DNA of 64,000 nt from Collinsella sp. An7 (GTDB lineage Bacteria; Actinomycetota; Coriobacteriia; Coriobacteriales; Coriobacteriaceae), in NCBI RefSeq assembly GCF_002159335.1, contig NZ_NFHP01000006.1, forward strand, positions 62,001 to 126,000, in the 5' to 3' direction. A program made the translations under genes and the position numbers. A model generated the notes under the pieces. That model saw only the letters and a program-made list of their open reading frames with translations, had not been told where the DNA came from and searched no databases. Of the stretch, positions 1 through 64,000 are shown in pieces (positions within the stretch are counted from its first letter, which is position 1; each line of letters begins with the position of its first letter).

Positions 1-129
1 GGCCAAGAAGGTGCTGTCCACACCGCCGGAGAAGCCGAGCGCCACGGGCGCGAGCTCGCGCAGCAGGTTCTCGAGAGCGGTGAGCTTGGACTCGAGCGTA
101 TTGGGGGTGCAGGTAGTGGACTCCGGCAC
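1..129 (-). CDS. larE: LarE-like ATP-dependent sulfur transferase, N-terminal 43 residues only
   Basis: The leftward frame begins with GTG and runs off the left edge. The visible 43 residues contain the PP-loop motif GFSGGVDST near residues 32-40, the ATP-pyrophosphatase signature of the LarE/NAD-synthase-like family. LarE donates its own cysteine sulfur to build the nickel-pincer cofactor of lactate racemase. The GTG start is preceded by GAGGAGG about five bases upstream, which decides the start. Other PP-loop enzymes (for example ExsB-like proteins) share the motif, but the short N-terminal helix right before it fits LarE best. Truncated by the window, not by mutation. Confidence 0.75.
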   Translation of the reverse strand, partial: MPESTTCTPNTLESKLTALENLLRELAPVALGFSGGVDSTFLA

Positions 130-445
130 GGTTCCTCCTCGTGGTCGCTGGTGCGCGTTGCGGGCGAGCGCGCCGGCTGGGTGGTTCTTCTGGCACAATA
201 CCCAAGTAGGGTGGCAGCCAAACGCCGGGCGGTCCCAGCGGTGGCGGTGGGTTGCCGCCGATGGCTTGGCGCGGGCAGGTCGGAGCAGGTTGCGCGCCGC
301 CGCGGACACCGGGCGGTCCGTTCCGCCCGACGCCTGGCAGGCGGACTCCCGCCGCCCGGCGGCCCGGCAGCCCGGCAACCGCTGCCCGCTTTGCCCCACG
401 CCCTCGTAACTCGCCCTGTTCGGTACGCGCACGAAAGGATCCGGA
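130..445. other. Divergent intergenic region between larE and the HAD gene
   Basis: About 315 bases separate two divergent starts, so promoters for both must lie here. An AT-richer patch around 190-205 is the only obvious promoter-like stretch. I see no RNA gene or repeat in it. Confidence 0.4.
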
Positions 446-1159
446 ATGTCGCACACCATCGACGCGATCATCTTTGACATGGACGGCACGCTTGTCGATA
501 CGGAGCGGCTCGGCTTTAAGGGCTGGGACCTTGCCGGCGATGAGCTCGACGCGCATATCTCGCGCGAGCTCATGACGAGCTTTGTGGGGCACAACGAGCC
601 CGCCGTGCTGCAGATGCTCACCGATGCGCTCGGCGATGCCGACCTCGCGCGCCGCCTCTTTGATCTGCACTGGGAGAAGCGCCGCGAGCTGGCAGCCACC
701 GAGCTCGAGGCCAAGGCGGGCGCCCTCGAGGCGGCGCGCGCACTCAAGGCCGCTGGGTACCGGCTGGCCGTAGCCTCGTCTTCTGGTCGCGAGATAATCG
801 AGCTCAACCTTTCGCGCGTGGGCCTGCGCGACTACTTTGACGAGATAACCTGCGGCACCGAGACGGAGCACGGCAAGCCCGCGCCCGACATCTATCTGCT
901 CGCCGCCCGCAAGTTTGGGGTCGACCCGGCTCACTGCGTCGCGGTGGAGGACTCGCCCAACGGCATTCGTTCGGCTGCCGCTGCAGGCATGACGGTCTTT
1001 GCCGTGCCGGATGTGATCGAGCTTGCGCCGGAGCTCACGGCGCTCTGCCATGCGGTGCTGGCCTCTCTTGCCGAGCTGCCTGCTGCGGTGGCGGCGCTCG
1101 ACGCGCCCGCCTGCGCCGCGCCCGCCGCCGACCCGTCCGCCGAAGGTGCAGACGCATAG
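446..1159 (+). CDS. HAD-superfamily phosphatase / beta-phosphoglucomutase-like hydrolase
   Basis: A 237-residue HAD subfamily IA protein. The nucleophile motif I, IIFDMDGTLVDTE, lies at residues 8-20, with the second Asp as general acid/base. Motif II is ASSSGRE (around residue 111), and motif III/IV includes GKPAPDIYLLAA and the acidic VEDSPNGI. A helical cap sits between motifs I and II. Such proteins dephosphorylate or isomerise small sugar phosphates in the cytoplasm; the exact substrate cannot be read from sequence. AAAGGA lies about 7 bases before the ATG. The C-terminal 25 residues are alanine-rich. The next gene starts 2 bases after the stop, so the two are probably co-transcribed. 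Confidence 0.9.
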   Translation: MSHTIDAIIFDMDGTLVDTERLGFKGWDLAGDELDAHISRELMTSFVGHNEPAVLQMLTDALGDADLARRLFDLHWEKRRELAATELEAKAGALEAARALKAAGYRLAVASSSGREIIELNLSRVGLRDYFDEITCGTETEHGKPAPDIYLLAARKFGVDPAHCVAVEDSPNGIRSAAAAGMTVFAVPDVIELAPELTALCHAVLASLAELPAAVAALDAPACAAPAADPSAEGADA

Positions 1160-1161
1160 CC

Positions 1162-2487
1162 ATGGCGTCCTATCTCAACAACATCGTTGTCGCGGCGCTG
1201 CTCTTTCCCGTGCTCGCCGCGCTGCTCTCGCTGCCCTACGCCATCTACCAGTACCGGCGCTTCGGGAGCATCTCCGTTTGGAAGACCGTGCTCGTCTTCT
1301 CGTTCATCTTCTATCTCATCTGCGCCTACTTTATGGTGATCCTGCCGCTCCCGGCCGACCGCACCGCCGTCTACCCGGGAGCGCTCCACCCGCAGCTCGA
1401 CCTGCTCTATGCCGTCCGCTTGGCGGCGCCTGCGCTCGAGCGGCTCAACCCGCTCTCTGCCGCCTCGTGGTGGGCGTTCCTCAAAAACCCAACGGTCTAT
1501 ACCACGCTCTTTAACGTGCTGCTCACGCTACCGTTTGGCGTTTACCTGCGCTACCTTTTTGGTCGGCCGTGGTGGCAGGCGGTGCTGGCGGGCTTTGGGC
1601 TCTCGCTCTTCTTTGAGGTCTCGCAGATAACCGGCCTGTTTGGGCTCTATCTGCACCCGTACCGGCTCTTCGACGTGGACGACCTCATCACCAACACGGC
1701 AGGCACCCTCCTGGGCAACCTGCTCGCGCTGCCGCTGTGCCGCTTCCTCCCCAGCATGGACGAGGTGGAGGAGCAGGCGATCGAACGCGGCGCCGCGCAC
1801 ACCACGTTCTCGCGCCGGCTGGTGGCGTTTGCGGTCGACATGGCCGTGACGGGTGCGGTGCTCGTGGTGCTGCGGTGGGCGCTGCCGGGCGCCGACCACA
1901 CCGCGGCGGGGCACATCGGCCTGCTGATGGCCGCGACCGGCGTGACATTTATGCTCGTTCCCATCGTGACGCGCGGCCAGACCGTGGGGCACGCGATCGT
2001 GCGCCTGCGCGTGGTGCGCCCCAACGGCTCGAGTGCGAGCTGGTGGTCCTATATCGTCCGCTACGGCTTGCTGTTCTGGGCGTTTCTGCTGTTGCCGGCA
2101 TGGGTTGCGGCGCTCTTTCCCTCTGAGGCGAGCCCGGTGCGCATGCTCGGCGACGAGGTCTCCATCGGCTCCGAGGCGCTGATGCTCGTGATGCTGAGCG
2201 TCTATGGCGTGTGGGTCATCTCGGTGCTGGTGCGGGCCGTTGCCTCGGCGTTCCATCGACCCTTTGTGATGCTCAACGGCGTGATCTCCAACACGCGCGT
2301 GATGTCGGTGGCCCAGGCCGACCGGCTGCGTGCGGCGCGCCACGAGGCCACGCTCGACGAGGAACTGCACGAGCTCGATATCGATTCGCTTGGGACGGAC
2401 ATCGACGACGCCTTTGACGCGTCGTTTGACTCCACGAGCGCCGACGAGGGCGTCTCCTTTGATGCCGAGGAGCAGGGGCACATCTAG
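1162..2487 (+). CDS. VanZ-RDD fusion membrane protein
   Basis: A 441-residue polytopic membrane protein. Residues about 1-195 are a VanZ-like domain with five hydrophobic segments, including the conserved loop LPFGVYLRYLFG and the SLFFEVSQ stretch. Residues about 210-375 form an RDD domain, starting with the Arg-Leu-x-Ala-x-x-x-Asp pattern (RRLVAFAVDM) that names the family. The last 60 residues are acidic and probably cytoplasmic. VanZ proteins are linked to low-level glycopeptide tolerance and RDD proteins to ion transport; neither activity is proven for the fusion. Start ATG lies 2 bases after the HAD gene stop, suggesting coupling. The fusion architecture is common in Coriobacteriia and not a cloning artefact. 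Confidence 0.85.
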   Translation: MASYLNNIVVAALLFPVLAALLSLPYAIYQYRRFGSISVWKTVLVFSFIFYLICAYFMVILPLPADRTAVYPGALHPQLDLLYAVRLAAPALERLNPLSAASWWAFLKNPTVYTTLFNVLLTLPFGVYLRYLFGRPWWQAVLAGFGLSLFFEVSQITGLFGLYLHPYRLFDVDDLITNTAGTLLGNLLALPLCRFLPSMDEVEEQAIERGAAHTTFSRRLVAFAVDMAVTGAVLVVLRWALPGADHTAAGHIGLLMAATGVTFMLVPIVTRGQTVGHAIVRLRVVRPNGSSASWWSYIVRYGLLFWAFLLLPAWVAALFPSEASPVRMLGDEVSIGSEALMLVMLSVYGVWVISVLVRAVASAFHRPFVMLNGVISNTRVMSVAQADRLRAARHEATLDEELHELDIDSLGTDIDDAFDASFDSTSADEGVSFDAEEQGHI

Positions 2488-2541
2488 GCGGGCCTTACCG
2501 CGGTGTCACGGTGCAATCCCGGCAGCTGCGTTGTGCCCTGT

Positions 2542-3648
2542 CTACAGATACGCGCCCAGGTTGAGCTCGGGGATCAGCGCTGACTGGCTGGCGGTGCCCA
2601 GAACGCCGCTCGAGCTGCCGGTGCTCGCGCGCGCCAGGAGGAAGGGCCGCACGAGCTCGCGTTGAGTGAGGGGCTCGTCGCCGGCTGCGGCCCCAAGGCG
2701 TCCGGCGTCCCGCTCGGCCGCGAGCTCGATTGCATCGATAAGCAGCTGGACGCCCTTACGCCCTACCTCGTATCCGCTCGGGGCGCTCGTGGTAAGCGCC
2801 ACCGCACCGCCCCAGGCGAGGGGGTTGCCGCCGCAGCCGGCGACCATGAGGTCGTCGGGCACGCGCAGTCCGGCGGCCATGAGGCCCGCGATTACGCCGG
2901 CGGCCAGCACGTCGCTCAGACCAAACACGGCGTCGGGCCGTTCGTCGGCGGCAATCTGGGCAATCTGCTGCCCCAGGCTGTAGCCGTCGCCCGAGACGCC
3001 GCCCTCGCCCGCGTCAACGGCATCGACTTGGATATCGGGGTAGTCGGCAAAAACCTCGCGCGCGCCCTCAAGCCTCAGGTGCATGGACTGGTTGGACGCG
3101 TGCCCGATGATAACGACGTGCCGCGCCCCTTGGGCCACGAGGTGCGCCGCCACGATGCGCCCCTGAGCCTTGTGGTCGGCCGTGACGTAGAGACCTGGCT
3201 CATCACTGTGAATGCCGAGGTAGACCACGGGAACGGGCAGGGTAGGGCAGGGATGCCAGTGCGAGGTCTCAACCGGGTTGATGAGCACGCCCGAGACCTG
3301 CGTGCCTACAAAGTAGCGGTTGTAGTGGCGCTCGAGGTCGGCGTCGCCGTCGGCGTTGGCAATGAGCAGGTCATAGCCGTGTTTGCGCGCCTCGGTGTGG
3401 GCACCGTTGGCAATCTGCAGGCTGGGGCCGTGGTTGAGGCGCGGCAGCACGAGCCCGAGCGTGGCACTTCGGCCGCCGGCGAGCATGCGGGCGCTGTGGT
3501 TGGGCGTGTAGCCGAGCCGCTCGATGGCCTCCTCGATAAGCCGGCGCGTTTCGGGCCGGACCTTCTCGGGGTGGTTGAGCGCGTTAGATACGGTGCCGAG
3601 TGAAACGCCCGCCTCGCGCGCAACATCGATGATCTTGACCTTTGCCAT
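2542..3648 (-). CDS. LacI-family transcriptional regulator
   Basis: A 368-residue LacI/GalR repressor. The N-terminal helix-turn-helix is IDVAREAGVSLGTVSNALN, followed by the hinge helix around NHSARMLAG, then a periplasmic-binding-protein-like effector domain with the LGLVLPRLNHGPS strand. The start at 3648 is chosen because GGAG sits a few bases upstream and because the family begins MAKVKIxDVA; the frame extends 21 codons further without homology. It is transcribed away from glmS. A LacI-type operator (3717-3730) lies about 70 bases upstream, pointing to autoregulation. The effector sugar is unknown; a central-metabolism or sugar-uptake regulator is likely. Residues 300-340 carry an alanine/glycine-rich insertion. 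Confidence 0.9.
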   Translation of the reverse strand: MAKVKIIDVAREAGVSLGTVSNALNHPEKVRPETRRLIEEAIERLGYTPNHSARMLAGGRSATLGLVLPRLNHGPSLQIANGAHTEARKHGYDLLIANADGDADLERHYNRYFVGTQVSGVLINPVETSHWHPCPTLPVPVVYLGIHSDEPGLYVTADHKAQGRIVAAHLVAQGARHVVIIGHASNQSMHLRLEGAREVFADYPDIQVDAVDAGEGGVSGDGYSLGQQIAQIAADERPDAVFGLSDVLAAGVIAGLMAAGLRVPDDLMVAGCGGNPLAWGGAVALTTSAPSGYEVGRKGVQLLIDAIELAAERDAGRLGAAAGDEPLTQRELVRPFLLARASTGSSSGVLGTASQSALIPELNLGAYL

Positions 3649-3716
3649 GGTTCTCCTCGGGTGGTGCGCCGGCGGGCTGCCGGCGCGTGCGTTCTTCTGG
3701 CAGTGTAACACGCCCG

Positions 3717-3730
3717 TTGAAGCGCTTTAA
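3717..3730. promoter_or_regulatory. LacI-family operator-like palindrome
   Basis: TTGAAGCGCTTTAA is a near-perfect palindrome centred on CG, the form of LacI/CcpA-family operators (TGAAnCGnTTCA). It lies just upstream of the lacI-type gene and so probably serves autoregulation. Confidence 0.6.
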
Positions 3731-3752
3731 ACACACTCTGGCGTGGTCCTTA

Positions 3753-3923
3753 GGGGGTCAATTTCAAAACCTCGCGCCAATGTAAGGATGAAAACAGGGT
3801 TGCTCGAGTAGCCCATTTTTTGGCAAGCCCTGTAGCTGGGGTTTTGATTTTGCGATTAGGCAGCCTACTCGCAAAGTGTCGATTCCGTCCTTACATTGGC
3901 GCGAGGTTTTGAAACTGACCCCC
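3753..3923. repeat. Long palindromic intergenic element A (36-bp arms)
   Basis: Arms 3753-3788 and 3888-3923 are inverted copies with one mismatch (35/36), separated by 99 bases. Inside lies a second, shorter inverted pair: CGAGTAGCC near 3802 and GCCTACTCG near 3873, as well as an ACAGGGTTGC/GCAAGCCCTGT pair. No open frame spans it. It sits between the divergent lacI-like and glmS genes, so it is not a simple terminator. It could be a miniature inverted-repeat element or a structured RNA. Confidence 0.8.
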
Positions 3924-4162
3924 CTGACATTCGCCTTTGCGGCGGCTGCGTTGCGGTTGAGGGGGTGAGTTTGTGGCCGGTTTGCGGGGTTCTTGTTACG
4001 TTGGGGCCTAAGGAGCCGGCGCCCTCCGTCGCTCGCGTCCCTACTGGTATCGTATTGCAGTAACCAGCTTGTGCTGCGCGGGGTGCTCCGGGAGGAGCGT
4101 CGCCCGCCGCAGGGCGCTGTATCAGACAAGAGGCCAAAAACCAATGGCGAGAGGGCAAGGCT

Positions 4163-6070
4163 ATGTGCGGCATCGTGGGATACACCGGGCAGGACGAGGC
4201 AAAAGACATCCTCATTACCGGTCTTAAGCGGCTGGAGTACCGCGGGTACGACTCGGCGGGCGTGGCGCTCGAGTGTGCGTCCCCGGCCACCCCGGGCGCC
4301 CCTGCATCCGGCGTCACGCTCAGCGTCATTCGCCGCGTGGGCAAGGTTGCAGGTCTCGAGTCTGAGCTTTCTGCCTTTGGCGCGCCGTCTGCCTGCGGCA
4401 TCGGGCACACGCGCTGGGCTACCCATGGGCGGCCGAGCGTTGCCAACGCGCACCCGCACACCTCGTGCAACGGGCGGATCGCCATCGTGCACAACGGCAT
4501 CATCGAGAACTTTGCCGAGCTCCGCGCCGAGCTCGAGCGCCGCGGCCATACCTTTGCGAGCGAGACCGACACCGAGGTCTTTGCCCACCTCATCGAGGAG
4601 GCCTACGAGGGCCGTCCGGACGACCCGGCAACGGGCGAGCCGGCCCGCCCGGGCTCGCACGACCTCATGACCGCCGTCCGCGAGGCATGCACGCAGGTGG
4701 TTGGCGCGTACGGCCTTGCCGCCGTCTGCGCCGACGAGCCCGGGGTGATCGCCGTGGCGCGCAAAGACAGCCCCATCGTCATCGGGCGGGGCGAGCGTGG
4801 CAGCTACGTGGCCTCGGACGTCATCGCTCTCATCGACGCCACGCGCGACGTCGTGGTGCTCGAGGATGGTCAGTTTGCCCGTCTCACGCCCGAGGGCATC
4901 ACCTACACCGATGCCGAGGGCACCCCGATTGAGCCCGCCGTCACCCACATCGACTGGGATATCGACATGGCCGAGAAGGGCGGCTACCCCGATTTTATGC
5001 TCAAGGAGATTCACGAGCAGCCGCGCGTGGTGCGCGACACGCTCGTGGGCCGCATGGTGGGCGGCGAGCTCGACATCGACGAGCTGGGGCTCACCATGGA
5101 GGAGCTCAATCTCATCGACCGCGTTTACGTGATCGCCTGCGGGACGAGCTACCACGCGGGGCTCATCGCCAAGAATCTCATCGAGGCCTGGGCGCGCATT
5201 CCCTGCGAGGTTGAGGCGGCGAGCGAGTTTAGGTACCGCAATCCCATCATCACCCCGTCTACGCTGGTGGTGGCCGTGAGCCAGTCCGGCGAGACGGCCG
5301 ACACCCTCGCCGCCATCCGCGACGCGCGCATCAAGGGCGCCAAGGTCTTTGGCATCACCAACGTGGTGGGGAGCCCGGTGGCGCGCGAGAGCGACGGCGT
5401 GATCTACACCAAGGCCAATAAAGAGATCGCGGTGGCGAGCACCAAGAGCTTTATCGGGCAGGTGGTCTCGCTCACGCTGCTGGCGCTGCTGCTCGCCCAG
5501 GTCAAGGGCAAGCTCACCACGGGGCAGGTGCGGATGCTCTTCCGCGAGCTGGGAAACACGGCCGAGCAGATTCAGTGGATCTTGGAGACGCAGGGCGAGG
5601 CCATCCACGAGGCGGCGCTCGCCTGCAAGGACGCGCACTCGGCGCTCTTTGTGGGCCGCGGCATGGGTGCGGCGATCGCCCACGAGGGCGCGCTCAAGCT
5701 CAAAGAGATCAGCTACCTGCACGCCGAGGCGTACGCGGCGGGCGAGATGAAGCACGGGCCCATCGCGCTCATCGACCAGGGCTTCCCCGTGATCGCGGTG
5801 GCAACCAAGAGCCCCGTCTACGACAAGACCGTCTCAAACCTTAAGGAGTGCGAGGCGCGCGGCGCGCAGATCATCGTGGTGGCCACCGAGGGCGACGAGG
5901 AGATCCGCGCCATCGCCGACCACGTAATCTACATCCCGCCCGTGCGCGACGCCTTTAGCGCCATCACGGCGACGGTGCCGCTCCAGCTCCTCGCCCGCGA
6001 GGTGGCCATCATGCGCGGCTGCGACGTGGACCAGCCCAGAAACCTCGCCAAGAGCGTCACCGTCGAATAA
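4163..6070 (+). CDS. glmS: Glutamine-fructose-6-phosphate aminotransferase (isomerising)
   Basis: A 635-residue enzyme making glucosamine-6-phosphate from fructose-6-phosphate and glutamine, the first step to UDP-GlcNAc and peptidoglycan. The N-terminus MCGIVGYTG gives the catalytic Cys2 of the class II glutaminase domain (residues 1-about 250), with the RYEGYD-type motif LEYRGYDSAG. Two SIS sugar-isomerase domains follow, with CGTSYHAG and SQSGETADT in the first. The C-terminus ends in KSVTVE, the usual GlmS tail. A few family-atypical insertions (residues about 35-50, 150-165) add to the usual 600-610 residues. GAGAGGG precedes the ATG. No glmS ribozyme is evident. glmU lies 19 kb away, so the pathway is not clustered. 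Confidence 0.97.
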   Translation: MCGIVGYTGQDEAKDILITGLKRLEYRGYDSAGVALECASPATPGAPASGVTLSVIRRVGKVAGLESELSAFGAPSACGIGHTRWATHGRPSVANAHPHTSCNGRIAIVHNGIIENFAELRAELERRGHTFASETDTEVFAHLIEEAYEGRPDDPATGEPARPGSHDLMTAVREACTQVVGAYGLAAVCADEPGVIAVARKDSPIVIGRGERGSYVASDVIALIDATRDVVVLEDGQFARLTPEGITYTDAEGTPIEPAVTHIDWDIDMAEKGGYPDFMLKEIHEQPRVVRDTLVGRMVGGELDIDELGLTMEELNLIDRVYVIACGTSYHAGLIAKNLIEAWARIPCEVEAASEFRYRNPIITPSTLVVAVSQSGETADTLAAIRDARIKGAKVFGITNVVGSPVARESDGVIYTKANKEIAVASTKSFIGQVVSLTLLALLLAQVKGKLTTGQVRMLFRELGNTAEQIQWILETQGEAIHEAALACKDAHSALFVGRGMGAAIAHEGALKLKEISYLHAEAYAAGEMKHGPIALIDQGFPVIAVATKSPVYDKTVSNLKECEARGAQIIVVATEGDEEIRAIADHVIYIPPVRDAFSAITATVPLQLLAREVAIMRGCDVDQPRNLAKSVTVE

Positions 6071-6104
6071 TGGGTCATTTGGGGACGTGTTCCAAATGAC
6101 CCAT
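6070..6104. repeat. REP-like stem-loop with GGGGACGTGTTC loop, copy 1
   Basis: Perfect 13-bp arms ATGGGTCATTTGG / CCAAATGACCCAT with a 9-base loop. The stem starts within the glmS stop codon. It shares the GGGACGTGTTC core with the copies at 6126 and 28226. It may also act as the glmS terminator. Confidence 0.75.
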
Positions 6105-6125
6105 TGGCGGCGGGCCCGCTTCAGA

Positions 6126-6160
6126 ATGGGTCACTTGGAACACGTCCTCATCTGACCCAT
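6126..6160. repeat. REP-like stem-loop, copy 2 (opposite orientation)
   Basis: Read on the minus strand this is the same element as copy 1: ATGGGTCA arms around GGACGTGTTCC, with slightly decayed arms. The two copies form an inverted pair 21 bases apart, the BIME-like arrangement seen with REP sequences mobilised by RAYT transposases. Confidence 0.7.
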
Positions 6161-6308
6161 GGGCGGGTGTTCGGCGTGTGCAGTAATTGTGTCCCGCCTC
6201 GCACGAACTGGTTCTTTGCTGCCGTCCGCCGGTCCGCCGCCCTCCCGCCCCGCGCGCTCGCCTATGATGGAGGGAATCATTGTGCGCGGCCGTGCAGGGG
6301 AGGGAGCC

Positions 6309-8843
6309 ATGGCGACGCAGCATGCAACCGATGCAGCTTGGGCATCTGGGCGCGCCACCGTCTCCGCCGAGACGGCCCGCGGCCTCGATGCCTACTGGCG
6401 CTGCGCCAACTACCTGTCGCTGGGGCAGATCTACCTGCGCGCCAACCCGCTGCTCCGCCGACCGCTCGAGCTTGGCGACGTCAAGCCGCGCCCGGTGGGC
6501 CATTGGGGCACCATCCCCGGGCTGAACTTTCTGTATGCGCACCTCAACCGCCTGGCCGCGGCGCACGCCCAGCGGACGCTCGTGGTGGTCGGCCCCGGTC
6601 ACGGCGGTAACGCGGTGGCCGTGAGCTCGCTCGTAGACGGCTCGTATGCCGAGCGCTACCCCTACGTCACCGATGATGAGCAGGGTCTCGCCACCTTTAT
6701 GCGCGACTACGCCGCTCCGGGCGGCATGCCCTCCAACGCCACCCCGGCGCTCCCCGGCTCCATCCACACGGGCGGCGAGCTGGGTTACACGCTCTCGCAC
6801 GCCTTTGGCGCGGCGTTTGACAACCCCGACCAGCTCATCGTGCCCATCGTGGGCGACGGCGAGTCGGAGGAGGGGGCTATCGCCTCGGCGTGGAGCATGT
6901 CGCGCATCATGAACCCCGCAACCGACGGCATCGTGCTGCCGATCCTGCACCTCAACGGCTACAAGATCACCATGCCCTCGCTCATCGCGGCCGCCACGCC
7001 CGTCGAGCGCGAGATGTACTTCCGCGGGCTCGGCTACGACCCGGTCACCTTTACCGTGGGGTTTGACGACGAGGACCCCATCTCGTTCCACACGCGCTTT
7101 GCCGAGCTGCTCGAGGATGTGTACGAGCGGATTTGCGAGATCAAGGCCGAGGCCGCCGCCGGCGCCGGTGACGCCCTGGCGGGAGCGGACGAGCCGGGGC
7201 CCGCAGGCCGCCGCAACCCCGCCGCGCCGGGTACCGCGCCCTCCGCTTCCGCCGAGCCCGCGCGCACCGCACCGGCCTGGCCGCTCATCATCTTCCAGTC
7301 GCCCAAGGGCTGGACTACCCCGGCCGCGCCCGACGGCACCCCCTTTGAGGACACCACCTCCATCCATGAGGTGCCGCTGCGCATCGGTGCCTCCACCGAG
7401 CGCCTGGCCTGGCTCGAGGCCTGGCTGCGCTCGTACCGCCCCGAGGAGCTCTTTGACGCGCGCGGCGCCCTGGCGCCCGAGGTGCGCTCCATCATGCCCA
7501 CGGGCGAGCTGCGCCTTGGCGTCAACCCGCTCGCCGACGGCGGCATCCTGCGCGAGCCCCTCGCCCTGCCCGACCCGGGAGACTACGCGCTCCTCATCTC
7601 CGGCCGCACGCGCGGCGAGCGCAAGGTCGGCCTGGCCGGCATGTGCGGCGCCTACACGCGCGAGGTCATGCGCGAAAACCCCGAGAACTTCCGGCTGTTC
7701 AGCCCCGACGAGCTCTCGTCCAACCGTATGGACGCCTCGCTCGAGGTCACGGGCAAGCAGTGGAACGCCGGCGGTATCGAGCGCATCTGCGACGAGGGCG
7801 ACCCGGCGGTCTCGGACGACCCGGCCGAGCTCGACCTCGTGCCCTCCGGCAAGGTGGTCGAGGTACTCTCGGAGCACCAGTGCGAGGGCATGCTCGAGGG
7901 CTACGTGCTCACCGGCCGCCATGGCATCTGGGCCACCTATGAGGCGTTTGCCCAGTTAGCGGGCTCAATGGTGGGCCAGCACCTCAAGTGGCTCGAGGAG
8001 ACGCGCCGCACCGCTCCGTGGCGCGTGCCGCTCTCGAGCCTGAACATCCTGCTCACGAGCCACGTGTGGCGGCAAGACCACAACGGCTTCTCGCACCAGG
8101 ACCCCGGCTTTGCCGACCTGCTCATCAACAAGGCGGCGGGCGACGAGGACCTCGTCCACCTCTACTATCCGGCAGATGCCAACATGATGCTCGCCGTCAT
8201 GCAGCGCTGCTATGCCTCGACCGATTGCGTCAACGCCATCGTGGCGGGCAAGCACGAGAGCCCCGTTTATCTCACGCTGGCCGAGGCGCGCGACGAGCTT
8301 GTGGCAGGTGCCGCGGTGTGGGGATGGGCGTCGAGCGTGGCGGCGGACGAGCCGGCCGATCTGGTGGTGGCCAGTGCGGGCGATGTGGTGACCGTCGAGG
8401 CCCTCGCGGCGGCGCGGCTGCTTGCCGAGCGCGGTGTGCGCGTGCGGTTTGTAAACGTGGTGGACCTGCTGCGGCTCGCGGCGCCGGGCGACGCAGCTCG
8501 CGCGCTTACGGCTGAGGCGTTTGAGCGGCTCTTCCCCCGCGAGGTGCCGGTGCTCTTCTGCTTTCACGGTTACGAGGGGCAGCTGCTTCGGCTGCTCGCG
8601 CGCCGCCCCGGGGCGGACCGCTTTGACGTGCACGGGTTCCGCAACCAGGGGGCCACGACCACGCCTTACGGCATGCTCTACGAGAACGGCATGGACCGCT
8701 TTGTCCTTGCGGCCGCGGCGCTCGAGCGCTTGGATGCTGCGGCGCATGCCGACGAGGTGGCCGAGCTGCGTGAGCGCCGCCGCGAGCTCATGGAATACAC
8801 CATCGAGCACGGCATCGACCACCCGAGCCTGGGGCTGATGTAG
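6309..8843 (+). CDS. xfp: Phosphoketolase (xylulose-5-P / fructose-6-P)
   Basis: An 844-residue thiamine-diphosphate enzyme that cleaves xylulose-5-P (and usually fructose-6-P) with phosphate to acetyl phosphate plus an aldose phosphate; the core of heterofermentative and bifid-type sugar catabolism. Signature stretches: GHWGTIPGLNF, GPGHGG, the TPP/Mg motif GDGESEEGA near residue 183, SHVWRQDHNGFSHQDPG and a C-terminal HGIDHPSLGL-type end. The ATG at 6309 is chosen for the GGGGAGGGAG ribosome site and family N-terminus; the frame is open 50 codons further upstream. Residues about 280-322 are an Ala/Pro/Gly-rich linker longer than in most relatives (usual length 790-825). It stands alone between two intergenic regions. 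Confidence 0.95.
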   Translation: MATQHATDAAWASGRATVSAETARGLDAYWRCANYLSLGQIYLRANPLLRRPLELGDVKPRPVGHWGTIPGLNFLYAHLNRLAAAHAQRTLVVVGPGHGGNAVAVSSLVDGSYAERYPYVTDDEQGLATFMRDYAAPGGMPSNATPALPGSIHTGGELGYTLSHAFGAAFDNPDQLIVPIVGDGESEEGAIASAWSMSRIMNPATDGIVLPILHLNGYKITMPSLIAAATPVEREMYFRGLGYDPVTFTVGFDDEDPISFHTRFAELLEDVYERICEIKAEAAAGAGDALAGADEPGPAGRRNPAAPGTAPSASAEPARTAPAWPLIIFQSPKGWTTPAAPDGTPFEDTTSIHEVPLRIGASTERLAWLEAWLRSYRPEELFDARGALAPEVRSIMPTGELRLGVNPLADGGILREPLALPDPGDYALLISGRTRGERKVGLAGMCGAYTREVMRENPENFRLFSPDELSSNRMDASLEVTGKQWNAGGIERICDEGDPAVSDDPAELDLVPSGKVVEVLSEHQCEGMLEGYVLTGRHGIWATYEAFAQLAGSMVGQHLKWLEETRRTAPWRVPLSSLNILLTSHVWRQDHNGFSHQDPGFADLLINKAAGDEDLVHLYYPADANMMLAVMQRCYASTDCVNAIVAGKHESPVYLTLAEARDELVAGAAVWGWASSVAADEPADLVVASAGDVVTVEALAAARLLAERGVRVRFVNVVDLLRLAAPGDAARALTAEAFERLFPREVPVLFCFHGYEGQLLRLLARRPGADRFDVHGFRNQGATTTPYGMLYENGMDRFVLAAAALERLDAAAHADEVAELRERRRELMEYTIEHGIDHPSLGLM

Positions 8844-9203
8844 GCGATCCCTGCTCGGGAGGGCGTCGGGCGAGGGACGTCGCAGTTTTGGGCCGTCGTG
8901 CCCCGGGCCGCCACGCCTTGCGCTGGTGCGGTTCCGGGCCGTGGTTTCGGTCGTCGGGGTTCGCCATGCCCGTACACCACCTCTGACCTGCGGAAGGCAA
9001 CCAAAAGGCGCCTCGCGGTTGCGCAAATCTCACCAAAATGCAGCCCGTCGGTTGGTGGAACGGGCCGCTCGGCACCCGCAAGATGAGAGTCGTTAGCACC
9101 TAACGCCCCGCTGCGTGACACAATGGTGCGAGCGCCCGCGCGCTGCCGCCCCGGCACCCCGCGCCCCGCCAGACCGTCCCGCGGCCCGACCGAAAGGCCA
9201 GCC
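8844..9203. other. Intergenic region before the XRE regulator
   Basis: About 360 bases between co-directional genes. It should hold the phosphoketolase terminator and the promoter of the next gene. A small GTTAG-CAC-CTAAC hairpin near 9093 is the only structure I noticed; no coding frame is convincing. Confidence 0.35.
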
Positions 9204-10265
9204 ATGAGCTTTCGCGACAACCTCCAGCACCTCCGCGCCGAGCACAACATGACCCAGGAACAGCTTGCCATGCTGCTCGGCGTCTCGCGCCAGAGCATCA
9301 CCAAGTGGGAGGCCGAGCGGGCAACGCCGGAACTCCCCAAGCTGCTCAAGCTCTGCCAGTTTTTCGACTGCTCGCTCGACGACCTCGTGACGGGCGACCT
9401 CACCGCTCGCGCCGCCTCGGGTGGCGCCGACCCCTCCGCCACCCCGTCAGTGCCCCAGGTCCCCGCCGGGCCTCCGCAGGATATCTGCGGCTACGACGAG
9501 CACCAGCGCAAGATGGCGTGGAAGGTTCCCACGGGCGTGGCGGCGATTCTCCTGGGCATCGCCCTTGGCTTTTTGCTCGAGGGCGCGGTCGACCTCGCCT
9601 CGTGGAATGGACGCGACGGGCTCTTTATTCTCGCGGTGCTTCTTGGCGTGCTCGCCGGCCTCGCGTTTCTCATCCCCGCCGGCATGGAGCACACGGCTTT
9701 TCAGAAGGCACACCCCTACGTGGAGGATTTCTACACCGAGGAGGACCGCGCCCGCGCCCGCAAGGCGTTTACCGCAGGGCTCCTCAGCGGCATTGCCTGC
9801 ATTATCCTCGGCATCGGCTGCATGCTGATGCTCGAGGAGACGGCGGAGAATATATCGCTCTTCTTCTTGCTGTTCTTTATCGCGCTGGGCGCGTGGAACA
9901 TCACCCACTGGGGCATGCTCCTCGGTCGCACCAACATTGCCGAGTACAACCGCAGCGTGGGCGAGGACCTGGAGCTCGAGGACATGATGACGGCGCAGAT
10001 CAACGATGAGGTGCGCAGCGCGCTCATTGCCAATCGCCGCCTCAATCAAAAGATTGGCTCGGTGTGCGGCGCCATCATGCTGCTCGCGACCATCGTCGGC
10101 CTGGTGATGCTGTTTGCACCGATGGGTCAGGCGGGCACGTGGCGCTGGGGCGAGTTCAACCCCGAGGGCACCACGGCCATGTGGTTCTGGCTCGCCTGGG
10201 TTGTGGGCGGGCTGCTCTGCGGCGTGGTGAGCGTGCTGATGAAGGCGTTTGCCAGCGAGGAGTAG
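9204..10265 (+). CDS. XRE-family regulator with C-terminal membrane domain
   Basis: A 353-residue protein. Residues 1-67 are an XRE helix-turn-helix of the CI/SinR type, with MTQEQLAMLLGVSRQSITKWE and the FDCSLDDLVTGDL end typical of Firmicute-style XRE regulators. After a Ser/Pro/Gly linker (about 70-105) come six hydrophobic segments in three pairs (around 112-150, 195-240, 290-345), so the protein is probably membrane-anchored. Such XRE-membrane hybrids often sense the cell envelope. The ATG at 9204 follows GAAAGG; the longer frame upstream has shadow-like composition. Target genes cannot be named. It is convergent with the EIIA gene. Confidence 0.85.
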   Translation: MSFRDNLQHLRAEHNMTQEQLAMLLGVSRQSITKWEAERATPELPKLLKLCQFFDCSLDDLVTGDLTARAASGGADPSATPSVPQVPAGPPQDICGYDEHQRKMAWKVPTGVAAILLGIALGFLLEGAVDLASWNGRDGLFILAVLLGVLAGLAFLIPAGMEHTAFQKAHPYVEDFYTEEDRARARKAFTAGLLSGIACIILGIGCMLMLEETAENISLFFLLFFIALGAWNITHWGMLLGRTNIAEYNRSVGEDLELEDMMTAQINDEVRSALIANRRLNQKIGSVCGAIMLLATIVGLVMLFAPMGQAGTWRWGEFNPEGTTAMWFWLAWVVGGLLCGVVSVLMKAFASEE

Positions 10266-10299
10266 CGCCGGCCGGGCGGGCGCGACGCGGTCCTGCCCG

Positions 10300-10758
10300 C
10301 TACGCGCGCAGTAGCCGTGCGACCGCTGCCTCGTCCGCCGCGCCGGCGAGCGCCCGGGCCCGGTCTTCGTCGGCAAAGATGCTCATGAGGTGCTGCAGGG
10401 TGCTCACCTGGTCGCCCTCGTGCGTAAAACCGAGGGCGATGATGAGCTCGGCGTCGACGGGGTCGCCCATACCGTCCATCGGCGCAAAGCGCACGGGCTC
10501 CTCGGGGCGGACGATGGCGATGAAGGGCCTCTGCACGTGTACGGCGTCGGCATGGGGGATGGCGATGCCGCATGCGAGCGTCTGGAGGCCGGTGGGGTAG
10601 GTGCGCTCGCGCTCGGAGACGGCGTTGCGCCAGGTAGGGGCTACGTAGCCGCGGGACTCGAGCTCGTTGGCGAGTCGGGTGAAAACGTCATCGGGCGAGG
10701 TGGCGCGCCATCCCAAAAAGACGAGCTCCGGGGTGATGAGGTCGAGATTGAGGGGCAT
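10300..10758 (-). CDS. PTS EIIA domain protein (fructose/galactitol type)
   Basis: A single-domain 152-residue PTS EIIA of the fructose-mannitol-galactitol family. The active histidine lies in GIAIPHADA (His69), the site phosphorylated by HPr. The ending with LQHLMSIFADEDRARAL is also typical. No EIIB or EIIC partner is adjacent, so it is an orphan EIIA in this window; it may serve a distant permease or act as a regulator. GAAAGGA lies before the ATG. It is convergent with the XRE gene, separated by 34 bases. The specificity (Fru versus Gat) is not certain from sequence. Confidence 0.85.
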   Translation of the reverse strand: MPLNLDLITPELVFLGWRATSPDDVFTRLANELESRGYVAPTWRNAVSERERTYPTGLQTLACGIAIPHADAVHVQRPFIAIVRPEEPVRFAPMDGMGDPVDAELIIALGFTHEGDQVSTLQHLMSIFADEDRARALAGAADEAAVARLLRA

Positions 10759-11325
10759 GGTGGTCCTTTCTGGCGGAGGGCTTCGAGCGGCGGGCCGGTT
10801 GGGCGCCCAACCTGCGTATCCTTTTGCCCCGTGTGTGCGAAATCTTCATAGGGGCTGCGACAAAATGGGCTAACTATCAGTGCTTCCATTGTAAAAGAAG
10901 GCGCCTTCCCGCGCTTGGTCGAGGGGTCTGTGTGACGCGGGCTCATCCAACAGGAGTGTCCGGCGCGGGCACCTCGCCCGCCGGCACTGCCCTGCGTGCC
11001 GCCGGCAGGCCCGGTCCAGAGGACTCGACTCATCCGGCCGCCGTATGTGCCTTGCCCGTCTGCCCGCTTTGCCCGACCTGCCCATCGGCACCTCTCGCCC
11101 GCCGGCGCTGACCCCTCGCCCAACTTCGTCCGCCAGCCCCGCCCAGCGCCCACCCTCGCCCCTCCGTACCGCTCTGCGGAACTTATGCGCAGCGCGCGCG
11201 TTACCGTGGCGCTTGTGCGAGAATGAGAGCGTTTATCTGCCCATGCGCGGGCAAGGGCGGCTCCGGTCCGCACGCCCGCTCGTAGTCCCAGGTGCCTGGC
11301 ATCCGCGGAAAGGGAGCGAAGCCAC
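10759..11325. other. Divergent intergenic region, EIIA / PrsA-like
   Basis: About 570 bases separate two divergent genes. The AT-rich stretch around 10855-10905 is the most promoter-like part; the rest is GC-rich without coding signs, RNA gene or clear inverted repeat. Frames crossing it have no recognisable product. Confidence 0.35.
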
Positions 11326-12657
11326 ATGGCGCTCTTTAGCAAGAACAAAGACAACAACAAGGCGTCCGCCGAGGACGCCCAGGCCTTCGGCAAGAAGGCG
11401 ACCAGCCGGGCCGTGCGCGACGCAAAGAAAAACGCGCCCTCCAAGGCGCAGGTCAAGCGCGAGCACAAAGAGAAGATGGGCAAGGTTGCCAAGTACGTGC
11501 TCGTGGCCATCGGCTGCGCGGCCATGCTGCTCTCGGTCACGGCGATGGCGTGCTCGGGCGTGCTCAACCAGGTGAGCTCCGGCGGCGACAGCTACCACCT
11601 CACTGGCGGCGTGGCGGCCGAGGTCAACGGCGTCAACATCACCGAGGACACCGTCACCAAGCAGATCATGAGCACGCGCGAGAGCGGCGGATACGACACC
11701 GACGAGGCTTGGGCCACCTACCTGAGCAGCCAGGGCCAGACGCCCGAGACGCTGCGCGAGTCGACCATCGACAGCCTCGCGCGCCAGTACCTCATCACTC
11801 GCGGCATCCAGGATTACGACATTGTCGTCACGGACGAAGAGATCGACGATGAGATCGCCAGCCAGGCCGAGGCCTACGGCATGTCGGCCGACGACTACAT
11901 CTCGCAGCTGACGGCATTTGGCTACACCGAGGACACGCTGCGTCAGTCGGTGGAGTCTTCACTCGCCCAGCAGAAGCTCCGCGACAAGGTGGCGCCGCTC
12001 GAGGACCCGTCCGACCAGGAGATTATCGACTACGTCAACCAGAACCTCGACACGCTCAACGACGCGCGCCGCTCGAGCCACATCCTCTTTAAGGTCGACT
12101 CCGACGCCACCGACGAGGAGCGCGCCGACGCACAGGCCAAGGCGCAGGAGGTGCTCGACAAGCTCAACGCCGGCGAGATTAAGTTTGCGGACGCGGCCAA
12201 GGAGTACTCCGAGGACAGTTCGGCGAGCGACGGCGGCGACGTGGGCTGGGACAAGCTCACGACGTTTGTGTCCACCTACCAGGACGCGCTTTCGCAGCTC
12301 GGCGAGGGCCAGATGAGTGGGATCGTGGAGACCGACTACGGCTACCACATCATCTTGTGCACGGGGTACTTCCACGTGGACGGCGAGGTGACCTCGATTG
12401 ACCAGATTCCCGAGGACCTGCGCAAGACCATCTCAGACACCCTGGCGAGCCAGAACCAGAGCACGGCCTACAACGACTGGGTTGACCAGTATGTTGAGGA
12501 CGCCGACATCCAGATCAACGAGATGCCCGCGGACGTGCCGTACAACGTTGACATGAGCCTTGCGGAGACCGACGATGCCGCAACGACGGACGACGCCGCG
12601 GCGACGGACGGGTCGGCGGACGCGGGCGCTACGGACGACGCTGCAGCGACGGAGTAG
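11326..12657 (+). CDS. prsA: PrsA/SurA-like membrane-anchored peptidyl-prolyl isomerase
   Basis: A 443-residue extracytoplasmic foldase. A lysine-rich cytoplasmic N-terminus (1-about 48) is followed by one membrane segment (about 50-72, VAKYVLVAIGCAAMLLSVTAMA). A SurA_N-like helical domain covers roughly 85-225, then a parvulin PpiC rotamase at about 245-345 (HILFKV, FADAAKEYSEDSSASDGGDVGW, YGYHIILC). The last 40 residues are Ala/Asp/Thr low complexity. It would assist folding of secreted proteins on the outer face of the membrane. The cysteine in ACSG might also be read as a lipobox, but the long basic leader favours a membrane anchor. AAAGGGAG lies upstream of the ATG. Confidence 0.88.
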   Translation: MALFSKNKDNNKASAEDAQAFGKKATSRAVRDAKKNAPSKAQVKREHKEKMGKVAKYVLVAIGCAAMLLSVTAMACSGVLNQVSSGGDSYHLTGGVAAEVNGVNITEDTVTKQIMSTRESGGYDTDEAWATYLSSQGQTPETLRESTIDSLARQYLITRGIQDYDIVVTDEEIDDEIASQAEAYGMSADDYISQLTAFGYTEDTLRQSVESSLAQQKLRDKVAPLEDPSDQEIIDYVNQNLDTLNDARRSSHILFKVDSDATDEERADAQAKAQEVLDKLNAGEIKFADAAKEYSEDSSASDGGDVGWDKLTTFVSTYQDALSQLGEGQMSGIVETDYGYHIILCTGYFHVDGEVTSIDQIPEDLRKTISDTLASQNQSTAYNDWVDQYVEDADIQINEMPADVPYNVDMSLAETDDAATTDDAAATDGSADAGATDDAAATE

Positions 12658-12940
12658 GCGCGGCGGCGCGAGGGCCGAGGACGGCCCGCATGCCGCGGTT
12701 GGCGCATCCGACCACGTGGACGGGTGCCGAGGTGCCGCCGGTTGGCCGACCACGCGAGCGGGTTGCGAAAGGCGCCGTAGATAGACCAACCACGTAGACG
12801 GGCTAAACGACCATGTAGACGGGTTGCGGCAGTGTGCCAGGTTGCCGCGAAAGTCGAGGGTATAGGCCTTCGCGCCATGCCCGAAGACTTGAACGGCAAG
12901 ATGACGTGCTGCGGCAAGCCGCTGGGAAAAGGAGGACTAT

Positions 12941-13384
12941 ATGACGAATGACGAGCTTCATGCCCAAATGGTCTCGGCCATGAAGGCAAAGGACAAGACG
13001 CGGCTCTCCATCATTCGACAGGTGATGGCCGAGGTCAAGAACATCGAGGTCAACGAGCGCCGCGACGCCACCGAGGAGGACGTGACGGCCTCGATTCGCC
13101 GGCTCATCAAGCAGACGAGCGAGACGCTCGAGATGTCCGAGAAAGCAGGTAACAACCAGGAGCGCACCGATACGCTCCGCGAGCAGGTGAAGATTCTGGA
13201 GAGCCTGCTGCCGGCGCAGCTGGCGGGCGAGGAGCTCGTGCAGCTGATCGAGCAGAAGATCGCCGAGCTTGGCGTCACCTCCAAGAAGGAGATGGGCAAG
13301 GTCATGGGCGCGCTCAACAAGGCCACGAACGGCAACTTTGACAAAGCCGCCGCGGCCAAGGAGGTCGGCGCGCGCCTTTCGTAG
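12941..13384 (+). CDS. yqeY: GatB/YqeY domain-containing protein
   Basis: A 147-residue cytoplasmic protein matching the stand-alone YqeY family. YqeY resembles the tRNA-binding tail of the GatB amidotransferase subunit and may bind tRNA. Diagnostic parts are the N-terminal MKAKDKTRLSIIRQVMAE, the central NNQERTDTLREQVKILESLLP and the C-terminal KKEMGKVMGALNKATNG with family spacing. Length equals the family norm of about 148. GGAGGA lies 6 bases before the ATG. A strong terminator follows 27 bases after the stop. The 283-base gap before the gene shows no other feature. Confidence 0.92.
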   Translation: MTNDELHAQMVSAMKAKDKTRLSIIRQVMAEVKNIEVNERRDATEEDVTASIRRLIKQTSETLEMSEKAGNNQERTDTLREQVKILESLLPAQLAGEELVQLIEQKIAELGVTSKKEMGKVMGALNKATNGNFDKAAAAKEVGARLS

Positions 13385-13410
13385 CGTCGGCGCTGGTTAC
13401 CGTGTGCGAT

Positions 13411-13445
13411 AAGGGTCCCGCGGCTGTAACGGCCGCGGGACCCTT
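13411..13445 (+). terminator. Rho-independent terminator after yqeY
   Basis: Perfect 14-bp arms AAGGGTCCCGCGGC / GCCGCGGGACCCTT with a 7-base loop. Confidence 0.85.
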
Positions 13446-13898
13446 TGCGTTGACGGGCCCGGCGTGGGCCCAAGGTTAGCTCACCCCCGCCGCAGCTCAG
13501 CACCTAGCGAGGCAAAATCAGTCCCTTGGGAAGCAACCTGCAGCTCCCTCGTAGATCGGACTCAGCCGTTGCCGCAGTTTGTTACGCGAGAGAACGGCCT
13601 TGCCGCCCGGTTTGACGAACTGCGGTGGCCTCGTATGGAGGCGGCGGTACCGCTGCGGATCGCCAATTCATGCCGACGACCGGGCCCCTGTTTTGACGAA
13701 GTGCCGTGCAACTCGAGGCGGGCTGGACGTTCCCCAGCAGATGGTCAAACGGAGACTGCGTTCACCCTCTCCGTTTGACAGGCCGCGGGGGAACTCGCGC
13801 CGGGCCGCCAGTGCATTGCGGTTCGTCAATCGAGGCCGCTGCCCTGCGGCCCGGCGGGCCGCGACGGGATGCGGCGCGGCCAGACACCGCGCTGCGCC

Positions 13899-14121
13899 CT
13901 GAAAAAACAGCAACCCTGGCCAATTATCCGGTCGAAAAAGTATTTTGGCGAGCGGCGGGCCCGGCCGAGGTGTCCCGCCGGCCCCCAAGATGCGCAAAAC
14001 GCCGCCCAGGGGGCGGGCATGGGCGGGGCAACCGCGCCGGGAGGCCCCCTGGGGGCCAGCGGGGCGTTGCCAGATTACTTTTTCGACCGTGTTTTTGGCC
14101 ACACTGGGCTATTTTTTTCTG
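13899..14121. repeat. Palindromic element B, 223 bp, MITE-like
   Basis: Arms of about 57 bases, 13899-13955 and 14064-14121, are imperfect inverted copies sharing CTGAAAAAAnAGC ends, a GGCCAA block and an exact CGGTCGAAAAAGTA core. The centre is extremely GC-rich and has its own palindrome GGCCCCCTGGGGGCC near 14043. The AT-rich ends against a GC-rich core are unlike flanking DNA. Confidence 0.7.
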
Positions 14122-14440
14122 CCGGGGAACCCCGTGCGGGCTCCCACGGTGCGTTGGGACAGCGGTAAGAGCCCGCAAATCCGGGATGGAGGTCCGCACG
14201 GTCAGTCGGGGCAACGTGGCGCTGGCGGCCCTCGAGGAGAGATGGACGTCAGAGGAGGCGCCCGCCCGCCCCTCCGCCGTCCTGCCGGCCCGTCTTCACC
14301 CGCTAGCGACCACCCGCCAACTCTGCCGCCCGCCCCCGCCCCCGCCCCAATAACCCCTCTCCATCATCCCTGCACATACCCTGACCTGCGAAAGTGGTTA
14401 GATGTCAAACAATTCGGGTATCATAAGACAATCGTGCGTG

Positions 14441-14459
14441 CGCCCCCTAGCTGGGGGCG
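14441..14459 (+). promoter_or_regulatory. Leader hairpin upstream of the amino acid ABC operon
   Basis: CGCCCCC / GGGGGCG arms of 7 bp with a 5-base loop, followed by TTTGCTT. It could be an attenuator or a terminator for an upstream transcript; no riboswitch core is recognised. Confidence 0.35.
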
Positions 14460-14657
14460 TTTGCTTCTGGCGCGCGTCGGACCCGTCGGGCCAGCAGCCC
14501 GCAGCCGGGCCCGCGGGACCCCAGGGGGCCGCGTTACCTGTCTGTTGCAGGCGGCTCCCCAGAAAGCCCCGGTCCGCGCGCTGTTCTACAATGAGCCCAC
14601 GAACCGCGCCGTGCGCACCGCGTGCGGCGGCTGGCTCAGAGGGAAAGGATGCTGCCC

Positions 14658-15389
14658 ATGGCCGAGATGATCGAGATCCGTGGCCTCAACAAGTATTTTG
14701 GCGACCTGCATGTCCTCAAGGACATCAACCTCACCGTCAAGCGCGGCGAGAAGGTCGTTATCATCGGACCGTCCGGCTCGGGCAAGTCTACGCTCATCCG
14801 CTGCGTCGACTGGCTCGAGGAGCCCACGTCGGGCACCGTCTCCATCGACGGCACCCAGCTCACCAAGAAGAACCACCTCGAGATGACCCGCAAGTACAGC
14901 TCGATGGTCTTTCAGCAGTTTAACCTCTATCCCAACATGACGGTGCTCGGCAACCTCACGCTCGCGCCCATCAAGCTGCAGAAGAAGAGCAAAGAGGAGG
15001 CCACCAAGACCGCCATGGAGGCGCTCGAGCGCGTCGGCCTCGCGCAGAAGGCGGGCGAGTACCCGCAGAACCTCTCAGGCGGCCAGCAGCAGCGCGTCGC
15101 CATCGCGCGCGCCATGTGCACCAAGCAGCCGATCATCCTCTTTGACGAGCCCACCTCGGCGCTCGACCCCGAGATGATCCAGGAGGTGCTCGACGTCATG
15201 ATCGAGCTCGCACAGGAGAACATCACCATGATCTGCGTGACGCACGAGATGAACTTCGCCAAGCAGGTGGCCGACCGCGTGATCTTTATGGACGACGGTC
15301 AGATCCTGGAGGAGGGCACGCCCGAGCACTTCTTTACCAACCCGCAGAACCCGCGCTGCAAGGACTTCCTCAACAAGATCCTGCACTAG
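14658..15389 (+). CDS. glnQ: Polar amino acid ABC transporter ATP-binding protein
   Basis: A 243-residue ATPase of the GlnQ/HisP family energising the permease encoded downstream. Walker A GPSGSGKS at residues 37-44, Q-loop [16 protein letters not shown], signature LSGGQQQR, Walker [13 protein letters not shown] and the switch His in [11 protein letters not shown] are all intact. The ATG at 14658 is chosen because AGGGAAAGG lies 9 bases upstream; the ATG at 14649 abuts that site. It opens the four-gene transporter operon glnQ, binding protein, two permeases, then a kinase-like gene. GlnQ is used in the family sense; the amino acid is not proven. Confidence 0.95.
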
Positions 15390-15494
15390 CGTGTCGTTTT
15401 GGCCAACCCGCCCGGCCTTGCGCTCGGGCGGCTCGCACGGCGCCCGCGCCCCGGCGCACCCGGTGGGCGCCCGTACCAAAAGGAGGTACCTCTT

Positions 15495-16358
15495 ATGTCT
15501 CTGTCCCGTCGTCAGTTCGTGAAGGTTTTCGGTCTCTCCGCCGCCGCTCTCGGCAGCATGGGCGTCCTCGCCGGCTGCTCGGGTGAGGATGCCGGCAACG
15601 GCTCCACCTCCAGCGAGTCCAAGGTCGAGGCCATCAAGGCGCGCGGCAAGCTCAACTGCGGCGTTAAGCAGGACGTTGTGGGCTACGGCTACCTCAACAC
15701 CGAGACCGGTGAGTACGAGGGGCTCGAGATCGACCTGTGCTACCAGCTCGCGGCCGCGGTGCTCGGCACCACGTACGAGGAGGCTAAGGAGCAGGGCCTG
15801 TGCGAGTTTACCGCCGTCACGCCCAAGACCCGCGGCCCGCTCATCGACAACGACACCCTCGACGTGGTCGTGGCGACCTACACCATCACCCCCGAGCGCG
15901 AGGAGGACTGGGACTTCTCCGAGCCCTACCGCACCGACTCGGTGGGCATCATGGTCATGAAGAACTCGGGCATCGAGTCTATGGCCGACCTTGACGGCAA
16001 GACCATCGGCGTTTCGCAGGGCTCCACCACCAAGGACGCCATCCTGCAGATGCTTGAGGACGAGGGCATCGACGCCACGCCGGAGTTCAGCGAGTATGCG
16101 GACTACCCGACGATCAACTCGGCGCTCGAGAGCGGCAACATCGACGCCTTTGCCATGGACCGCTCCACGCTCAACACCTATATGAACGACCAGAAGGAGT
16201 ACGTCGAGCCCGACATCAAGTTCGGCACGCAGGAGTACGGCGTTGCCACCAAGAAGGGCTCCGATCTCTCCGACGTGGTGGACGAGACGGTGACCGAGCT
16301 GATCGGCAACGGCTGGATGGACGAGGAGATCACCACCTGGCTCGGCGAGAGCGCGTAA
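15495..16358 (+). CDS. Amino acid ABC transporter substrate-binding lipoprotein
   Basis: A 287-residue extracellular solute-binding protein (family 3). MSLSRRQFVKVFGLSAAALG is a twin-arginine-like signal and ends at the lipobox LAGC, so it would be exported by Tat and lipid-anchored at Cys27. The mature part has the type II binding-protein pattern: GKLNCGVKQD start, the TYTITPEREEDWDFSEPY ligand-site stretch, and the SGIESMADLDGKTIGVSQGSTTKDAI hinge. The glutamine/glutamate/aspartate subgroup is likely. The ATG is 8 bases after AGGAGG. An operon with the ATPase (105-base gap) and permeases is clear. Confidence 0.93.
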   Translation: MSLSRRQFVKVFGLSAAALGSMGVLAGCSGEDAGNGSTSSESKVEAIKARGKLNCGVKQDVVGYGYLNTETGEYEGLEIDLCYQLAAAVLGTTYEEAKEQGLCEFTAVTPKTRGPLIDNDTLDVVVATYTITPEREEDWDFSEPYRTDSVGIMVMKNSGIESMADLDGKTIGVSQGSTTKDAILQMLEDEGIDATPEFSEYADYPTINSALESGNIDAFAMDRSTLNTYMNDQKEYVEPDIKFGTQEYGVATKKGSDLSDVVDETVTELIGNGWMDEEITTWLGESA

Positions 16359-16532
16359 GACCAGGCGTTTCTGACGCGTGCGAGGCGGGTGCTGCGCCAT
16401 CGGTTGCGCCGCACCCGCTTCCCGCTTTGACCGTGCCCGGGGCGGGCGACCGGCACTCGCCAGCCGGTGCGCACCGAGGGCGCCCGATGCGGCGCTGCCC
16501 CGCTCCTCGGGGCACTTTGGAAAGGAAGGGCT

Positions 16533-17279
16533 ATGCTCGACGGTCTCTTCGACCCTAGACGATGGCAGATTACACTCGCCTCTATGGATAGCTTCTGGCA
16601 GGGTTTTGGCTTTACCCTGCAGGTGACGATCGCCGGTCTGGCGATCTCGCTGGTGCTCGGGTGCATCCTGGGCGTCTTCTCGACCACGCGCTCGCGCATT
16701 CTGCGCGCTATCAGCCGCGTGTACGTCGAGTTCTTCCAGAACACGCCGCTTCCCGTGCAGGTGTTCTTCTACTACATGGCCGGCCCGCGCGTGCTGCAGG
16801 CCATCCTCGGCGCGCCAAGCCCGGTGCGCCTGTCGTCGTTTGCCATCGGCGCGCTCGGCGTGGGCCTCTACCACGCGGCCTACATCTCCGAGGTCATCCG
16901 CACCGGCATCGAGAGCGTGCCGCGCGGCCAGATGGAGGCGGCGCAGAGCCAGGGCTTTACGCGTGCGCAGGCCTACATGCTCATCATCCTGCCGCAAACC
17001 TTCAAGGTCATCCTGCCGCCGCTCTGCAACCAGGCGCTCAACCTGGTCAAGAACACCTCGGTGCTCGCGCTCATCGCCGGCGGCGACCTCATGTACAACG
17101 CCGACAACTTCGTCTCGACCTACGGCTACCTCCAGGGCTACATCATGGCCTGCGTGCTGTACTTCATCATCTGCTTCCCGCTGGCGCTGCTGGTGCAGTG
17201 GCTCGAGAAGCGCTCCAAGGTGCGCCCGCGCGCCAAGAAGATTCCCGGCATCACCCCCGAGCCCACGAAGGAGGCGTAA
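16533..17279 (+). CDS. Amino acid ABC transporter permease 1
   Basis: A 248-residue HisM/GlnP-type permease. Five or so transmembrane helices begin at residue 20 (FGFTLQVTIAGLAISLVLGCILG). The EAA loop that contacts the ATPase reads GQMEAAQSQGFTRAQAYMLIILPQTFK. The family motif VEFFQNTPLPVQVFFYY lies near residue 67. The ATG at 16533 follows AAAGGAAGGG; frames upstream are non-coding. The gene is 3 bases from the second permease. Confidence 0.93.
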   Translation: MLDGLFDPRRWQITLASMDSFWQGFGFTLQVTIAGLAISLVLGCILGVFSTTRSRILRAISRVYVEFFQNTPLPVQVFFYYMAGPRVLQAILGAPSPVRLSSFAIGALGVGLYHAAYISEVIRTGIESVPRGQMEAAQSQGFTRAQAYMLIILPQTFKVILPPLCNQALNLVKNTSVLALIAGGDLMYNADNFVSTYGYLQGYIMACVLYFIICFPLALLVQWLEKRSKVRPRAKKIPGITPEPTKEA

Positions 17280-17282
17280 CCC

Positions 17283-17930
17283 ATGGCGATCTTTACCCCG
17301 GCAAACGTCTCGTTCATCATGGCGGGCTTTCTCAAGACCATCGAGATCTCGGTCTTGGCCATCATCTGCTCGGTTGTGCTCGGCACGGTGCTCGCGCTCA
17401 TCAAGCAGTACTGCACGGGCAAGCTGAGCATCTTCAAGTGGCTGGTCTCGGCCTATATCGAGCTCTTCCGCTGCACGCCTAACCTGCTGTGGATCCTCTT
17501 TATCTACTTTACGGTCAAGGGGTCCGATGTCTTTATCTCGGTGCTGGCGTTTACGCTCTTCACCTCCGCCGTTATGGCCGAGATCGTGCGCGGCGGCCTC
17601 AACTCCATCCCCAAGAGTCAGTTTGAGGCGGCCAAGAGCCAGGGCTTTGGCTTCTTTGCGAGCATGCGCTACATCATCTTGCCGCAGACCTTCAAGACGA
17701 TCATCCCGGCGCTCTTCTCGCAGTGCACGACGGTCATCAAGGACTCCTCGTACCTTGCGGGCATCAACGTGATGGAGTTCATGTTCTCGGCCAAGGTCGT
17801 GATGGGTTACACCACCGACCTCAGCCAGGTGCTTCTGCTCTACGGGTTTGTGTTCCTGCTCTACTTTGCGCTGAACTTTGGCATCTCGCTCGTGGTGCGC
17901 GCGTATCAGCGGCGCGTGGTCGCGGCGTAG
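17283..17930 (+). CDS. Amino acid ABC transporter permease 2
   Basis: A 215-residue HisQ/GlnP-type permease that pairs with the preceding one as the heterodimeric channel. It has the YIELFRCTPNLLWILFIYF motif, the EAA loop SQFEAAKSQGFGFFASMRYIILPQTFK and five predicted membrane helices. GAAGGAGG precedes the ATG and overlaps the end of permease 1. Two unlike permeases plus one ATPase and one binding protein is the standard layout for the glutamine/aspartate group. Confidence 0.93.
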   Translation: MAIFTPANVSFIMAGFLKTIEISVLAIICSVVLGTVLALIKQYCTGKLSIFKWLVSAYIELFRCTPNLLWILFIYFTVKGSDVFISVLAFTLFTSAVMAEIVRGGLNSIPKSQFEAAKSQGFGFFASMRYIILPQTFKTIIPALFSQCTTVIKDSSYLAGINVMEFMFSAKVVMGYTTDLSQVLLLYGFVFLLYFALNFGISLVVRAYQRRVVAA

Positions 17931-17940
17931 GGAGGTCGTT

Positions 17941-18711
17941 ATGGCTATCGACATCAGGACGCTTCTGCAGGCGCGCCCGACGCGGCGCGATCGCATCGAG
18001 GCGCGGGTTTCGGCCGCCGAGGCCGACCGCGCGGGGCAGCCGGTGGTCATCACCATCGCGCGTGACTTTGGCGCCGAGGGGCACGAGATCGGCAAGATGC
18101 TCGCGAGCGAGCTGGGCATTCCGCTCTACGACAAGGAGGTGCTCGTTCGCGCGAGCCAGCGCGCCGGCGAGACCGTCGACAAGATCGCCCAGTACGACGA
18201 GCAGCTGGCGGCTGAGTTTACCGCCTTCCTGCCCGACCGCGTGGACTCGCGCACGCTTGCCGACAAGCTCTTTGAGCAGATGACGCAGGTGATTTTGGAC
18301 CTCGGCTCCACCGAGAGCTGCATCATCGAGGGGCGCCTGTCCGACTACATCCTGCGCTTTAACCCCAACCACATCGCCGTGCTGGTGACAGCGCCGCTCG
18401 AGGACCGCGTCAAGATCGTGAGCGGCAAGCGCGGGATTACCCTCGCGCAGGGTCGGCGCCTGGTAAAGCGCATGCAGCGCTTCCGCGAGGACTTCTACAA
18501 GCGGTACTCCGCGGGCAAGTGGCGCATGGATTCGGGCAAGGACATCGTGGTCAACCGCGCTAAGCTGGGGCGACAAGGCTGCGTGGACGTGATCGCCGCC
18601 GCGTATCGCGCCAAGCTGCGAGACCTGGGCGTGTGCGAGGACGAGACGGCGCGTGCCGTCGAGGAGGCCGATGCCGCGCGTCCGCTGCACGTGGCGGCAA
18701 CGGTGGAGTAG
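17941..18711 (+). CDS. Cytidylate kinase-like family protein
   Basis: A 256-residue P-loop kinase-like protein. VVITIARDFGAEGHEIGKMLASELG (about residues 35-58; Gly-rich loop FGAEGHEIG) matches the cytidylate kinase-like family seen in Clostridia and Actinobacteria, distinct from classical Cmk. Later LYDKEVLVRASQ, CIIEGRLSDYIL and the basic LAQGRRLVKRMQRFREDFYKRY segment also fit. Its substrate is unknown. It starts 10 bases after the permease stop with GGAGG upstream, so it is the last gene of the transporter operon, an unusual partnership. A very long hairpin terminator follows. Confidence 0.85.
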   Translation: MAIDIRTLLQARPTRRDRIEARVSAAEADRAGQPVVITIARDFGAEGHEIGKMLASELGIPLYDKEVLVRASQRAGETVDKIAQYDEQLAAEFTAFLPDRVDSRTLADKLFEQMTQVILDLGSTESCIIEGRLSDYILRFNPNHIAVLVTAPLEDRVKIVSGKRGITLAQGRRLVKRMQRFREDFYKRYSAGKWRMDSGKDIVVNRAKLGRQGCVDVIAAAYRAKLRDLGVCEDETARAVEEADAARPLHVAATVE

Positions 18712-18777
18712 GCGCCAGGGTCGGAGCGGCCGCGCGGCCTGGGGTGGCTGCGGGGCGTGCGTTATCCGTCTTATGTT

Positions 18778-18861
18778 GGGGCGGAAGTTGTGCAACGGTT
18801 TGTCAAACGAGCGCCGAGCGTGGGCGTGGGGTTTGACGAGCTGTTGCGCAACTTTCGCCCC
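18778..18861 (+). terminator. 31-bp-stem hairpin terminator of the amino acid ABC operon
   Basis: Arms 18778-18808 and 18831-18861 pair over all 31 positions in plus-strand RNA: 26 Watson-Crick and 5 G-U. It is followed by GTTTTGTGTTTTAG, a T-rich tail, and lies 66 bases after the last operon gene, before a convergent gene. Confidence 0.8.
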
Positions 18862-18880
18862 GTTTTGTGTTTTAGTGCAG

Positions 18881-19062
18881 TTTGTCAAAGTGACGGCCTG
18901 GGACGCGGTTTGGATTGACGACTTGCAGCATAACGTTGTGCACCACGTGCGTTCCGACGCGGTTTGGCAAAGTAACGGCCTGAATTGCGGCCCAGATTGA
19001 CGATTTGCAGCACGACGTGTTGCACCGTGCGCATTCCTGTGCGGTTTGTCAGGGTGGAGCGG
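18881..19062. repeat. Imperfect tandem repeat, period about 82 bp
   Basis: Units starting TTTGTCAAAGTGACGGCC (18881) and TTTGGCAAAGTAACGGCC (18963), with a third partial unit TTTGTCAGGGTGGAGCGG at 19044. Within units the blocks GATTGACGA-TTGCAGCA and TTGTGCACC/GTTGCACC also repeat in step. No open frame is supported. The TTTGTCAAA word also occurs in the arms of the adjacent terminator hairpin, suggesting shared ancestry. Confidence 0.75.
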
Positions 19063-19281
19063 CTTGGCTGGCCTGTTTGCTTGACGCTCGGCGTCGCCGC
19101 ACCGACCCGGACCTGCCCTGAGGGTGGCCGGGGGAACGTTCGGGCAATTGCCAGTACAAGCCGACGCCGGGCCGGGGTCATCAGCCCACCGGGGGCTACC
19201 TTGCGGCAGCTTTCGGCCCGGCCTTGATCTCAACCCGGCTGCTGTCCGACCCCAACCCCAATTTATCGCTGGTCGAGTCCT

Positions 19282-20715
19282 CTACTCGCTCAGCAGCGTC
19301 TCGGCAATCGAGCGCGCCGCCGTCTTGCCGGCACCCATGGCCAGGATCACCGTCGCCGCGCCCGTCACGATGTCGCCGCCAGCCCAGACGCGCGGGTTGC
19401 TCGTGCGGCCGTTCTCGTCGGTATCGATGTAGCCCCACTTGTTGGCCTCAACGCCCGAGGCAGGGCTCGCAAACGGGTTGGCCTTGGTTCCAATGGCCGT
19501 AATCGCCACGTCGCAGGGAATCTCGAGCGTGGCGCCCTCAACGGGCACGGGCCGGCGCCGGCCCGACTCGTCGGGTTCGCCGAGCTCCATCTGCTGTAGG
19601 CGGATGCCGTTTACGAAGCCGTCCTCGCCAGCCGTAAACTCCAGCGGGCTCACCAGCTCCAGAATCTCAACGCCCTCTTCCTTGGCGTGGTGAATCTCGG
19701 CGCGGCGCGCGGGCATCTCGGCCTCGGTGCGGCGGTAGGCGAGAGTGACCTTCTCCGCCCCCAGGCGCAGCGCTGTGCGCGCGGCGTCCATGGCCACGTT
19801 GCCGCCGCCAAAGACCACGACGTTCTTGCCGTGGCGGACGGGCGTGTCGTACTCGGGGAACTCGTAGGCGCGCATGAGGTTCACGCGCGTGAGGTACTCG
19901 TTGGCGCAATAGACGCCGGGGAGATTCTCGCCCGGCACGTTGAGAAAGCGTGGCAGGCCCGCGCCCACGGCCAGGTAGAGCGCCTCAAAGCCCTCGTCAA
20001 AGAGCTCGTCGGCCGTAAAGAGGCGCCCGGCCACCGCGTTGTACTCAAAGTGCACGCCGAGCTGCTCCAGGCTGTCGATCTCGCGCTTGACGATGCTCTT
20101 GGGCAGGCGGAACTCCGGGATGCCATAGGTCAGCACGCCACCGCCGGTAAAGAACGCCTCAAACACGGTAACGTCAAAGCCCCCGCGCGCAAGCTCGCCC
20201 GCGCACGCAATGCCCGACGGGCCGGAGCCCACAACGGCGACCTTCTTGCCGTTGCTCGGCTTGCGCTCGGGGGTGCTGCCCAGCTCGTCGGCCATGTCGC
20301 CCACCATGCGCTCGAGCTGGCCGATGGCCACCGGCTCGCCCTTGCGTCCCAGGATGCACTTGCCTTCGCACTGGTTCTCTTGCGGGCAAACGCGGCCGCA
20401 GACGGAGGGAAGGAGGTTGTCGGCCTTGATGGTGTCAAACGCGCCCGCCCAGTCCTCGTTGCGGATCTGCGCGATGAACTGCGGAATGTGCACGCCCACA
20501 GGGCAACCCTCCATGCAGAGGGGCTTCTTGCAGTCGAGGCAGCGGTTGGCCTCGGCAATGGCGTCGGCCTTGGTGTAGCCGGTGTCGACGGGGCGGAAGT
20601 CACAGGCGCGCTCGGCCGCCGGCTCCTCGTTGGCCGGGGTGCGGGGAGCCCGGCTCGGACGGTACTTCTTGGGCTCGGAGTTCGCCGCAGGGGCGGCGGG
20701 AGTTACTTCTGGCAT
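19282..20715 (-). CDS. NfnB / GltD-like NADPH oxidoreductase subunit
   Basis: A 477-residue FAD- and iron-sulfur-containing protein, related to the small subunit of glutamate synthase. Two N-terminal cysteine clusters, CLDCKKPLCMEGC and CGRVCPQENQC, bind 4Fe-4S; GSGPSGIACAGELARGG is the FAD Rossmann motif; GGGNVAMDAARTALRLGAEKV binds NAD(P)H. The last part GGDIVTGAATVILAMGAGKTAA closes the FAD site. It overlaps by 13 bases with the preceding gene for the NfnA-like partner, so the two form an electron-bifurcating ferredoxin:NADP(+) transhydrogenase or a homologous sulfide dehydrogenase. The first 30 residues are an Ala/Pro extension. No large GltB subunit is present, arguing against glutamate synthase. 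Confidence 0.9.
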   Translation of the reverse strand: MPEVTPAAPAANSEPKKYRPSRAPRTPANEEPAAERACDFRPVDTGYTKADAIAEANRCLDCKKPLCMEGCPVGVHIPQFIAQIRNEDWAGAFDTIKADNLLPSVCGRVCPQENQCEGKCILGRKGEPVAIGQLERMVGDMADELGSTPERKPSNGKKVAVVGSGPSGIACAGELARGGFDVTVFEAFFTGGGVLTYGIPEFRLPKSIVKREIDSLEQLGVHFEYNAVAGRLFTADELFDEGFEALYLAVGAGLPRFLNVPGENLPGVYCANEYLTRVNLMRAYEFPEYDTPVRHGKNVVVFGGGNVAMDAARTALRLGAEKVTLAYRRTEAEMPARRAEIHHAKEEGVEILELVSPLEFTAGEDGFVNGIRLQQMELGEPDESGRRRPVPVEGATLEIPCDVAITAIGTKANPFASPASGVEANKWGYIDTDENGRTSNPRVWAGGDIVTGAATVILAMGAGKTAARSIAETLLSE

Positions 20716-21539
20716 GCGCAGGCCTCCTCGTAGTGCTTGTTTGCTGCGGCTTCTTCGGTCTTGTAGCTGGCCTGGCGCGCGGCGAGGTCGTTCCAGTCGA
20801 CCTGCGTGGCGTCAAAGTCGGGTCCATCAACGCAGGCAAACTTGGTCTTGCCGCCCACCTCAACGCGGCAGCAGCCGCACATGCCCGTGCCGTCGACCAT
20901 GATGGGGTTGAGGCTCGCGATTACGGGGACCTCGTACTTCTCGCAGGTGAGGGCCGAGAACTTCATCATCGGCACCGGGCCCACGCAAAAGACGCTGTCG
21001 ACCTCGCCGGCCTGGCAGATGCGCTCGAGGGGTCCCGTGACCACGCCCTGCTCGCCGGCGGTGCCGTCGTCGGTGGTGATGTAGAGGTGTTCGAGCGGCA
21101 GGGCCTCAAACTGCTCGGTGAGGATGAGCAGGTCCTTGGTGCGGGCGCCCATGATGACAGAGACGTGCTTGCCCTGTTCGCAGAGCATGCGGGCGACGGG
21201 GTAGGCGATGGCGAGTCCCACACCGCCGCCGATAACGACCACGCGGTCGCCCTCAACCGTGGTGGGGCAGCCGAGCGGACCGGTGACGTCCTGCAGGTAG
21301 TCGCCCTCGTTCATCTGCGAGAGGCAGCGGGTGGTTTTGCCCACGACCATAAAGATGAACTCGATCCAGCCCTCGTCGGCGTTCCAGTTGGCAAAGGTAA
21401 ACGGCACGCGCTCGCCGGTCTCGTTGGCGCGCACCATAAGGAACTGCCCCGCATGCGCCTTTTTGGCCATGCGCGGCGCGGCGACGCGGACCTCAAAGAC
21501 CTTCTCCGAGAACTGCGTCTTTTTGAGAATCTGATACAT
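20703..21539 (-). CDS. NfnA-like sulfide/dihydroorotate dehydrogenase-type FAD/NAD subunit
   Basis: A 278-residue ferredoxin-NADP reductase-fold protein. FAD-binding begins MYQILKKTQFSEKVFEVRVAAP with RVPFTFANW; the NAD site GGGVGLAIAYPVARML follows; the C-terminal cysteine set in GTGMCGCCRVEVGGKTKFACVDGP coordinates a 2Fe-2S cluster. This is the architecture of NfnA and SudB. The ATG at 21539 has GAGAGGGG upstream; the frame continues 31 codons further without family match. With NfnB it would couple NADH, NADPH and ferredoxin pools, useful in an anaerobic fermenter. Confidence 0.9.
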   Translation of the reverse strand: MYQILKKTQFSEKVFEVRVAAPRMAKKAHAGQFLMVRANETGERVPFTFANWNADEGWIEFIFMVVGKTTRCLSQMNEGDYLQDVTGPLGCPTTVEGDRVVVIGGGVGLAIAYPVARMLCEQGKHVSVIMGARTKDLLILTEQFEALPLEHLYITTDDGTAGEQGVVTGPLERICQAGEVDSVFCVGPVPMMKFSALTCEKYEVPVIASLNPIMVDGTGMCGCCRVEVGGKTKFACVDGPDFDATQVDWNDLAARQASYKTEEAAANKHYEEACACQK

Positions 21540-21733
21540 ACGGCCCCTCTCATGACCGGCAGTGCCGTATCCCGGCCCGGCGAAGCGGACCCTGGTGCGG
21601 CGGATATGCCGGGCGTTTGCAGAGACCGTCATTATACCTCGCGCTGGCCGGTGCCTGCGGCGCCTGCCGTGCGGGGTGATTTAGAAACAAAGGGCATTTG
21701 GGGGGGTGATTTTGGGCGGAGCGAGATGTCCAT

Positions 21734-21892
21734 AAAAACTCGACCCCTGATGTGAGTGTATCTTTTGGGAAGGCGGAGTACTACTTTAGTTAGTTAGAGT
21801 GCTCAACTGGGAACATGCTGAGCACTACGGCCAAAATGCGGGGTCTACTCGGGGTCTTCAAAAGATGCACTCACATCGGGGATTGAGTTTTT
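21734..21892. repeat. Long palindromic intergenic element D (38-bp arms)
   Basis: Arms 21734-21771 and 21855-21892 match at 31 of 38 inverted positions; of the seven differences five give G-U pairs in plus-strand RNA. Interior holds CGGAGTAC and TCTACTCGG facing each other and a second pair AGTGCTCA/TGAGCACT. It fills most of the 460-base gap between the nfnA-like start and the pth end. Confidence 0.8.
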
Positions 21893-22000
21893 CGAGGGGG
21901 GCCGGTTTGCGGTCTCGCAGGGCGGAATCGGCCCGTTGGACGCGGCCATGACACCCCGGTTTAGCGCTGGCGCGGCCTTCTTGCCGCGGGCTGCCGCGCG

Positions 22001-22630
22001 TTAGTGCTTGCCGTTCTGCGCGGCGGAGCCGTTGACGTGATCGCGCGCAAAGACCACTCCGCGCACGAGGGCGAGTGCTGCGGCGTCGGCCGCGCGGGCG
22101 CAGGTCTCGTCAAATGCCTCGAGTTCCTTGGGGCGAAACTGTTTGAGCACAAAGTCGGCCACGGGCATGCGCCCGGGCGGGTTGCCGATCCCCACGCGGA
22201 TGCGGCTGAAGTCGCGGCTGCCGAGCTTGTCGATGATCGAGCGCAGACCGTTGTGGCCCGCGTGCCCGCCGCCGACCTTAACGCGCACGTCGCCCTCGGG
22301 GATATCGAGCTCGTCGTGGATGACGAGCACCTCCTCGGGGCGCACCTTGTAGGCGGCGCAGAGCTTGGAGATGGGTCCGCCGCTCGTGTTCATATACGAC
22401 TGCGGCTTGACCAGCACGACCTCGCGCTTGCCGCCCTCGGCCTCGGCGTCGTTGACCTTTATGACGGCCACCTCTGCCCCGAGCTGGTTTTTCCAGTAGG
22501 TCACGCCCGCCTGCCGCGCAAGCTCGTCAACCGCCCGAAAGCCCGCGTTGTGCCGCGTGGCGGCGTACTCCTCGCCGGGGTTGCCGAGTCCCGCGACCAA
22601 GCGAATCGTGCCAGGTTGTGCTGCTGCCAT
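22001..22630 (-). CDS. pth: Peptidyl-tRNA hydrolase
   Basis: A 209-residue Pth that frees tRNA from stalled peptidyl-tRNA. Conserved residues: the N-terminal LVAGLGNPGEEYAATRHNAGF with catalytic His, the KPQSYMNTSG loop, the VIHDELDIPEG motif with catalytic Asp, and GGGHAGHNGLRSI. The start at 22630 follows AAAGGAACCTC, and a TACAAT -10 box lies at 22664-22669 on the same strand, giving a short leader. The C-terminus (VNGSAAQNGKH) is slightly extended. It is a solitary gene here. Confidence 0.96.
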   Translation of the reverse strand: MAAAQPGTIRLVAGLGNPGEEYAATRHNAGFRAVDELARQAGVTYWKNQLGAEVAVIKVNDAEAEGGKREVVLVKPQSYMNTSGGPISKLCAAYKVRPEEVLVIHDELDIPEGDVRVKVGGGHAGHNGLRSIIDKLGSRDFSRIRVGIGNPPGRMPVADFVLKQFRPKELEAFDETCARAADAAALALVRGVVFARDHVNGSAAQNGKH

Positions 22631-22757
22631 GAGGTTCCTTTCGATGCGTAGCTTCAGCCCGATATTGTAACAAGCGCTGTGCGGCGGCGCCTGCATCCCT
22701 CGGCCTCTCCATCTGCGCAGGGTTCGAACGGTCATGAGAGGGAAATGAGGCTGAGCG

Positions 22758-22819
22758 CTATGCAAAGAACAGATGTTCGTATTAGGAGGTTTGCATAGTA
22801 TTACCATATATGATAATTT
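22758..22819 (+). promoter_or_regulatory. Promoter and candidate operator of the HigBA-like locus
   Basis: CTATGCAAA (22758-22766) and TTTGCATAG (22790-22798) form perfect 9-bp inverted half-sites about three helical turns apart. The right half-site overlaps a -35-like TTGCAT (22791), with a TAATTT -10 seventeen bases on. This is the place where an XRE antitoxin would repress its own operon. Confidence 0.5.
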
Positions 22820-22833
22820 TAGAAGGCGGTTCC

Positions 22834-23204
22834 ATGGAGGTCGTGTACTATGAAGACAACAGGGGGCGTCAGCCTGCACGCGAGTTCATCGACGGGCTCA
22901 ATCCAAAGATGAAGGCAAAACCCTCGGCAGGCTGTTGTTGCTTGAGGAATATGGCGAGCGGCTTTCCATGCCCTTTGCCCGTCATCTAGAAGATGGTATC
23001 TACGAGCTGCGAATCCCCTAGGGATCGGACATCACGCGCCTGCTCTATTTCTTATGCATCGGCGATCGAGCGATCGTTACAAATGGGTTTGTTAAGAAAA
23101 CCCAGCGTACGCCAAGGAGAGAAATCGAGAAGGCGAAGCGCTACAGAGATGATTGGAGGATGCGCTATGGCCAGCGTAAGAGAACACCTCGAAGCCTCTC
23201 TTAA
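22834..23204 (+). pseudogene. Broken RelE/HigB-type toxin
   Basis: Frames read in pieces give a phage-derived Gp49/HigB-like toxin: MEVVYYEDNRGRQPAREFID, then in a shifted frame LGRLLLLEEYGERLSMPFARHL and EDGIYELRIP, an in-frame TAG at 23019, and ITRLLYFLCIGDRAIVTNGF, KKTQRTPRREIEKAKRYRDD. A single base is missing in the A-run near 22914-22918. So two independent lesions, a frameshift and a nonsense codon, inactivate it. The intact family is a ribosome-dependent mRNA nuclease. Its end overlaps the antitoxin start, the normal HigBA layout. Base composition is lower in GC than neighbours, indicating transfer. Confidence 0.85.
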
Positions 23205-23439
23205 CGATCCGGCGTTCCGTGAGGAATGGGAGGCGCAGGAGGTTGAGCGCGAGGTTATCGGCAGCATTGTGGAGGCTCGTCTTGCGGCGGGACTCAGCCA
23301 GAAAGAGCTTGCAGAGCGTTGCGGCATGAAGGCGTCAAATCTATGCCGCTTGGAAAACGGCAACGGCAATCCGTCTGTCGCCACGCTTGCAAAAATTGCG
23401 CGCGGCCTCGGGAAGCGCCTCCGCATCAGCTTCGTGTAG
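23167..23439 (+). CDS. HigA-like XRE antitoxin
   Basis: A 90-residue protein with an XRE helix-turn-helix in its C-terminal half (ARLAAGLSQKELAERCGMKASNLCRLENGN) after an N-terminal helical part that would wrap the toxin. Ending GLGKRLRISFV is typical of antitoxins partnered with Gp49-like toxins. The ATG at 23167 lies inside the 3' end of the broken toxin gene, downstream of ATTGGAGGATG. The antitoxin frame is intact although the toxin is dead, so it may now act only as a repressor of its own promoter or other targets. Confidence 0.85.
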   Translation: MASVREHLEASLNDPAFREEWEAQEVEREVIGSIVEARLAAGLSQKELAERCGMKASNLCRLENGNGNPSVATLAKIARGLGKRLRISFV

Positions 23440-23543
23440 TCCCGCAACGGCAGCGCGAGTCCATTACGGTTGCGTCGCCGCTTCGACCCCGGACGTCCCT
23501 GCGCTATTGCCCCCCGGCGTCCCTAAAGCGCCTGCGCGCAGGT

Positions 23544-23648
23544 GAGAAGCTGAAGCGGAAAACGGGAGGCCCCGGAGAACGTCCTCGGCGCAAAGATCGC
23601 GCCTGCGGAATGTTCTCCGGGGCCTCCCGTTTTCCGCTTCAGCTTCTC
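23544..23648. terminator. Perfect 37-bp inverted repeat between convergent genes (element E)
   Basis: Arms 23544-23580 and 23612-23648 are identical over all 37 positions with a 31-base loop. It lies between the ends of the convergent antitoxin and prs genes, so a bidirectional terminator role is likely; there is no strong T-tract on either side. Perfection of arms implies recent origin or active correction. Confidence 0.7.
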
Positions 23649-23673
23649 CCCGTGGGGAGCGCCGCGCTTTACG

Positions 23674-24657
23674 CTACATCGCAAAGTCGCCGCCCACGAG
23701 GACGGACACGCTCTCCTCGCCGTAGACGGCGGCGATAGCGTTGGCGAACTCCTCGGCAACCGAAATCGTCTTGATCTTGCCGCCGACCTCAACGGGGATG
23801 GAGTCGGTGACCACGCATTCGACGATCGGGGCGTCGTTCAGGCGCTCGACCGCGGGACCCGAGAAGATGCCGTGCGTGGCGCACACGTAGATGTCGCCCG
23901 CACCCATCTTCTTGAGCTCGCGCACGCTCGCGCAGAGGGTGCCGGCGGTGTCGATCATATCGTCGTTGATGACGCAGGTCTTGCCCTCGATATCGCCGAT
24001 GATGCCCATGACCTCGGCGGCGTTGTGGCGCGGACGGCCCTTGTGGGCAATGGCGAGCGAACAGCCGAGCATGTCGGAGAGCTTCTTGGCGGCCTTGGCG
24101 CGACCCACGTCGGGCGAGACCACAACGAGGTTGTCGGTATCGAAGTTCTTGGCGTTGTAGTACTCGCCAAAGAGGGGGAGGGCTGAGAGGTGGTTCACCG
24201 GAATGTCAAAGAAGCCCTGGATCTGGCCCTGATGCAGGTCGAGCGTGATAACGCGGTCAACGCCGGCGCGCTCGAGGAGGTTGGCCACAAGACGGGCGGT
24301 GATGGGTTCGCGCGGGGCGGCCTTGCGGTCCTGGCGCGCGTAGCCGTAGTGCGTGATGCAGGCGGTGATGGTGCGGGCCGAGGCGCGCTTCGCGGCATCG
24401 GTGGCGATGAGCAGCTCCATCAGGGCGTCGTTGACATCTCCGCAGATCGACTGGATAAAGAACACGTCGGCGCCACGGACGGTCTCGTCAAAACGCGCGT
24501 AGATCTCGCCGTTGGCAAACTTCTCGAGCGCCAGACCGGAAAGCTCAACACCGAGGATCTTGGCAATCTTCTCCGCGAGCGGACGGTTGGCGGTGCCCGA
24601 GTAGACGCGCATCGTCTTAAACATCGGCATCGACTTGCTGAAATCTGTGGTCGGCAT
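23674..24657 (-). CDS. prs: Ribose-phosphate pyrophosphokinase (PRPP synthase)
   Basis: A 327-residue class I PRPP synthase making PRPP from ribose-5-P and ATP for nucleotide, histidine and tryptophan synthesis. Conserved: the FANGEIYARFDETVRGADVFFIQS segment, YGYARQDRKAAPREPI (ATP loop), the PRPP site VINDDMIDTAGTL and the DLHQGQIQGFFDIPV loop. Length is close to the usual 315-320 with a short N-terminal extension. GGGGAGAAC lies just before the ATG. It sits 60 bases downstream of glmU on the same strand and may be co-transcribed with it, as in many Gram-positives. Confidence 0.97.
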   Translation of the reverse strand: MPTTDFSKSMPMFKTMRVYSGTANRPLAEKIAKILGVELSGLALEKFANGEIYARFDETVRGADVFFIQSICGDVNDALMELLIATDAAKRASARTITACITHYGYARQDRKAAPREPITARLVANLLERAGVDRVITLDLHQGQIQGFFDIPVNHLSALPLFGEYYNAKNFDTDNLVVVSPDVGRAKAAKKLSDMLGCSLAIAHKGRPRHNAAEVMGIIGDIEGKTCVINDDMIDTAGTLCASVRELKKMGAGDIYVCATHGIFSGPAVERLNDAPIVECVVTDSIPVEVGGKIKTISVAEEFANAIAAVYGEESVSVLVGGDFAM

Positions 24658-24717
24658 GTTCTCCCCTTCTGGTTTGAGCGCGCTCCCTGCAAACGCCCTT
24701 GTTGCCCTGCCTTGACC

Positions 24718-26106
24718 TTACTTGCCCTGCTGCCGCGCGCGCTTGCGCTCGGTGTAGCCGGGTATGATGCGCTGCTCGGTGCGCTCGAGGGCGAGTGCGC
24801 CGTCAGGAACATCCTTGGTGATGGTGCCGCCAGCTCCCGTGACGGCATCGGCGCCGATGTTGACCGGGGCGACCATCATGGTGTCGGACCCGATAAACGT
24901 GTTGTCGCCGATGGTGGTGGCGTTCTTGTGAACGCCGTCGTAGTTGCAGGTGATGGACCCCGCGCCGATGTTGACGTTGGCGCCCATGGTGGTGTCGCCG
25001 ATGTAGCTGAGGTGCGGCACCTTAGACCCCACGCCGATGGTGGACTTCTTGATCTCCACGTGCGTGCCGGCCTTGGAGTGGTCGCACAGGTGCGTGCCGG
25101 GGCGCAGGTAGGCGCGCGGACCGCAGCTCACGTAGTCGTCGATCTGCACGTTCTCGGCCACGGTCTCGTCAATAACGGAGTGGTTGCCCACGCGCGTGTC
25201 CATGAGGCGCGTGTTGGGGCCGACGATGCACTCCTCGCCGATTTGGGTGGTGCCCATGATCATGGTCGAGGGGTAGATGATGGTATCGCGCCCAACCTGC
25301 GCATCGGGGCCGACCCAGGTGCTCGACGGGTCGATCATGGTAACGCCCTCGGCCATGAGACGCGCGTTGATGCGGTCGCGGGCGAGGGCGGTGAGCTCGG
25401 CGAGCTGCGCACGGCTGTTGACGCCGAGGCCCTCGCGGAAGTCGTTGCAGTGAAAGTACGTGACGGGCTTGCCCGCGTGGCGGAGAATCTCGAGCATGTC
25501 GGGCAGGTAGTACTCGTGTTGGGCGTTGTCGCAGCCGATCTCGCCCACGTGCGCGGCGAGCGCGGCGCCGTCAAAAGCGTAGCAGCCGGCGTTGCACTCG
25601 AGCAGCGTCTTGGCCTGCTCGTTGGTGCAGTCCTTCTGCTCGATAATACGCAGGACCTGGCCCTCGTCGTTAAGTTCGATGCGCCCGTAGCCAAAGGGGT
25701 CGGGCGGGGTCATGGTGAGCACAGCGGCCGCGGCGCGACCCTCGGCCACGGTGTCGGCAAACTTGCGGATGGTCCTGGGCTCGATGAGCGGCAGGTCGCC
25801 GTTGAGCACCACCACGGGCCCCTCGGAAATACCGCACGCCTCGATGGCCACCTTGACGGCGTGGCCGGTGCCGAGGCGTTCGGCCTGCTCGACGCACTCA
25901 ACGCCGTCGATGCCCTCAAGCAGCGCGCGGACCTCGTCGCCGTGGCTGCCCACGACGGTGACGACCCGCTGCGCGCCCGCGGCGAGCGAGGCGTCGACGA
26001 TCCAGCGGATCATCGGCTTGGCGAGGATGCGGTGCGAGACTTTGGCATGGTTGGACTTCATGCGGGTACCCTCGCCGGCGGCGAGGATGATGACGGTTGC
26101 GTCCAT
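24718..26106 (-). CDS. glmU: Bifunctional GlmU: GlcN-1-P acetyltransferase / GlcNAc-1-P uridylyltransferase
   Basis: A 462-residue enzyme making UDP-GlcNAc. The N-terminal pyrophosphorylase has LAAGEGTRMKS (residues 8-18) and the ERLGTGHAV motif; the C-terminal half is a left-handed beta-helix of hexapeptide repeats (IGVGSKVPHLSYIGDTTMGANVNIGAG) with the acetyl-CoA site. The ATG at 26106 matches the family start MDATVIILAAG and follows GGGGGAA; the frame upstream is unrelated. Works after glmS in the same pathway and precedes prs in a likely operon. Confidence 0.97.
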   Translation of the reverse strand: MDATVIILAAGEGTRMKSNHAKVSHRILAKPMIRWIVDASLAAGAQRVVTVVGSHGDEVRALLEGIDGVECVEQAERLGTGHAVKVAIEACGISEGPVVVLNGDLPLIEPRTIRKFADTVAEGRAAAAVLTMTPPDPFGYGRIELNDEGQVLRIIEQKDCTNEQAKTLLECNAGCYAFDGAALAAHVGEIGCDNAQHEYYLPDMLEILRHAGKPVTYFHCNDFREGLGVNSRAQLAELTALARDRINARLMAEGVTMIDPSSTWVGPDAQVGRDTIIYPSTMIMGTTQIGEECIVGPNTRLMDTRVGNHSVIDETVAENVQIDDYVSCGPRAYLRPGTHLCDHSKAGTHVEIKKSTIGVGSKVPHLSYIGDTTMGANVNIGAGSITCNYDGVHKNATTIGDNTFIGSDTMMVAPVNIGADAVTGAGGTITKDVPDGALALERTEQRIIPGYTERKRARQQGK

Positions 26107-26312
26107 AGAGTTCCCCCGAAAGGTCTGCGCGAGCAGATGCTCCGGCTCGGTTGAGTCGGACACCCTGCATCATACCGCAGGTTGGGGCGTGCGGCGGCAT
26201 ATGCGCGCGTTCCCCATATCAGGGGGTGGGCGAGGGGCGTGCGGCGGGGTACGCCGGGGTCGAGTTTTTCGCGCTGGCTTCTACGCTTCGAATTGCCGCG
26301 TGCGACAGGGCG

Positions 26313-27167
26313 CTACAGCTCGATTTCGAGTTCCACGGGGCAGTGGTCGGAGCCAAAGATGTCGCTCCGGATGCCCGCCGCGCGCACGCGCTCGGCCACC
26401 GCGTCGCTCACCAAGAAGTAGTCGATGCGCCAGCCCGCGTTGTTCTTGCGTGCGTTAAAGCGGTAGCTCCACCAGCTGTAGGCGCCCGTCTCGTCGGGGT
26501 GCAGCAGGCGGAAGGTGTCGGTGTAGCCGGCATCGAGCAGCTCGGAGAACTTGCCGCGCTCCTCGTCCGAGAAGCCTGCGTTGCCGCGGTTGCTCTTGGG
26601 GTTCTTGAGGTCGATCTCCTCGTGCGCCACGTTAAAGTCGCCGCAGGTCACCACGGGCCTGCCGGTCTCGGTCTCAAGGCTGCGCAAAAAGGCGCGGTAG
26701 GCGTCGTCCCAGGCCATGCGGGTGGAAATGCGCGCGAGCTCGTTTTGCGCGTTGGGGGTGTAGACGTCCACAAACCAAAAGCGGTCAAACTCGAGCGCGC
26801 ACACGCGGCCCTCGGTCGCGGCCTCGGCCACGAGGTCGGCCGCCTCGCCCTCGCCCGCAAACGGCAGCAGGCTGTCGGCGTGGCGGACCGAGAGCGGCTC
26901 GCCCAGCGTGTCGGTGCGGGTAAAGACCGCCGTGCCCGAGTAGCCCTTGCGCTCGGCGTAGCTCCAGGTCTGCGTGTAGCCGGGGATGTCGAGCTCCACC
27001 TGGCCCTCCTGCAGCTTGGTCTCTTGGATGGCGAGGATGTCGGCATCGAGCTCGGACATGATGTCGGTAAAGCTCGGCTCCTTTTTGAGCACGGCGCGCA
27101 GGCCGTTGACGTTCCACGAGGCAAACTTGTAGGTGCGCAGATCGGCAGGTGCGTTGGTAGCGGGCAT
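26313..27167 (-). CDS. xthA: Exodeoxyribonuclease III
   Basis: A 284-residue AP endonuclease/3'-5' exonuclease of the EEP family. Metal and catalytic residues are visible: SWNVNGLRA (Asn), LAIQETKLQEGQ (Glu), VDVYTPNA (Tyr), VTCGDFNVAHEEIDL (Asp, Asn) and GSDHCPVELE (Asp-His) at the end. It acts in base-excision repair. GGGAG precedes the ATG at 27167. It is divergent from the sirtuin gene with about 300 bases between starts. Confidence 0.95.
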   Translation of the reverse strand: MPATNAPADLRTYKFASWNVNGLRAVLKKEPSFTDIMSELDADILAIQETKLQEGQVELDIPGYTQTWSYAERKGYSGTAVFTRTDTLGEPLSVRHADSLLPFAGEGEAADLVAEAATEGRVCALEFDRFWFVDVYTPNAQNELARISTRMAWDDAYRAFLRSLETETGRPVVTCGDFNVAHEEIDLKNPKSNRGNAGFSDEERGKFSELLDAGYTDTFRLLHPDETGAYSWWSYRFNARKNNAGWRIDYFLVSDAVAERVRAAGIRSDIFGSDHCPVELEIEL

Positions 27168-27463
27168 GCGGGCTCCCTTGGGCGGGGGTGGATACAAAAT
27201 GCTAGTCACATCCTATCGTATTGTGGGGACGGGCGCAGGTGCGGCCTGCGGTCGGGCGAGCGGTGGTCCTTGCCTGCAGCGTGCGCTTCCGCTCGTCGGC
27301 AACGGAGCGGTCGATGGCCCCGTCTGTGCCGGGCCTTGCCTGCGATGGGGACGGCTGCCGCTCTAAAAGGCATACAATGCAGGCAAGAGCGCTCGGGGCG
27401 CAGGGTTGCGGGTCCAGCTCGGTTGGCCTTCCGACGCCCGGGCGGCGGAACGAATGGAGGCCG

Positions 27464-28225
27464 ATGATGGCGACGGGCAAGGCAATCACTGATGCGGGCG
27501 AGGCTGCGGAGGAGCTTAAGCGACTCTTTGGGGAGCACCGCCGCGCGGTCTTTTTTGGCGGCGCCGGGGTGTCCACCGCGAGCGGCATCCCCGACTTCCG
27601 CAGCGTCGACGGCCTCTACCATCAGCGGTTTGCCTACCCGCCCGAAACCATGCTCAGCCACGAGTTCTACGTGGAGCATCCCGGCGAGTTCTTTGAGTTC
27701 TATCGCACCAAGATGATCGCACCCGCGGCGCGTCCCAACCGCTGCCACATCAAGCTCGCCGAGCTTGAGCGCGACGGGCGGCTCGCGGCGGTGGTGACGC
27801 AGAACATCGATGGGCTGCATCAGGCCGCGGGCAGCGAGCGGGTGTGGGAGCTCCACGGATCGGTGCATCGCAACATCTGCCAGCGCTGCGGGGCCACCTA
27901 CTCCGCCGAGTGGGTGCTCGAGGACGGCCGCGACGACCCGCGCCACGTGCCGGTGTGCCCCGCGTGCGGCGGTACTATCAAGCCCGACGTGGTGCTTTAT
28001 GGCGAGACTTTGCGCGAGCGCGTGCTCGAGGGCGCAGTGCGCGCGATTGCCGAGGCGGACCTGCTGGTCATTGGCGGCACGTCGCTCGTGGTCTATCCGG
28101 CGGCGGGGCTCACCAGGTATTTCTCGGGCGACACGCTTGCAATCGTCAACCGCGACCCCACTCCACAAGACGCGCAGGCCGACGTGCTCATCTCGTGCGA
28201 CATCGCAAAGGCGTTTGATTTTTAG
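27464..28225 (+). CDS. cobB: Sir2-family NAD-dependent protein deacylase
   Basis: A 253-residue sirtuin. NAD-binding GAGVSTASGIPDFRS, the catalytic motif TQNIDGLHQAAGSERVWELHGS with its His, and the zinc-binding cysteine pairs CQRCG and CPACGG are all present; GGTSLVVYPAAGL forms the far side of the pocket. It removes acyl groups from lysines, often acetyl-CoA synthetase. Two ATGs (27464, 27467) are possible; GGAGG is 3 and 6 bases away, so 27467 is at least as likely. The stop is followed at once by a REP-like stem-loop. Confidence 0.93.
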   Translation: MMATGKAITDAGEAAEELKRLFGEHRRAVFFGGAGVSTASGIPDFRSVDGLYHQRFAYPPETMLSHEFYVEHPGEFFEFYRTKMIAPAARPNRCHIKLAELERDGRLAAVVTQNIDGLHQAAGSERVWELHGSVHRNICQRCGATYSAEWVLEDGRDDPRHVPVCPACGGTIKPDVVLYGETLRERVLEGAVRAIAEADLLVIGGTSLVVYPAAGLTRYFSGDTLAIVNRDPTPQDAQADVLISCDIAKAFDF

Positions 28226-28262
28226 AATGGTACAGTTGGGGACGTGTTCGTTTTGCACCATT
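28226..28262. repeat. REP-like stem-loop with GGGGACGTGTTC loop, copy 3
   Basis: AATGGTaCA and TGcACCATT arms around TTGGGGACGTGTTCG. The loop core equals that of the copies at 6070 and 6126 while arms differ, the usual pattern of a REP family. Right after the sirtuin stop. Confidence 0.65.
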
Positions 28263-28271
28263 GGGCATCCT

Positions 28272-28299
28272 CGGTACAAAGTTCTGTCTCTTTGTACCG
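28272..28299. terminator. Hairpin between convergent sirtuin and ECF genes
   Basis: Perfect CGGTACAAAG / CTTTGTACCG arms with an 8-base loop TTCTGTCT. Lies between converging genes; likely a bidirectional terminator, or a fourth REP variant (minus-strand loop AGACAGAA). Confidence 0.55.
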
Positions 28300-28353
28300 T
28301 TTGTACCGGCCGTGCGAAACGACGCGATCGGTGGCTCCCGGACGGGTGTCTAT

Positions 28354-31029
28354 CTAAAGGCGGTAGCGGCGGATGACGCGGTTGAGCTTGCGGCGCCACG
28401 GGGCGTAGAGCACCAGCAGAAACACAACGGTCGAGACGCCGTGCGCCACGTCGAAGGGCAGCGAGGCGGCATAGACCGCAAGCACCTCAAAGCCGAGGTG
28501 CGCGTGAAGAAACCCGAGAATCGACCAAGCGTTGAGAATCCATCCGTAGGCAACGGACGCAACAAACCCGTACGCGCACAGGCCGAGCATGGCGAGCCGT
28601 CCGCGCACGTTGGAGCCTGTGCCCGGCCGACTCCTGCCGGCTCGCCGCCAGAGCTGGGCGACCGCGCCCGCCCCGTAGCCCACAAGACCCCACGCGTACA
28701 TCTGCCAAGGGGTCCAGGGGCCCTGTCCAAAGAAGAAGTTTGAGACGAGGGCGGCGAGCGCGCCCGTCATAAAGCCGCTCCGCCGGCCGAGCACCACACC
28801 GGCGATGATGGCGATGGCGCTCACCGGTTTGATGCTGGGGAGTGCAGCAAAGACGATGCGCCCCGCCGCCGCGAGCGCCGCGAGGACGACCGTGGGCATG
28901 ATCTCGTGCAGGCGGGCGCTCTCTGTCTCGTAGCTTGCAAAAAAGACGGCGAGTGCAGCGATGACCACGGCAAACGAGAGCAGGGCAGTCTGCGAGAACC
29001 CCACGAGCCCGGCGGCAACGAGCACGACCGGCACAGCGACGAGCGCCACGGCCTCGACGGCGGCGCGGGCGCGGGAATGGCGGGGTCCCGCAGACGGCGT
29101 GAGGGGCAGGCTGCTGGAAGGGGTGGGCGAGCCCGCGGCCGGGCGAGCATCGGGCGAGGAGCCGATGGCCGAGGAGGCGAAAGCGGTGGATGACGAGCCA
29201 GCGGCTGCGTCCGCACGTACGGATTGGGCCGGATCGGTGCCTGCAGTGGCGCTGCATGCCTGGGCAGTTGCATCGTCCGGGTTCTCGTCGTCCAAGATGC
29301 TGGCTGCTCTGTTGCCGCAGGGTGCAGTGCAGGTCAGCGGGGTGGCGCCGGCGGGGGAAGTGCCGGCCGTTGCCTCATCCTCGCCTGCCAGCGCACCAAA
29401 GAGCCGCGACGCATCGTGCGGGCGGTAGACGAGGTTCTCGGCAAAAAACGCCCGCGCGGGCTCGGTGCAGGCAATCTCCCCGTCAAACACCATCGAGACC
29501 TCGTCAGCCACCGCAAGGGCAACGTCGAGGTCGTGCGTGACCATAACCACGGTGCGTCCGCCCTTGGCAAGTCCGCGGAGGATGCGCACCGTCTCGGCGG
29601 CGCCGGCGGGGTCGAGACCCTTGGTTGGCTCGTCCAAAAAGAGCAGGTCAGGCTTGGTAAGGAGGAGCTTTGCAAGCGCGAGCTTCTGCTGCTGTCCGCC
29701 TGAGAGATCGCCGGGGTGGCGCCCCTCGAGGCCGGCAAGCCCCAGCTGTTCGCCAGCGCGCGCAGCGTCCGATGCGGAATACCCGCAGCGACCAGCCCAT
29801 TCGGTCAGCTCCTCGGCCACCGTGTCGCACACCAAAAGCGCCTGCGGGTTCTGCGGCAGATATGCCTGGTGCTCGGCAAGGGCGTTCTGCACGCGCCCGC
29901 GTTGTGGCTTGATGATGCCGGCGAGCGCCTTGAGCAGGGTCGACTTGCCGCACCCGTTGCCGCCAACGATGGCATGCACGCTTCCGCGCGCCACGCGCAG
30001 ATTGACGCCGCGCAGCACCCAAGGGGCGGCGCGGTCGTAGCGAACATACAGGTCGCGGGTGGTAAGAACAGCCTCCTCATCGGCTCGTCGGCTCTCCCAG
30101 GAGCTCCAGCGTCCCGCAAGACGCTCCTCAAGCGTGGTGCGCGTGCCGAGCGGCATCTCATCGCCAAGCTCGACCGTCTGCGTGGCGTAGGGGCGCGTGG
30201 TCTCGGGCGCATGCGTGGACATGATGACTGTGACGCCGAGCTCGCGGTTGACGCGGCCGAGCAAGAAGAGAAACTCGCGCTGCGCGTTGGGGTCGAGCTG
30301 GGCGGTGGGCTCGTCGAGCACAAGCAGGCGCGGGCGCAAGGCGAGCACCGCGGCGAGGTTGACGAGCTGCTGCTGCCCGCCCGAGAGCGTCTCGGTGACG
30401 GCGTGCATGATCGGCTCGATGCCAAAGAAATGCGCGACCTCGGCGATGCGCCGGCGCATCCGGTCCTGCGGCATGCCGATGTTCTCGAGCCCAAAGGCGA
30501 GTTCGTGCCAGACGGTGTCGCAGACGATCTGCTCGGTGGGGTCCTGCATGACAAAGCCGATGTTGGTGGCCGACCAGCGCCCGTCGGCGGGGGAGTCGGC
30601 TGCCCTGCGCTCTGCGCGTGCTGCGGGGGAGGCGGCTGCGGTGCAGGCGCCCTTGCGTGCCGCTGGGGAGTCGGCCGCGGCGCCAGCAGCCTCGCCTGCC
30701 GCGGGGGAGCCGGTTGCGCTACCGGCGCCGGCACCCTCGTCCGCGCCTGCACCATCGGCCCTGCACCCATTGCCGCCCGCAAGCACCTGGCCCAGCACCT
30801 CAACCGTCCCACGCTGCACGCCGGCCGGCGCAAGCTCGGGCTTGAGGCAGCGCAGGAGAGTCGTCTTGCCGCACCCGGTCGGCCCCACGATGACGCAAAA
30901 GGCGCCGGCCGCAACGCTGAGCGAGACGTCGCGCAACACGGGCTCGTCCTCGCGCTCGGGGTAGGCAAAGGTGAGCCCCGCAACGCGGCAGATGGGGCTG
31001 GGGGAGAGCTGCTCGCCTAGCGCCGCCAT
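28354..31029 (-). CDS. Fused ECF transporter: two ATPase domains plus S component (cobalamin type)
   Basis: An 891-residue protein. First ABC domain: Walker A GPTGCGKT at 49-56, signature LSGGQQQ at 215-221, Walker B LLVLDEPT at 235-242, interrupted by an Ala/Gly/Ser-rich insert at about 82-150. Second ABC domain: GGNGCGKS 356-363, LSGGQQQ 442-448, LLFLDEPT 462-469. A low-complexity linker (about 545-680) leads to a membrane domain with about six helices (685-885) containing SNFFFGQGPWTPWQMYAWG, typical of an ECF substrate-binding subunit found beside DUF4430 proteins. So both energising ATPases and the vitamin-binding subunit are one chain. The start overlaps the T-component gene by 13 bases. 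A cobalamin riboswitch heads the operon, pointing to corrinoid uptake. Confidence 0.9.
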   Translation of the reverse strand: MAALGEQLSPSPICRVAGLTFAYPEREDEPVLRDVSLSVAAGAFCVIVGPTGCGKTTLLRCLKPELAPAGVQRGTVEVLGQVLAGGNGCRADGAGADEGAGAGSATGSPAAGEAAGAAADSPAARKGACTAAASPAARAERRAADSPADGRWSATNIGFVMQDPTEQIVCDTVWHELAFGLENIGMPQDRMRRRIAEVAHFFGIEPIMHAVTETLSGGQQQLVNLAAVLALRPRLLVLDEPTAQLDPNAQREFLFLLGRVNRELGVTVIMSTHAPETTRPYATQTVELGDEMPLGTRTTLEERLAGRWSSWESRRADEEAVLTTRDLYVRYDRAAPWVLRGVNLRVARGSVHAIVGGNGCGKSTLLKALAGIIKPQRGRVQNALAEHQAYLPQNPQALLVCDTVAEELTEWAGRCGYSASDAARAGEQLGLAGLEGRHPGDLSGGQQQKLALAKLLLTKPDLLFLDEPTKGLDPAGAAETVRILRGLAKGGRTVVMVTHDLDVALAVADEVSMVFDGEIACTEPARAFFAENLVYRPHDASRLFGALAGEDEATAGTSPAGATPLTCTAPCGNRAASILDDENPDDATAQACSATAGTDPAQSVRADAAAGSSSTAFASSAIGSSPDARPAAGSPTPSSSLPLTPSAGPRHSRARAAVEAVALVAVPVVLVAAGLVGFSQTALLSFAVVIAALAVFFASYETESARLHEIMPTVVLAALAAAGRIVFAALPSIKPVSAIAIIAGVVLGRRSGFMTGALAALVSNFFFGQGPWTPWQMYAWGLVGYGAGAVAQLWRRAGRSRPGTGSNVRGRLAMLGLCAYGFVASVAYGWILNAWSILGFLHAHLGFEVLAVYAASLPFDVAHGVSTVVFLLVLYAPWRRKLNRVIRRYRL

Positions 31030-31889
31030 AGCAACCACTCCCGGGCCGTCAGCGCCACCGGCAAGACCATCGGCGCAGCGTAGGGGAGGTATCCCCACCA
31101 GACGATGAGCCGCGGCGGCGCCGGATAAAACGTGTATTGGCCCACGGCGATCGCCGCGAGCGGGATGTTTACCGCAACCAGCAGCGCAATGAGCGCAAGC
31201 AGCGTCACGTCGGCGCGCCCCAGATGGTAGCGCCGGTAGGTTGTCCGCCGGCAGCCGCAGCCGTAGCCGCGCGCCCGCATGGCGTCGCTTCGGCCGAGGC
31301 TATCGTCGAGCCCCCAGCCCACTAAGACCGAGACCGTCCTGAGGTGCCCGCGCACGCGTTCGCGCGCGGTGCGGGGCGCGGCGGCAGGCACAGCGGCGGC
31401 AACGTCCTCAACGAGGCGCCCGCGCCGCGCAAACTGCGGCACAAGCCGCATGACCTGCGAGACCATGAGCGAGATGGTGGGGGCAACATTCCCCAAAAGC
31501 GCGGTGGTCGCGGCGCTGTCCATGCAGGCTGCGTAGCTCGACATCCAGGTAAAGACCGCGGCGAGCATCCCGCCGGCGCACAGGCCGTACCACAGCGCCT
31601 CGAGCCGCATCGCCCGCGGGCCCAGGTAAAAGAGCACCGTCTCGCCCTCGTTTGCAAACAGCGTGTTGGCGAGGGCCACCACGCAGACCGTCGCCGCAAG
31701 CCAGGGCAGCTGACGGGCCGTGCGGCGCGCGCCGCGCACGCACGCCGAGCACACGAGCGACCCGGCAAGCGAGAGCGCCACGTAGACGGGTTGCATCGCG
31801 GCCATGGCAAAGGCGGCGGCGCACACGAGAAACGTGAACGCCACCGCCGGGTGGTACGAGGCAAATGGATTGTGCTGCATAGCGGGCAT
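31017..31889 (-). CDS. ecfT: ECF transporter transmembrane (T) component
   Basis: A 290-residue CbiQ/EcfT-family protein. It has about five membrane helices and the two cytoplasmic coupling-helix motifs with Ala-Arg-Gly: near ARRGRLVEDV and the clear SDAMRARGYG. These bind the grooves of the ATPases. Ends 13 bases inside the fused ATPase gene, so translation is coupled. GAAGAGG precedes the ATG at 31889; an internal ATG four codons later is less well spaced. With the fused protein and the DUF4430 lipoprotein it completes a dedicated (group I) ECF importer. Confidence 0.92.
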   Translation of the reverse strand: MPAMQHNPFASYHPAVAFTFLVCAAAFAMAAMQPVYVALSLAGSLVCSACVRGARRTARQLPWLAATVCVVALANTLFANEGETVLFYLGPRAMRLEALWYGLCAGGMLAAVFTWMSSYAACMDSAATTALLGNVAPTISLMVSQVMRLVPQFARRGRLVEDVAAAVPAAAPRTARERVRGHLRTVSVLVGWGLDDSLGRSDAMRARGYGCGCRRTTYRRYHLGRADVTLLALIALLVAVNIPLAAIAVGQYTFYPAPPRLIVWWGYLPYAAPMVLPVALTAREWLLWRR

Positions 31890-31946
31890 GCGGCCTCTTC
31901 TGCCAAAGGAATCGGGCGGGTTGCGCCGAGGGGCTACCTGCCGGGC

Positions 31947-32453
31947 TTACACCAGGTAGGTCCAGGTCACCACGTCGCCGTCGGCCACGGTCGCCACGTC
32001 GGCGGAATCCATGACCATCTCGCCGTTGATGTCGTAGCCCCAGCCGCTCGCGTCGCCAAAGGCGCCGGTGGCAAGGCCGTCGATCGCGTTTACGAACGCG
32101 CCGTACTCGGAGTCCTGCACCTCTGCCTCAAGACCGGTGGCCTCGAGGGCGTCGAGCACGGTGGCACCGTCCTCGAGCTCAACGGTGCCGGTGTAGGTAA
32201 CGCTGCCGTCGGCGGCGCTCGAGTCCACGACCACCTCAACAGAGATGGCCTGCTCGTCGGCCGCAGCGGGCGCGGACTGAGCCGAGCCGGCGGTTGCCGC
32301 AACGGCGGCGCTGCCCTGCGTGCTGCCGGTGCTGGAGCCGTTGGTCGCGGTGGTCTGCGTGCAGCCGCCCACGACGAGCGCGAGGGCGAGCACGCCGGCC
32401 ACGACAAAGGTGCGCGACGCGTGCGATATGGTGCGGGTAATGCGGTTGAGCAT
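31947..32453 (-). CDS. DUF4430 lipoprotein, probable corrinoid-binding
   Basis: A 168-residue lipoprotein: basic start, hydrophobic stretch (18-32) and lipobox VVGGC with lipid Cys near 30, then a Ser/Thr/Ala linker, then a DUF4430 domain from about 68 with EDGATVLDALEATGLE and the closing GWGYDINGEMVMDSADVATVADGDVVTWTY. DUF4430 resembles the C-terminal domain of transcobalamin and intrinsic factor, so it may capture cobalamin or analogues outside the cell and hand them to the ECF transporter next to it. First gene of the operon; the riboswitch lies in its leader and its ribosome site is within a hairpin. Confidence 0.88.
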   Translation of the reverse strand: MLNRITRTISHASRTFVVAGVLALALVVGGCTQTTATNGSSTGSTQGSAAVAATAGSAQSAPAAADEQAISVEVVVDSSAADGSVTYTGTVELEDGATVLDALEATGLEAEVQDSEYGAFVNAIDGLATGAFGDASGWGYDINGEMVMDSADVATVADGDVVTWTYLV

Positions 32454-32460
32454 GGCAAAA

Positions 32461-32500
32461 GCCTTTCTCTCCAGGGCCTTACCGTAGATGGAGAGGCGAT
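32461..32500 (-). promoter_or_regulatory. Ribosome-site-sequestering hairpin (riboswitch expression platform)
   Basis: In the leader RNA GCCTCTCC (plus positions about 32489-32496) can pair with GGAGAGAAAGGC (32461-32472), which contains the Shine-Dalgarno of the DUF4430 gene. Pairing would hide it, so translational control is implied. Confidence 0.6.
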
Positions 32501-32504
32501 CCGG

Positions 32505-32655
32505 CTCGTCCCGTCTGGGCCGCGCGCACCCGTCCGATCTGCGGGAGCGTTCTCGCGGCTGCTGGACTCACGGTTGCTGGTACAGCCGGGGCTCAACCCC
32601 GTTCCCCTGGACCCGGCGCGCCGGGCCCGTGCGTCTCCGCACCATCCATCAGGCC
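32505..32655 (-). ncRNA. Cobalamin riboswitch
   Basis: On the minus strand the leader contains the recognisable cobalamin-riboswitch core AGGGGAACGGGGTTGAGC, CCCGGCTGTACC and AGCAACCGTGAG (plus positions about 32565-32612), matching the GGGAA-nnGGTG-nnnCC-nGCTGnnCC-GCAACnGTnA pattern. Further 3' a CAGATCGGACGGGTG stretch is a plausible B12 box. It sits between a TACAAT promoter and the DUF4430 gene of the ECF operon. The exact 5' and 3' edges are estimated. Confidence 0.8.
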
Positions 32656-32674
32656 AAATACAGTTGCAGGGCCG

Positions 32675-32680
32675 ATTGTA
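32675..32680 (-). promoter_or_regulatory. -10 box of the ECF/cobalamin operon
   Basis: TACAAT on the minus strand, just upstream of the riboswitch. The -35 is weak. Confidence 0.5.
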
Positions 32681-33061
32681 GCATGAGGTTGTGGTGGGAA
32701 ACCACGGGGTGGCAGTCGAGGGGTGGTGGCAGGTGAGGCATGGGGCGGCGGACGAGGACGGTGGCGAGGGCCGGTTGATATCCGCGGTTGAGAGTCGACA
32801 GCGCTGGCAGCCACCGACGCTCGCGCTGACTGATTCCTTGTACTAGCGTAAACGCCCGCCGCTCGGCCCCGCCCGCCCGTCCGGACTCGCGCGCCCCGTC
32901 CGTCCGCCGGCCCCGTCTCCCTGAGCCGTCCTCGTACCCAGCCTTTGGCAACCTTGCGGTCTTGCGCGCCCCGGCAAACCGACTGGGCCCAAGCCGGATA
33001 CAATAGATGAGTCGCACACGAGGCAGACGGCCCCGCACGGGGGCGGAGAGATAGGATTCGC

Positions 33062-34894
33062 ATGGCTCGAGAAAGCAGCACCTGGCACTGCGGTAAGCAC
33101 ACGATCACGTTCGATCGCCCGCGCATCATGGGCATCCTCAACGTCACGCCCGACTCGTTCAGCGACGGCGGCGAGAACTTCGATCAAGATGCCGCCATCG
33201 CCCGCGGCATCGCCATGCTGGACGAAGGCGCCGACATCATCGACGTGGGCGGCGAGTCCACGCGCCCCGGGTTCCGACCGGTCTCGGCCGACGAGGAGGC
33301 GCGCCGCGTGCTGCCCGTGGTCCGCGCGCTTGTGGCCAAGGGTGCCATCGTCTCCATCGACACGCGTCATGTGGAGGTCGCCAAGGCGGCCGTGCGCATG
33401 GGCGCCGCCATCGTAAACGACGTTACGGGCTTTACCGACCCCAAGATGGTCGAGTTTGTGGCCAACAGCAACTGCGGTGTGGTGGTGATGCACGCCGGCG
33501 AGCTCACCGAGCCCGTACGCGCGCCGCACACCGCCGTGACGCTCGACACCTCCGCCGCGGCCTACGCCGCCGAGCGCGAGGCCGAGCGCGCCCGCGCCGA
33601 GGCCGAGGGCAAGCCGCAGCCGCGCGGTCGCCTGGGCCGTGCGCGCGGGGGCAAGGTGCTGGGCGAGCCGCGCCTTAAGGGCGGCGCCATTCAGCAGCGC
33701 CTGCCGTTTGGCGACGTGCCCAACGGTTCTGCTGCGGCTGAGGCCGAGCAGAACAAGGCCGCCGAGACCGACGCCTCGGTAGATGCTGCTCCCGCCGCCG
33801 AGCAGGCTGCCGCGGTCACGCCTGCGACCGAGGGCGCCGTTGCCGCCGCCGCGCCCGTGGAGACGGCCGTTTCCACCGAGAAGGTCCCCGGAGCGGCTGA
33901 GCCTGGCGAGGACACCATCCCCACCACCGACGAGCTCGCCGCCATCATGCAGCGCGCCAACGAGCGCCGCGGCGCCACCGCGGCCGAGCGCGTGCGCCAG
34001 AGCCGCTTTACCCTGCCCGATTCGGCGCCCATCATGCGCCGCGTTATGGGCTTCCTCTCCGATCAGGCCCGTTCGCTCATGCAGGCCGGCGTATCGCGCG
34101 ACCGCATCTGCATCGACCCGGGCGCGGGCTTTGGCAAGTCCGTCAACGAGGACATCGTCATCCAGCGCGAGACGGCCAAGATGGTCACGCTCGGCTACCC
34201 GCTCATGTGCGCCGTGTCGCGCAAGCGCGTGGTGGGCGCCGTCTCGGGCGTGGAGAAACCGGCCGACCGCGACGCCGCGACCTTTGGCATGTGCCTCGGG
34301 GCTATCGAGAACGGGGCCAACATCGTGCGCGTGCACGACGTGGCCGGGTTTGCGCAGTTCCTCAACGGCTACTGGGCCGTGGCGCATCCGCAGCCGCGCC
34401 GCGCGTTTGTGGCGCTCGGCTCCAACTTGGGCCGCCGCTTGGACAACATCCGCGCCGCGCGCGACCTCATCGCTGAGATTCCGCTCACCTGCGTGTTCAA
34501 CTGCTCGCGCATCTACGAGAGCGAGCCGGCCTACGTGCACCGGCAGGACGCCTTTGCCAACGCGGTGATCGAGATTCGCACCGAGCTTGCGCCGCTGGTG
34601 CTGCTCGATGAGCTCATGAAGATCGAGAACCGCCTGGGCCGCAACCGCACGCCGAGCGCGCGCCCCAACGGGCCGCGTGTGATCGACTGCGACCTGCTGT
34701 GGATGGAGGGCGAGACCCACGGCGGCGACAAGCTGCGGCTGCCGCACCCCAAGCTTGGCGAGCGCGACTTTGTGCTCGTTCCGCTCGAGGATCTGGTGCA
34801 CGACCCGGCGCGGTTCTTCCGGTACGAGGGCGTTAAGGTGTTCGACCCCGAGGAGCGGGTGGGCCACGTGGTGGGCGAGCTCGGTCAGCTGTAG
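33062..34894 (+). CDS. folP-folK: Dihydropteroate synthase fused to HPPK
   Basis: A 610-residue bifunctional folate enzyme. DHPS: GILNVTPDSFSDGG (about 20-33), IDVGGESTRPGF, SIDTRHVEVAKAA, then after a long insert IDPGAGFGKS and MCAVSRKR. HPPK (about 445-605): FVALGSNLGRRLDNI and RVIDCDLLW, the ATP/Mg site. It makes hydroxymethyl-dihydropterin pyrophosphate and joins it to p-aminobenzoate, and DHPS is the sulfonamide target. Residues about 160-320 are an Ala/Glu/Pro-rich low-complexity insert between the VVVMHAGE strand and MRRVMGF helix, unusual for the family. The ATG at 33062 follows GGAGAGA. Upstream gene is divergent. Confidence 0.93.
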   Translation: MARESSTWHCGKHTITFDRPRIMGILNVTPDSFSDGGENFDQDAAIARGIAMLDEGADIIDVGGESTRPGFRPVSADEEARRVLPVVRALVAKGAIVSIDTRHVEVAKAAVRMGAAIVNDVTGFTDPKMVEFVANSNCGVVVMHAGELTEPVRAPHTAVTLDTSAAAYAAEREAERARAEAEGKPQPRGRLGRARGGKVLGEPRLKGGAIQQRLPFGDVPNGSAAAEAEQNKAAETDASVDAAPAAEQAAAVTPATEGAVAAAAPVETAVSTEKVPGAAEPGEDTIPTTDELAAIMQRANERRGATAAERVRQSRFTLPDSAPIMRRVMGFLSDQARSLMQAGVSRDRICIDPGAGFGKSVNEDIVIQRETAKMVTLGYPLMCAVSRKRVVGAVSGVEKPADRDAATFGMCLGAIENGANIVRVHDVAGFAQFLNGYWAVAHPQPRRAFVALGSNLGRRLDNIRAARDLIAEIPLTCVFNCSRIYESEPAYVHRQDAFANAVIEIRTELAPLVLLDELMKIENRLGRNRTPSARPNGPRVIDCDLLWMEGETHGGDKLRLPHPKLGERDFVLVPLEDLVHDPARFFRYEGVKVFDPEERVGHVVGELGQL

Positions 34895-34945
34895 GTCCCA
34901 GCGGTCCGCCCGACGGGTGACGGCGGGGCGAGGTCGACGCTTCGG

Positions 34946-34990
34946 ACAGTCCTGCGCAAGACGGAGGCCCCACTGGGGCCTCCCCGGAAC
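34946..34990. repeat. ACAGTCCTG stem-loop, copy a
   Basis: ACAGTCCTG followed by GGAGGCCCCACTGGGGCCTCC hairpin and GGAAC. Shares the 16-mer GCTTCGGACAGTCCTG with copy b. Confidence 0.6.
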
Positions 34991-35021
34991 CCGCGCGGCG
35001 GGGACGAGCCCCCGGCTTCGG

Positions 35022-35074
35022 ACAGTCCTGGCTCGCTCGGAGGCGCCACTGGCGCCTCCGACTCGTGCGGAACT
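35022..35074. repeat. ACAGTCCTG stem-loop, copy b
   Basis: ACAGTCCTGGCTCGC, hairpin GGAGGCGCCACTGGCGCCTCC, then CTCGTGCGGAACT. About 85% identical to copy c at 41645, 6.6 kb away. The remaining 400-base gap between folP-folK and birA shows no gene. Confidence 0.7.
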
Positions 35075-35303
35075 CGCCGGAGACCTCGTCCCCGCCGTCC
35101 GGGTTCCGAGGGCTCGCGGGGAAGGAAAAAGCGCAGCCGGTTTGGTTTGTGGTGGGGATTGTCGCAGGCCGATTTGTTGGTGCCGCTGGCCGATGTGTGG
35201 CGGGGGCTTGGCGGGCGGCGGCGTTTCATGGGTGTATGCGCGTCGCGGGGCTCGCCTGCGTGCCCGGCGCCGCTTGGAGACCAAACCTTGCGAGGTGTCG
35301 CGT

Positions 35304-36227
35304 ATGTTCGACCCGTCTACCACTGATCTCTCCGGCTCAACGCTGCTCGCGCTCGAGACCGTTCCCTCCACCAACGACATCGCGGTCGATGCGGGCCGCG
35401 CCGGGGCCGAGCATGGCTGGGCCGTTCGCGCCGACCTCCAGACGGCCGGTCGCGGTCGCCGCGGGCATTCGTGGACCTCGCCCAACGGCAGCCTCTACCT
35501 CTCCATTGTGCTGCGCCCCCGGGTTCCCATGCAGATGCTCATGGGTCTGCCTGCGGTAACGAGCCTCGGTGTGCTCGACGCGCTCGAGGGCCTGGGGCTC
35601 CAGGGCCGTGTGGGCGTTAAGTGGCCCAACGACATCGTCTCGGTACCCAACACCATCCCCACGCCGCACAGCTCACAGTTCAACCGCAAGCTCGTGGGTA
35701 TCCTTGTGGAGGCGCGCTCGTCTGAGCAGGGCGCCTTTGCCGTGGCGGGCATTGGGGCCAATATCATCTCGCCGGTTGACGCACCGCCTGCATCTCCCGA
35801 GGTCCAGGCCGCAATTGATGCGGTGGCATCGGTCCGCCGCGCCCAAAGCGACGCCGAGGGTGCTGTGGCCGCTCCGGGGCTCGAGCCCATCTCGCTCGCT
35901 GAGGCGCTGCCCGCCGGCGCTGAGCTGCCCACACGTGAGGCGCTTGCTGCGGCTGTACGCGACGCGGTGCTCGCGCGCGTGGCCCGCTGGGAGCGCGCCA
36001 TCCGGGCGGGGCTCGGTGCGGACGGTCCGCTCGCACCCATTCTCTCGTCGTATATGGATAACTTGCCCATGCTCGGCAAACCGGTCAACGTGATCGCACC
36101 CAACGGCAATACGCTTGCGGTGGGGTACTTTACCGGGATCGATGCGTGGGGTCGCGCCGAGGTCAAGCTCGGATCGGGGGCGCTCAAGGCGTTCTCTGCC
36201 GAGGTCGTGAGCCTGCGCGAGGTGTAG
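35304..36227 (+). CDS. birA: Biotin-[acetyl-CoA-carboxylase] ligase (monofunctional)
   Basis: A 307-residue biotin protein ligase without the N-terminal DNA-binding domain (group I). Biotin/ATP site: ETVPSTNDIA near residue 20, TAGRGRRGHSWTSPNGSLYLS (ligase signature GRGRRGHxW), VGVKWPNDIV and KLVGILVEA. The C-terminal SH3-like domain (GYFTGIDAWGRAEVKL) closes it. It biotinylates carboxyl carrier proteins. Residues about 165-205 form an Ala/Glu-rich insert. The ATG at 35304 is 8 bases after GAGGTG. Transcribed in the same direction as folP-folK but 400 bases away. Confidence 0.93.
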   Translation: MFDPSTTDLSGSTLLALETVPSTNDIAVDAGRAGAEHGWAVRADLQTAGRGRRGHSWTSPNGSLYLSIVLRPRVPMQMLMGLPAVTSLGVLDALEGLGLQGRVGVKWPNDIVSVPNTIPTPHSSQFNRKLVGILVEARSSEQGAFAVAGIGANIISPVDAPPASPEVQAAIDAVASVRRAQSDAEGAVAAPGLEPISLAEALPAGAELPTREALAAAVRDAVLARVARWERAIRAGLGADGPLAPILSSYMDNLPMLGKPVNVIAPNGNTLAVGYFTGIDAWGRAEVKLGSGALKAFSAEVVSLREV

Positions 36228-36488
36228 CCGCGCCGTCGGGCTTTCGGACGGGGCGATAGTCGGCTGGGCTTGCCCGCGGCATTTCTCGCGGTATGTCCAT
36301 GGGCGCGTTTGGTCTGAGTCTGCGGGTTGCCTGCCCGCGACTGCGCGCGGCCGGCGCCTTTCGCAGCGGGTTGCCGGGCCTTCGCGTGTCGCCTCTGGGC
36401 CTCGGAGCAAGGCTATGCATAAATCTGGATATTTGTATTTGTTTATGCATATAAAGAGAGCCCGCAAAAACCGACGGGCGCTCAGGTG

Positions 36489-36635
36489 GCCAAAATCCCG
36501 AGAAATCAACGATTATTTGGTCGCTCATACGGCGCGCCCGCATTTCCGCCAAACGTTTCCGCAGGATTCGCACGCGCCAAACGGTCCAAGTGTACTCGGG
36601 ACTTTTGCAAATCGTTGATTTCTCCGGATTTTGAC
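36489..36635. repeat. Long palindromic intergenic element F (25-bp arms)
   Basis: Arms 36489-36513 and 36611-36635 match at 23 of 25 inverted positions, 97 bases apart. Interior carries GTACTCGGGAC near the right arm, like elements A, D and G. Lies between the convergent birA and coaX genes. The 5' half of the 510-base gap also has an AT-rich patch (36413-36455). Confidence 0.75.
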
Positions 36636-36739
36636 CAGGAGAGAGCAATCGGCTCCCTATTGCCCTGATTGAGACGGCTGCGGCCATGCCATGCCGGCGG
36701 CGCGAATTGCCCGACCGGCCGGCAGCGGCGCGTCGCGCC

Positions 36740-37513
36740 CTATCCCTGCTGCTGCATGCGGCGGTAGATCTCGCGGATGCCCTTGAGCGTCAGCTGCCCG
36801 TCCACCACGTCAAAGACGTCGGTCGACCCGGCAATCACTCCGGCAAGGCCGCCCGTGGCGATAACCTGCGCGCGCGGATCACCGAGCTCGCGCCGAATGC
36901 GCGCGACGAGCCCCTCGGCCATGGCCGCCGTTCCCAGCACGGCGCCAGATTGTACGGCCTCCACCGTGTTAACGCCGATGGCGTGCTCCGGCGCCTCGAG
37001 CGGCACGCTCGAGAGTCGCGCCGCTCGGGCGGTAAGCGCGTCCATAGAGATGCGCAGCCCCGGTGCGATGGCGCCGCCGATGTAATAGCCCTCCGCGTCC
37101 ACAACGTCAATGTTGGTGGCCGTGCCAAAGTCGACCACAATGGCCGGCGCGCCATAGAACGTGGCGGCGGCGGTGGCGTTGGCCACGCGGTCGGCACCCA
37201 CCTCGGCGGGATTCTCGGCGCGCACGCGCGTCACTGCGGCGGTCTCGCGCCCCACCGTCACAATGGAGGCGGCGATGCGCTCGGCCACCCGGCGCCACGC
37301 GCGGCTGAGCTCGGGCACAACGCCGGCAAACGCCACGGCGTCTACGCAGTCGAGCGTCATGCCGTACATCCGAAAGTAGCCGAGCAGCCTAACGTGCAGC
37401 TCATCGGCCGTAAACGAGCGGTCGGTGGGCATCCGCCACGAGAGGCGGAGCTCGTCCCCCTCAAACAGGCCGAGGGCGGTTTGAGTGTTTCCCATATCAA
37501 TGGCGAGGAGCAT
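36740..37513 (-). CDS. coaX: Type III pantothenate kinase
   Basis: A 257-residue CoaX that phosphorylates pantothenate to start coenzyme A synthesis, without feedback inhibition by CoA. ASKHA-fold motifs: LLAIDMGNTQTALGLFEG (phosphate 1), GADRVANATAAATFYG, IVVDFGTATNIDVVDAEG (phosphate 2) and GGAIAPGLRIS. ATG at 37513 follows GGAGGCCGC. Divergent from ccmE; about 150 bases between starts. Confidence 0.96.
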   Translation of the reverse strand: MLLAIDMGNTQTALGLFEGDELRLSWRMPTDRSFTADELHVRLLGYFRMYGMTLDCVDAVAFAGVVPELSRAWRRVAERIAASIVTVGRETAAVTRVRAENPAEVGADRVANATAAATFYGAPAIVVDFGTATNIDVVDAEGYYIGGAIAPGLRISMDALTARAARLSSVPLEAPEHAIGVNTVEAVQSGAVLGTAAMAEGLVARIRRELGDPRAQVIATGGLAGVIAGSTDVFDVVDGQLTLKGIREIYRRMQQQG

Positions 37514-37660
37514 GCGGCCTCCGAGGTTGTGGCTTTGCGGCTTTTCCGCGCGATGCCGTTCGTTGTGGCACGTTGCAGCGCCCATTGTATACTTAACGGC
37601 AGAAAAACTGATGGCAGGGGACCTGCCCAGCGGCGGGTTCGTCGATATCGTGGAGCGCGC

Positions 37661-38353
37661 ATGAACAAGAAGGCAAAGCGCCGCCTCGTAGTTGTGGGCG
37701 GCATTGTGGTAGTGGCGATGCTCGTTATCGTGGCAATCGCCGGGTCGGGCGGCGCGGCGAGCTCGCTCAGCATCTCCGACATCATCTCGGGGGAGTACCG
37801 AGGCAAGAAGGTGCAGGTATCGGGCTCGGTGGTGGCCGATTCGCTCTCGAGCGAGGGCTCTACGGCCAGCTTTAAGATCCAGCCCGAGGAGGACGCCGAC
37901 GGCTCCAGCTCGAGCGGCGACACCCTCACCGTGCACTACGACGGCGCGCTCCCGGCAACGTTTGGCACGGGTGTTGTGGCCATCTGCACGGGCACGGTTG
38001 AGTCGGACTGCAGCCTCAGCTGCTCCGAGCTGGTGACCAAGTGCCCCTCTAAGTACGAGAGCGCCGAGGGGTCGCTGACCGTCAAGGGCCTGCTCGACCA
38101 GGCTGATAGTCTGGTGGGCGACGAGACCAAGGTTTGCGGCTACGTGCGCGGCGAAGTGCTCGCGGTTGATGCGCCTGAGGGGTACCGCTTTGTGCTCGAG
38201 AGCCAGGGCGAGACCATCCACGTTATCTGGGACGGCGGCATGGACGAGTCGGTGGGCGACGGCACGGCGCTCGTGGTCTCGGGCTCGCTCAACGCCGACG
38301 GCACCTTTACCGCAAGCGACCAGCCAGCCATCGACGAGGCGGTCAGCGCGTAG
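37661..38353 (+). CDS. ccmE: CcmE-type heme chaperone, CXXXY variant with a second OB-like domain
   Basis: A 230-residue protein. Lysine/arginine-rich start, one membrane anchor (about 9-28), then an outside OB-fold (about 37-125: GEYRGKKVQVSGSVV, HYDGALPATFGTGV). The heme-attachment site of classical CcmE is HxxxY; here it is CPSKY, Cys128 to Tyr132, the CXXXY form known from archaea and some bacteria that lack CcmH. A second segment (about 138-225; VKGLLDQADSLVGDETKVCGYVRGEV, HVIWDGGMDESVGDGTALVVSG) looks like another OB unit of the same kind, so the protein is about 70-80 residues longer than usual CcmE. It leads the ccmEFABCD cluster. Confidence 0.85.
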   Translation: MNKKAKRRLVVVGGIVVVAMLVIVAIAGSGGAASSLSISDIISGEYRGKKVQVSGSVVADSLSSEGSTASFKIQPEEDADGSSSSGDTLTVHYDGALPATFGTGVVAICTGTVESDCSLSCSELVTKCPSKYESAEGSLTVKGLLDQADSLVGDETKVCGYVRGEVLAVDAPEGYRFVLESQGETIHVIWDGGMDESVGDGTALVVSGSLNADGTFTASDQPAIDEAVSA

Positions 38354-38578
38354 CGACCGCGCGAGCTGGTCGAGGCCTGCGATGGCGGCTACGCTCGAAC
38401 GTGGGCGCGCCGCGTTGGTGGGCCCCGGTTGGGGGAGCGGGCTGCGGCTCGCGGCCGATCTGGCGAGCCGGTGCCAGCGCGTTCGCCCAGCGCCCCGCCT
38501 GGCCACGTCCTGCCCGCGCCTACCCCGCCCCGGCACTTCGCCTAACCCAAGGCAGCAACCCAAGGAGAGTCAGTACTC

Positions 38579-40729
38579 ATGAGTCTTATCGGCAACCTGT
38601 TGCAGGACGCGGCGCTCATCTCCACTATCGCCGCGTTCATCCCGCTCTTTGCGAGCGTCGCGCTCGCCCGCCGCGGTCGCACCGCGCAGGCAAGCACCGC
38701 CGCTAACGTGGGCTTTTTGCTCGTCTTTCTTAACACGCTGCTGCTCACGCTCTGCGTGGGGCTTGTGCTGGTGTGCTTCCTCACCGAGAACATGAGCCTC
38801 TCGTACGTGGCCACCAACTTTCCCCAGACCTCGAGCGCCCTCAAGCCGCTCTATCAGGTCTCGGGTGTGTGGGCCGGCCGCCAGGGGTCGCTGCTCTTCT
38901 GGACGTGGCTCATCTCGCTCTTTGCCTCGGGCTGCGCGTGGCGCCGCCTGCGCCAGACCGACGAGCTCACTTGCGCGGCGCTCGGCGTGATGGAGATCGT
39001 CATCATGCTCTTTTGCGGCGCGATGGTTCTCTCCGACGCCAACAACGCCTTTGTGGCCACGCCGGCGAGCGCCCTCAACGCCGACGGCACCCTCGTGGCG
39101 GGCATGTCCACGGGCATGAACCCGCTGCTCCTGCACTGGGCCATGGTCCTGCATCCGCCGGCGACCTTCATTGGGTACGCGGGCTGCACGGTGCCCTTTG
39201 CCTACGCCATCGCGGCGCTCATCACCGGCGACCTCTCGCCCCGCTGGGTCGAGCACGCCGACCGCATTGCCGTCTTTAGCTTTATCTTCCTCACCATCGG
39301 CATGGTGCTCGGCGCCGTCTGGGCCTACGTGGTGCTCGGCTGGGGCGGCTTCTGGGCGTGGGACGCGGTGGAAAACGCGAGCTTTATGAGCTGGCTCACG
39401 GCCATCGCGATGATCCATAGCTTTACGCTCTACCGTCGGCGCGGCGTCTTTAAGCGTTGGAGCCTCTTTGCCGCCACCATCACGTTTATCTTTGTAGTGC
39501 TCGGCACCTTTATCACCCGCTCGGGCCTGGTGCAGTCGGTGCACGCGTTTGCCGAGGACCCGGTCTCCACGTACTTCTTCCTGGGCATCATGGTCGCGGC
39601 GGCGCTCGCGTTTCTGCTGCTCATGCTCTACCGCAACGCGTCGCTTGCCGAGGACGACGAGATCGAGTCGCTAGCGTCCAAGAACGGCTCGTACTATCTC
39701 ACCGACCTCATCTGTATCGTGGGGGCGTGCCTGGTGGCGTACCTCACGGTGTCGAGCTCGCTGCCCACGTGGCTGCCGCTGGGCGGCCAGGTGGTCTCGG
39801 CCGGGGTCTACAACGCGGTGGCGCGCCCTGCAACGGCGATCTTTGGCCTGCTCATGGGCGTGTGCCCCATGCTCGGTTGGCGCAAGACCGACGGCGCGGC
39901 CTTTCGGCGGCACATGCGGGTGCCCGCGCTGATCGGCCTGGTGGTGTTCGCCGTTCTCATGGGCTACTTTGCGCTTGAGCTCGTGCCGGCCTACGACGCG
40001 GTCATGGCTGCGGGCGGCGACCCGGCGGCCACGCTCACCGAGCAGGGCCCGCGCGTATACTACTTTGCCGTGACGGTGGTTTCGCTCGCGGCGGCGGCGC
40101 TGCTGCTGGCCTCGTCGGCCTATCTGCTCGGCCGCGGCGTGCGCGCCCGCATGTCCAAGGGCGATGCCGCGCCGCTCGCGGTGATCAACCTCTTCCGCCA
40201 CTCGCCGGCGCAGGCGGGCGGCTATCTGGCGCACCTGGGTTGCGCAATCGCCCTCGTGGGCCTGGTGGGCTCGGGCATGTACGTGCAGGAGCAGACGGTG
40301 AGCGTTCCGGCCGAGGTGGGCGCCCAGGCGTCTTCGGGCGGGTACGTGCTCACGGTTACGGGTATCGCCGACGGCTTTGACGAGCAGGATAACCGCATCA
40401 TGGAGGTCGACCTTGCGGTGACGCCCGCGGCGGAGGACGGTACGGCGAGCGAGGGTGCCACTGAGCTCGGCGTGCTCACGCCCTCCATCGAGGTCTCGGC
40501 GTCTACCCAGCAGCAGACGCTCCACGCCGCGGTGATGAGCTTCCCCACCGAGGACCTCTTCGTGGCCTTCCAGGGGCTCAACGCCGACGGGTCGCTCTCG
40601 CTTTCCGTTAAGGTCAACCCGCTCATCATGTGCAACTGGGTGGGCGGCGCCATCTGCATCGCGGGTATCGTGCTCGCCTTCCTGCCGCGCCGCGCGACCC
40701 CGCTGCTGGCGGCTGATGACCGTGGCTAG
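38579..40729 (+). CDS. ccmF: Cytochrome c heme lyase CcmF
   Basis: A 716-residue polytopic protein with about 15 membrane helices. The WWD heme-binding domain reads WGGFWAWDAVENASFMSWL (near residue 256), preceded by the conserved PLLLHWAMVLHPPATFIGY (His) and followed by GTFITRSGLVQSVHAF. The final outside domain and last helix have family form. It attaches heme, delivered by CcmE, to CxxCH apocytochromes on the outer face. AAGGAGAG is upstream of ATG. The 3' end overlaps ccmA by 14 bases. Confidence 0.95.
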   Translation: MSLIGNLLQDAALISTIAAFIPLFASVALARRGRTAQASTAANVGFLLVFLNTLLLTLCVGLVLVCFLTENMSLSYVATNFPQTSSALKPLYQVSGVWAGRQGSLLFWTWLISLFASGCAWRRLRQTDELTCAALGVMEIVIMLFCGAMVLSDANNAFVATPASALNADGTLVAGMSTGMNPLLLHWAMVLHPPATFIGYAGCTVPFAYAIAALITGDLSPRWVEHADRIAVFSFIFLTIGMVLGAVWAYVVLGWGGFWAWDAVENASFMSWLTAIAMIHSFTLYRRRGVFKRWSLFAATITFIFVVLGTFITRSGLVQSVHAFAEDPVSTYFFLGIMVAAALAFLLLMLYRNASLAEDDEIESLASKNGSYYLTDLICIVGACLVAYLTVSSSLPTWLPLGGQVVSAGVYNAVARPATAIFGLLMGVCPMLGWRKTDGAAFRRHMRVPALIGLVVFAVLMGYFALELVPAYDAVMAAGGDPAATLTEQGPRVYYFAVTVVSLAAAALLLASSAYLLGRGVRARMSKGDAAPLAVINLFRHSPAQAGGYLAHLGCAIALVGLVGSGMYVQEQTVSVPAEVGAQASSGGYVLTVTGIADGFDEQDNRIMEVDLAVTPAAEDGTASEGATELGVLTPSIEVSASTQQQTLHAAVMSFPTEDLFVAFQGLNADGSLSLSVKVNPLIMCNWVGGAICIAGIVLAFLPRRATPLLAADDRG

Positions 40730-41597
40730 CGGCAAGGCGGCTGCGGCGGTTGAGTTCGGGGCGGCCGGGGCAGTGGGCGGGCAGGTTGCGGCGGGCCCTG
40801 TTGCCACGGCAGCCAGGCCGGTTGGAGCGGCCCCGGCGCCCACGGCGTCAGTCGGGCCAGCGTCCGCAACGCCTGCCGAGCCTGCCGTCGAAGCCCACGG
40901 CCTCACCAAGCGTTTTGGCGAGCGCCGGGCGCTCGACGGCGTGGACCTCGTGGTGCCGCGCGGAGCGTTCCTCTCCATCTTTGGACCTAACGGCGCGGGC
41001 AAGACAACGCTCCTTCGGCAGCTCGCCCTGCTCGCGCGCCCCACGGACGGCAGCCTGCGGATGCTCGGCGTCGACGCGCTCGAGGAGCCGGACGCCCTGC
41101 GCTCGCGCGTCGGCCTCATCAGCCATCGCCCGATGCTCTATGGCGACCTTTCGGCCGAGGAAAACCTTGCCTTCTTCTCGTCGCTTTACGCCGGTGAGCC
41201 AGACCGCGAACGCATCGACGCGCTCCTCTCCCTCGTTGAGCTCGACCATCGCCGCCACGACCCGGTACGTACCTACTCGCGCGGCATGCAGCAGCGCCTC
41301 TCCATCGCGCGTGCCCTCGTCAACGACCCTGAGCTCGTGCTCCTCGACGAGCCCTACTCGGGCCTCGATCCGCATGCCGCCGAGCTCTTTGACGAGCTTA
41401 TCGCCCGTGCGCGCGCCGAGCGGCCCGACCGCACGTTCATCATGGTGAGCCACGACCTCGAGAAGGGCTTTGACCTCTGCACGCACGCGCTCATCCTCGC
41501 GCGCGGCCAGGTGGTGCTCATGGCCGAGAAGGCAGGGCTCGACCGCGCTGCCTTCCGCGAGCTCTACCTCGCAACCGTCGGCATGGGGGTCGCATGA
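40716..41597 (+). CDS. ccmA: Heme exporter ATP-binding protein CcmA
   Basis: A 293-residue ABC ATPase. After an Ala/Gly/Pro-rich N-terminal extension of about 58 residues come Walker A GPNGAGKT (about 90-97), signature YSRGMQQR, Walker B LVLLDEPYSGLD and switch VSHDLEKG. With CcmB and CcmC it powers formation and release of holo-CcmE. The start overlaps ccmF; an internal start near the EAHGLTKRF segment cannot be excluded given the odd extension. Confidence 0.92.
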   Translation: MTVASGKAAAAVEFGAAGAVGGQVAAGPVATAARPVGAAPAPTASVGPASATPAEPAVEAHGLTKRFGERRALDGVDLVVPRGAFLSIFGPNGAGKTTLLRQLALLARPTDGSLRMLGVDALEEPDALRSRVGLISHRPMLYGDLSAEENLAFFSSLYAGEPDRERIDALLSLVELDHRRHDPVRTYSRGMQQRLSIARALVNDPELVLLDEPYSGLDPHAAELFDELIARARAERPDRTFIMVSHDLEKGFDLCTHALILARGQVVLMAEKAGLDRAAFRELYLATVGMGVA

Positions 41598-41644
41598 TGG
41601 CGGGTTTGCTCCCAGCGGAGCCCGGCGGCAAGCTCCGTCCTCAA

Positions 41645-41697
41645 ACAGTCCTGGCTCGCACGAAGGCGCCGCTGGCGCCTTCGGCTCGTGCGGAACT
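41645..41697. repeat. ACAGTCCTG stem-loop, copy c, inside the ccm operon
   Basis: ACAGTCCTGGCTCGC, hairpin GAAGGCGCCGCTGGCGCCTTC, then GGCTCGTGCGGAACT. It lies in the 265-base gap between ccmA and ccmB, which is unusually long for this operon; most of the gap seems to be inserted material. Confidence 0.7.
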
Positions 41698-41862
41698 GCG
41701 GGCGGAGCTTGCCGCAGGGGTCCTGCGCGTCGTGCCATTGGATGTTGAGCGCGCAAGATGCTGGAAGGTCCTCGGTCTCGCAAAGGCTTTGCCGGTTCTA
41801 CGGTTTTCCTTCCCGTCACGTGGGGACAAAGGAATCTTCTGCTGTGTAAGGTGGTGCGAGGC

Positions 41863-42588
41863 ATGAGCAGTTCTACCTGTGATTCCCGGAAGCCTTCTGG
41901 TTGGCGGCAGTATAAGGCGCTTCTTTTGAAGGACCTTCGGCAGGAGATTCGCACGCGCGAGATGCTGACCTCCATGGTTGTGTACGCGCTGCTGGTGCTG
42001 ACGGTCTACGGCGCGGCGCTTGCGCAGGTGGGCGACCGCATCCAGGTGGTCTCGTTTGCCGGCGGGCTGCTTTGGGCGCTCATCGTGTTTACGAGCCTGC
42101 TCGGGCTCAACCGCAGTTTTGCGCACGAGACCGAGTCGGGTTGTCTGGAGGGCATCCTTCTGGCGCCGGTGGACCGCGCGGTGATCTTTCTTGCTAAGGC
42201 GACGGCCAACCTGATCTTTCTCGCGGTGGTGGAGTGCATCACCGTGCCGCTCTTCTTTCTGTTCTTCCTCTCGGGCGCGGAGCTCGCCGCGACGACGCCC
42301 TACATCGTGCTGCCGCTCGTGGTGGGCACCGTGGGCGTTGCCGGCGTGGGCACACTCCTCTCCACCATGACGATCGACACGCGCGGTCGCGACGTGCTGC
42401 TGGCCATCCTGCTCATTCCGGTGATCTTTCCGCTGCTCTACGCCTGCGTTTCGGCCACGTCGGTGGCGTTTATGGGGGTCGAGGGCACGTTTGGCACGTT
42501 TTGGACCTCGCTCACCATGGCCGCCGCCTACGACGTGGTCATGATTGCGGCGGCGTGGGGGCTGTACGAATTCGCCGTCGAGGGCTGA
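41863..42588 (+). CDS. ccmB: Heme exporter permease CcmB
   Basis: A 241-residue membrane protein with six predicted helices, beginning KALLLKDLRQEIRTREMLTSMVVYALL, the CcmB N-terminal signature, and containing FAHETESGCLEGILLAPVDR. It partners CcmA. The ATG at 41863 follows AAGGTGGTGCGAGG; the open frame continues upstream into repeat DNA, so the later start is chosen. A 540-base gap with element G separates it from ccmC. Confidence 0.92.
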   Translation: MSSSTCDSRKPSGWRQYKALLLKDLRQEIRTREMLTSMVVYALLVLTVYGAALAQVGDRIQVVSFAGGLLWALIVFTSLLGLNRSFAHETESGCLEGILLAPVDRAVIFLAKATANLIFLAVVECITVPLFFLFFLSGAELAATTPYIVLPLVVGTVGVAGVGTLLSTMTIDTRGRDVLLAILLIPVIFPLLYACVSATSVAFMGVEGTFGTFWTSLTMAAAYDVVMIAAAWGLYEFAVEG

Positions 42589-42644
42589 CCGCCGCACCGA
42601 GGCACGCCACCTTGCCGCTCAATCGTCAGTCGCCGCACGCAGGC

Positions 42645-42797
42645 GCGCTCCCTCCTCTTTTGCGGCAATCTGGCGCACCTCGGCGCGGCGGCCGGGTAGG
42701 CGGGGCACCGCATCTCGACCCTCAAGCCGTCGCTTGCGTGCCTGAGCACGCGGCGCTCCTCTTTCGGGCCGACCTGCGGCACCTCGGTGCGGCGGCC
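42645..42797. repeat. Imperfect direct repeat, about 100-bp spacing
   Basis: GGCGCACCTCGGCGCGGCGGCC (split CTGGCGCACCTCGGCG and GCGGCGGCC) near 42670 recurs as TGCGGCACCTCGGTGCGGCGGCC near 42775, each preceded by CGCTCC-CTCTTT-like sequence. No gene is evident between ccmB and ccmC. Confidence 0.5.
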
Positions 42798-42871
42798 TGC
42801 GGGCTATGGGGGTGCCCCCTCGGCCTTTCTCCGATTTGTTTTGCTCCGAGCGGTCCGCGGACGCTGCCGGG

Positions 42872-43022
42872 TGTCAACTCAGGCCGGAAAACTGTGTAAG
42901 CGCTAAGGGACGTCAAGTAGACAGCTCAACATGAACAAAGAACATGCAGGTAGGAGCGTTGGCTGTTTTCGGGCTACTCTGCATATCTCAATCCTTGCAC
43001 AGTTTTCCGTCTTGAGTTGACA
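42872..43022. repeat. Long palindromic intergenic element G (29-bp arms)
   Basis: Arms 42872-42900 and 42994-43022 match at 26 of 29 inverted positions, 93 bases apart; two of the three differences keep G-U pairs in plus-strand RNA. Interior has CAAGTAGAC facing GGCTACTCTG. It interrupts the ccm cluster between ccmB and ccmC. Confidence 0.8.
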
Positions 43023-43131
43023 TGGACCGCCCGAGACCTCAACTCAATCCTCTATCGCCCTGTTTTGCGGCCGTTCGGATACACTAGTGCGCATGGCATG
43101 TTGACGCGAGATAACTTTAGAAAGGTGCAAC

Positions 43132-44130
43132 GTGGCGCAGAACAAAACCCCTGTCCAGCGGCGCGGCGAGTGCTGGGACCGGCTCGTGCCGGCCGCGCTC
43201 GTCATCGGCATTTTGCTGGTGATCGCCGATGTGGTCTGGACCTTTACCCTCGCCCCGCTGGTGCAGGGCGCGGTGCTCTCGGAGCCGGTGGTCATTGCCG
43301 GGCAGCAGGTCACCACCAAGCTCCTGCTCAGCCAGAAGATCTTCTACCTGCACGTTCCCGTGGCGGTGGCCTCGTTTGCCGTCATGGCGTTCGGCGCGTT
43401 TTGGGCGGTGCGCTTCCTCATGACGGGCGAGCGCCGCTACGACGGACGCTCCAAGACGGCCATGGAGGTCACGCTGGTCTTTGTGGTTGCCACCATGATC
43501 TCGGGCGACCTGTGGACGCGGTTTGAGTGGGGCGTCTGGTGGGTCTGGGAGCCGCGGCTTACCACCTACTTTATCCTGATGCTCCTGGTTATTGGCTACT
43601 TTATCCTGCGTAACGCCCTCGATGACCCCGAGCGCCGCGCGCGCTTCTCGGCGGTGTTTTGCATCGTGGCGTTTGTGGACGCGCCCATCTCGTTTTTGAT
43701 CACGCGTCTCGTGCCGAGCTCCATCCACCCGGTGGTCTTCCGCACCGACAGCGGCCTGCCCCCGATGATGCTCATCCCGTTTTTGCTGGGGCTGTTTGGC
43801 ATGCTGCTGGTGGCGTTTGCCCTCACGCGAATCGCGCTGCGCATCAACGGCGCCGCGCTTGAGGTCGAGATGCTCAAGGAGCAGCTCGAGGAGCAGGATG
43901 CCTGGCGCGAGCGCGCCGCGGCCGATGAGGCGCTCGAGCGCCTGCGCGCGGCCGGGGCAAAGGTTGCCGCCGGGGCGCAAGCGGCCGGATTGGAGTCTGC
44001 GCCCTCTGGGGACGTTGGTTCACATGACGCCGTTGCCGGCGCCGCGGACGCCTACAGAGCCGCAGCGCCCGCTCCCACCGCGCCCGAGAGCGCGCAAACC
44101 GCCCTGTCCGACACTCCCGAGGAGGACTAA
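43132..44130 (+). CDS. ccmC: Heme handling protein CcmC
   Basis: A 332-residue protein. Six helices in residues 20-245 hold the WWD motif WGVWWVWEPRLTTYFIL (near 133) and flanking histidines (FYLHVPVAVASF; SSIHPVVF). CcmC loads heme onto CcmE. The GTG at 43132 follows AAAGGTGCAAC. Residues about 250-332 are a charged helical tail (likely coiled coil, EMLKEQLEEQ) then Ala/Pro-rich, longer than in proteobacterial CcmC (about 240). Confidence 0.93.
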   Translation: MAQNKTPVQRRGECWDRLVPAALVIGILLVIADVVWTFTLAPLVQGAVLSEPVVIAGQQVTTKLLLSQKIFYLHVPVAVASFAVMAFGAFWAVRFLMTGERRYDGRSKTAMEVTLVFVVATMISGDLWTRFEWGVWWVWEPRLTTYFILMLLVIGYFILRNALDDPERRARFSAVFCIVAFVDAPISFLITRLVPSSIHPVVFRTDSGLPPMMLIPFLLGLFGMLLVAFALTRIALRINGAALEVEMLKEQLEEQDAWRERAAADEALERLRAAGAKVAAGAQAAGLESAPSGDVGSHDAVAGAADAYRAAAPAPTAPESAQTALSDTPEED

Positions 44131-44132
44131 CC

Positions 44133-44324
44133 ATGGATCCGATTCTTGCTGAGGTCTACTCGACCGTTCTGCCCGCTGCCCCGTTTGTAATCGCTGCCTA
44201 CGTGGGCATCTGGGTCGTGCTCGCGGTCTACGTGTTCGTTCTGTCGCGGCGCGCCAAGCGCACCGAGCGCGACCTCGATGCCCTCAAGCGCGCTCTCGAT
44301 GCCCGCGACCGCGAGCACGAGTAG
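44133..44324 (+). CDS. ccmD: CcmD-like small membrane protein
   Basis: A 63-residue protein with one membrane helix (about 14-36) followed by a basic, then charged helical tail (RRAKRTERDLDALKRALDARD). Size, topology and place directly after ccmC (2-base gap) match CcmD, which stabilises the CcmABC-CcmE complex. Sequence conservation in CcmD is low, so the call rests on context. Confidence 0.75.
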   Translation: MDPILAEVYSTVLPAAPFVIAAYVGIWVVLAVYVFVLSRRAKRTERDLDALKRALDARDREHE

Positions 44325-44370
44325 CACCGCTTGCGCCCGAGTGCGGCACGGCTTCTATCAGGGGCTTTGC

Positions 44371-44400
44371 CCGATATGTGGAGCAAGCTCCACATATCGG
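44371..44400. terminator. Perfect 14-bp hairpin after the ccm operon
   Basis: CCGATATGTGGAGC / GCTCCACATATCGG with a 2-base AA loop, 46 bases after ccmD. No T-run, but position fits an operon end. Confidence 0.55.
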
Positions 44401-44410
44401 CGCTGTCCAT

Positions 44411-44439
44411 TTGCAATTGGACCTCTGGGCGCGTAATAT
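44411..44439 (+). promoter_or_regulatory. Promoter of the initiator tRNA
   Basis: TTGCAA, 17-base spacer, TAATAT: a near-consensus housekeeping promoter 31 bases before the tRNA. Confidence 0.75.
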
Positions 44440-44469
44440 ACTCTCTTGCGCAACAGCGCATTCCCAATT

Positions 44470-44546
44470 GCGGGGTGGAGCAGTCTGGTAGCTCGCTGGG
44501 CTCATAACCCAGAGGTCGTAGGTTCAAATCCTGCCCCCGCGACCAA
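44470..44546 (+). tRNA. Initiator tRNA-fMet (anticodon CAT), CCA encoded
   Basis: A 77-nt cloverleaf with anticodon CAT in CTCATAA. The anticodon stem has the three consecutive G-C pairs (GGG/CCC) and the D stem the A11-U24 pair diagnostic of initiator tRNA; the end pair is a weak U1-G72. T arm GTAGG-TTCAAAT-CCTGC and encoded CCA are intact. Its 3' half is copied in degenerate form at 47536, marking it as an integration site. Confidence 0.93.
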
Positions 44547-44730
44547 GAACTTTACGCCTGAACTGGTAAAACGGTTTAGGCGTTTTCTTATATTTCAGGT
44601 GAACACCTGCCGAAATGGTCGGCGAGTGCGCAGTACCGACAAACTGAAACACCTCTGCTCTCCCAACCACCAGTCGAAGCCGCAAAAGCGCCCGTTACGA
44701 AGTCCGCTAGAACGCCCTTCATGGTGTCCT

Positions 44731-44790
44731 TGCGACATCTGCGATGTTGCTGCGACAAATTGGTGTCGCAGAAACATCGCAGATGTCGCA
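44731..44790. repeat. 27-bp palindrome with 6-base loop inside the island
   Basis: TGCGACATCTGCGATGTT followed by GCTGCGACA, loop AATTGG, then the inverted copy ending at 44790; one mismatch in 27. It could be a recombination or terminator structure. Confidence 0.75.
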
Positions 44791-45180
44791 GATGCCCAGC
44801 GGACAAAAAGCCGGACAAGATGGTCGCGGAATCTACCTGGAGTAACAGATTCTCCTTTATCGGTCCCTCTGCGATGCCCTCGTCCGTGCTGTTTTCAGCG
44901 ATGCCCACGCAGTCCATAATCTTCTCTGCTGTTCCGTGGCAACCGCCCGTGGACCGAAACGCCATGATGGGTCCGCGACGGACACCATCTCTAATCGATG
45001 CCTATCTGGTGGCGCCTCGGGAGGCTCCGATGTGTTACGAAGAATGCCCCTAAGTGCGTCGATCGCCGTACGTTGCCTCTGTCCGTGCGAGTTACACCCC
45101 CCCGCGAAGCAGGGAATTAATCTCATAATCTTGGAGACCGCGACTACGCCTACGCGGGAGGCTGTGTTTGGGTCTCCATA

Positions 45181-45612
45181 TTGAGGGGCCTTGGCACCGA
45201 GGTTCCCGCAAGTGTTGACGAGGTTGTTCGCGCGGTGGCGCGCGCAAATAAGTGGATCGTCGCGCCGGCTGGCGACGCGGCGCTCAATGCGCTGGGGCTC
45301 GACACCCAGGTGCCGGCGCGTCACGTCTACGTGAGCAGCGGACCCTACAAGACCTATTTCTACGGCCCGTATGCGATTGAGCTGAGACACCGCGCGAACC
45401 GCGATCTCCTCGACTGCTCACCCGTCACCCGCACTGTCATCCAAGCGCTCAGGGCGCTCGGGAGGGATGGGGCGAACGACGAGACCGTGTCCGCCCTCGC
45501 ATGGAATCTCACCGACGAGGATGCGGATGCCTTGCTGGAGGAGTCGAAGGGGCTCGCCTCGTGGATTGCCGAGGTTGCCAAGAGAATATGGAAGGAACGA
45601 CACGATGGATAG
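45181..45612 (+). pseudogene. AbiEi/DUF6088-type antitoxin, 5'-truncated
   Basis: The 143-residue frame matches the C-terminal two thirds of DUF6088/AbiEi antitoxins: ASVDEVVRAVARANKWIVAPAGDAALN, ALGLDTQVPARHVYVSSGPY, LRALGRDGANDETVSALAWN, LTDEDADALLEESK. The usual N-terminal winged helix (about 60 residues) is not in frame; upstream sequence is shifted and broken. No Shine-Dalgarno is seen at 45181. Its stop overlaps the toxin start (ATGGATAG), the normal coupled layout. In the intact type IV system the antitoxin represses the operon and counteracts the nucleotidyltransferase toxin. Confidence 0.7.
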
Positions 45613-46392
45613 AATCGCGGGTGCAGACGCGGTGGAGCGCAAGCTCGTTTTCGAGGCGACGGCAGAGTGCCTCGGTACGACGCTGTCGGTCGTGGAGAAG
45701 GACTTCTGGGTGTGCTACATCCTCGAGCACCTGTTCCACCGTTGACCGCTCTCGGAATCGTTCACTTTCAAAGGAGGCACGAGCCTGTCCAAGGCGTTCC
45801 ACCTTATCCAGCGTTTCTCAAAGAGCGTGGACCTCATACTCGACTGGAGGGTATTGGGATACGGGCGCGACGAGCCGTGGGAGCCGAGGAGCAACTCAGC
45901 CCAGGAGCGCTTCAAGGCCGATGCTGCGAGAAGGACAGCCGAATACCTGAGAAATACGTTCTCCCCGGCGCTCGTGGGCTTTTCGACGACGGTCAGGACG
46001 GTAAGCCCCCTACGGACGTTCTGGGAGAAGGCGACGATCGTCCACCAAGAGGCCATGCGTCCCGAGGGGAAACGCATACCGAGACGCTACTCACGGCACT
46101 ACTACGACCTATACCGGCTCGGAAACTCCCCCGTCCTCGAGCAGGCGCTCGACGATACCGCGCTCCTCGCCCGCGTGGTGGAGTTCAAGGAGAGGTTCTA
46201 CCGCACGCCATGGGCACGGCTGGGCGAAGCGCGGCCGGGATCCCTTAGGCTGGTTCCACCGGAGTTCAGAATCGAGGAGCTGAAGGCTGGCTACCGGTCG
46301 ATGGCCCCATGCTCTTCGGGGAGTACCCGACGTTCGAGGAGATCATACGGTACATGGGAGGCCTCGAGGAAGGTGTCAACGCGCTGAGCTGA
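45605..46392 (+). pseudogene. AbiEii/AbiGii nucleotidyltransferase toxin, multiply broken
   Basis: MDRIAGADAVERKLVFEATA...VVEKDFWVCYILEHLF is followed by an in-frame TGA at 45743, then FKGGTSLSKAFHLIQRFSKS, where the active-site G-G-T-S is kept but the following D-x-D region reads SVDLILDW. A middle portion appears deleted after AEYLRNTF. TFWEKATIVHQEAMRPEG and RYSRHYYDLYRLG are family-typical; a frameshift near 46305 moves the end (MLFGEYPTFEEIIRYMGGLE) to another frame ending at 46392. So nonsense, deletion and frameshift have accumulated. Confidence 0.8.
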
Positions 46393-46832
46393 GTCGGCGA
46401 TAAGGGAAACGAGCTATACCGTGCAAGGAAGCGTACTGTCCATAAGGGGCGTCTAAGTCCAATCCGGAGCGTTTGTCTCGGGGAACAAGTTTCGGCTATT
46501 CAAGGAAACTTGCTCTTGCGAGCATGAAGACACGCGAGGAAAGGTGATATCCGTGGTCGCGTTGCCGCGGGAGCTCCGGAGCGCGCTCGCGACGCGCGCT
46601 GAATGCGAAGGGGCATACGGGCATAGCCGATAGGAGTAGGAACCGAAGGACGCCACAGGAGCCCTTCCAGAAGATAGGAGGATTACGGGGGGGGTCGAGA
46701 GCGCCGCTCCGCCCGAATTGGCGGGGCCGATTGCCATACTGGCCGGGAGACGAGGCCTACATGCACTCCAATAGTGGGCAATGCCGCTGTTCCGGTGGGT
46801 AAATCCGGATTAGTCTGACAGTATGTATCAGA
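46393..46832. other. Unassigned island sequence
   Basis: About 440 bases without a recognisable gene; short frames on both strands lack ribosome sites and family resemblance. Probably degraded coding DNA. Confidence 0.35.
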
Positions 46833-47226
46833 ATGGATTGCGAAGTGCTTGTAGGCATGCTCCTGTCCGACGAGCTTCCAAGTGAGTTTTGCCATAAGAG
46901 GGGCGAGAAGGTAAGATGCCTCGGGCTTGCCGAGGAGAAGGATGCAGACATGTGTGACGCAGCGCTTTGTGATGAGGCCGGCATGCCTGAGGAACTCTTC
47001 ATCGCTCTAGGACTCAATCGTTTCGAAAGGTGGTGCTCGGGGCGGTGTCGAAATCGTTGCTCACCTCTTTGAGCTAAATGGTTTCGTCCTCCCAATTGGT
47101 GATGAGAAGGTCGAGCAGTTCAGTATTGCTTTCGTTTGTCGCTTTTCTGGTCATGGGAGCTTCCAGAATGTGGGCGGTTTGTCCGAGTATGAGGAAGTTT
47201 TCGGGTGTAGCGACGAGTCTTTTTAA
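46833..47226 (+). pseudogene. Frameshifted unknown gene remnant
   Basis: An ATG-led 79-residue frame (KRGEKVRCLGLAEEKDAD, MPEELFIALGLNRFE) stops at 47072, while a second frame that overlaps its end continues with protein-like sequence (EIVAHLFELNGFVLPIGDEK, CRFSGHGSFQNVGGLSEYEE) to a TAA at 47224-47226. I read this as one gene with a frameshift near 47030. The family is not recognised. A further 61-residue frame at 47278-47463 is also of unknown origin. Confidence 0.4.
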
Positions 47227-47535
47227 TTTCATGGGCGAAGGGCGCGCTCGGACGAGGTCATATCCGACGTAGTCTTCATGGCGCGCGCATCGATTGGGGC
47301 TGAGTGGATTGAGGGTTGCGCGACGAGGAGTCTAGAGCCTGTGTCGGGGGATGCATTCGACAAGGACTTTCAGGTGGAGGCGGGGATAGGCGCAGTGACC
47401 GTTCATTTTGTGGCAGAAGTTGTGGCAGCGATACGGCTGCCATGGGCTACCACAGATCTCTAAGAATTGCTTCCGGTTGTCGTCGTTTGAGCTAGAGACT
47501 GCCCTTGCTTTCCACGATTGTTTTCAGCCTACTTC

Positions 47536-47596
47536 GGTAGGGTTCCTCATAGCCCGGAGGCTGTAGGTTCAGAGCCTGTTCCCGTGATCAAGAACT
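47536..47596 (+). repeat. Degenerate tRNA-fMet 3' half, probable att remnant
   Basis: Beginning GGTAG and continuing CTCATA-GCCCGGAGG, GTAGGTTCAGAGCCTG, CCCGTGATCAAGAAC, it matches the tRNA 3' half and 5-7 bases beyond the CCA (CAAGAAC) at roughly 39 of 49 positions. It cannot fold as a full tRNA. It marks the far end of the island. Confidence 0.7.
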
Positions 47597-47959
47597 CGCA
47601 GCTTGTGGGTCATATGGTGCCGAGCTTTTCTTCACGTGCCCCCTCATGGGTTTTAGGAGCGCTGTTTTCCGGTTCCAGGTGCGTCATCAATCATAACGTC
47701 AACGGTTTACGAAGCAGCATGTCCAAATGGTCGAGTTATCCCATGGAGGCCATTGACTTATGCCGTATGCCGTCCGAGAGCGCAACGCCATCGCATGCTG
47801 TCACAGCGGCATGGGCGGACAGCCGTGGCGGTTTGCGGCTGGGCAATCGCCGCAGCCCTTTGACCCCGTACGCCAGCTCCGCCGATCCTCAGACCACGAC
47901 CGCTCTAGCATGCAAACCGTTATTATGAAGGGCATCGACTTCCAGCCGAAGGAGCAACT
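47597..47959. other. Intergenic region before the RpiR regulator
   Basis: About 360 bases; presumably holds the promoter of the regulator (AT-rich patch near 47690-47710). Open frames here overlap the regulator in a shadow frame and are not credible. Confidence 0.35.
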
Positions 47960-48739
47960 ATGCAGCACCGCTTCGAAGACCTCGTCAGCACGCATTTTGA
48001 CTCGCTCGGCGAAAACGACATGCTCTGCTTGCGTTACGTGGTCGCGCATCGCGATGCGGTCTGCGACATGGGTATCGAGGAGCTTGCGCACGCCTGCTCG
48101 GTCTCGCGCTCGACGGTCATGCGCTTCGCCCAAAAGCTCGACCTTCACGGCTTCACCGAGCTCAAAACGCTGCTCAAATGGGAGCGCGATGCCCAGCAGC
48201 GTCCGTCGCTCGACATGGTTGACGAAGCCTGTGAGGCCAGTATCAGCACCATCCGCTCTTTTCGCAACCTCGACTGCACTGATTTCTGTCACGACCTTGC
48301 TCATGCGCGACGCATCTTTTCGTTTGGCACGGGCAACCTACAGAAGTCCGCGTGTCGTGAGTTCAAGCGCAACCTGCTGGGGCTCGGCTGCCTAGTCGAC
48401 AACATCGCCGGTGAGAGCGAGCTCGCCAAGACCATCCCGCTCATGCAGCCCGACGACCTTGTGTTCATCGTGTCGCAACGCGGGGAATCCGAGTACCTCC
48501 GCCGTTCCATCGCTCAAATTGCCGCACGCGGCGTGACCATCGCATCTCTCACGCTTACCAGCAACAATTACCTCGCCAACCACGCTCAGCACGCGCTCTT
48601 TGTGCACCCCCACCAGATTGAGATTGGCGCGGCGGTGCCCTTTCATTCAAACGCCGCCGTCTTCTTTGTGGTCGAGCTCATCGGCGTCAAGTTTGCCGAG
48701 TACCTGCAGGCGCAGCAGACGCCGCGGGCGCAGGACTGA
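47960..48739 (+). CDS. RpiR/MurR-family transcriptional regulator
   Basis: A 259-residue regulator: N-terminal helix-turn-helix (about 1-77; MGIEELAHACSVSRSTVMRFAQKLDLHGFTELK) and C-terminal SIS sugar-phosphate-binding domain (about 105-240; ARRIFSFGTGNLQKSACREF, VFIVSQRGES). The ligand should be a phosphosugar, and the downstream 6-phospho-alpha-glucosidase and PTS permease suggest a disaccharide phosphate such as maltose-6-P. GAAGGAG precedes the ATG. A 300-base gap separates it from the glycosidase. Confidence 0.92.
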   Translation: MQHRFEDLVSTHFDSLGENDMLCLRYVVAHRDAVCDMGIEELAHACSVSRSTVMRFAQKLDLHGFTELKTLLKWERDAQQRPSLDMVDEACEASISTIRSFRNLDCTDFCHDLAHARRIFSFGTGNLQKSACREFKRNLLGLGCLVDNIAGESELAKTIPLMQPDDLVFIVSQRGESEYLRRSIAQIAARGVTIASLTLTSNNYLANHAQHALFVHPHQIEIGAAVPFHSNAAVFFVVELIGVKFAEYLQAQQTPRAQD

Positions 48740-48986
48740 GTGTGAGCGTAGGCCCCCACGCAAACGCGTCTTTCGCGGTACCCACAGGACTTGCTTGCGC
48801 GTAGGTCCCCTGCAAGCCCGCGTCCACACGGTATCGCACCGCCTCGGACGCGTGCTCGGAATCGCTTCCCATGCCGCGCGGCCCACCTACGTGTCCCGTG
48901 AGCATTCACATCCGCTGTGATGTCTACCAGCTTTTGCCCGCTCGCCCTAAATGTCCTCTGACGTGCGCAAACGATGGATCTCCCCA

Positions 48987-48992
48987 TACAAT
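48987..48992 (+). promoter_or_regulatory. Possible -10 box of the alpha-glucoside operon
   Basis: TACAAT, with a weak TGCGCA 17 bases upstream, 48 bases before the glycosidase start. The rest of the 48740-49040 gap shows no gene. Confidence 0.35.
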
Positions 48993-49040
48993 CACAGCCA
49001 AAGCTAGCTTTTCCATTGGTTTCTACGGCGGGAGACAATC

Positions 49041-50390
49041 ATGAAGAAGTACAATGTCGTGCTCGTGGGCGGCGGGTCCATCCGCAATCCCGAAATGATG
49101 GCGACCCTTGTGCGCTATAAAGAGAAATTCCCCATCGGGCGCTTCGTCCTCTATGACATCGATCAGAAGCGCCAGGAGATCATGGCCCAGTACGGCCAGA
49201 TCCTGTTCCGCGAGTACTACCCCGAGATGGACGAGTTCATCTGGACCGACGATCCTGATGTCGCCTTTGCAGACATCGACTTCGCCCTCATGCAAATCCG
49301 CTCTGGCAACATGGAGATGCGTGAGAAAGACGAGAAGATTCCGCTCAAGCACGGTCTTGTGGGCCAGGAGACCTGCGGTGCGGGCGGCTTTGCGTACGGT
49401 CTGCGCTCTATTCCTGAGATTGTCGAGATTATCAAGAAGATCCGCGAGCTCTCGCCCGAGGCATGGATTATCAACTACTCCAATCCGGCTGCCATTGTCG
49501 CTGAGGCAACGCGCCGCATCTTCCCCGGTGACTACAAAATCCTGAACATCTGCGACATGCCTATCGCCATCATGGAGCGCTATGCCGAGATGCTCGGCTG
49601 CTCGCGCCACGATTTTGAACCGCGCTATTTCGGTCTCAACCACTATGGCTGGTTCACGCATGTCTACGACAAAAAGACTGGCGAGGACCTTGCACCACGC
49701 ATCAAGAAATGCCTGCTCGACGGCTATACCTTCGGTTTGGGCGACGAGGAGCACACGCTCGACCCGTCGTGGATCGAGACCTACAACACCATGGCCGATA
49801 TGCTGCGCGACTTCCCCGAGTATCTGCCCAACACATATCTCAAGTACTATCTCTATCCCAACCGTGTGGTCGAGCACTCCGATCCCAACCACACGCGCTA
49901 CGATGAGATCATGGAGGGCAAGTACCCCCGCGTGCACAAGAAGCTCAACGAGATCATTGCGGCTAACGCCATCCGCGGCACCAAGTACGACCTCGACAAC
50001 ACCACCTCGGTCCACGCATCGTATATTTTTGAGCTGGCGACAAGCATTCTCAACAACGAGAACGAGATCTTTCTCGTCATCGTGAAGAACAACGGGACAA
50101 TCCCCAATCTTGACCCAGAAGCAATGGTCGAGGTTGCCTGCCGTGTTGGCATCAACGGTCCCGAGCCGCTTTCGATGGAGCCCATAGGCACGTTCTACAA
50201 GGGCATGATAGAGAGCCAGCATGCTTATGAGCGCCTAGCGGTTGACGGCCTGCTCGAGAAGGACAAGGGCAAGCTGCTGCAGGCCCTCACGCTCAACCGC
50301 ACTATCTCGGACGCCGATCGTGCGCGAGCCGTGCTCGACGACCTCATCGATGCCAACAAGGACTACTGGGGTGCCGATTTTCGCGCGTAA
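49041..50390 (+). CDS. malH: 6-phospho-alpha-glucosidase (GH4)
   Basis: A 449-residue family 4 glycosidase, NAD- and Mn-dependent. NAD-binding VVLVGGGSIRNPEMM lies at the start; the metal ligand Cys171 is in CDMPI and His201 in GLNHYGWF, at the same positions as in characterised 6-phospho-alpha-glucosidases such as GlvA/MalH. The oxidative-elimination catalytic Asp lies near RSGNMEMREKDEKIPLKHG. It hydrolyses maltose-6-phosphate and related alpha-glucoside phosphates in the cytoplasm after PTS import. GGGAG precedes the ATG. The PTS permease follows 80 bases on. Codon use follows the host. Confidence 0.92.
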   Translation: MKKYNVVLVGGGSIRNPEMMATLVRYKEKFPIGRFVLYDIDQKRQEIMAQYGQILFREYYPEMDEFIWTDDPDVAFADIDFALMQIRSGNMEMREKDEKIPLKHGLVGQETCGAGGFAYGLRSIPEIVEIIKKIRELSPEAWIINYSNPAAIVAEATRRIFPGDYKILNICDMPIAIMERYAEMLGCSRHDFEPRYFGLNHYGWFTHVYDKKTGEDLAPRIKKCLLDGYTFGLGDEEHTLDPSWIETYNTMADMLRDFPEYLPNTYLKYYLYPNRVVEHSDPNHTRYDEIMEGKYPRVHKKLNEIIAANAIRGTKYDLDNTTSVHASYIFELATSILNNENEIFLVIVKNNGTIPNLDPEAMVEVACRVGINGPEPLSMEPIGTFYKGMIESQHAYERLAVDGLLEKDKGKLLQALTLNRTISDADRARAVLDDLIDANKDYWGADFRA

Positions 50391-50469
50391 CATAGCGCGT
50401 GCCACTTGGGCGCGCGCTCGCCTGTGCGCCCTTGAGCAACTATCCGATGTTTACTAAGAGGGGTGTGTT

Positions 50470-52086
50470 TTGAAAGGAACATTAATCGAGAAGTTCCAGC
50501 GCTTTGGCGGTGCCATGTACACGCCGGTCGTGCTGTTCACCTTCCCGGGCATGATCGTGGGCCTGTGCGCGATCTTCCGCAATGCGTCCATTATGGGCGG
50601 GCTCGCTGCCGACGGTACGATGTGGAGCCAAATCTGGTACATGATCTACGAGGGCGCGCAAATGGTTTTCCGCCAGATGCCGCTGCTCTTCGCCATGGCC
50701 CTGCCCATCGGCCTTGCCAAGAAGCAAGTTGGTCGCTGCGTCTTTGAGGCCATTGCCGTTTACCTGACCTTCAATTACTTCTTGTCGGCCATCCTCACTA
50801 ACTGGGGCGTCAACTTTGGTATCGATTTTGCCAACATGACGACTGACGACACGGGTATCACGTTGATCGCGAGCATCAAGACACTTGACACCGGTATTGC
50901 CGGCTCGCTAATCGTGGGTGCCATCGTTGTGTGGCTGCACAATCGCTACTACGAGTTCAAGCTCCCCGAGTGGCTCGGCGTGTTTAAGGGCGCTGCGTTC
51001 ATCTACGTGCTCGGCTTCTTTGCGATGATCCCGCTCGCACTCGCCTTCGCCATCATCTGGCCGCAGATCCAGATTGGGTTCGAGAACATGCAGACCTTCT
51101 TTATGAGCAGCGGTGTCGTGGGCGTGTTCTGCTACACCACGCTTTCGCGCCTGCTCATCCCCGTGGGCCTGCACCACTTCATCTACATGCCGTTCAACTA
51201 TGGTGACGCTGTGGTCGCCGGTGGCCTCAAGGCCTACTGGTCCACGCACGTGATCGAGTTCTCGCAGTACCAGGGCAACCTCGCCGATATCTTCCCCGAG
51301 GGCCGCTTCCTTACGCTCGGCTATGCTAAGGTCTTCGGTTCGCCGGGTATCGCCGCCGCGTTCTACTTCACCGCGCCCAAAGAGAAGCGCCCGCAGGTGC
51401 TCGCGCTCATGCTTCCCGTCACGCTGACCGCCGTTATTGCGGGCATCACCGAGCCCATCGAGTTCACCTTCCTGTTTGTGGCACCGCTGCTCTTTGTGGT
51501 GCATAGCATCCTGGCCGGTGCTCTTGCCGCAGTCGAGTGCCTTTTTGGCGTGGTCAACGGCTCTGCCGGCAACCTCATCGAGTTCGCTCTCATGAACTGG
51601 ATTCCGCTGTGGAGCACGCAGAGCACTATGTGGATCAAGCAGATCGTCATCGGTCTCGTGTTTACCGGCATTTGGTTCGTGGTCTTCTACTTCCTTATCA
51701 CCAAGCTCAACCTCAAGACGCCTGGTCGCGAGGACGCTGAGATCCGTCTGTACAGCAAGGCCGAGTATCGTGAGCGCCAGGCCGCGCTCGCTGCTGAGGG
51801 CGCAGGCGGAGCCGGTGGTGTTGCTGACGCCGCCGCCGGCGGCGACGAGAACGGCCTCAAAGCAGTCGAGTTTCTCATGATGCTTGGCGGTGCCGAGAAC
51901 ATCGTCGACGTTACTAACTGCGCGACCCGCCTGCGCGTGACCGTTAAGGACGGCTCTAAAGTTTGCCCGGCTGACGATTTCAAGGCTGCCGGCGCCTATG
52001 GTTTGGTTGTTAACGGCAACGCTATCCAGGTCATCGTGGGTATGGATGTCTCCATTGTGCGCGAGCGCTTTGAGAATCTCCTGTAG
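50470..52086 (+). CDS. PTS alpha-glucoside transporter EIICB
   Basis: A 538-residue permease. The IIC domain (about 1-425) starts FQRFGGAMYTPVVLFTFPGM and has GLHHFIYMPFNYGDA and GITEPIEFTFLF, the substrate and phosphotransfer region of the glucose superfamily, alpha-glucoside branch (MalX/GlvC). A charged Ala/Gly linker leads to IIB (about 460-538), with the phosphorylated Cys484 in TNCATRLRV. No IIA domain is fused, so EIIA comes from elsewhere. The start is TTG at 50470, supported by AAGAGGGG about six bases upstream and by the family N-terminus. Confidence 0.92.
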   Translation: MKGTLIEKFQRFGGAMYTPVVLFTFPGMIVGLCAIFRNASIMGGLAADGTMWSQIWYMIYEGAQMVFRQMPLLFAMALPIGLAKKQVGRCVFEAIAVYLTFNYFLSAILTNWGVNFGIDFANMTTDDTGITLIASIKTLDTGIAGSLIVGAIVVWLHNRYYEFKLPEWLGVFKGAAFIYVLGFFAMIPLALAFAIIWPQIQIGFENMQTFFMSSGVVGVFCYTTLSRLLIPVGLHHFIYMPFNYGDAVVAGGLKAYWSTHVIEFSQYQGNLADIFPEGRFLTLGYAKVFGSPGIAAAFYFTAPKEKRPQVLALMLPVTLTAVIAGITEPIEFTFLFVAPLLFVVHSILAGALAAVECLFGVVNGSAGNLIEFALMNWIPLWSTQSTMWIKQIVIGLVFTGIWFVVFYFLITKLNLKTPGREDAEIRLYSKAEYRERQAALAAEGAGGAGGVADAAAGGDENGLKAVEFLMMLGGAENIVDVTNCATRLRVTVKDGSKVCPADDFKAAGAYGLVVNGNAIQVIVGMDVSIVRERFENLL

Positions 52087-52201
52087 TCACACGTAACGAA
52101 CGTATCGGGCGCGGTTCCGCAGGGCGTGCGCCCGACACGTCGGATCTTCTCACCGCACCTTTACCTACATGCCTATCGAGCTATCGCCGAAAGGACCGAC
52201 C

Positions 52202-52663
52202 ATGAGTCTTCGCCTCGGTGCCATCGCCAAACCGCGCAACCTAATGCTTGCCGCCATCGTGTTGCTCGCCGCCTCCGTTGTGTTCTTCGCAATCTCCGTT
52301 CAAGCGATGACGGCAACGTCCGGCGCTGATCTGTTCACGGTACTCGAAACCAATCCCGTGGTAAGCGCCGATCTGCTTGCGACCTGCGGCAAGGTTCTCT
52401 CGGCCATGGTGCTGTTCCGACTGCTCGACAACGATGATGAAGGAGCCTTCCTGGCCGTTCCCTGCGGGCTGCTCGCTCTCTCCCAGTTTATGGTGCAGAG
52501 CTACGCGGCGGCGCTGTTGCTAGCTTTCGTAGTGGTGCAGAGCGGGTTTGATCTGCAGGGCTCTGCTAAGCGCGAGCTGGTGCGGGAGAGCATTCTGCCT
52601 GCTGCGATTCTGCTGCTGCATATTATCATCTTGGTGGTAAACCTGCGCATCATCACCGGTTAG
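52202..52663 (+). CDS. Small membrane protein of unknown function
   Basis: A 153-residue protein with four predicted membrane helices (about 12-32, 57-75, 80-112, 130-150) and no recognisable domain. GAAAGGA precedes the ATG at 52202. It lies 115 bases after the PTS gene in the same direction, so it may be the last member of the alpha-glucoside operon, and is followed by a long hairpin (52691-52757). No function can be named. Confidence 0.7.
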   Translation: MSLRLGAIAKPRNLMLAAIVLLAASVVFFAISVQAMTATSGADLFTVLETNPVVSADLLATCGKVLSAMVLFRLLDNDDEGAFLAVPCGLLALSQFMVQSYAAALLLAFVVVQSGFDLQGSAKRELVRESILPAAILLLHIIILVVNLRIITG

Positions 52664-52690
52664 AGGTATCGGGCGGGACGGTAGTCAGCC

Positions 52691-52757
52691 GTAACGTAAA
52701 CGGAGCTGCGCGCTAGCTTGCCTTTTGCGAGCTGGCGCGTAGTTTTGTCTGCGTTAC
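52691..52757 (+). terminator. 31-bp-stem hairpin after the membrane protein (element H)
   Basis: Arms 52691-52721 and 52727-52757 with a 5-base CTTTT loop. Thirty of 31 positions pair in plus-strand RNA, seven of them as G-U; only one A-C mismatch. No T-tract follows. Likely ends the alpha-glucoside operon. Confidence 0.7.
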
Positions 52758-52920
52758 AACCGCGTAGCCCCGGCGGTGCGACCAAACCGATTGCCGCCGC
52801 GGGGCGCGCCGTCCGCAACACGCCACGCCACGTGCGCAACAGCACACCACAATACCGAGCGCGCAGCAGCGCGCCACGATACAGCAGCGCGGCATCATGA
52901 CAATGTAGGCCATCTAGACG

Positions 52921-53190
52921 ATGGAGGGCAGCATCGCGACCGTCCTCCATCTCATGTTCTCGGTGGAGCAGGGCTTTGCGGCCGAACGTGGAAAGCCCCT
53001 GCTTGCATGCCATGGCCAGGCGTTTGCCGAGCGCATCAGGCAGGTTTGGGAGGGCATCAAGCGCAACGGCAAGGAAGTGCTTGTGGGCGTGCCGGCGCGC
53101 AACCAGCGCATCTACATGCGGGGCGTCCGTGGCGCCGACGGCTCATGGATCGGTTTCTTCGAGCGTTTCGAGCTGAACCAGAAGCTGTAG
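52921..53190 (+). CDS. Short hypothetical protein, possibly a fragment
   Basis: An 89-residue frame ending in IYMRGVRGADGSWIGFFERFEL, which resembles the last strands of a PAS-like domain but is too short to assign. No good Shine-Dalgarno is visible before the ATG. The amino acid composition is protein-like (no Arg/Pro bias of a shadow frame). It could be a small gene or the remnant of a larger one. It sits between the PTS region and the high-GC segment. Confidence 0.35.
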   Translation: MEGSIATVLHLMFSVEQGFAAERGKPLLACHGQAFAERIRQVWEGIKRNGKEVLVGVPARNQRIYMRGVRGADGSWIGFFERFELNQKL

Positions 53191-53317
53191 CGATGGCGTC
53201 GCGTTCGGCGGGCTCATGAGACTTTCCGCGGGGAGCCCCTGCGCGGAGGAGCGCCCCGCCTGGTGCCTTCCCGGGCGAGGGGCAAAAGACGGCCCTCACA
53301 GATGGTCCACCGCACGG

Positions 53318-53323
53318 TATAAT
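53318..53323 (+). promoter_or_regulatory. -10 box of yjdF
   Basis: Perfect TATAAT, about 12 bases before the structured leader; the -35 is not clear. Confidence 0.55.
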
Positions 53324-53329
53324 CGGCGC

Positions 53330-53410
53330 ATCGGAGATGAAAACACGACCCCGTCGGGTAGTCGGGGTGCGGGCGCCGCCCGTCAGTAACCTGCCTCCTT
53401 GGTTGTCCCT
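53330..53410 (+). ncRNA. Probable yjdF-motif riboswitch
   Basis: The leader between the TATAAT box and yjdF contains GAAAACACGACCCCG, TCGGGTAGTCGGGGTGC, then GCGCCGCCCGTCAGTAACC, a compact set of complementary GC blocks linked by AA-rich joints. yjdF genes in Firmicutes are commonly preceded by the yjdF-motif RNA, which senses azaaromatic compounds. Assignment rests on position, the downstream gene and this organisation; I could not align to the family model. Confidence 0.5.
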
Positions 53411-53447
53411 TCTCCGCGTGGCTTTCTACATAAAGGAGGTACCAGCC

Positions 53448-53870
53448 ATGCGGAAGACAGCCGTGTCCTCCACCCTCGTCGTGCGCTTCGACGGCCAGTT
53501 CTGGGTGGGGATCGTGGAGCGTGTCGAGGACGGCCGCCTCAGCGCGTGCCGCGTCGTGTTCGGCGCCGAGCCCTCGAACGAGGAGGTCCTCGACTTCGTG
53601 CTCAGGGAGTGGGTGAGGCTACCCCTCGGCCCCGCTGTCGCCTGCGAGGAGCGGGCGATGGCGAGAAACCCGAAGCGCCGTGCACGCCAGGCCGCCCGCG
53701 AGCTGAAGAAGCGCGGACCCTCAACGAAGGCCCAGGTCGCGCTCGCCGAGCAGCGCGAGGCCCTGGCGCAGGAGTCCGCCGCCCGCGATAAGGAGCACAA
53801 AGAAGAGGAGAGGCGCCAGCGCTTCGAGCAGAGACGGGAGAAGTCGAAGAGGAAGCACCGGGGTCACTGA
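53448..53870 (+). CDS. yjdF: YjdF family protein
   Basis: A 140-residue protein. The start VRFDGQFWVGIVERVEDGRL and VVFGAEPSNEEVLDFVLREW are YjdF hallmarks; a basic, highly charged helical C-terminus (about 75-140) with NPKRRARQAAREL and a KRKHRGH end is also typical. The biochemical role is unknown; the family is tied to response to toxic azaaromatics through its riboswitch. AAAGGAGGT lies 7 bases before the ATG at 53448. Codon use already resembles the high-GC segment to the right. Convergent with the histidine kinase gene (81-base gap). Confidence 0.88.
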   Translation: MRKTAVSSTLVVRFDGQFWVGIVERVEDGRLSACRVVFGAEPSNEEVLDFVLREWVRLPLGPAVACEERAMARNPKRRARQAARELKKRGPSTKAQVALAEQREALAQESAARDKEHKEEERRQRFEQRREKSKRKHRGH

Positions 53871-53951
53871 CGAGTCCTCGCTTGCCGAGGGCGAGTGCTC
53901 TTCGCAGCTCGACCGCCTGCGTCGCCGTTGCACACAAGGGAGCCCGAGCCG

Positions 53952-55388
53952 TCAGGTCCCGCTCAAGGGGACCGCGATGGTGGCCACCGCGCCGCCCGAG
54001 GGGCTGTTGGCGAGCGAGACAGAGCCCCCGTGGGTGCGCGCGGCCTCGGAGGCGGCGTGGAGGCCGAGCCCGTAGTGGCGGCCCCCGTCGCGCGAGGAGC
54101 GGGAGGAGTCGTCCGTGAAGAGGCGCTCGCAGCCGCGCTCGAGGGCTGCGGGAGAGAAGCCCGGCCCGTCGTCGGTGACCTCGATGACGAAGCTCCCGCC
54201 CGCGACGTCGCAGGAGACCGCCACGCGCGAGCGGGCGTGCTCGGCGGCGTTGGCCACGAGGTTCGCGGCGGCCCGCGCCAGGGCGGCTCGGTCGAGCGGG
54301 GCCTCGGGCGCGCCCGCGACGGCGGGGCCCGTGGCCGCGTCGAGCGCCACGCCGCGCGCCCGGGCGACCTGCGCGGCCTCGGCGACGACCTGCTCGCAGA
54401 GCTCGGCCGGCCGCACGGGAGCCCTCTCCGCCCCGCCGGACCCGCGAGAGGCCTCGATGAGCAGGCGCACGTAGCCGTCGAGCCTCTCGGCGCCGTCCGA
54501 GATGTCGCGCGCGGCGGCCGCGAGGTCGGCGTCCCCCTCGTCCCCCAGCTCCTCCGCCACGAAGTCGGCGTTGGCGCGCAGCACGGTGAGCGGCGTCTTG
54601 AGGTCGTGGGCGAGCGACGCCACCTGCTCGCGCTGCTCGCGCTCCGCGGCCCAGCGGGCCTCGAGCGACTCGGCGAGGGAGGCCCGCATGGCGTCCATCG
54701 CGGCGAGGACGTCGTTCACCTCGCGCACGTTGGTGCTGCCGACCGCGAAGCCGAGCTCTCCCGCGCCGACGCGCCCCGCCGCCTCCGTGAGCGGCGCCAT
54801 CTTGCGCGAGATCACTCGGCTCGCGCGGCGCGCCACGAGCGCGAGCGCGAGCGCGCTTCCCGCCGCGGCGCCGGCGAGCATGAGGTTCTGCGGGTTGGGG
54901 AGCAGGCCGGCGAGGTCGCGCGAGACCCACTGCGGCAGGTACTCGCTGACGAGCGCGCAGGCCCCGCCGCCCTCGAGCGGGAACGCGGCGTAGGTGAGGC
55001 CGGAGCCCCCGCCTGTGATCTCGACGGTGCCGGGCGCGGCGTCGAGGACCGCACCCGCCTCCTGCCGGGCGTGGTCCAGCCGTGCGCCCCCGAGGTCCGT
55101 CTCGCTCACCTCCCCGCTCTCGTCCACGACGGCGTAGCGGTAGGCCGTGGGTATGTCCTCCGGCCCGAGGCCTTCCCCTGCGGCCAGCAGGGCCGCGACC
55201 CCGCGCGCGTTGGCCGGCCCCCAGCTTGCCTCGTAGACCCATCCCATGTTGATCGTCGCGGAGAGCGCCATGAACGAGGCGAGCCACGCCGCGGCGACCG
55301 CCGCGAACGCGTAGGCGAAGTAGCGCGCTATGACGAAGGAGAGCGGCATGCCCCCGCGCCCCCGCGCTCCGGTCCTCAGGGCTGCCAC
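53952..55388 (-). CDS. Sensor histidine kinase
   Basis: A 478-residue kinase from the GTG at 55388, which overlaps the regulator gene by 13 bases; an ATG at 55349 is an alternative. Two membrane helices (about 20-45 and 170-190) frame an outside sensor of about 120 residues. HAMP-like region, then the H-box SLAHDLKTPLTVLRANADF with His261, N-box ANLVANAAEHA, and G-boxes DDGPGFSP and HYGLGLHAA. It phosphorylates the adjacent regulator, and the neighbouring LanFEG-like transporter suggests that cationic antimicrobial peptides are the signal. Confidence 0.92.
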   Translation of the reverse strand: MAALRTGARGRGGMPLSFVIARYFAYAFAAVAAAWLASFMALSATINMGWVYEASWGPANARGVAALLAAGEGLGPEDIPTAYRYAVVDESGEVSETDLGGARLDHARQEAGAVLDAAPGTVEITGGGSGLTYAAFPLEGGGACALVSEYLPQWVSRDLAGLLPNPQNLMLAGAAAGSALALALVARRASRVISRKMAPLTEAAGRVGAGELGFAVGSTNVREVNDVLAAMDAMRASLAESLEARWAAEREQREQVASLAHDLKTPLTVLRANADFVAEELGDEGDADLAAAARDISDGAERLDGYVRLLIEASRGSGGAERAPVRPAELCEQVVAEAAQVARARGVALDAATGPAVAGAPEAPLDRAALARAAANLVANAAEHARSRVAVSCDVAGGSFVIEVTDDGPGFSPAALERGCERLFTDDSSRSSRDGGRHYGLGLHAASEAARTHGGSVSLANSPSGGAVATIAVPLSGT

Positions 55389-56038
55389 TTGTACCCCATC
55401 CCCCAGACGGTCGCGATCGGGTCGGCTCCGGCCTCGGAGAGCTTCCTCCGGGCGCGGCTGACCTGCATGGATATGGCCGCGTCGTCAGCGTCGCTGTCCC
55501 AGCCGAGCACCGCCTCGCGGATCTGCGCGCGGCTCATGACCTGCCCGGGGTGGCGGGCGAGGTGCTCGCAGATGGCGTACTCGGTGGGCGTGAGCGGCAC
55601 GGCCTCGCCGCCCACGGCGAGCTCGCGCGCCCCGAGGTCGAGCCGCACCTCCCCGAAGGAGAGGGCGTGCGAGCGCGGCCTGCGCTCCCGGCGCAGGTGG
55701 GCCGCGACCTTGGCGCGCAGCTCCGCGGCCCCGAAGGGCTTGCGGACGTAGTCGTCGGCGCCCAGGCCGTAGCCGGCCACGGCGTCCTCCTCGGCCACGC
55801 GCGCGGTCAGGAAGATGATGGGCCCGTCGAAGTCCGGGCGGATCCTCCGCACGAGCTCGAAGCCGTCGAGCCCCGGCATCATGACGTCGCAGAGCACGAG
55901 GTCGAAGCGCGAGAGGTCCGTCCCCGGGACCGCCGTCGGGTCCGCGACCCTGACGACCTCGTGGCCGTCGCGGCCGAGCACGCGCGCGAGCGCGTCGAGG
56001 ATCGCGCGCTCGTCGTCCACCGCCAGTATCCTCGCCAT
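55376..56038 (-). CDS. OmpR-family response regulator
   Basis: A 220-residue regulator. Receiver domain with acidic pocket VDDE, phospho-acceptor Asp51 in LVLCDVMMPG, Thr in FLTARV and Lys in YVRKPF; C-terminal winged helix LTPTEYAICEHLARHPGQVMSRAQI and the YRTVRGxGYKW-like end VWGMGYKWQP. GGGAGG lies before the ATG. It sits 45 bases after the YxeA gene in the same operon as the transporter, whose expression it most likely controls. Confidence 0.94.
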   Translation of the reverse strand: MARILAVDDERAILDALARVLGRDGHEVVRVADPTAVPGTDLSRFDLVLCDVMMPGLDGFELVRRIRPDFDGPIIFLTARVAEEDAVAGYGLGADDYVRKPFGAAELRAKVAAHLRRERRPRSHALSFGEVRLDLGARELAVGGEAVPLTPTEYAICEHLARHPGQVMSRAQIREAVLGWDSDADDAAISMQVSRARRKLSEAGADPIATVWGMGYKWQP

Positions 56039-56083
56039 GTTCGACCTCCCGATGTTCCAGTCGGAATTGTACCAGCGCGCCGC

Positions 56084-56488
56084 TCAGCGGCCCAGCGCCC
56101 CGCGCGCGGCCGCGGGCGCCTCGTCCGCGTCGCACGCGCGGTAGCGCACGCCCGAGCCGCCGCGCGCCTCGATCTCGAGCCAGCCCTCGCCGTCCGACTC
56201 CCGCCCGAAGAAGATGAGCTGGAGCTCGCGGACGTTGCCCTCGGCGTCCGCCGCCTCCACCAGGTAGACGTAGTTCGCCCCCGTCCCGGTGGCGTCGGCG
56301 TAGGAGCTCGCGTGGCTGCCGGGATCGGGCGCGGGCGCCCACATGGCGACCTCCGGGTTGGGCAGCACGCGGTCGGCGACCGAGCGCAGGGCGGGACCCC
56401 AGCCGGCGTCGAGCAGGGCGTTCCCGCCCAGGACGAGCGCCACGGCAAGAAGGGCGAGCATGGCGGCGACGAGCGGCTTCCTACGCAT
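56084..56488 (-). CDS. YxeA/DUF1093 family exported protein
   Basis: A 134-residue protein with an N-terminal membrane anchor or signal (about 5-25) and an OB-like domain: YVYLVEAADAEGNVRELQLIFFG, LEIEARGGSGVRYRACDADEAP, followed by Ala-Leu, the YxeA pattern. YxeA proteins often neighbour bacitracin- or lantibiotic-response systems; their role is unknown. The start overlaps the permease gene by 8 bases. Confidence 0.8.
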   Translation of the reverse strand: MRRKPLVAAMLALLAVALVLGGNALLDAGWGPALRSVADRVLPNPEVAMWAPAPDPGSHASSYADATGTGANYVYLVEAADAEGNVRELQLIFFGRESDGEGWLEIEARGGSGVRYRACDADEAPAAARGALGR

Positions 56489-57296
56489 CTGCCCTCCCGT
56501 CCTCGAAGCGGCGGAACCAGGCGAGAAGGACGGCGGCGGCCGCCAGGGCGAGCACGAGGCCGGCGAGCGCGGTCTCGAGGAGCGGGCCCGTCGCGCGCGC
56601 GACGTCGATGAAGGCCTCCACCCCGAGTGACCCCAGGCGCGCGGGCCAGGCGAGCGGCACCCAGCTCAGAGGCGTCGCCAGGGCGCCGGTGAGCTCGCCG
56701 GTCATGAGGCCGTGCGCGAGCCCTCCCACCGAGAAGAACGCGAGGAGCGTCCCCGCCGCGCCGACGCCGATGGCGGCGTTGCGGCCGAGGCGCAGGGCCA
56801 CGCCGAGCCCAAGCGCGTAGAGGGGCAGGCTGCCCAGCGCGACGCCCGCCCAGGCGGCCGCGAGCGGGGCGGGCCCGAGCGGCAGGCGCCCGGCGGCGGC
56901 GAGCGCGGCCCCGAACACGCCGAGCGCCACGGCGAGCGCGCCCGCGCCGAGCGCCGCAAGGACGAGCAGCTTCGCCGCGACGGCGCGCCCGCGCGAGGGG
57001 ACCGCCGTGAGGTTGGCGAGGCGCCCGGCGGAGCGCTCCTCGTCCACGGCGAGCCCGCAGACGATGGCGGACATGAGCGGCATGAGGGCGCCGAGGAACT
57101 GGGCGTAGGCGTCCGCGCCCAGCGCCGGGTCCCATCGGGCGACGGAGAAGTACTCGCCGCAGGCAAGGCCGGCGGCCAGGCCGCAGACGAGGTGCACCGC
57201 CACGAGCGGGGAGTGCCCGAGGCGCAGGGCCTCGGAGCGCAGGGCCCGCGGGAGCGTCATGCGCGGCGCCGGGCCGGAGAGTCGTGCCATGGCCAT
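56481..57296 (-). CDS. Lantibiotic-immunity-type ABC permease (second permease, LanG/MutG-like)
   Basis: A 271-residue ABC-2-type permease with six helices; RSEALRLGHSPLVAVHLVCG, VCGLAVDEERSAGRLANLTAVPSRGRAVAAKLL is the family cytoplasmic loop. Works with the preceding permease and ATPase to expel antimicrobial peptides from the membrane. The start at 57296 overlaps the first permease's stop as TGATG, ensuring coupling; an ATG two codons later is also possible. Ala/Leu-rich with about 75% GC. Confidence 0.85.
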   Translation of the reverse strand: MAMARLSGPAPRMTLPRALRSEALRLGHSPLVAVHLVCGLAAGLACGEYFSVARWDPALGADAYAQFLGALMPLMSAIVCGLAVDEERSAGRLANLTAVPSRGRAVAAKLLVLAALGAGALAVALGVFGAALAAAGRLPLGPAPLAAAWAGVALGSLPLYALGLGVALRLGRNAAIGVGAAGTLLAFFSVGGLAHGLMTGELTGALATPLSWVPLAWPARLGSLGVEAFIDVARATGPLLETALAGLVLALAAAAVLLAWFRRFEDGRADA

Positions 57297-58066
57297 CACC
57301 TCTCCTCGGAGCGCGCGAACCAGGACGCGCCCACCGCCGTGAGCGCGACGAACGCGAGCGCGCAGACCGCAAGGCCCGCCAGCGTGAGCATGCCGTCCGC
57401 CGCGAGCGCCCCGCCGAGCGCCATGTCCGCCGCGAGCGGCTCGCCGCTCGGCAGCACGGGGATGAAGCTCGTGGGGATGACCATGCTCGCCGATGGCGGG
57501 AAGAGCTGCGGCAGCGGCACCAGCGACCAGGCGAACCCGCCCACGAGCTGCACGGCGAGCGGACAGAAGATCCCCGCGAGCATGCCGAGCCGCGCCGTGA
57601 GGAAGAGCCCCGCGGGGACCATCCACGCCGCGGTCACCGTGTTCACGAGCGCGCAGAGGAGCATCGTGAGCGTGCCTGCGGCCGTGAGGCCCTGCGAGGA
57701 GAACGCCGACCCCGCGAGGTAGATGCCGAAGACCACGAGGTTCGAGAGCGCGCAGAGCGCGAGGCACCAGAGCGCCTTGGCCCACCAGGCGCGCCCGAGA
57801 GGGAAGCCCAGGCCCAGCACGCCCCGCATCCGCGTGCGCGCGTCGGCCTGCGCCACGCAGGCGACCACGAGCGAGAGCGCCACGGGCAGGAAGAGCGCGT
57901 ACCAGTAGTTCCACGCGCTGAAGGACTGCGCGCCCCGGTAGGGCATCGCGCCGAGCAGAGGCATCGGCAGCGCCATGAGCACGGCCAGGCGAACCGGCGC
58001 CGCGTGGCGCGACTTCAGCGCCTCGGCGCGCAGGCCCGCGATCAGGCCGGTCTTCTCGCCCGTCAT
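57296..58066 (-). CDS. Lantibiotic-immunity-type ABC permease (first permease, LanE/MutE-like)
   Basis: A 256-residue permease with six helices. LRAEALKSRHAAPVRLAVLMALPMPLL, the WNYWYALFLPVALSLVVACV segment and the QLVGGFAWSLVPLPQLFPPSASMVIPTSF segment fit the MutE/EpiE branch. GGGGAGG precedes the ATG at 58066, which overlaps the ATPase stop as ATGA. Member of the LanFEG-like trio. Confidence 0.87.
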   Translation of the reverse strand: MTGEKTGLIAGLRAEALKSRHAAPVRLAVLMALPMPLLGAMPYRGAQSFSAWNYWYALFLPVALSLVVACVAQADARTRMRGVLGLGFPLGRAWWAKALWCLALCALSNLVVFGIYLAGSAFSSQGLTAAGTLTMLLCALVNTVTAAWMVPAGLFLTARLGMLAGIFCPLAVQLVGGFAWSLVPLPQLFPPSASMVIPTSFIPVLPSGEPLAADMALGGALAADGMLTLAGLAVCALAFVALTAVGASWFARSEER

Positions 58067-58791
58067 GCTGCCACCTCCCCGCGTGCGCGCCGCCCCTCCC
58101 GGCAGACGCCCATGAAGAGCTCCTCGAGGTCCTCGCCTGGGCGCAGGGCGTCCTCGTAGGCGAGGCGCCCCCGGTAGATGATGCCGACCGTGTCCGCCAT
58201 CTGCTGCACCTCGGACAGGATGTGGCTCGAGACGAGCACCGTCGTGCCCGCCGCCGCGAAGCCGCGTATCTGGTCGCGCAGCTCCTCGATGCCGATGGGG
58301 TCGAGGCCGTTGGTGGGCTCGTCGAGCACGAGCAGGCGCGGCCGGGCGAGCAGCGCCAGCGCGAGTCCCAGGCGCTGCTTCATGCCCATCGAGAAGCGCC
58401 CGGCGCGCTTGCGCCCGGTGTCCGCGAGGTCCACGGCCGCGAGCATCTCGTCGATGCGGGACTCGGGCAGTCCCAGCAGCGTGGTGCGCACGCGCAGGTT
58501 CTCGCGCGCGGTGAGGTTGGGGTAGAGCGGCGCCTCCTCGATGAGGCTGCCGATGGCGTAGAGGTCCTCCCGGCGCCAGGCTTGCCCGGCGAAGAGGATC
58601 TCGCCGGCGGTCGGCCGCAGCATCCCGCAGATCATCTTGAGCGTGGTCGACTTGCCGGCGCCGTTGGGTCCGAGCAGGCCGTACACCTCGCCCTCGCGGA
58701 TGTGGAGGTTCACGTCCGCCACGGCCTCCTGCGCCTGGTCGCCGCGGCCGAAGCGCTTGGTGAGCCCGCGCGTCTCGAGCATGTAGCCCAT
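58063..58791 (-). CDS. Lantibiotic-immunity-type ABC ATPase (LanF/BcrA-like)
   Basis: A 242-residue ATPase: Walker A GPNGAGKS, short IGSLIEEAPLYPNLTARENLRV typical of BcrA/LanF proteins (E-loop instead of Q-loop), signature FSMGMKQRLGLA, Walker B LLVLDEPTNGLDP, switch SSHILSEV. The E in the Q-loop position marks the LanF group. AGAAGGGA precedes the ATG at 58791; the longer frame upstream is discounted. First gene of the six-gene leftward operon; about 190 bases separate it from the divergent sigma gene. Confidence 0.92.
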   Translation of the reverse strand: MGYMLETRGLTKRFGRGDQAQEAVADVNLHIREGEVYGLLGPNGAGKSTTLKMICGMLRPTAGEILFAGQAWRREDLYAIGSLIEEAPLYPNLTARENLRVRTTLLGLPESRIDEMLAAVDLADTGRKRAGRFSMGMKQRLGLALALLARPRLLVLDEPTNGLDPIGIEELRDQIRGFAAAGTTVLVSSHILSEVQQMADTVGIIYRGRLAYEDALRPGEDLEELFMGVCREGRRARGEVAA

Positions 58792-58980
58792 GGGTTCGTC
58801 CCTTCTCTTCCGGGCGCGCGGTCCGAGTCGCCGTGCCCGCGCGCCTCGCCTTTCGGGTTCGCCATCCATGGTGGGGCGCGTTTCTAACGAAGCAATAACG
58901 ACTGATGGCGAAAGTTTTTTCAATCCGACCGCTCATCCGGGGCCGCCGCTGCGTTAATAGGGATAGAGGGAGGTGACGCC

Positions 58981-59487
58981 GTGGGCGAGAGGAACGGGCG
59001 GACGGACGAGGCGGAGCGCCTCGTCGGCGAGCACTACGCGGACGTGCTGCGGTACTGCCGCAGGCACGCGCCGGCGGGGCTCGCCGAGGACGCCGCCCAG
59101 GAGACGTTCCTGCGCTTCGTCCGCGCCCGCTCGCGCTACCGGGATCGGGGCCGCGCCCGCGCCTACCTCGTCACAATAGCCCGCAACGTCTGCGCCGACA
59201 TGGCGCGCGACCGCGCCTCCTCGTGGGCCGATCTCCCGGAGGTGCTCCCCGGCGGGGGCGACCCGGGCGAGGCGGACGACCGCCGCGACCTGGCCTCCGC
59301 GCTCGCCCGGCTGCCCCGCGCCCAGCGCGAGGCGCTCGAGCTCAGGTACGGGGAGGGCCTCACGGTCGGCGAGGTGGGCGCCGCGCTGGGCATGAGCAGG
59401 TTCGCCGCGGCGCGCGCCCTGTCGTCGGCGCTCGACGCGCTGCGGGCGGATTTGGACGTTCAAGCCGATAAGGGCAGGGAGGTCTGA
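58981..59487 (+). CDS. ECF-type RNA polymerase sigma factor
   Basis: A 168-residue sigma-70 family protein with only regions 2 and 4. Region 2: LVGEHYADVLRYCRRHAP, EDAAQETFLRFVR, RARAYLVTIARNVCADM. Region 4: ALARLPRAQREALELRYGEG, TVGEVGAALGMSRFAAARAL. The start is GTG after GGGAGGTGAC. It directs a small regulon, probably its own operon with the following membrane protein and ABC transporter. The 1-base gap to the next gene suggests an anti-sigma partner. Confidence 0.92.
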   Translation: MGERNGRTDEAERLVGEHYADVLRYCRRHAPAGLAEDAAQETFLRFVRARSRYRDRGRARAYLVTIARNVCADMARDRASSWADLPEVLPGGGDPGEADDRRDLASALARLPRAQREALELRYGEGLTVGEVGAALGMSRFAAARALSSALDALRADLDVQADKGREV

Positions 59488-59488
59488 G

Positions 59489-60253
59489 ATGAGGATGCGA
59501 GAGAGACGCGCCCTCGAGGACGCGCTGCGGGACCACTACCGGGCGGCGCCCGGCACCGACGCCGCCGCGCCCCGCGCGCTCGTGGAGGCGGTCGCGGCCG
59601 AGATGGCCCGGCCCGCCCGGCCGCGCGCCGCGGAGGTCGTCGCCGGACAGGCCCGCCGCGTCGGTGCGGGGGCGTGGGCGCTGCACGCGGCGCTCGCCCT
59701 TCTCGCCGTGCCGTGCGCCCTCTCCGGGGTCGGCGTCGGGACGGTCGCGGCGGCCCTCGGGGCGGCGCTCGCGCTCGCCTCGCTCGCGGGCGTCACGCGC
59801 TCGCGCTCCTGCGGCATGGCCGAGCTCGAGGCCGCGTGCCCCGTGAACGCCCAGGCCGCGGCCTGGGCCCGGGGGCTCGTGCTCTGCTGCGCGGACGCCC
59901 TCGCGATCGCCCTCCTCGCCGCCCTCTCCGGCCCGGCGGGGGGCGCGCCCTGGGCCGTGCTCGCCCAGGGGCTCGCGCCCTACCTCGCGGCCCTCGGGGC
60001 AGGGCTCCTCGCAGCCCGCCGCGCGGCGAGCCCGGACGCGACGGTCGCCGCCGCCGCCGCCGCGGCCGGGGTGTGCGCCGCCTGCGTCCTCGCGCGCACC
60101 GTCTGCCCGGCGGCCTTCGGCCCCGCGGCGGCGCTCGCCTGGTGGGCGGCCGCGGCGGCGGCCCTCGCCTTCGCCGCGGCGCAGGCCCGCGCGTGGCTGC
60201 GCGCGGCGGCGTCCGGCTTCGCCGACGCGCCCGCGTCCGCAGGCGCGCTCTAG
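59489..60253 (+). CDS. Membrane protein, candidate anti-sigma factor
   Basis: A 254-residue, very alanine-rich protein. A cytoplasmic N-terminal helical part (1-about 60) is followed by six predicted membrane helices in three pairs (about 62-100, 118-150, 165-215). No zinc-binding HxxxCxxC anti-sigma motif is present. Its place one base after the sigma gene, with GGGAGG upstream, makes an anti-sigma or sensor role the best guess; it could also be a transporter accessory. Confidence 0.6.
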   Translation: MRMRERRALEDALRDHYRAAPGTDAAAPRALVEAVAAEMARPARPRAAEVVAGQARRVGAGAWALHAALALLAVPCALSGVGVGTVAAALGAALALASLAGVTRSRSCGMAELEAACPVNAQAAAWARGLVLCCADALAIALLAALSGPAGGAPWAVLAQGLAPYLAALGAGLLAARRAASPDATVAAAAAAAGVCAACVLARTVCPAAFGPAAALAWWAAAAAALAFAAAQARAWLRAAASGFADAPASAGAL

Positions 60254-60294
60254 CGACCCCACCGTAAGACCGACTACCAGAGAGGAAATCCAGC

Positions 60295-61224
60295 ATGGAA
60301 CTGACGCTCGACCGGCTGACCCGGGAGTTCGGGCCCAAGATCGCCGTGGACCGCGTGAGCGCGACGCTCGCCCCCGGCGTCTACGGCCTGCTCGGCGCCA
60401 ACGGCGCCGGCAAGACCACGCTCATGAGGATGGTCTGCGGGGTGCTGCGCCCCACCTCGGGCGAGGTGCGCTACGACGGCGCCCCCGTCGCGCGCATGGG
60501 CGACGAGTACCGCGCCCTCCTCGGCTACCTGCCGCAGGACTTCGGCTACTACCCGGAGTTCACGGCGCTCGACTTCATGGAGTACATGGCCGCCCTCAAG
60601 GGCCTCGGCCGGCGCGACGCGCGCGACCGCTCGCTCGCGCTGCTGGAGCGCGTGGGGCTCGGCGGCGAGGAGCGCCGCCGCATCCGGACCTTCTCCGGCG
60701 GCATGCGCCAGCGCCTCGGCATCGCGCAGGCCGTCCTCAACGACCCCGAGGTCCTCGTGCTCGACGAGCCCACGGCCGGGCTCGACCCCAAGGAGCGCGT
60801 GCGCTTCCGCAACCTCATCGCCGGCCTCGCGCGCGACATGATCGTCCTTCTCTCCACGCACATCGTCTCCGACGTGGAGCACATCGCCGATGAGATCCTC
60901 GTGATGCGGGCGGGGTCGGTCGTGCTCTCGGGACCGCCCGACGAGCTCGTGGCGGAGGCCGAGGGCAGGGTCTGGGAGGCCGTCGTCCCGGCCGGGCGTG
61001 CCGAGGCGCTCGAGGCCGCGCTCACGGTGGGCAACGTCCGCCACCTCGAGGGCGGGCGGGCGCTCCTGCGCTACGTGGCGGACGAGCCCAGGGTGCCGGG
61101 CTCCGCCCCCGCCGAGCCCACGCTCGAGGACCTGTACCTGTACGTGTTCCGCGACGGCGCCGCCGGGGCGGGCTCGCCCCGCGCCGCCCGCGGGGCCCAC
61201 TTCAAGGAGGGACGCCATGCCTAG
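60295..61224 (+). CDS. ABC transporter ATP-binding protein
   Basis: A 309-residue ATPase of the drug/antibiotic exporter type: Walker A GANGAGKT, Q-loop LGYLPQDFGYYPEFTA, signature FSGGMRQRLGIAQ, Walker B VLVLDEPTAGLDP, switch LSTHIVSDVEHIAD. A C-terminal extension (about 220-300) with GRVWEAVVPAGRAEAL is seen in ATPases partnered with large ABC-2 permeases. GAGAGGAAA precedes the ATG. It overlaps the permease gene by 8 bases. Confidence 0.92.
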   Translation: MELTLDRLTREFGPKIAVDRVSATLAPGVYGLLGANGAGKTTLMRMVCGVLRPTSGEVRYDGAPVARMGDEYRALLGYLPQDFGYYPEFTALDFMEYMAALKGLGRRDARDRSLALLERVGLGGEERRRIRTFSGGMRQRLGIAQAVLNDPEVLVLDEPTAGLDPKERVRFRNLIAGLARDMIVLLSTHIVSDVEHIADEILVMRAGSVVLSGPPDELVAEAEGRVWEAVVPAGRAEALEAALTVGNVRHLEGGRALLRYVADEPRVPGSAPAEPTLEDLYLYVFRDGAAGAGSPRAARGAHFKEGRHA

Positions 61225-62482
61225 GCTCATCCTGTTCGAGCTCAAGAAGATGCTCTCCCGCCGCGCGCCGCTCGCGGCCAACGTCGGCGTCGTCGTCTTC
61301 CTCGTCGCCATCATGGCGCTCAACGTGGTCCAGACCAAGACGGCGAACGCCCGGGGCGAGATCGTCTCCGGCACCGAGGCGATCGCGCAGATGCGCACCG
61401 ACGCCGAGGAGCACGCGGGCGCCGTCACCGCCGAGCGAGCTGCGGAGGACATAGCCGCCTACCAGGAGACGGTCTTCTCGCGCATCGACCGCGACGCCGT
61501 GACCCAGATGACGGGCTCGACCGTCTACGACCTCATGTTCCAGAGCTTCTCCGACGAGGAGGTCTACGAGCTCTACAACCCCTACTGGAGCTGGCTGCTG
61601 CGCCCCTGGCGGATCTCGGGCGAGGAGCCCGCGCAGACGGCCGCCCGCGTGACGCCCGAGATGGCGGCCGACTGGTACGGCGCCGCAGACGACCTGACCC
61701 AGGCGGCCCTCGACGACGGCCAGGGCGGCATGTGGGAGTACTCCGAGGCGGAGCGCGCGTACTGGACGGAGATGCGCTCCTCCGTGCCCGAGCCCATCGA
61801 GTACGGCTACTCGGGCGGCTGGGACAACGTCGTCAACTGCGCGGCCTTCCTCGTCTTCCCGATCCTCGCGGCGTGCGTGACGCTGGCGCCCGCGTTCTCC
61901 TTCGAGTACAGCTCCGGCGCCGACGCGGTGGTGCTCGCCACCCGGCGCGGCCGCTCGACGCTCGTGGCGGCCAAGGTCGCGGCGGGGCTCGCCTACGCGA
62001 CCGCCCTCTTCGCCCTCAGCGCCGCCATCATCGTCGGGGTCTCGCTCGCCTTCTACGGAGCGGAGGGCTTCGGGCTCTCGGTCCAGAGCATGGCGCTCTC
62101 CTCGCCCTACCCGCTCACGGCGGGGCAGGCCGCGCTCGCGTGCGTGGGGCTCATGTACGCTGCGTGCCTGGGCTTTTCGTGCCTCACGCTCGCGCTCTCG
62201 TCGCGCACCCCCTCGACGCTCGCGGTCTTCCTGACGGACGTGGTGCTCGTGCTGCTCACGGGGCTCGTCCCCTCGGCCGGCGTGGGCGCGCTCGAGCGCG
62301 TGCTCGCCCTCTTCCCGATCAACTTCGCCAACTTCAGCGTGCTCTACACGGCGCTCGAGTCCTACCCGCTCGGCCCGGCCGTGTTCGACCTCGTCGGTAT
62401 GGTGCTCCTCGTCTACGCGGCGCTCGTGCTCGTCTCGACCCCCGTGGCGGTGGTCTCCTTCAGGAGGCGCCAGGTGGCGTAG
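61217..62482 (+). CDS. ABC-2-type permease with large extracytoplasmic loop
   Basis: A 421-residue permease. First helix about 18-38, then an outside domain of about 165 residues (Ala/Glu-rich, with YELYNPYWSWLLRPWRIS and a Trp/Tyr cluster), then five helices (about 208-415) that include FEYSSGADAVVLATRRGRS, the family coupling region. It pairs with the preceding ATPase; export of a peptide or lipid-type antimicrobial, or signalling, is possible. The ATG at 61217 follows AAGGAGGGACG. A hairpin ends the operon. Confidence 0.85.
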   Translation: MPRLILFELKKMLSRRAPLAANVGVVVFLVAIMALNVVQTKTANARGEIVSGTEAIAQMRTDAEEHAGAVTAERAAEDIAAYQETVFSRIDRDAVTQMTGSTVYDLMFQSFSDEEVYELYNPYWSWLLRPWRISGEEPAQTAARVTPEMAADWYGAADDLTQAALDDGQGGMWEYSEAERAYWTEMRSSVPEPIEYGYSGGWDNVVNCAAFLVFPILAACVTLAPAFSFEYSSGADAVVLATRRGRSTLVAAKVAAGLAYATALFALSAAIIVGVSLAFYGAEGFGLSVQSMALSSPYPLTAGQAALACVGLMYAACLGFSCLTLALSSRTPSTLAVFLTDVVLVLLTGLVPSAGVGALERVLALFPINFANFSVLYTALESYPLGPAVFDLVGMVLLVYAALVLVSTPVAVVSFRRRQVA

Positions 62483-62502
62483 CCGCCCCGCCCGACTCGG
62501 CA

Positions 62503-62536
62503 GGGCCGCCCAGAAGACAGTCCCCACGGGCGGCCC
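62503..62536. terminator. Hairpin with GGGGACTGTC loop between convergent genes
   Basis: GGGCCGCCC / GGGCGGCCC arms of 9 bp around a 16-base loop; read on the minus strand the loop is GTGGGGACTGTCTTCT, the same kind of GGGGAC loop as the REP-like copies to the left. Confidence 0.6.
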
Positions 62537-62548
62537 CGGCGGCGGGGC

Positions 62549-62614
62549 TCACATCCAGCGGAACACCGCGCGGAACAGCCACCTGATTGCCCTCATGAGA
62601 GCCTCATCGCTCAC
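62549..62614 (-). CDS. Possible 21-residue peptide
   Basis: A GTG overlapping the stop of the preceding gene (GTGTGAGC) opens a 21-codon frame rich in Trp, Phe and Arg ending MRAIRWLFRAVFRWM. The coupled start and amphipathic basic-aromatic character look deliberate, but the same frame is also the tail of the relaxase frame, so it may be a shadow. Confidence 0.3.
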   Translation of the reverse strand: MSDEALMRAIRWLFRAVFRWM

Positions 62615-64000
62615 ACCCCCTCCCCGGCCGCCGAGACCGCCTCGGCGGCCTCCTCGCGCGCCGCGAGCGTGAACCCGTAGAGCGCGCACGCCTCCTCCGC
62701 GCCGAGGTCGGGCCTCGCGCGCGACACCGCGCCGTCGAGCCACAGCGCCCGCCGCAGGAGGCAGGCCCCGGGGTCGCCCTCGTAGAGGCGCTGCTCGGCG
62801 GCGGACAGCCGCCGGTCGTCGACGAGCGAGCCGCCGAGGCGCCAGTACCTGAGCCTCCCGTCCCTGCTCACGGACTCTATCGAGCGGACCTCCTCCGGCG
62901 AGGCGAGCATGAGCCGCCAGCCGCGCCTGCGATCGGCGACGCCCCCCTCGCCCGGGCCGTAGCTGTTCGCCTCGACCCAGAGCCCGCCGCTCTCCATGCG
63001 GTCGAACCTCAGGCGGTACTCCGTGGCGAGCGGCTGGCCGCGGCCCTCGCAGAGCCGCTCGAGGTCGAAGACGTCCTCGCGCCCGTCGGCGTAGCTCACT
63101 TCGACGACCATCGGCTCCCCCTCTCGCCCCTCTCTCCTCTCTCCGCGCGCCCTCGTCGCGCCCGCCGCCGGGCGCTGCGCCGGCCCGCCCGCCGCGCCCC
63201 GCGGGGCCCCGGCGGGGTGCGGTCTGCCGCGGGGGCCGCGGCGCAGCCTCCGGGATGGCCACCCCCTTGCGCTCGAAGAGCTCGCGGGCATCCCTCAGGG
63301 CCGCCGCGCCCGCGGCGTCCCCGCGGGCCTCCAGCGCCTCGGCCCGCCGCTCCAGGTCTGCCGCGCCGCGGACGCGGTATCGCTCCAGCGCGCCCACGGC
63401 CCGGGCGAGCTCGTCGAGCTCGGCGAGGTCCTCGACCTCCAGCGCGGAGCGCGCGACGCGCTCCACCTCCTCGCGGGGCAGCGCGGGCGGGGCCGACCCC
63501 GCCCAGCGGGCCTCGATGGCGGCGCGGCCGTACTCGAGCCCGAGCCCCTCTCCGCGCACCCTGCGCGAGGGCGTCCCGGCGAGCGAGTACACCCAGTCGC
63601 GCCTGCCGCCGCGCGGCGAGGCGTCCGAGAGCTCGACCCCCATGGCGGCGAGGGCCGAGCGGAACTCCCCCTCGCGGCGCGACACGGCGCGCGCCGCCTC
63701 CACCCTGCCGCGGATGTCGGCCACCCAGGAGCGCCCGCCCCTGGCGGCTATCTCGCGCTCGGCGCGCCTGACGTGGACGCGCTGCGCCGTGCGCGGCCTC
63801 CCGCGCCCCGACCCCGCGCGTTCGTTGGAGTAGCGGTGGGCGAAGCCCCGCTCCGCCTCCATGCGCTGCAGCGAGCGGTTGAGCTCGAGGGGGTCGGGCA
63901 CCTGGAGGCGCCTGCCCGTCGAGAGAACGGTGTTGTTCACGACGACGTGCGCGTGGGGTATGCGCCCGGCTTTGTCGTCGTGGTAGACGACGGCCACCTC
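62549..64000 (-). CDS. MobA/VirD2-family relaxase, 5' end outside window
   Basis: The visible part begins in the middle of the relaxase domain: VVYHDDKAGRIPHAHVVVNNT carries the metal-binding His-x-His, and TGRRLQVPDPLELNRSLQRM follows as in MobA/VirD2 relaxases. A charged helical region with EVERVARSALEVEDLAELDEL follows to about plus position 63200. Such enzymes nick oriT and pilot the strand in conjugation. The frame stays open to 62549 but beyond about 63150 its composition (Arg/Gly/Ala only) is that of a shadow of the gene at 62611-63111, so the true end is probably near 63100, or a frameshift has occurred. The first roughly 130 residues are missing. Confidence 0.75.
   Translation of the reverse strand, partial: EVAVVYHDDKAGRIPHAHVVVNNTVLSTGRRLQVPDPLELNRSLQRMEAERGFAHRYSNERAGSGRGRPRTAQRVHVRRAEREIAARGGRSWVADIRGRVEAARAVSRREGEFRSALAAMGVELSDASPRGGRRDWVYSLAGTPSRRVRGEGLGLEYGRAAIEARWAGSAPPALPREEVERVARSALEVEDLAELDELARAVGALERYRVRGAADLERRAEALEARGDAAGAAALRDARELFERKGVAIPEAAPRPPRQTAPRRGPAGRGGRAGAAPGGGRDEGARREERGARGGADGRRSELRRRARGRLRPRAALRGPRPAARHGVPPEVRPHGERRALGRGEQLRPGRGGRRRSQARLAAHARLAGGGPLDRVREQGREAQVLAPRRLARRRPAAVRRRAAPLRGRPRGLPPAAGAVARRRGVAREARPRRGGGVRALRVHARGARGGRRGGLGGRGGGVSDEALMRAIRWLFRAVFRWM
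62611..63111 (-). CDS. Hypothetical protein downstream of the relaxase
   Basis: A 166-residue acidic protein beginning MVVEVSYADGREDVFDLERL, with TEYRLRFDRMESGGLWVEAN and EEVRSIESVSRDGRLRYWRLGG. GGGGGAGCC precedes the ATG at 63111. Composition is that of a real soluble protein and it resembles unassigned proteins that follow relaxases on Coriobacteria mobile elements, as far as I recall. It lies entirely within the relaxase frame on the same strand but in another register. Confidence 0.7.
   Translation of the reverse strand: MVVEVSYADGREDVFDLERLCEGRGQPLATEYRLRFDRMESGGLWVEANSYGPGEGGVADRRRGWRLMLASPEEVRSIESVSRDGRLRYWRLGGSLVDDRRLSAAEQRLYEGDPGACLLRRALWLDGAVSRARPDLGAEEACALYGFTLAAREEAAEAVSAAGEGV

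Follow-up and report, generated by a model that had tools for sequence, protein, structure and literature searches.

Among described Ccm systems, those closest to the locus considered here belong to System I*, in which the heme chaperone CcmE carries a cysteine at its attachment site. The Desulfovibrio system, whose CcmE has a single domain, functions in E. coli without CcmH, and a review of System I* found CcmH to be retained in about one third of cysteine-form cases (PMC3601427). Heme attachment in the archaeon Methanosarcina acetivorans requires a CXXXY CcmE (PMC9084895). E. coli holo-CcmE displays its heme motif on a flexible tail, the folded core being devoid of a heme site (PMC6204919).

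A locus of this kind lies in a 64,000-nucleotide stretch of Collinsella sp. An7 DNA (the window), where the cluster ccmE-F-A-B-C-D spans positions 37661-44324, from the ccmE start to the end of the ccmD stop codon, with all genes on the + strand. An earlier sequence-only reading had reported a CPSKY motif (Cys128, Tyr132) in CcmE and this gene order without ccmH; family searches and exact coordinates confirm both. ccmE (37661..38353) encodes a predicted tandem-OB heme chaperone of 230 residues that matches Pfam PF03100 over two stretches (E 1.1e-23). It is followed by ccmF (38579..40729), whose 716-residue product contains the WWD motif and the Cytochrom_C_asm and CcmF_C domains of Pfam and NCBIfam (PF01578, 2.4e-30; PF16327, 5e-18; TIGR00353). 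The product of ccmA (40716..41597; PF00005, 2.2e-29) is clearly an ABC ATPase, although its 123 bits against TIGR01189 fall slightly below the cut-off of 131.6, and the real start of the gene may lie downstream of an alanine-rich leader. The start of ccmB (41863..42588; PF03379, 2.9e-27) was chosen by inspection. In CcmC (43132..44130; PF01578, 5.3e-22; TIGR01191) the equivalents of His60, His184, and WxWD/E are invariant among relatives, and the 63-residue CcmD (44133..44324) scores 32.4 bits against TIGR04391 (CcmD_alt_fam; cut-off 24) and slightly below the Pfam CcmD cut-off. CcmA, B, C, and F are all present at the locus, together with CcmD. The gap between ccmB and ccmC holds a 29-nt inverted repeat, 90% complementary and flanking 93 bases (window positions 42872-43022), which resembles a REP-type or small mobile element. 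A search for the CXXCH pattern also brought up a TGTCCCCxxTTGTCAC-like sequence, many inverted pairs of which, separated by 43 bases, are spread over the genome (e.g., G000:C11:228663-228720).

CcmE begins with a hydrophobic membrane anchor helix (residues 8-28, 37682..37744, +; DSSP assigns helix to residues 3-28 of the model). The first OB domain, OB1 (residues 34-127, 37760..38041, +), aligns with E. coli CcmE (1sr3) at a VIA-align Z of 12.7 over 88 residues (rmsd 2.1) and shows the pattern of the CcmE family, an OB fold with [HC]XXX[YF] right behind its last strand. That motif is CPSKY (residues 128-132, 38042..38056, +), the predicted heme-attachment site, which is invariant among 42 aligned relatives; its cysteine is kept in 86 of 86 relatives. 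OB1 has a second nearly invariant cysteine, Cys109 (37985..37987, +; 82/86 by column count), which is near-invariant in Coriobacteriales CcmE and missing from the deep branches L139 and L175. Past CPSKY the chain continues for 98 more residues. The full-length AlphaFold2 model has a pLDDT of 91 and a pTM of 0.62, a whole-chain value low enough to make the relative placement of the two halves uncertain.

The sequence-only reading had described what looked like a second OB unit after the heme site, and the analysis confirms it. Residues 134-230 alone (97 residues) match Pfam CcmE at 3e-7 (31.2 bits, cut-off 24.6), and the domain itself, OB2, is placed at residues 139-222 (38075..38326, +), with support from the Pfam match, profile searching, and modeling. 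A profile built from 45 C-terminal parts finds the CcmE structures 2kct, 1sr3, 1j6q, and 8ce8 at 1.3e-8 to 2.2e-7, and among structure sequences it finds no non-CcmE match below 0.1. OB1 aligns with the OB2 profile in hhalign at 96.6% (6e-10), and HMMs of the two domains retrieve each other. Because the whole-chain fold search covered OB1 alone, OB2 was modeled and searched separately; the C-terminal half does fold as an OB domain in AlphaFold2 (pLDDT 92.7, pTM 0.84), the outcome on which the earlier reading had made its proposal depend. The isolated model aligns with 1sr3 at Z 10.3 over 93 residues (rmsd 4.3), a score that other OB folds also reach, so that assignment to the CcmE family depends on sequence. 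NCBI's own CcmE models match OB1 only. The [HC]XXX[YF] motif is absent from all 86 second domains, none of which has a cysteine at the position equivalent to 130; OB2 would thus be a CcmE-like domain that is no heme chaperone by itself. Taken together, sequence comparison and structure models show that OB2 is another domain of the CcmE family, one from which the heme motif is missing. With such a domain appended, the predicted heme attachment point lies between two domains rather than on a free tail.

CcmH is missing from the genome as well as from the cluster. A search elsewhere in the genome, proposed with the original observation, returned no PF03918 match in the 2.37-Mb assembly (99.7% complete), while the controls E. 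coli, Caulobacter, Thermus, and Deinobacterium were positive; all 18 sampled ccmE-bearing Coriobacteriia were negative too. The earlier reading had also held that CXXXY CcmE goes with absence of CcmH, and this proves true in one direction. Every CcmH-less genome read has a CXXX[YF] CcmE (35/35, 29 of them outside Coriobacteriia), and every HXXXY CcmE came from a CcmH-bearing genome (16/16). The converse fails, since at least 11 genomes combine CXXX[YF] CcmE with CcmH, a count from CcmH-positive genomes that were sampled, not exhaustively read, for motif type. CcmH loss thus implies cysteine-type CcmE, but cysteine-type CcmE does not imply CcmH loss, in agreement with the System I* review (PMC3601427). 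Neither CcmH nor a histidine CcmE, the marks of classical System I, is found in Collinsella. As for System II (Ccs/Res), the only two PF01578 genes of the genome are the ccmF and ccmC of this cluster, with no CcsA/ResC-type synthase, and CcdA/DsbD (PF02683) is also absent from the genome. Judged by its gene content, the locus is Ferguson's System I* (CcmABCDEF, cysteine-type CcmE, no CcmH) with the addition of a clade-specific, apparently heme-less OB2.

A search of the genome for CxxCH proteins, a further check suggested at the outset, found a multiheme cytochrome c with a membrane anchor (L216:9770-13460; contig 16, near 76.4-80 kb). Its heme motifs run CX3CH, CXXCH, CX4CH, CXXCH, CXXCH, and among NCBIfam models it scores best against Cgr1 (98.6 bits), a weak likeness below the cut-off. 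Directly upstream of the gene lie those for a ferredoxin-like protein and for an aldehyde ferredoxin oxidoreductase, which scores 978 bits against PRK09849, and the unit may be an anaerobic respiratory one and the main client of the Ccm system. No NrfA or NrfH family match in the genome rose above cut-off; the search for cytochromes c relied on motif patterns and protein families, and its list may be incomplete.

Among the Actinomycetota sampled, the tandem arrangement is confined to one class. CcmE was present in 133 of 296 evenly drawn genomes of the phylum; all 18 ccmE-bearing Coriobacteriia among the 133 showed two CcmE matches, which fell in one ORF wherever both were listed or the locus was read. 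No tandem in a single ORF was found in the other 115, where double matches were separate genes. Beyond Actinomycetota, plasmid records were searched and yielded just one-domain matches from Bacillales. Gene order EFABCD is common to nearly all complete Coriobacteriia loci, the exceptions being L102, with no ccmF detected at the locus, and L092, where ccmC-ccmD lie upstream of ccmE-ccmF. In a domain tree whose resolution is limited by its size (101 rows, 105 columns), OB2 forms a single clade (100/100), as does OB1 (100/97), which is nested within the CcmH-less one-domain cysteine CcmE of Actinomycetota (96/96). On this tree, OB2 has a single origin. Mean pairwise dN/dS over 20 pairs is about 0.14 for OB1 and about 0.19 for OB2; OB2 thus evolves slightly faster and is maintained by purifying selection.

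How OB2 came to be joined to OB1 is a matter apart from its function. The best tree does not group the two domains, as would be expected had OB2 been acquired by fusion with a neighboring, diverged ccmE paralog rather than by duplication within the gene, and adjacent ccmE pairs in four other Actinomycetota (G323, G333, G100, and G297; loci L171, L172, L173, and L174) offer a conceivable precedent. Constraining OB1 and OB2 together, however, costs just 0.74 log units (p-AU 0.48), so that duplication within the gene stays compatible with the tree, and the degenerate copy in the adjacent pairs is the first, not the second; fusion is accordingly proposed only tentatively, at roughly one chance in three. 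The pairs themselves are an independent duplication: CcmH is kept in these genomes, the first copy has a degenerate motif (CPENY, CPDNY, CPDKL), and the second has CPSKY.

By homology with characterized systems, heme would be held covalently on Cys128 with the assistance of Tyr132; CcmE would be loaded by CcmCD and would pass heme to CcmF, which would join it to apocytochromes without CcmH. The part of OB2 is less certain. It would carry no covalent heme and would act as a docking or shielding module. In that capacity it would hold or cover the tethered heme, where Arg176 may lie close to a propionate, or assume part of the docking face for CcmC or CcmF, or do both. The holding or covering role is proposed because the attachment site lies on a linker between two OB domains and not on a free tail. 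Arg176 (38186..38188, +) is the invariant OB2 residue, present in 86 of 86 second domains. A docking role is suggested, without being proved, by an acidic pair: in E. coli, genetics puts Asp101 and Glu105 of CcmE in contact with CcmC (PMC6204919). The equivalent of Asp101 is acidic in 80 of 86 OB2 domains vs. 0 of 86 OB1 domains, that of Glu105 in 84 of 86 vs. 4 of 86, and the partner position 55 of CcmC is lysine in 70 of 70, as if the docking face had been transferred to OB2. The docking argument is weakened by the frequent occurrence of acidic-Gly turns in OB folds generally, and also by the one-domain CcmE proteins, which are mixed at positions 101 and 105, many having no acid at one or the other. 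Moreover, E. coli cryo-EM shows CcmE touching CcmB, not CcmC (PMC10457321), and the Asp101/Glu105 face may therefore form no stable interface. The explanation as a whole, a System I* whose CcmE consists of anchor, OB1, CPSKY, and a heme-less OB2 serving as docking or shielding module, is given a probability of about 0.55; that OB2 docks or shields, taken alone, falls somewhat short of even odds. A more specific version is doubtful, in which the heme segment is an internal hinge clamped by two OB domains, OB2 has taken over docking (to CcmC and/or CcmF) or shielding, and transfer corresponds to opening of the clamp.

The main competitors differ in what they ask of OB2. Least is asked if the domain is a passive remnant of duplication, a spacer or stabilizer with no specific partner. 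Its faster evolution relative to OB1 and the existence of one-domain relatives are in keeping with this, but a passive domain would hardly be present in every sampled ccm-bearing Coriobacteriia genome, show a dN/dS of about 0.19, and preserve an invariant arginine and core, and we consider the idea rather unlikely. The sequence-only reading offered two active roles. One was replacement of the CcmH contact: OB2 would occupy the place of CcmH on CcmF and position the apocytochrome or join in thiol exchange. Every sampled ccmE-bearing Coriobacteriia genome is without CcmH, and AF2Complex models put the N-terminal domain of CcmH and CcmE at the same place on CcmF (PMC8975832). Against this, a one-domain CXXX[YF] CcmE occurs in 29 Actinomycetota that lack CcmH and fall outside Coriobacteriia, from which it follows that OB2 is not needed for CcmH independence. 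The Desulfovibrio (PMC3601427) and archaeal systems likewise function without CcmH and with one-domain CcmE, and OB2 has no conserved CXXC or indeed any conserved cysteine. A contact of this sort is thus unlikely, and the need for it falls away. The other suggested role was heme binding, giving a CcmE with two hemes or with a noncovalent one. OB2 is a paralog of a heme chaperone domain and has a tyrosine at one column in 52 of 86 sequences. Yet the heme motif is lost from every OB2, and no cysteine or histidine column is conserved among the 86; the best cysteine column reaches 22/86, 55 domains have no cysteine at all, and 68 have no histidine, which makes a second covalent heme unlikely. The folded core of E. 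coli holo-CcmE, too, has no heme site (PMC6204919), and this part of the earlier reading is very improbable. A docking or shielding OB2 within System I* is consequently preferred.

The position of the heme site between two domains bears on how cysteine-bound heme is released and on how CcmH is dispensed with, and the tandem CcmE is a natural test construct in which a role of OB2 in loading, release, or transfer would be separable. Coriobacteriia are common in the human gut, and members respire drugs and dietary compounds through multiheme cytochromes, for which reason their maturation kit is also of practical interest.

Set beside the known systems, the Collinsella locus is nearest to the System I* of Desulfovibrio (PMC3601427), with which it shares a CPSKY-type CcmE, a CcmABCDEF core including CcmD, and the absence of CcmH. 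Desulfovibrio is without CcmH and CcmG; here it is CcmH and CcdA/DsbD that were not found. The Desulfovibrio CcmE is a single OB domain that ends soon past the motif, whereas that of Collinsella adds a second. The streamlined archaeal Ccm of M. acetivorans (CcmABCEF; PMC9084895) is alike by description in having no CcmH and a CXXXY CcmE, but Archaea are without CcmD and Methanosarcina has a split CcmF1/F2, while Collinsella has ccmD and a single ccmF gene. E. coli CcmE (1sr3, 8ce8) has the same membrane anchor, OB fold, and heme motif, at the same position after the first domain, and differs in having His130 in place of cysteine, a flexible C-terminal tail in place of a second domain, and a requirement for CcmH. 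Relative to that tail, the internal linker that bears the motif in Coriobacteriia would alter the geometry of loading and release. The one-domain CXXX[YF] CcmE proteins of other Actinomycetota (e.g., L191-L200) are the closest kin of OB1 in the tree, are CcmH-less, and show the same ccmE-ccmF order; they extend only 3-17 residues past the motif, vs. about 95 in Coriobacteriia. No published account of a tandem CcmE was found in the openly accessible literature, to which the search was confined, in agreement with the earlier impression that the second unit is undescribed. The two-domain CcmE is thus a new form within the known System I*.
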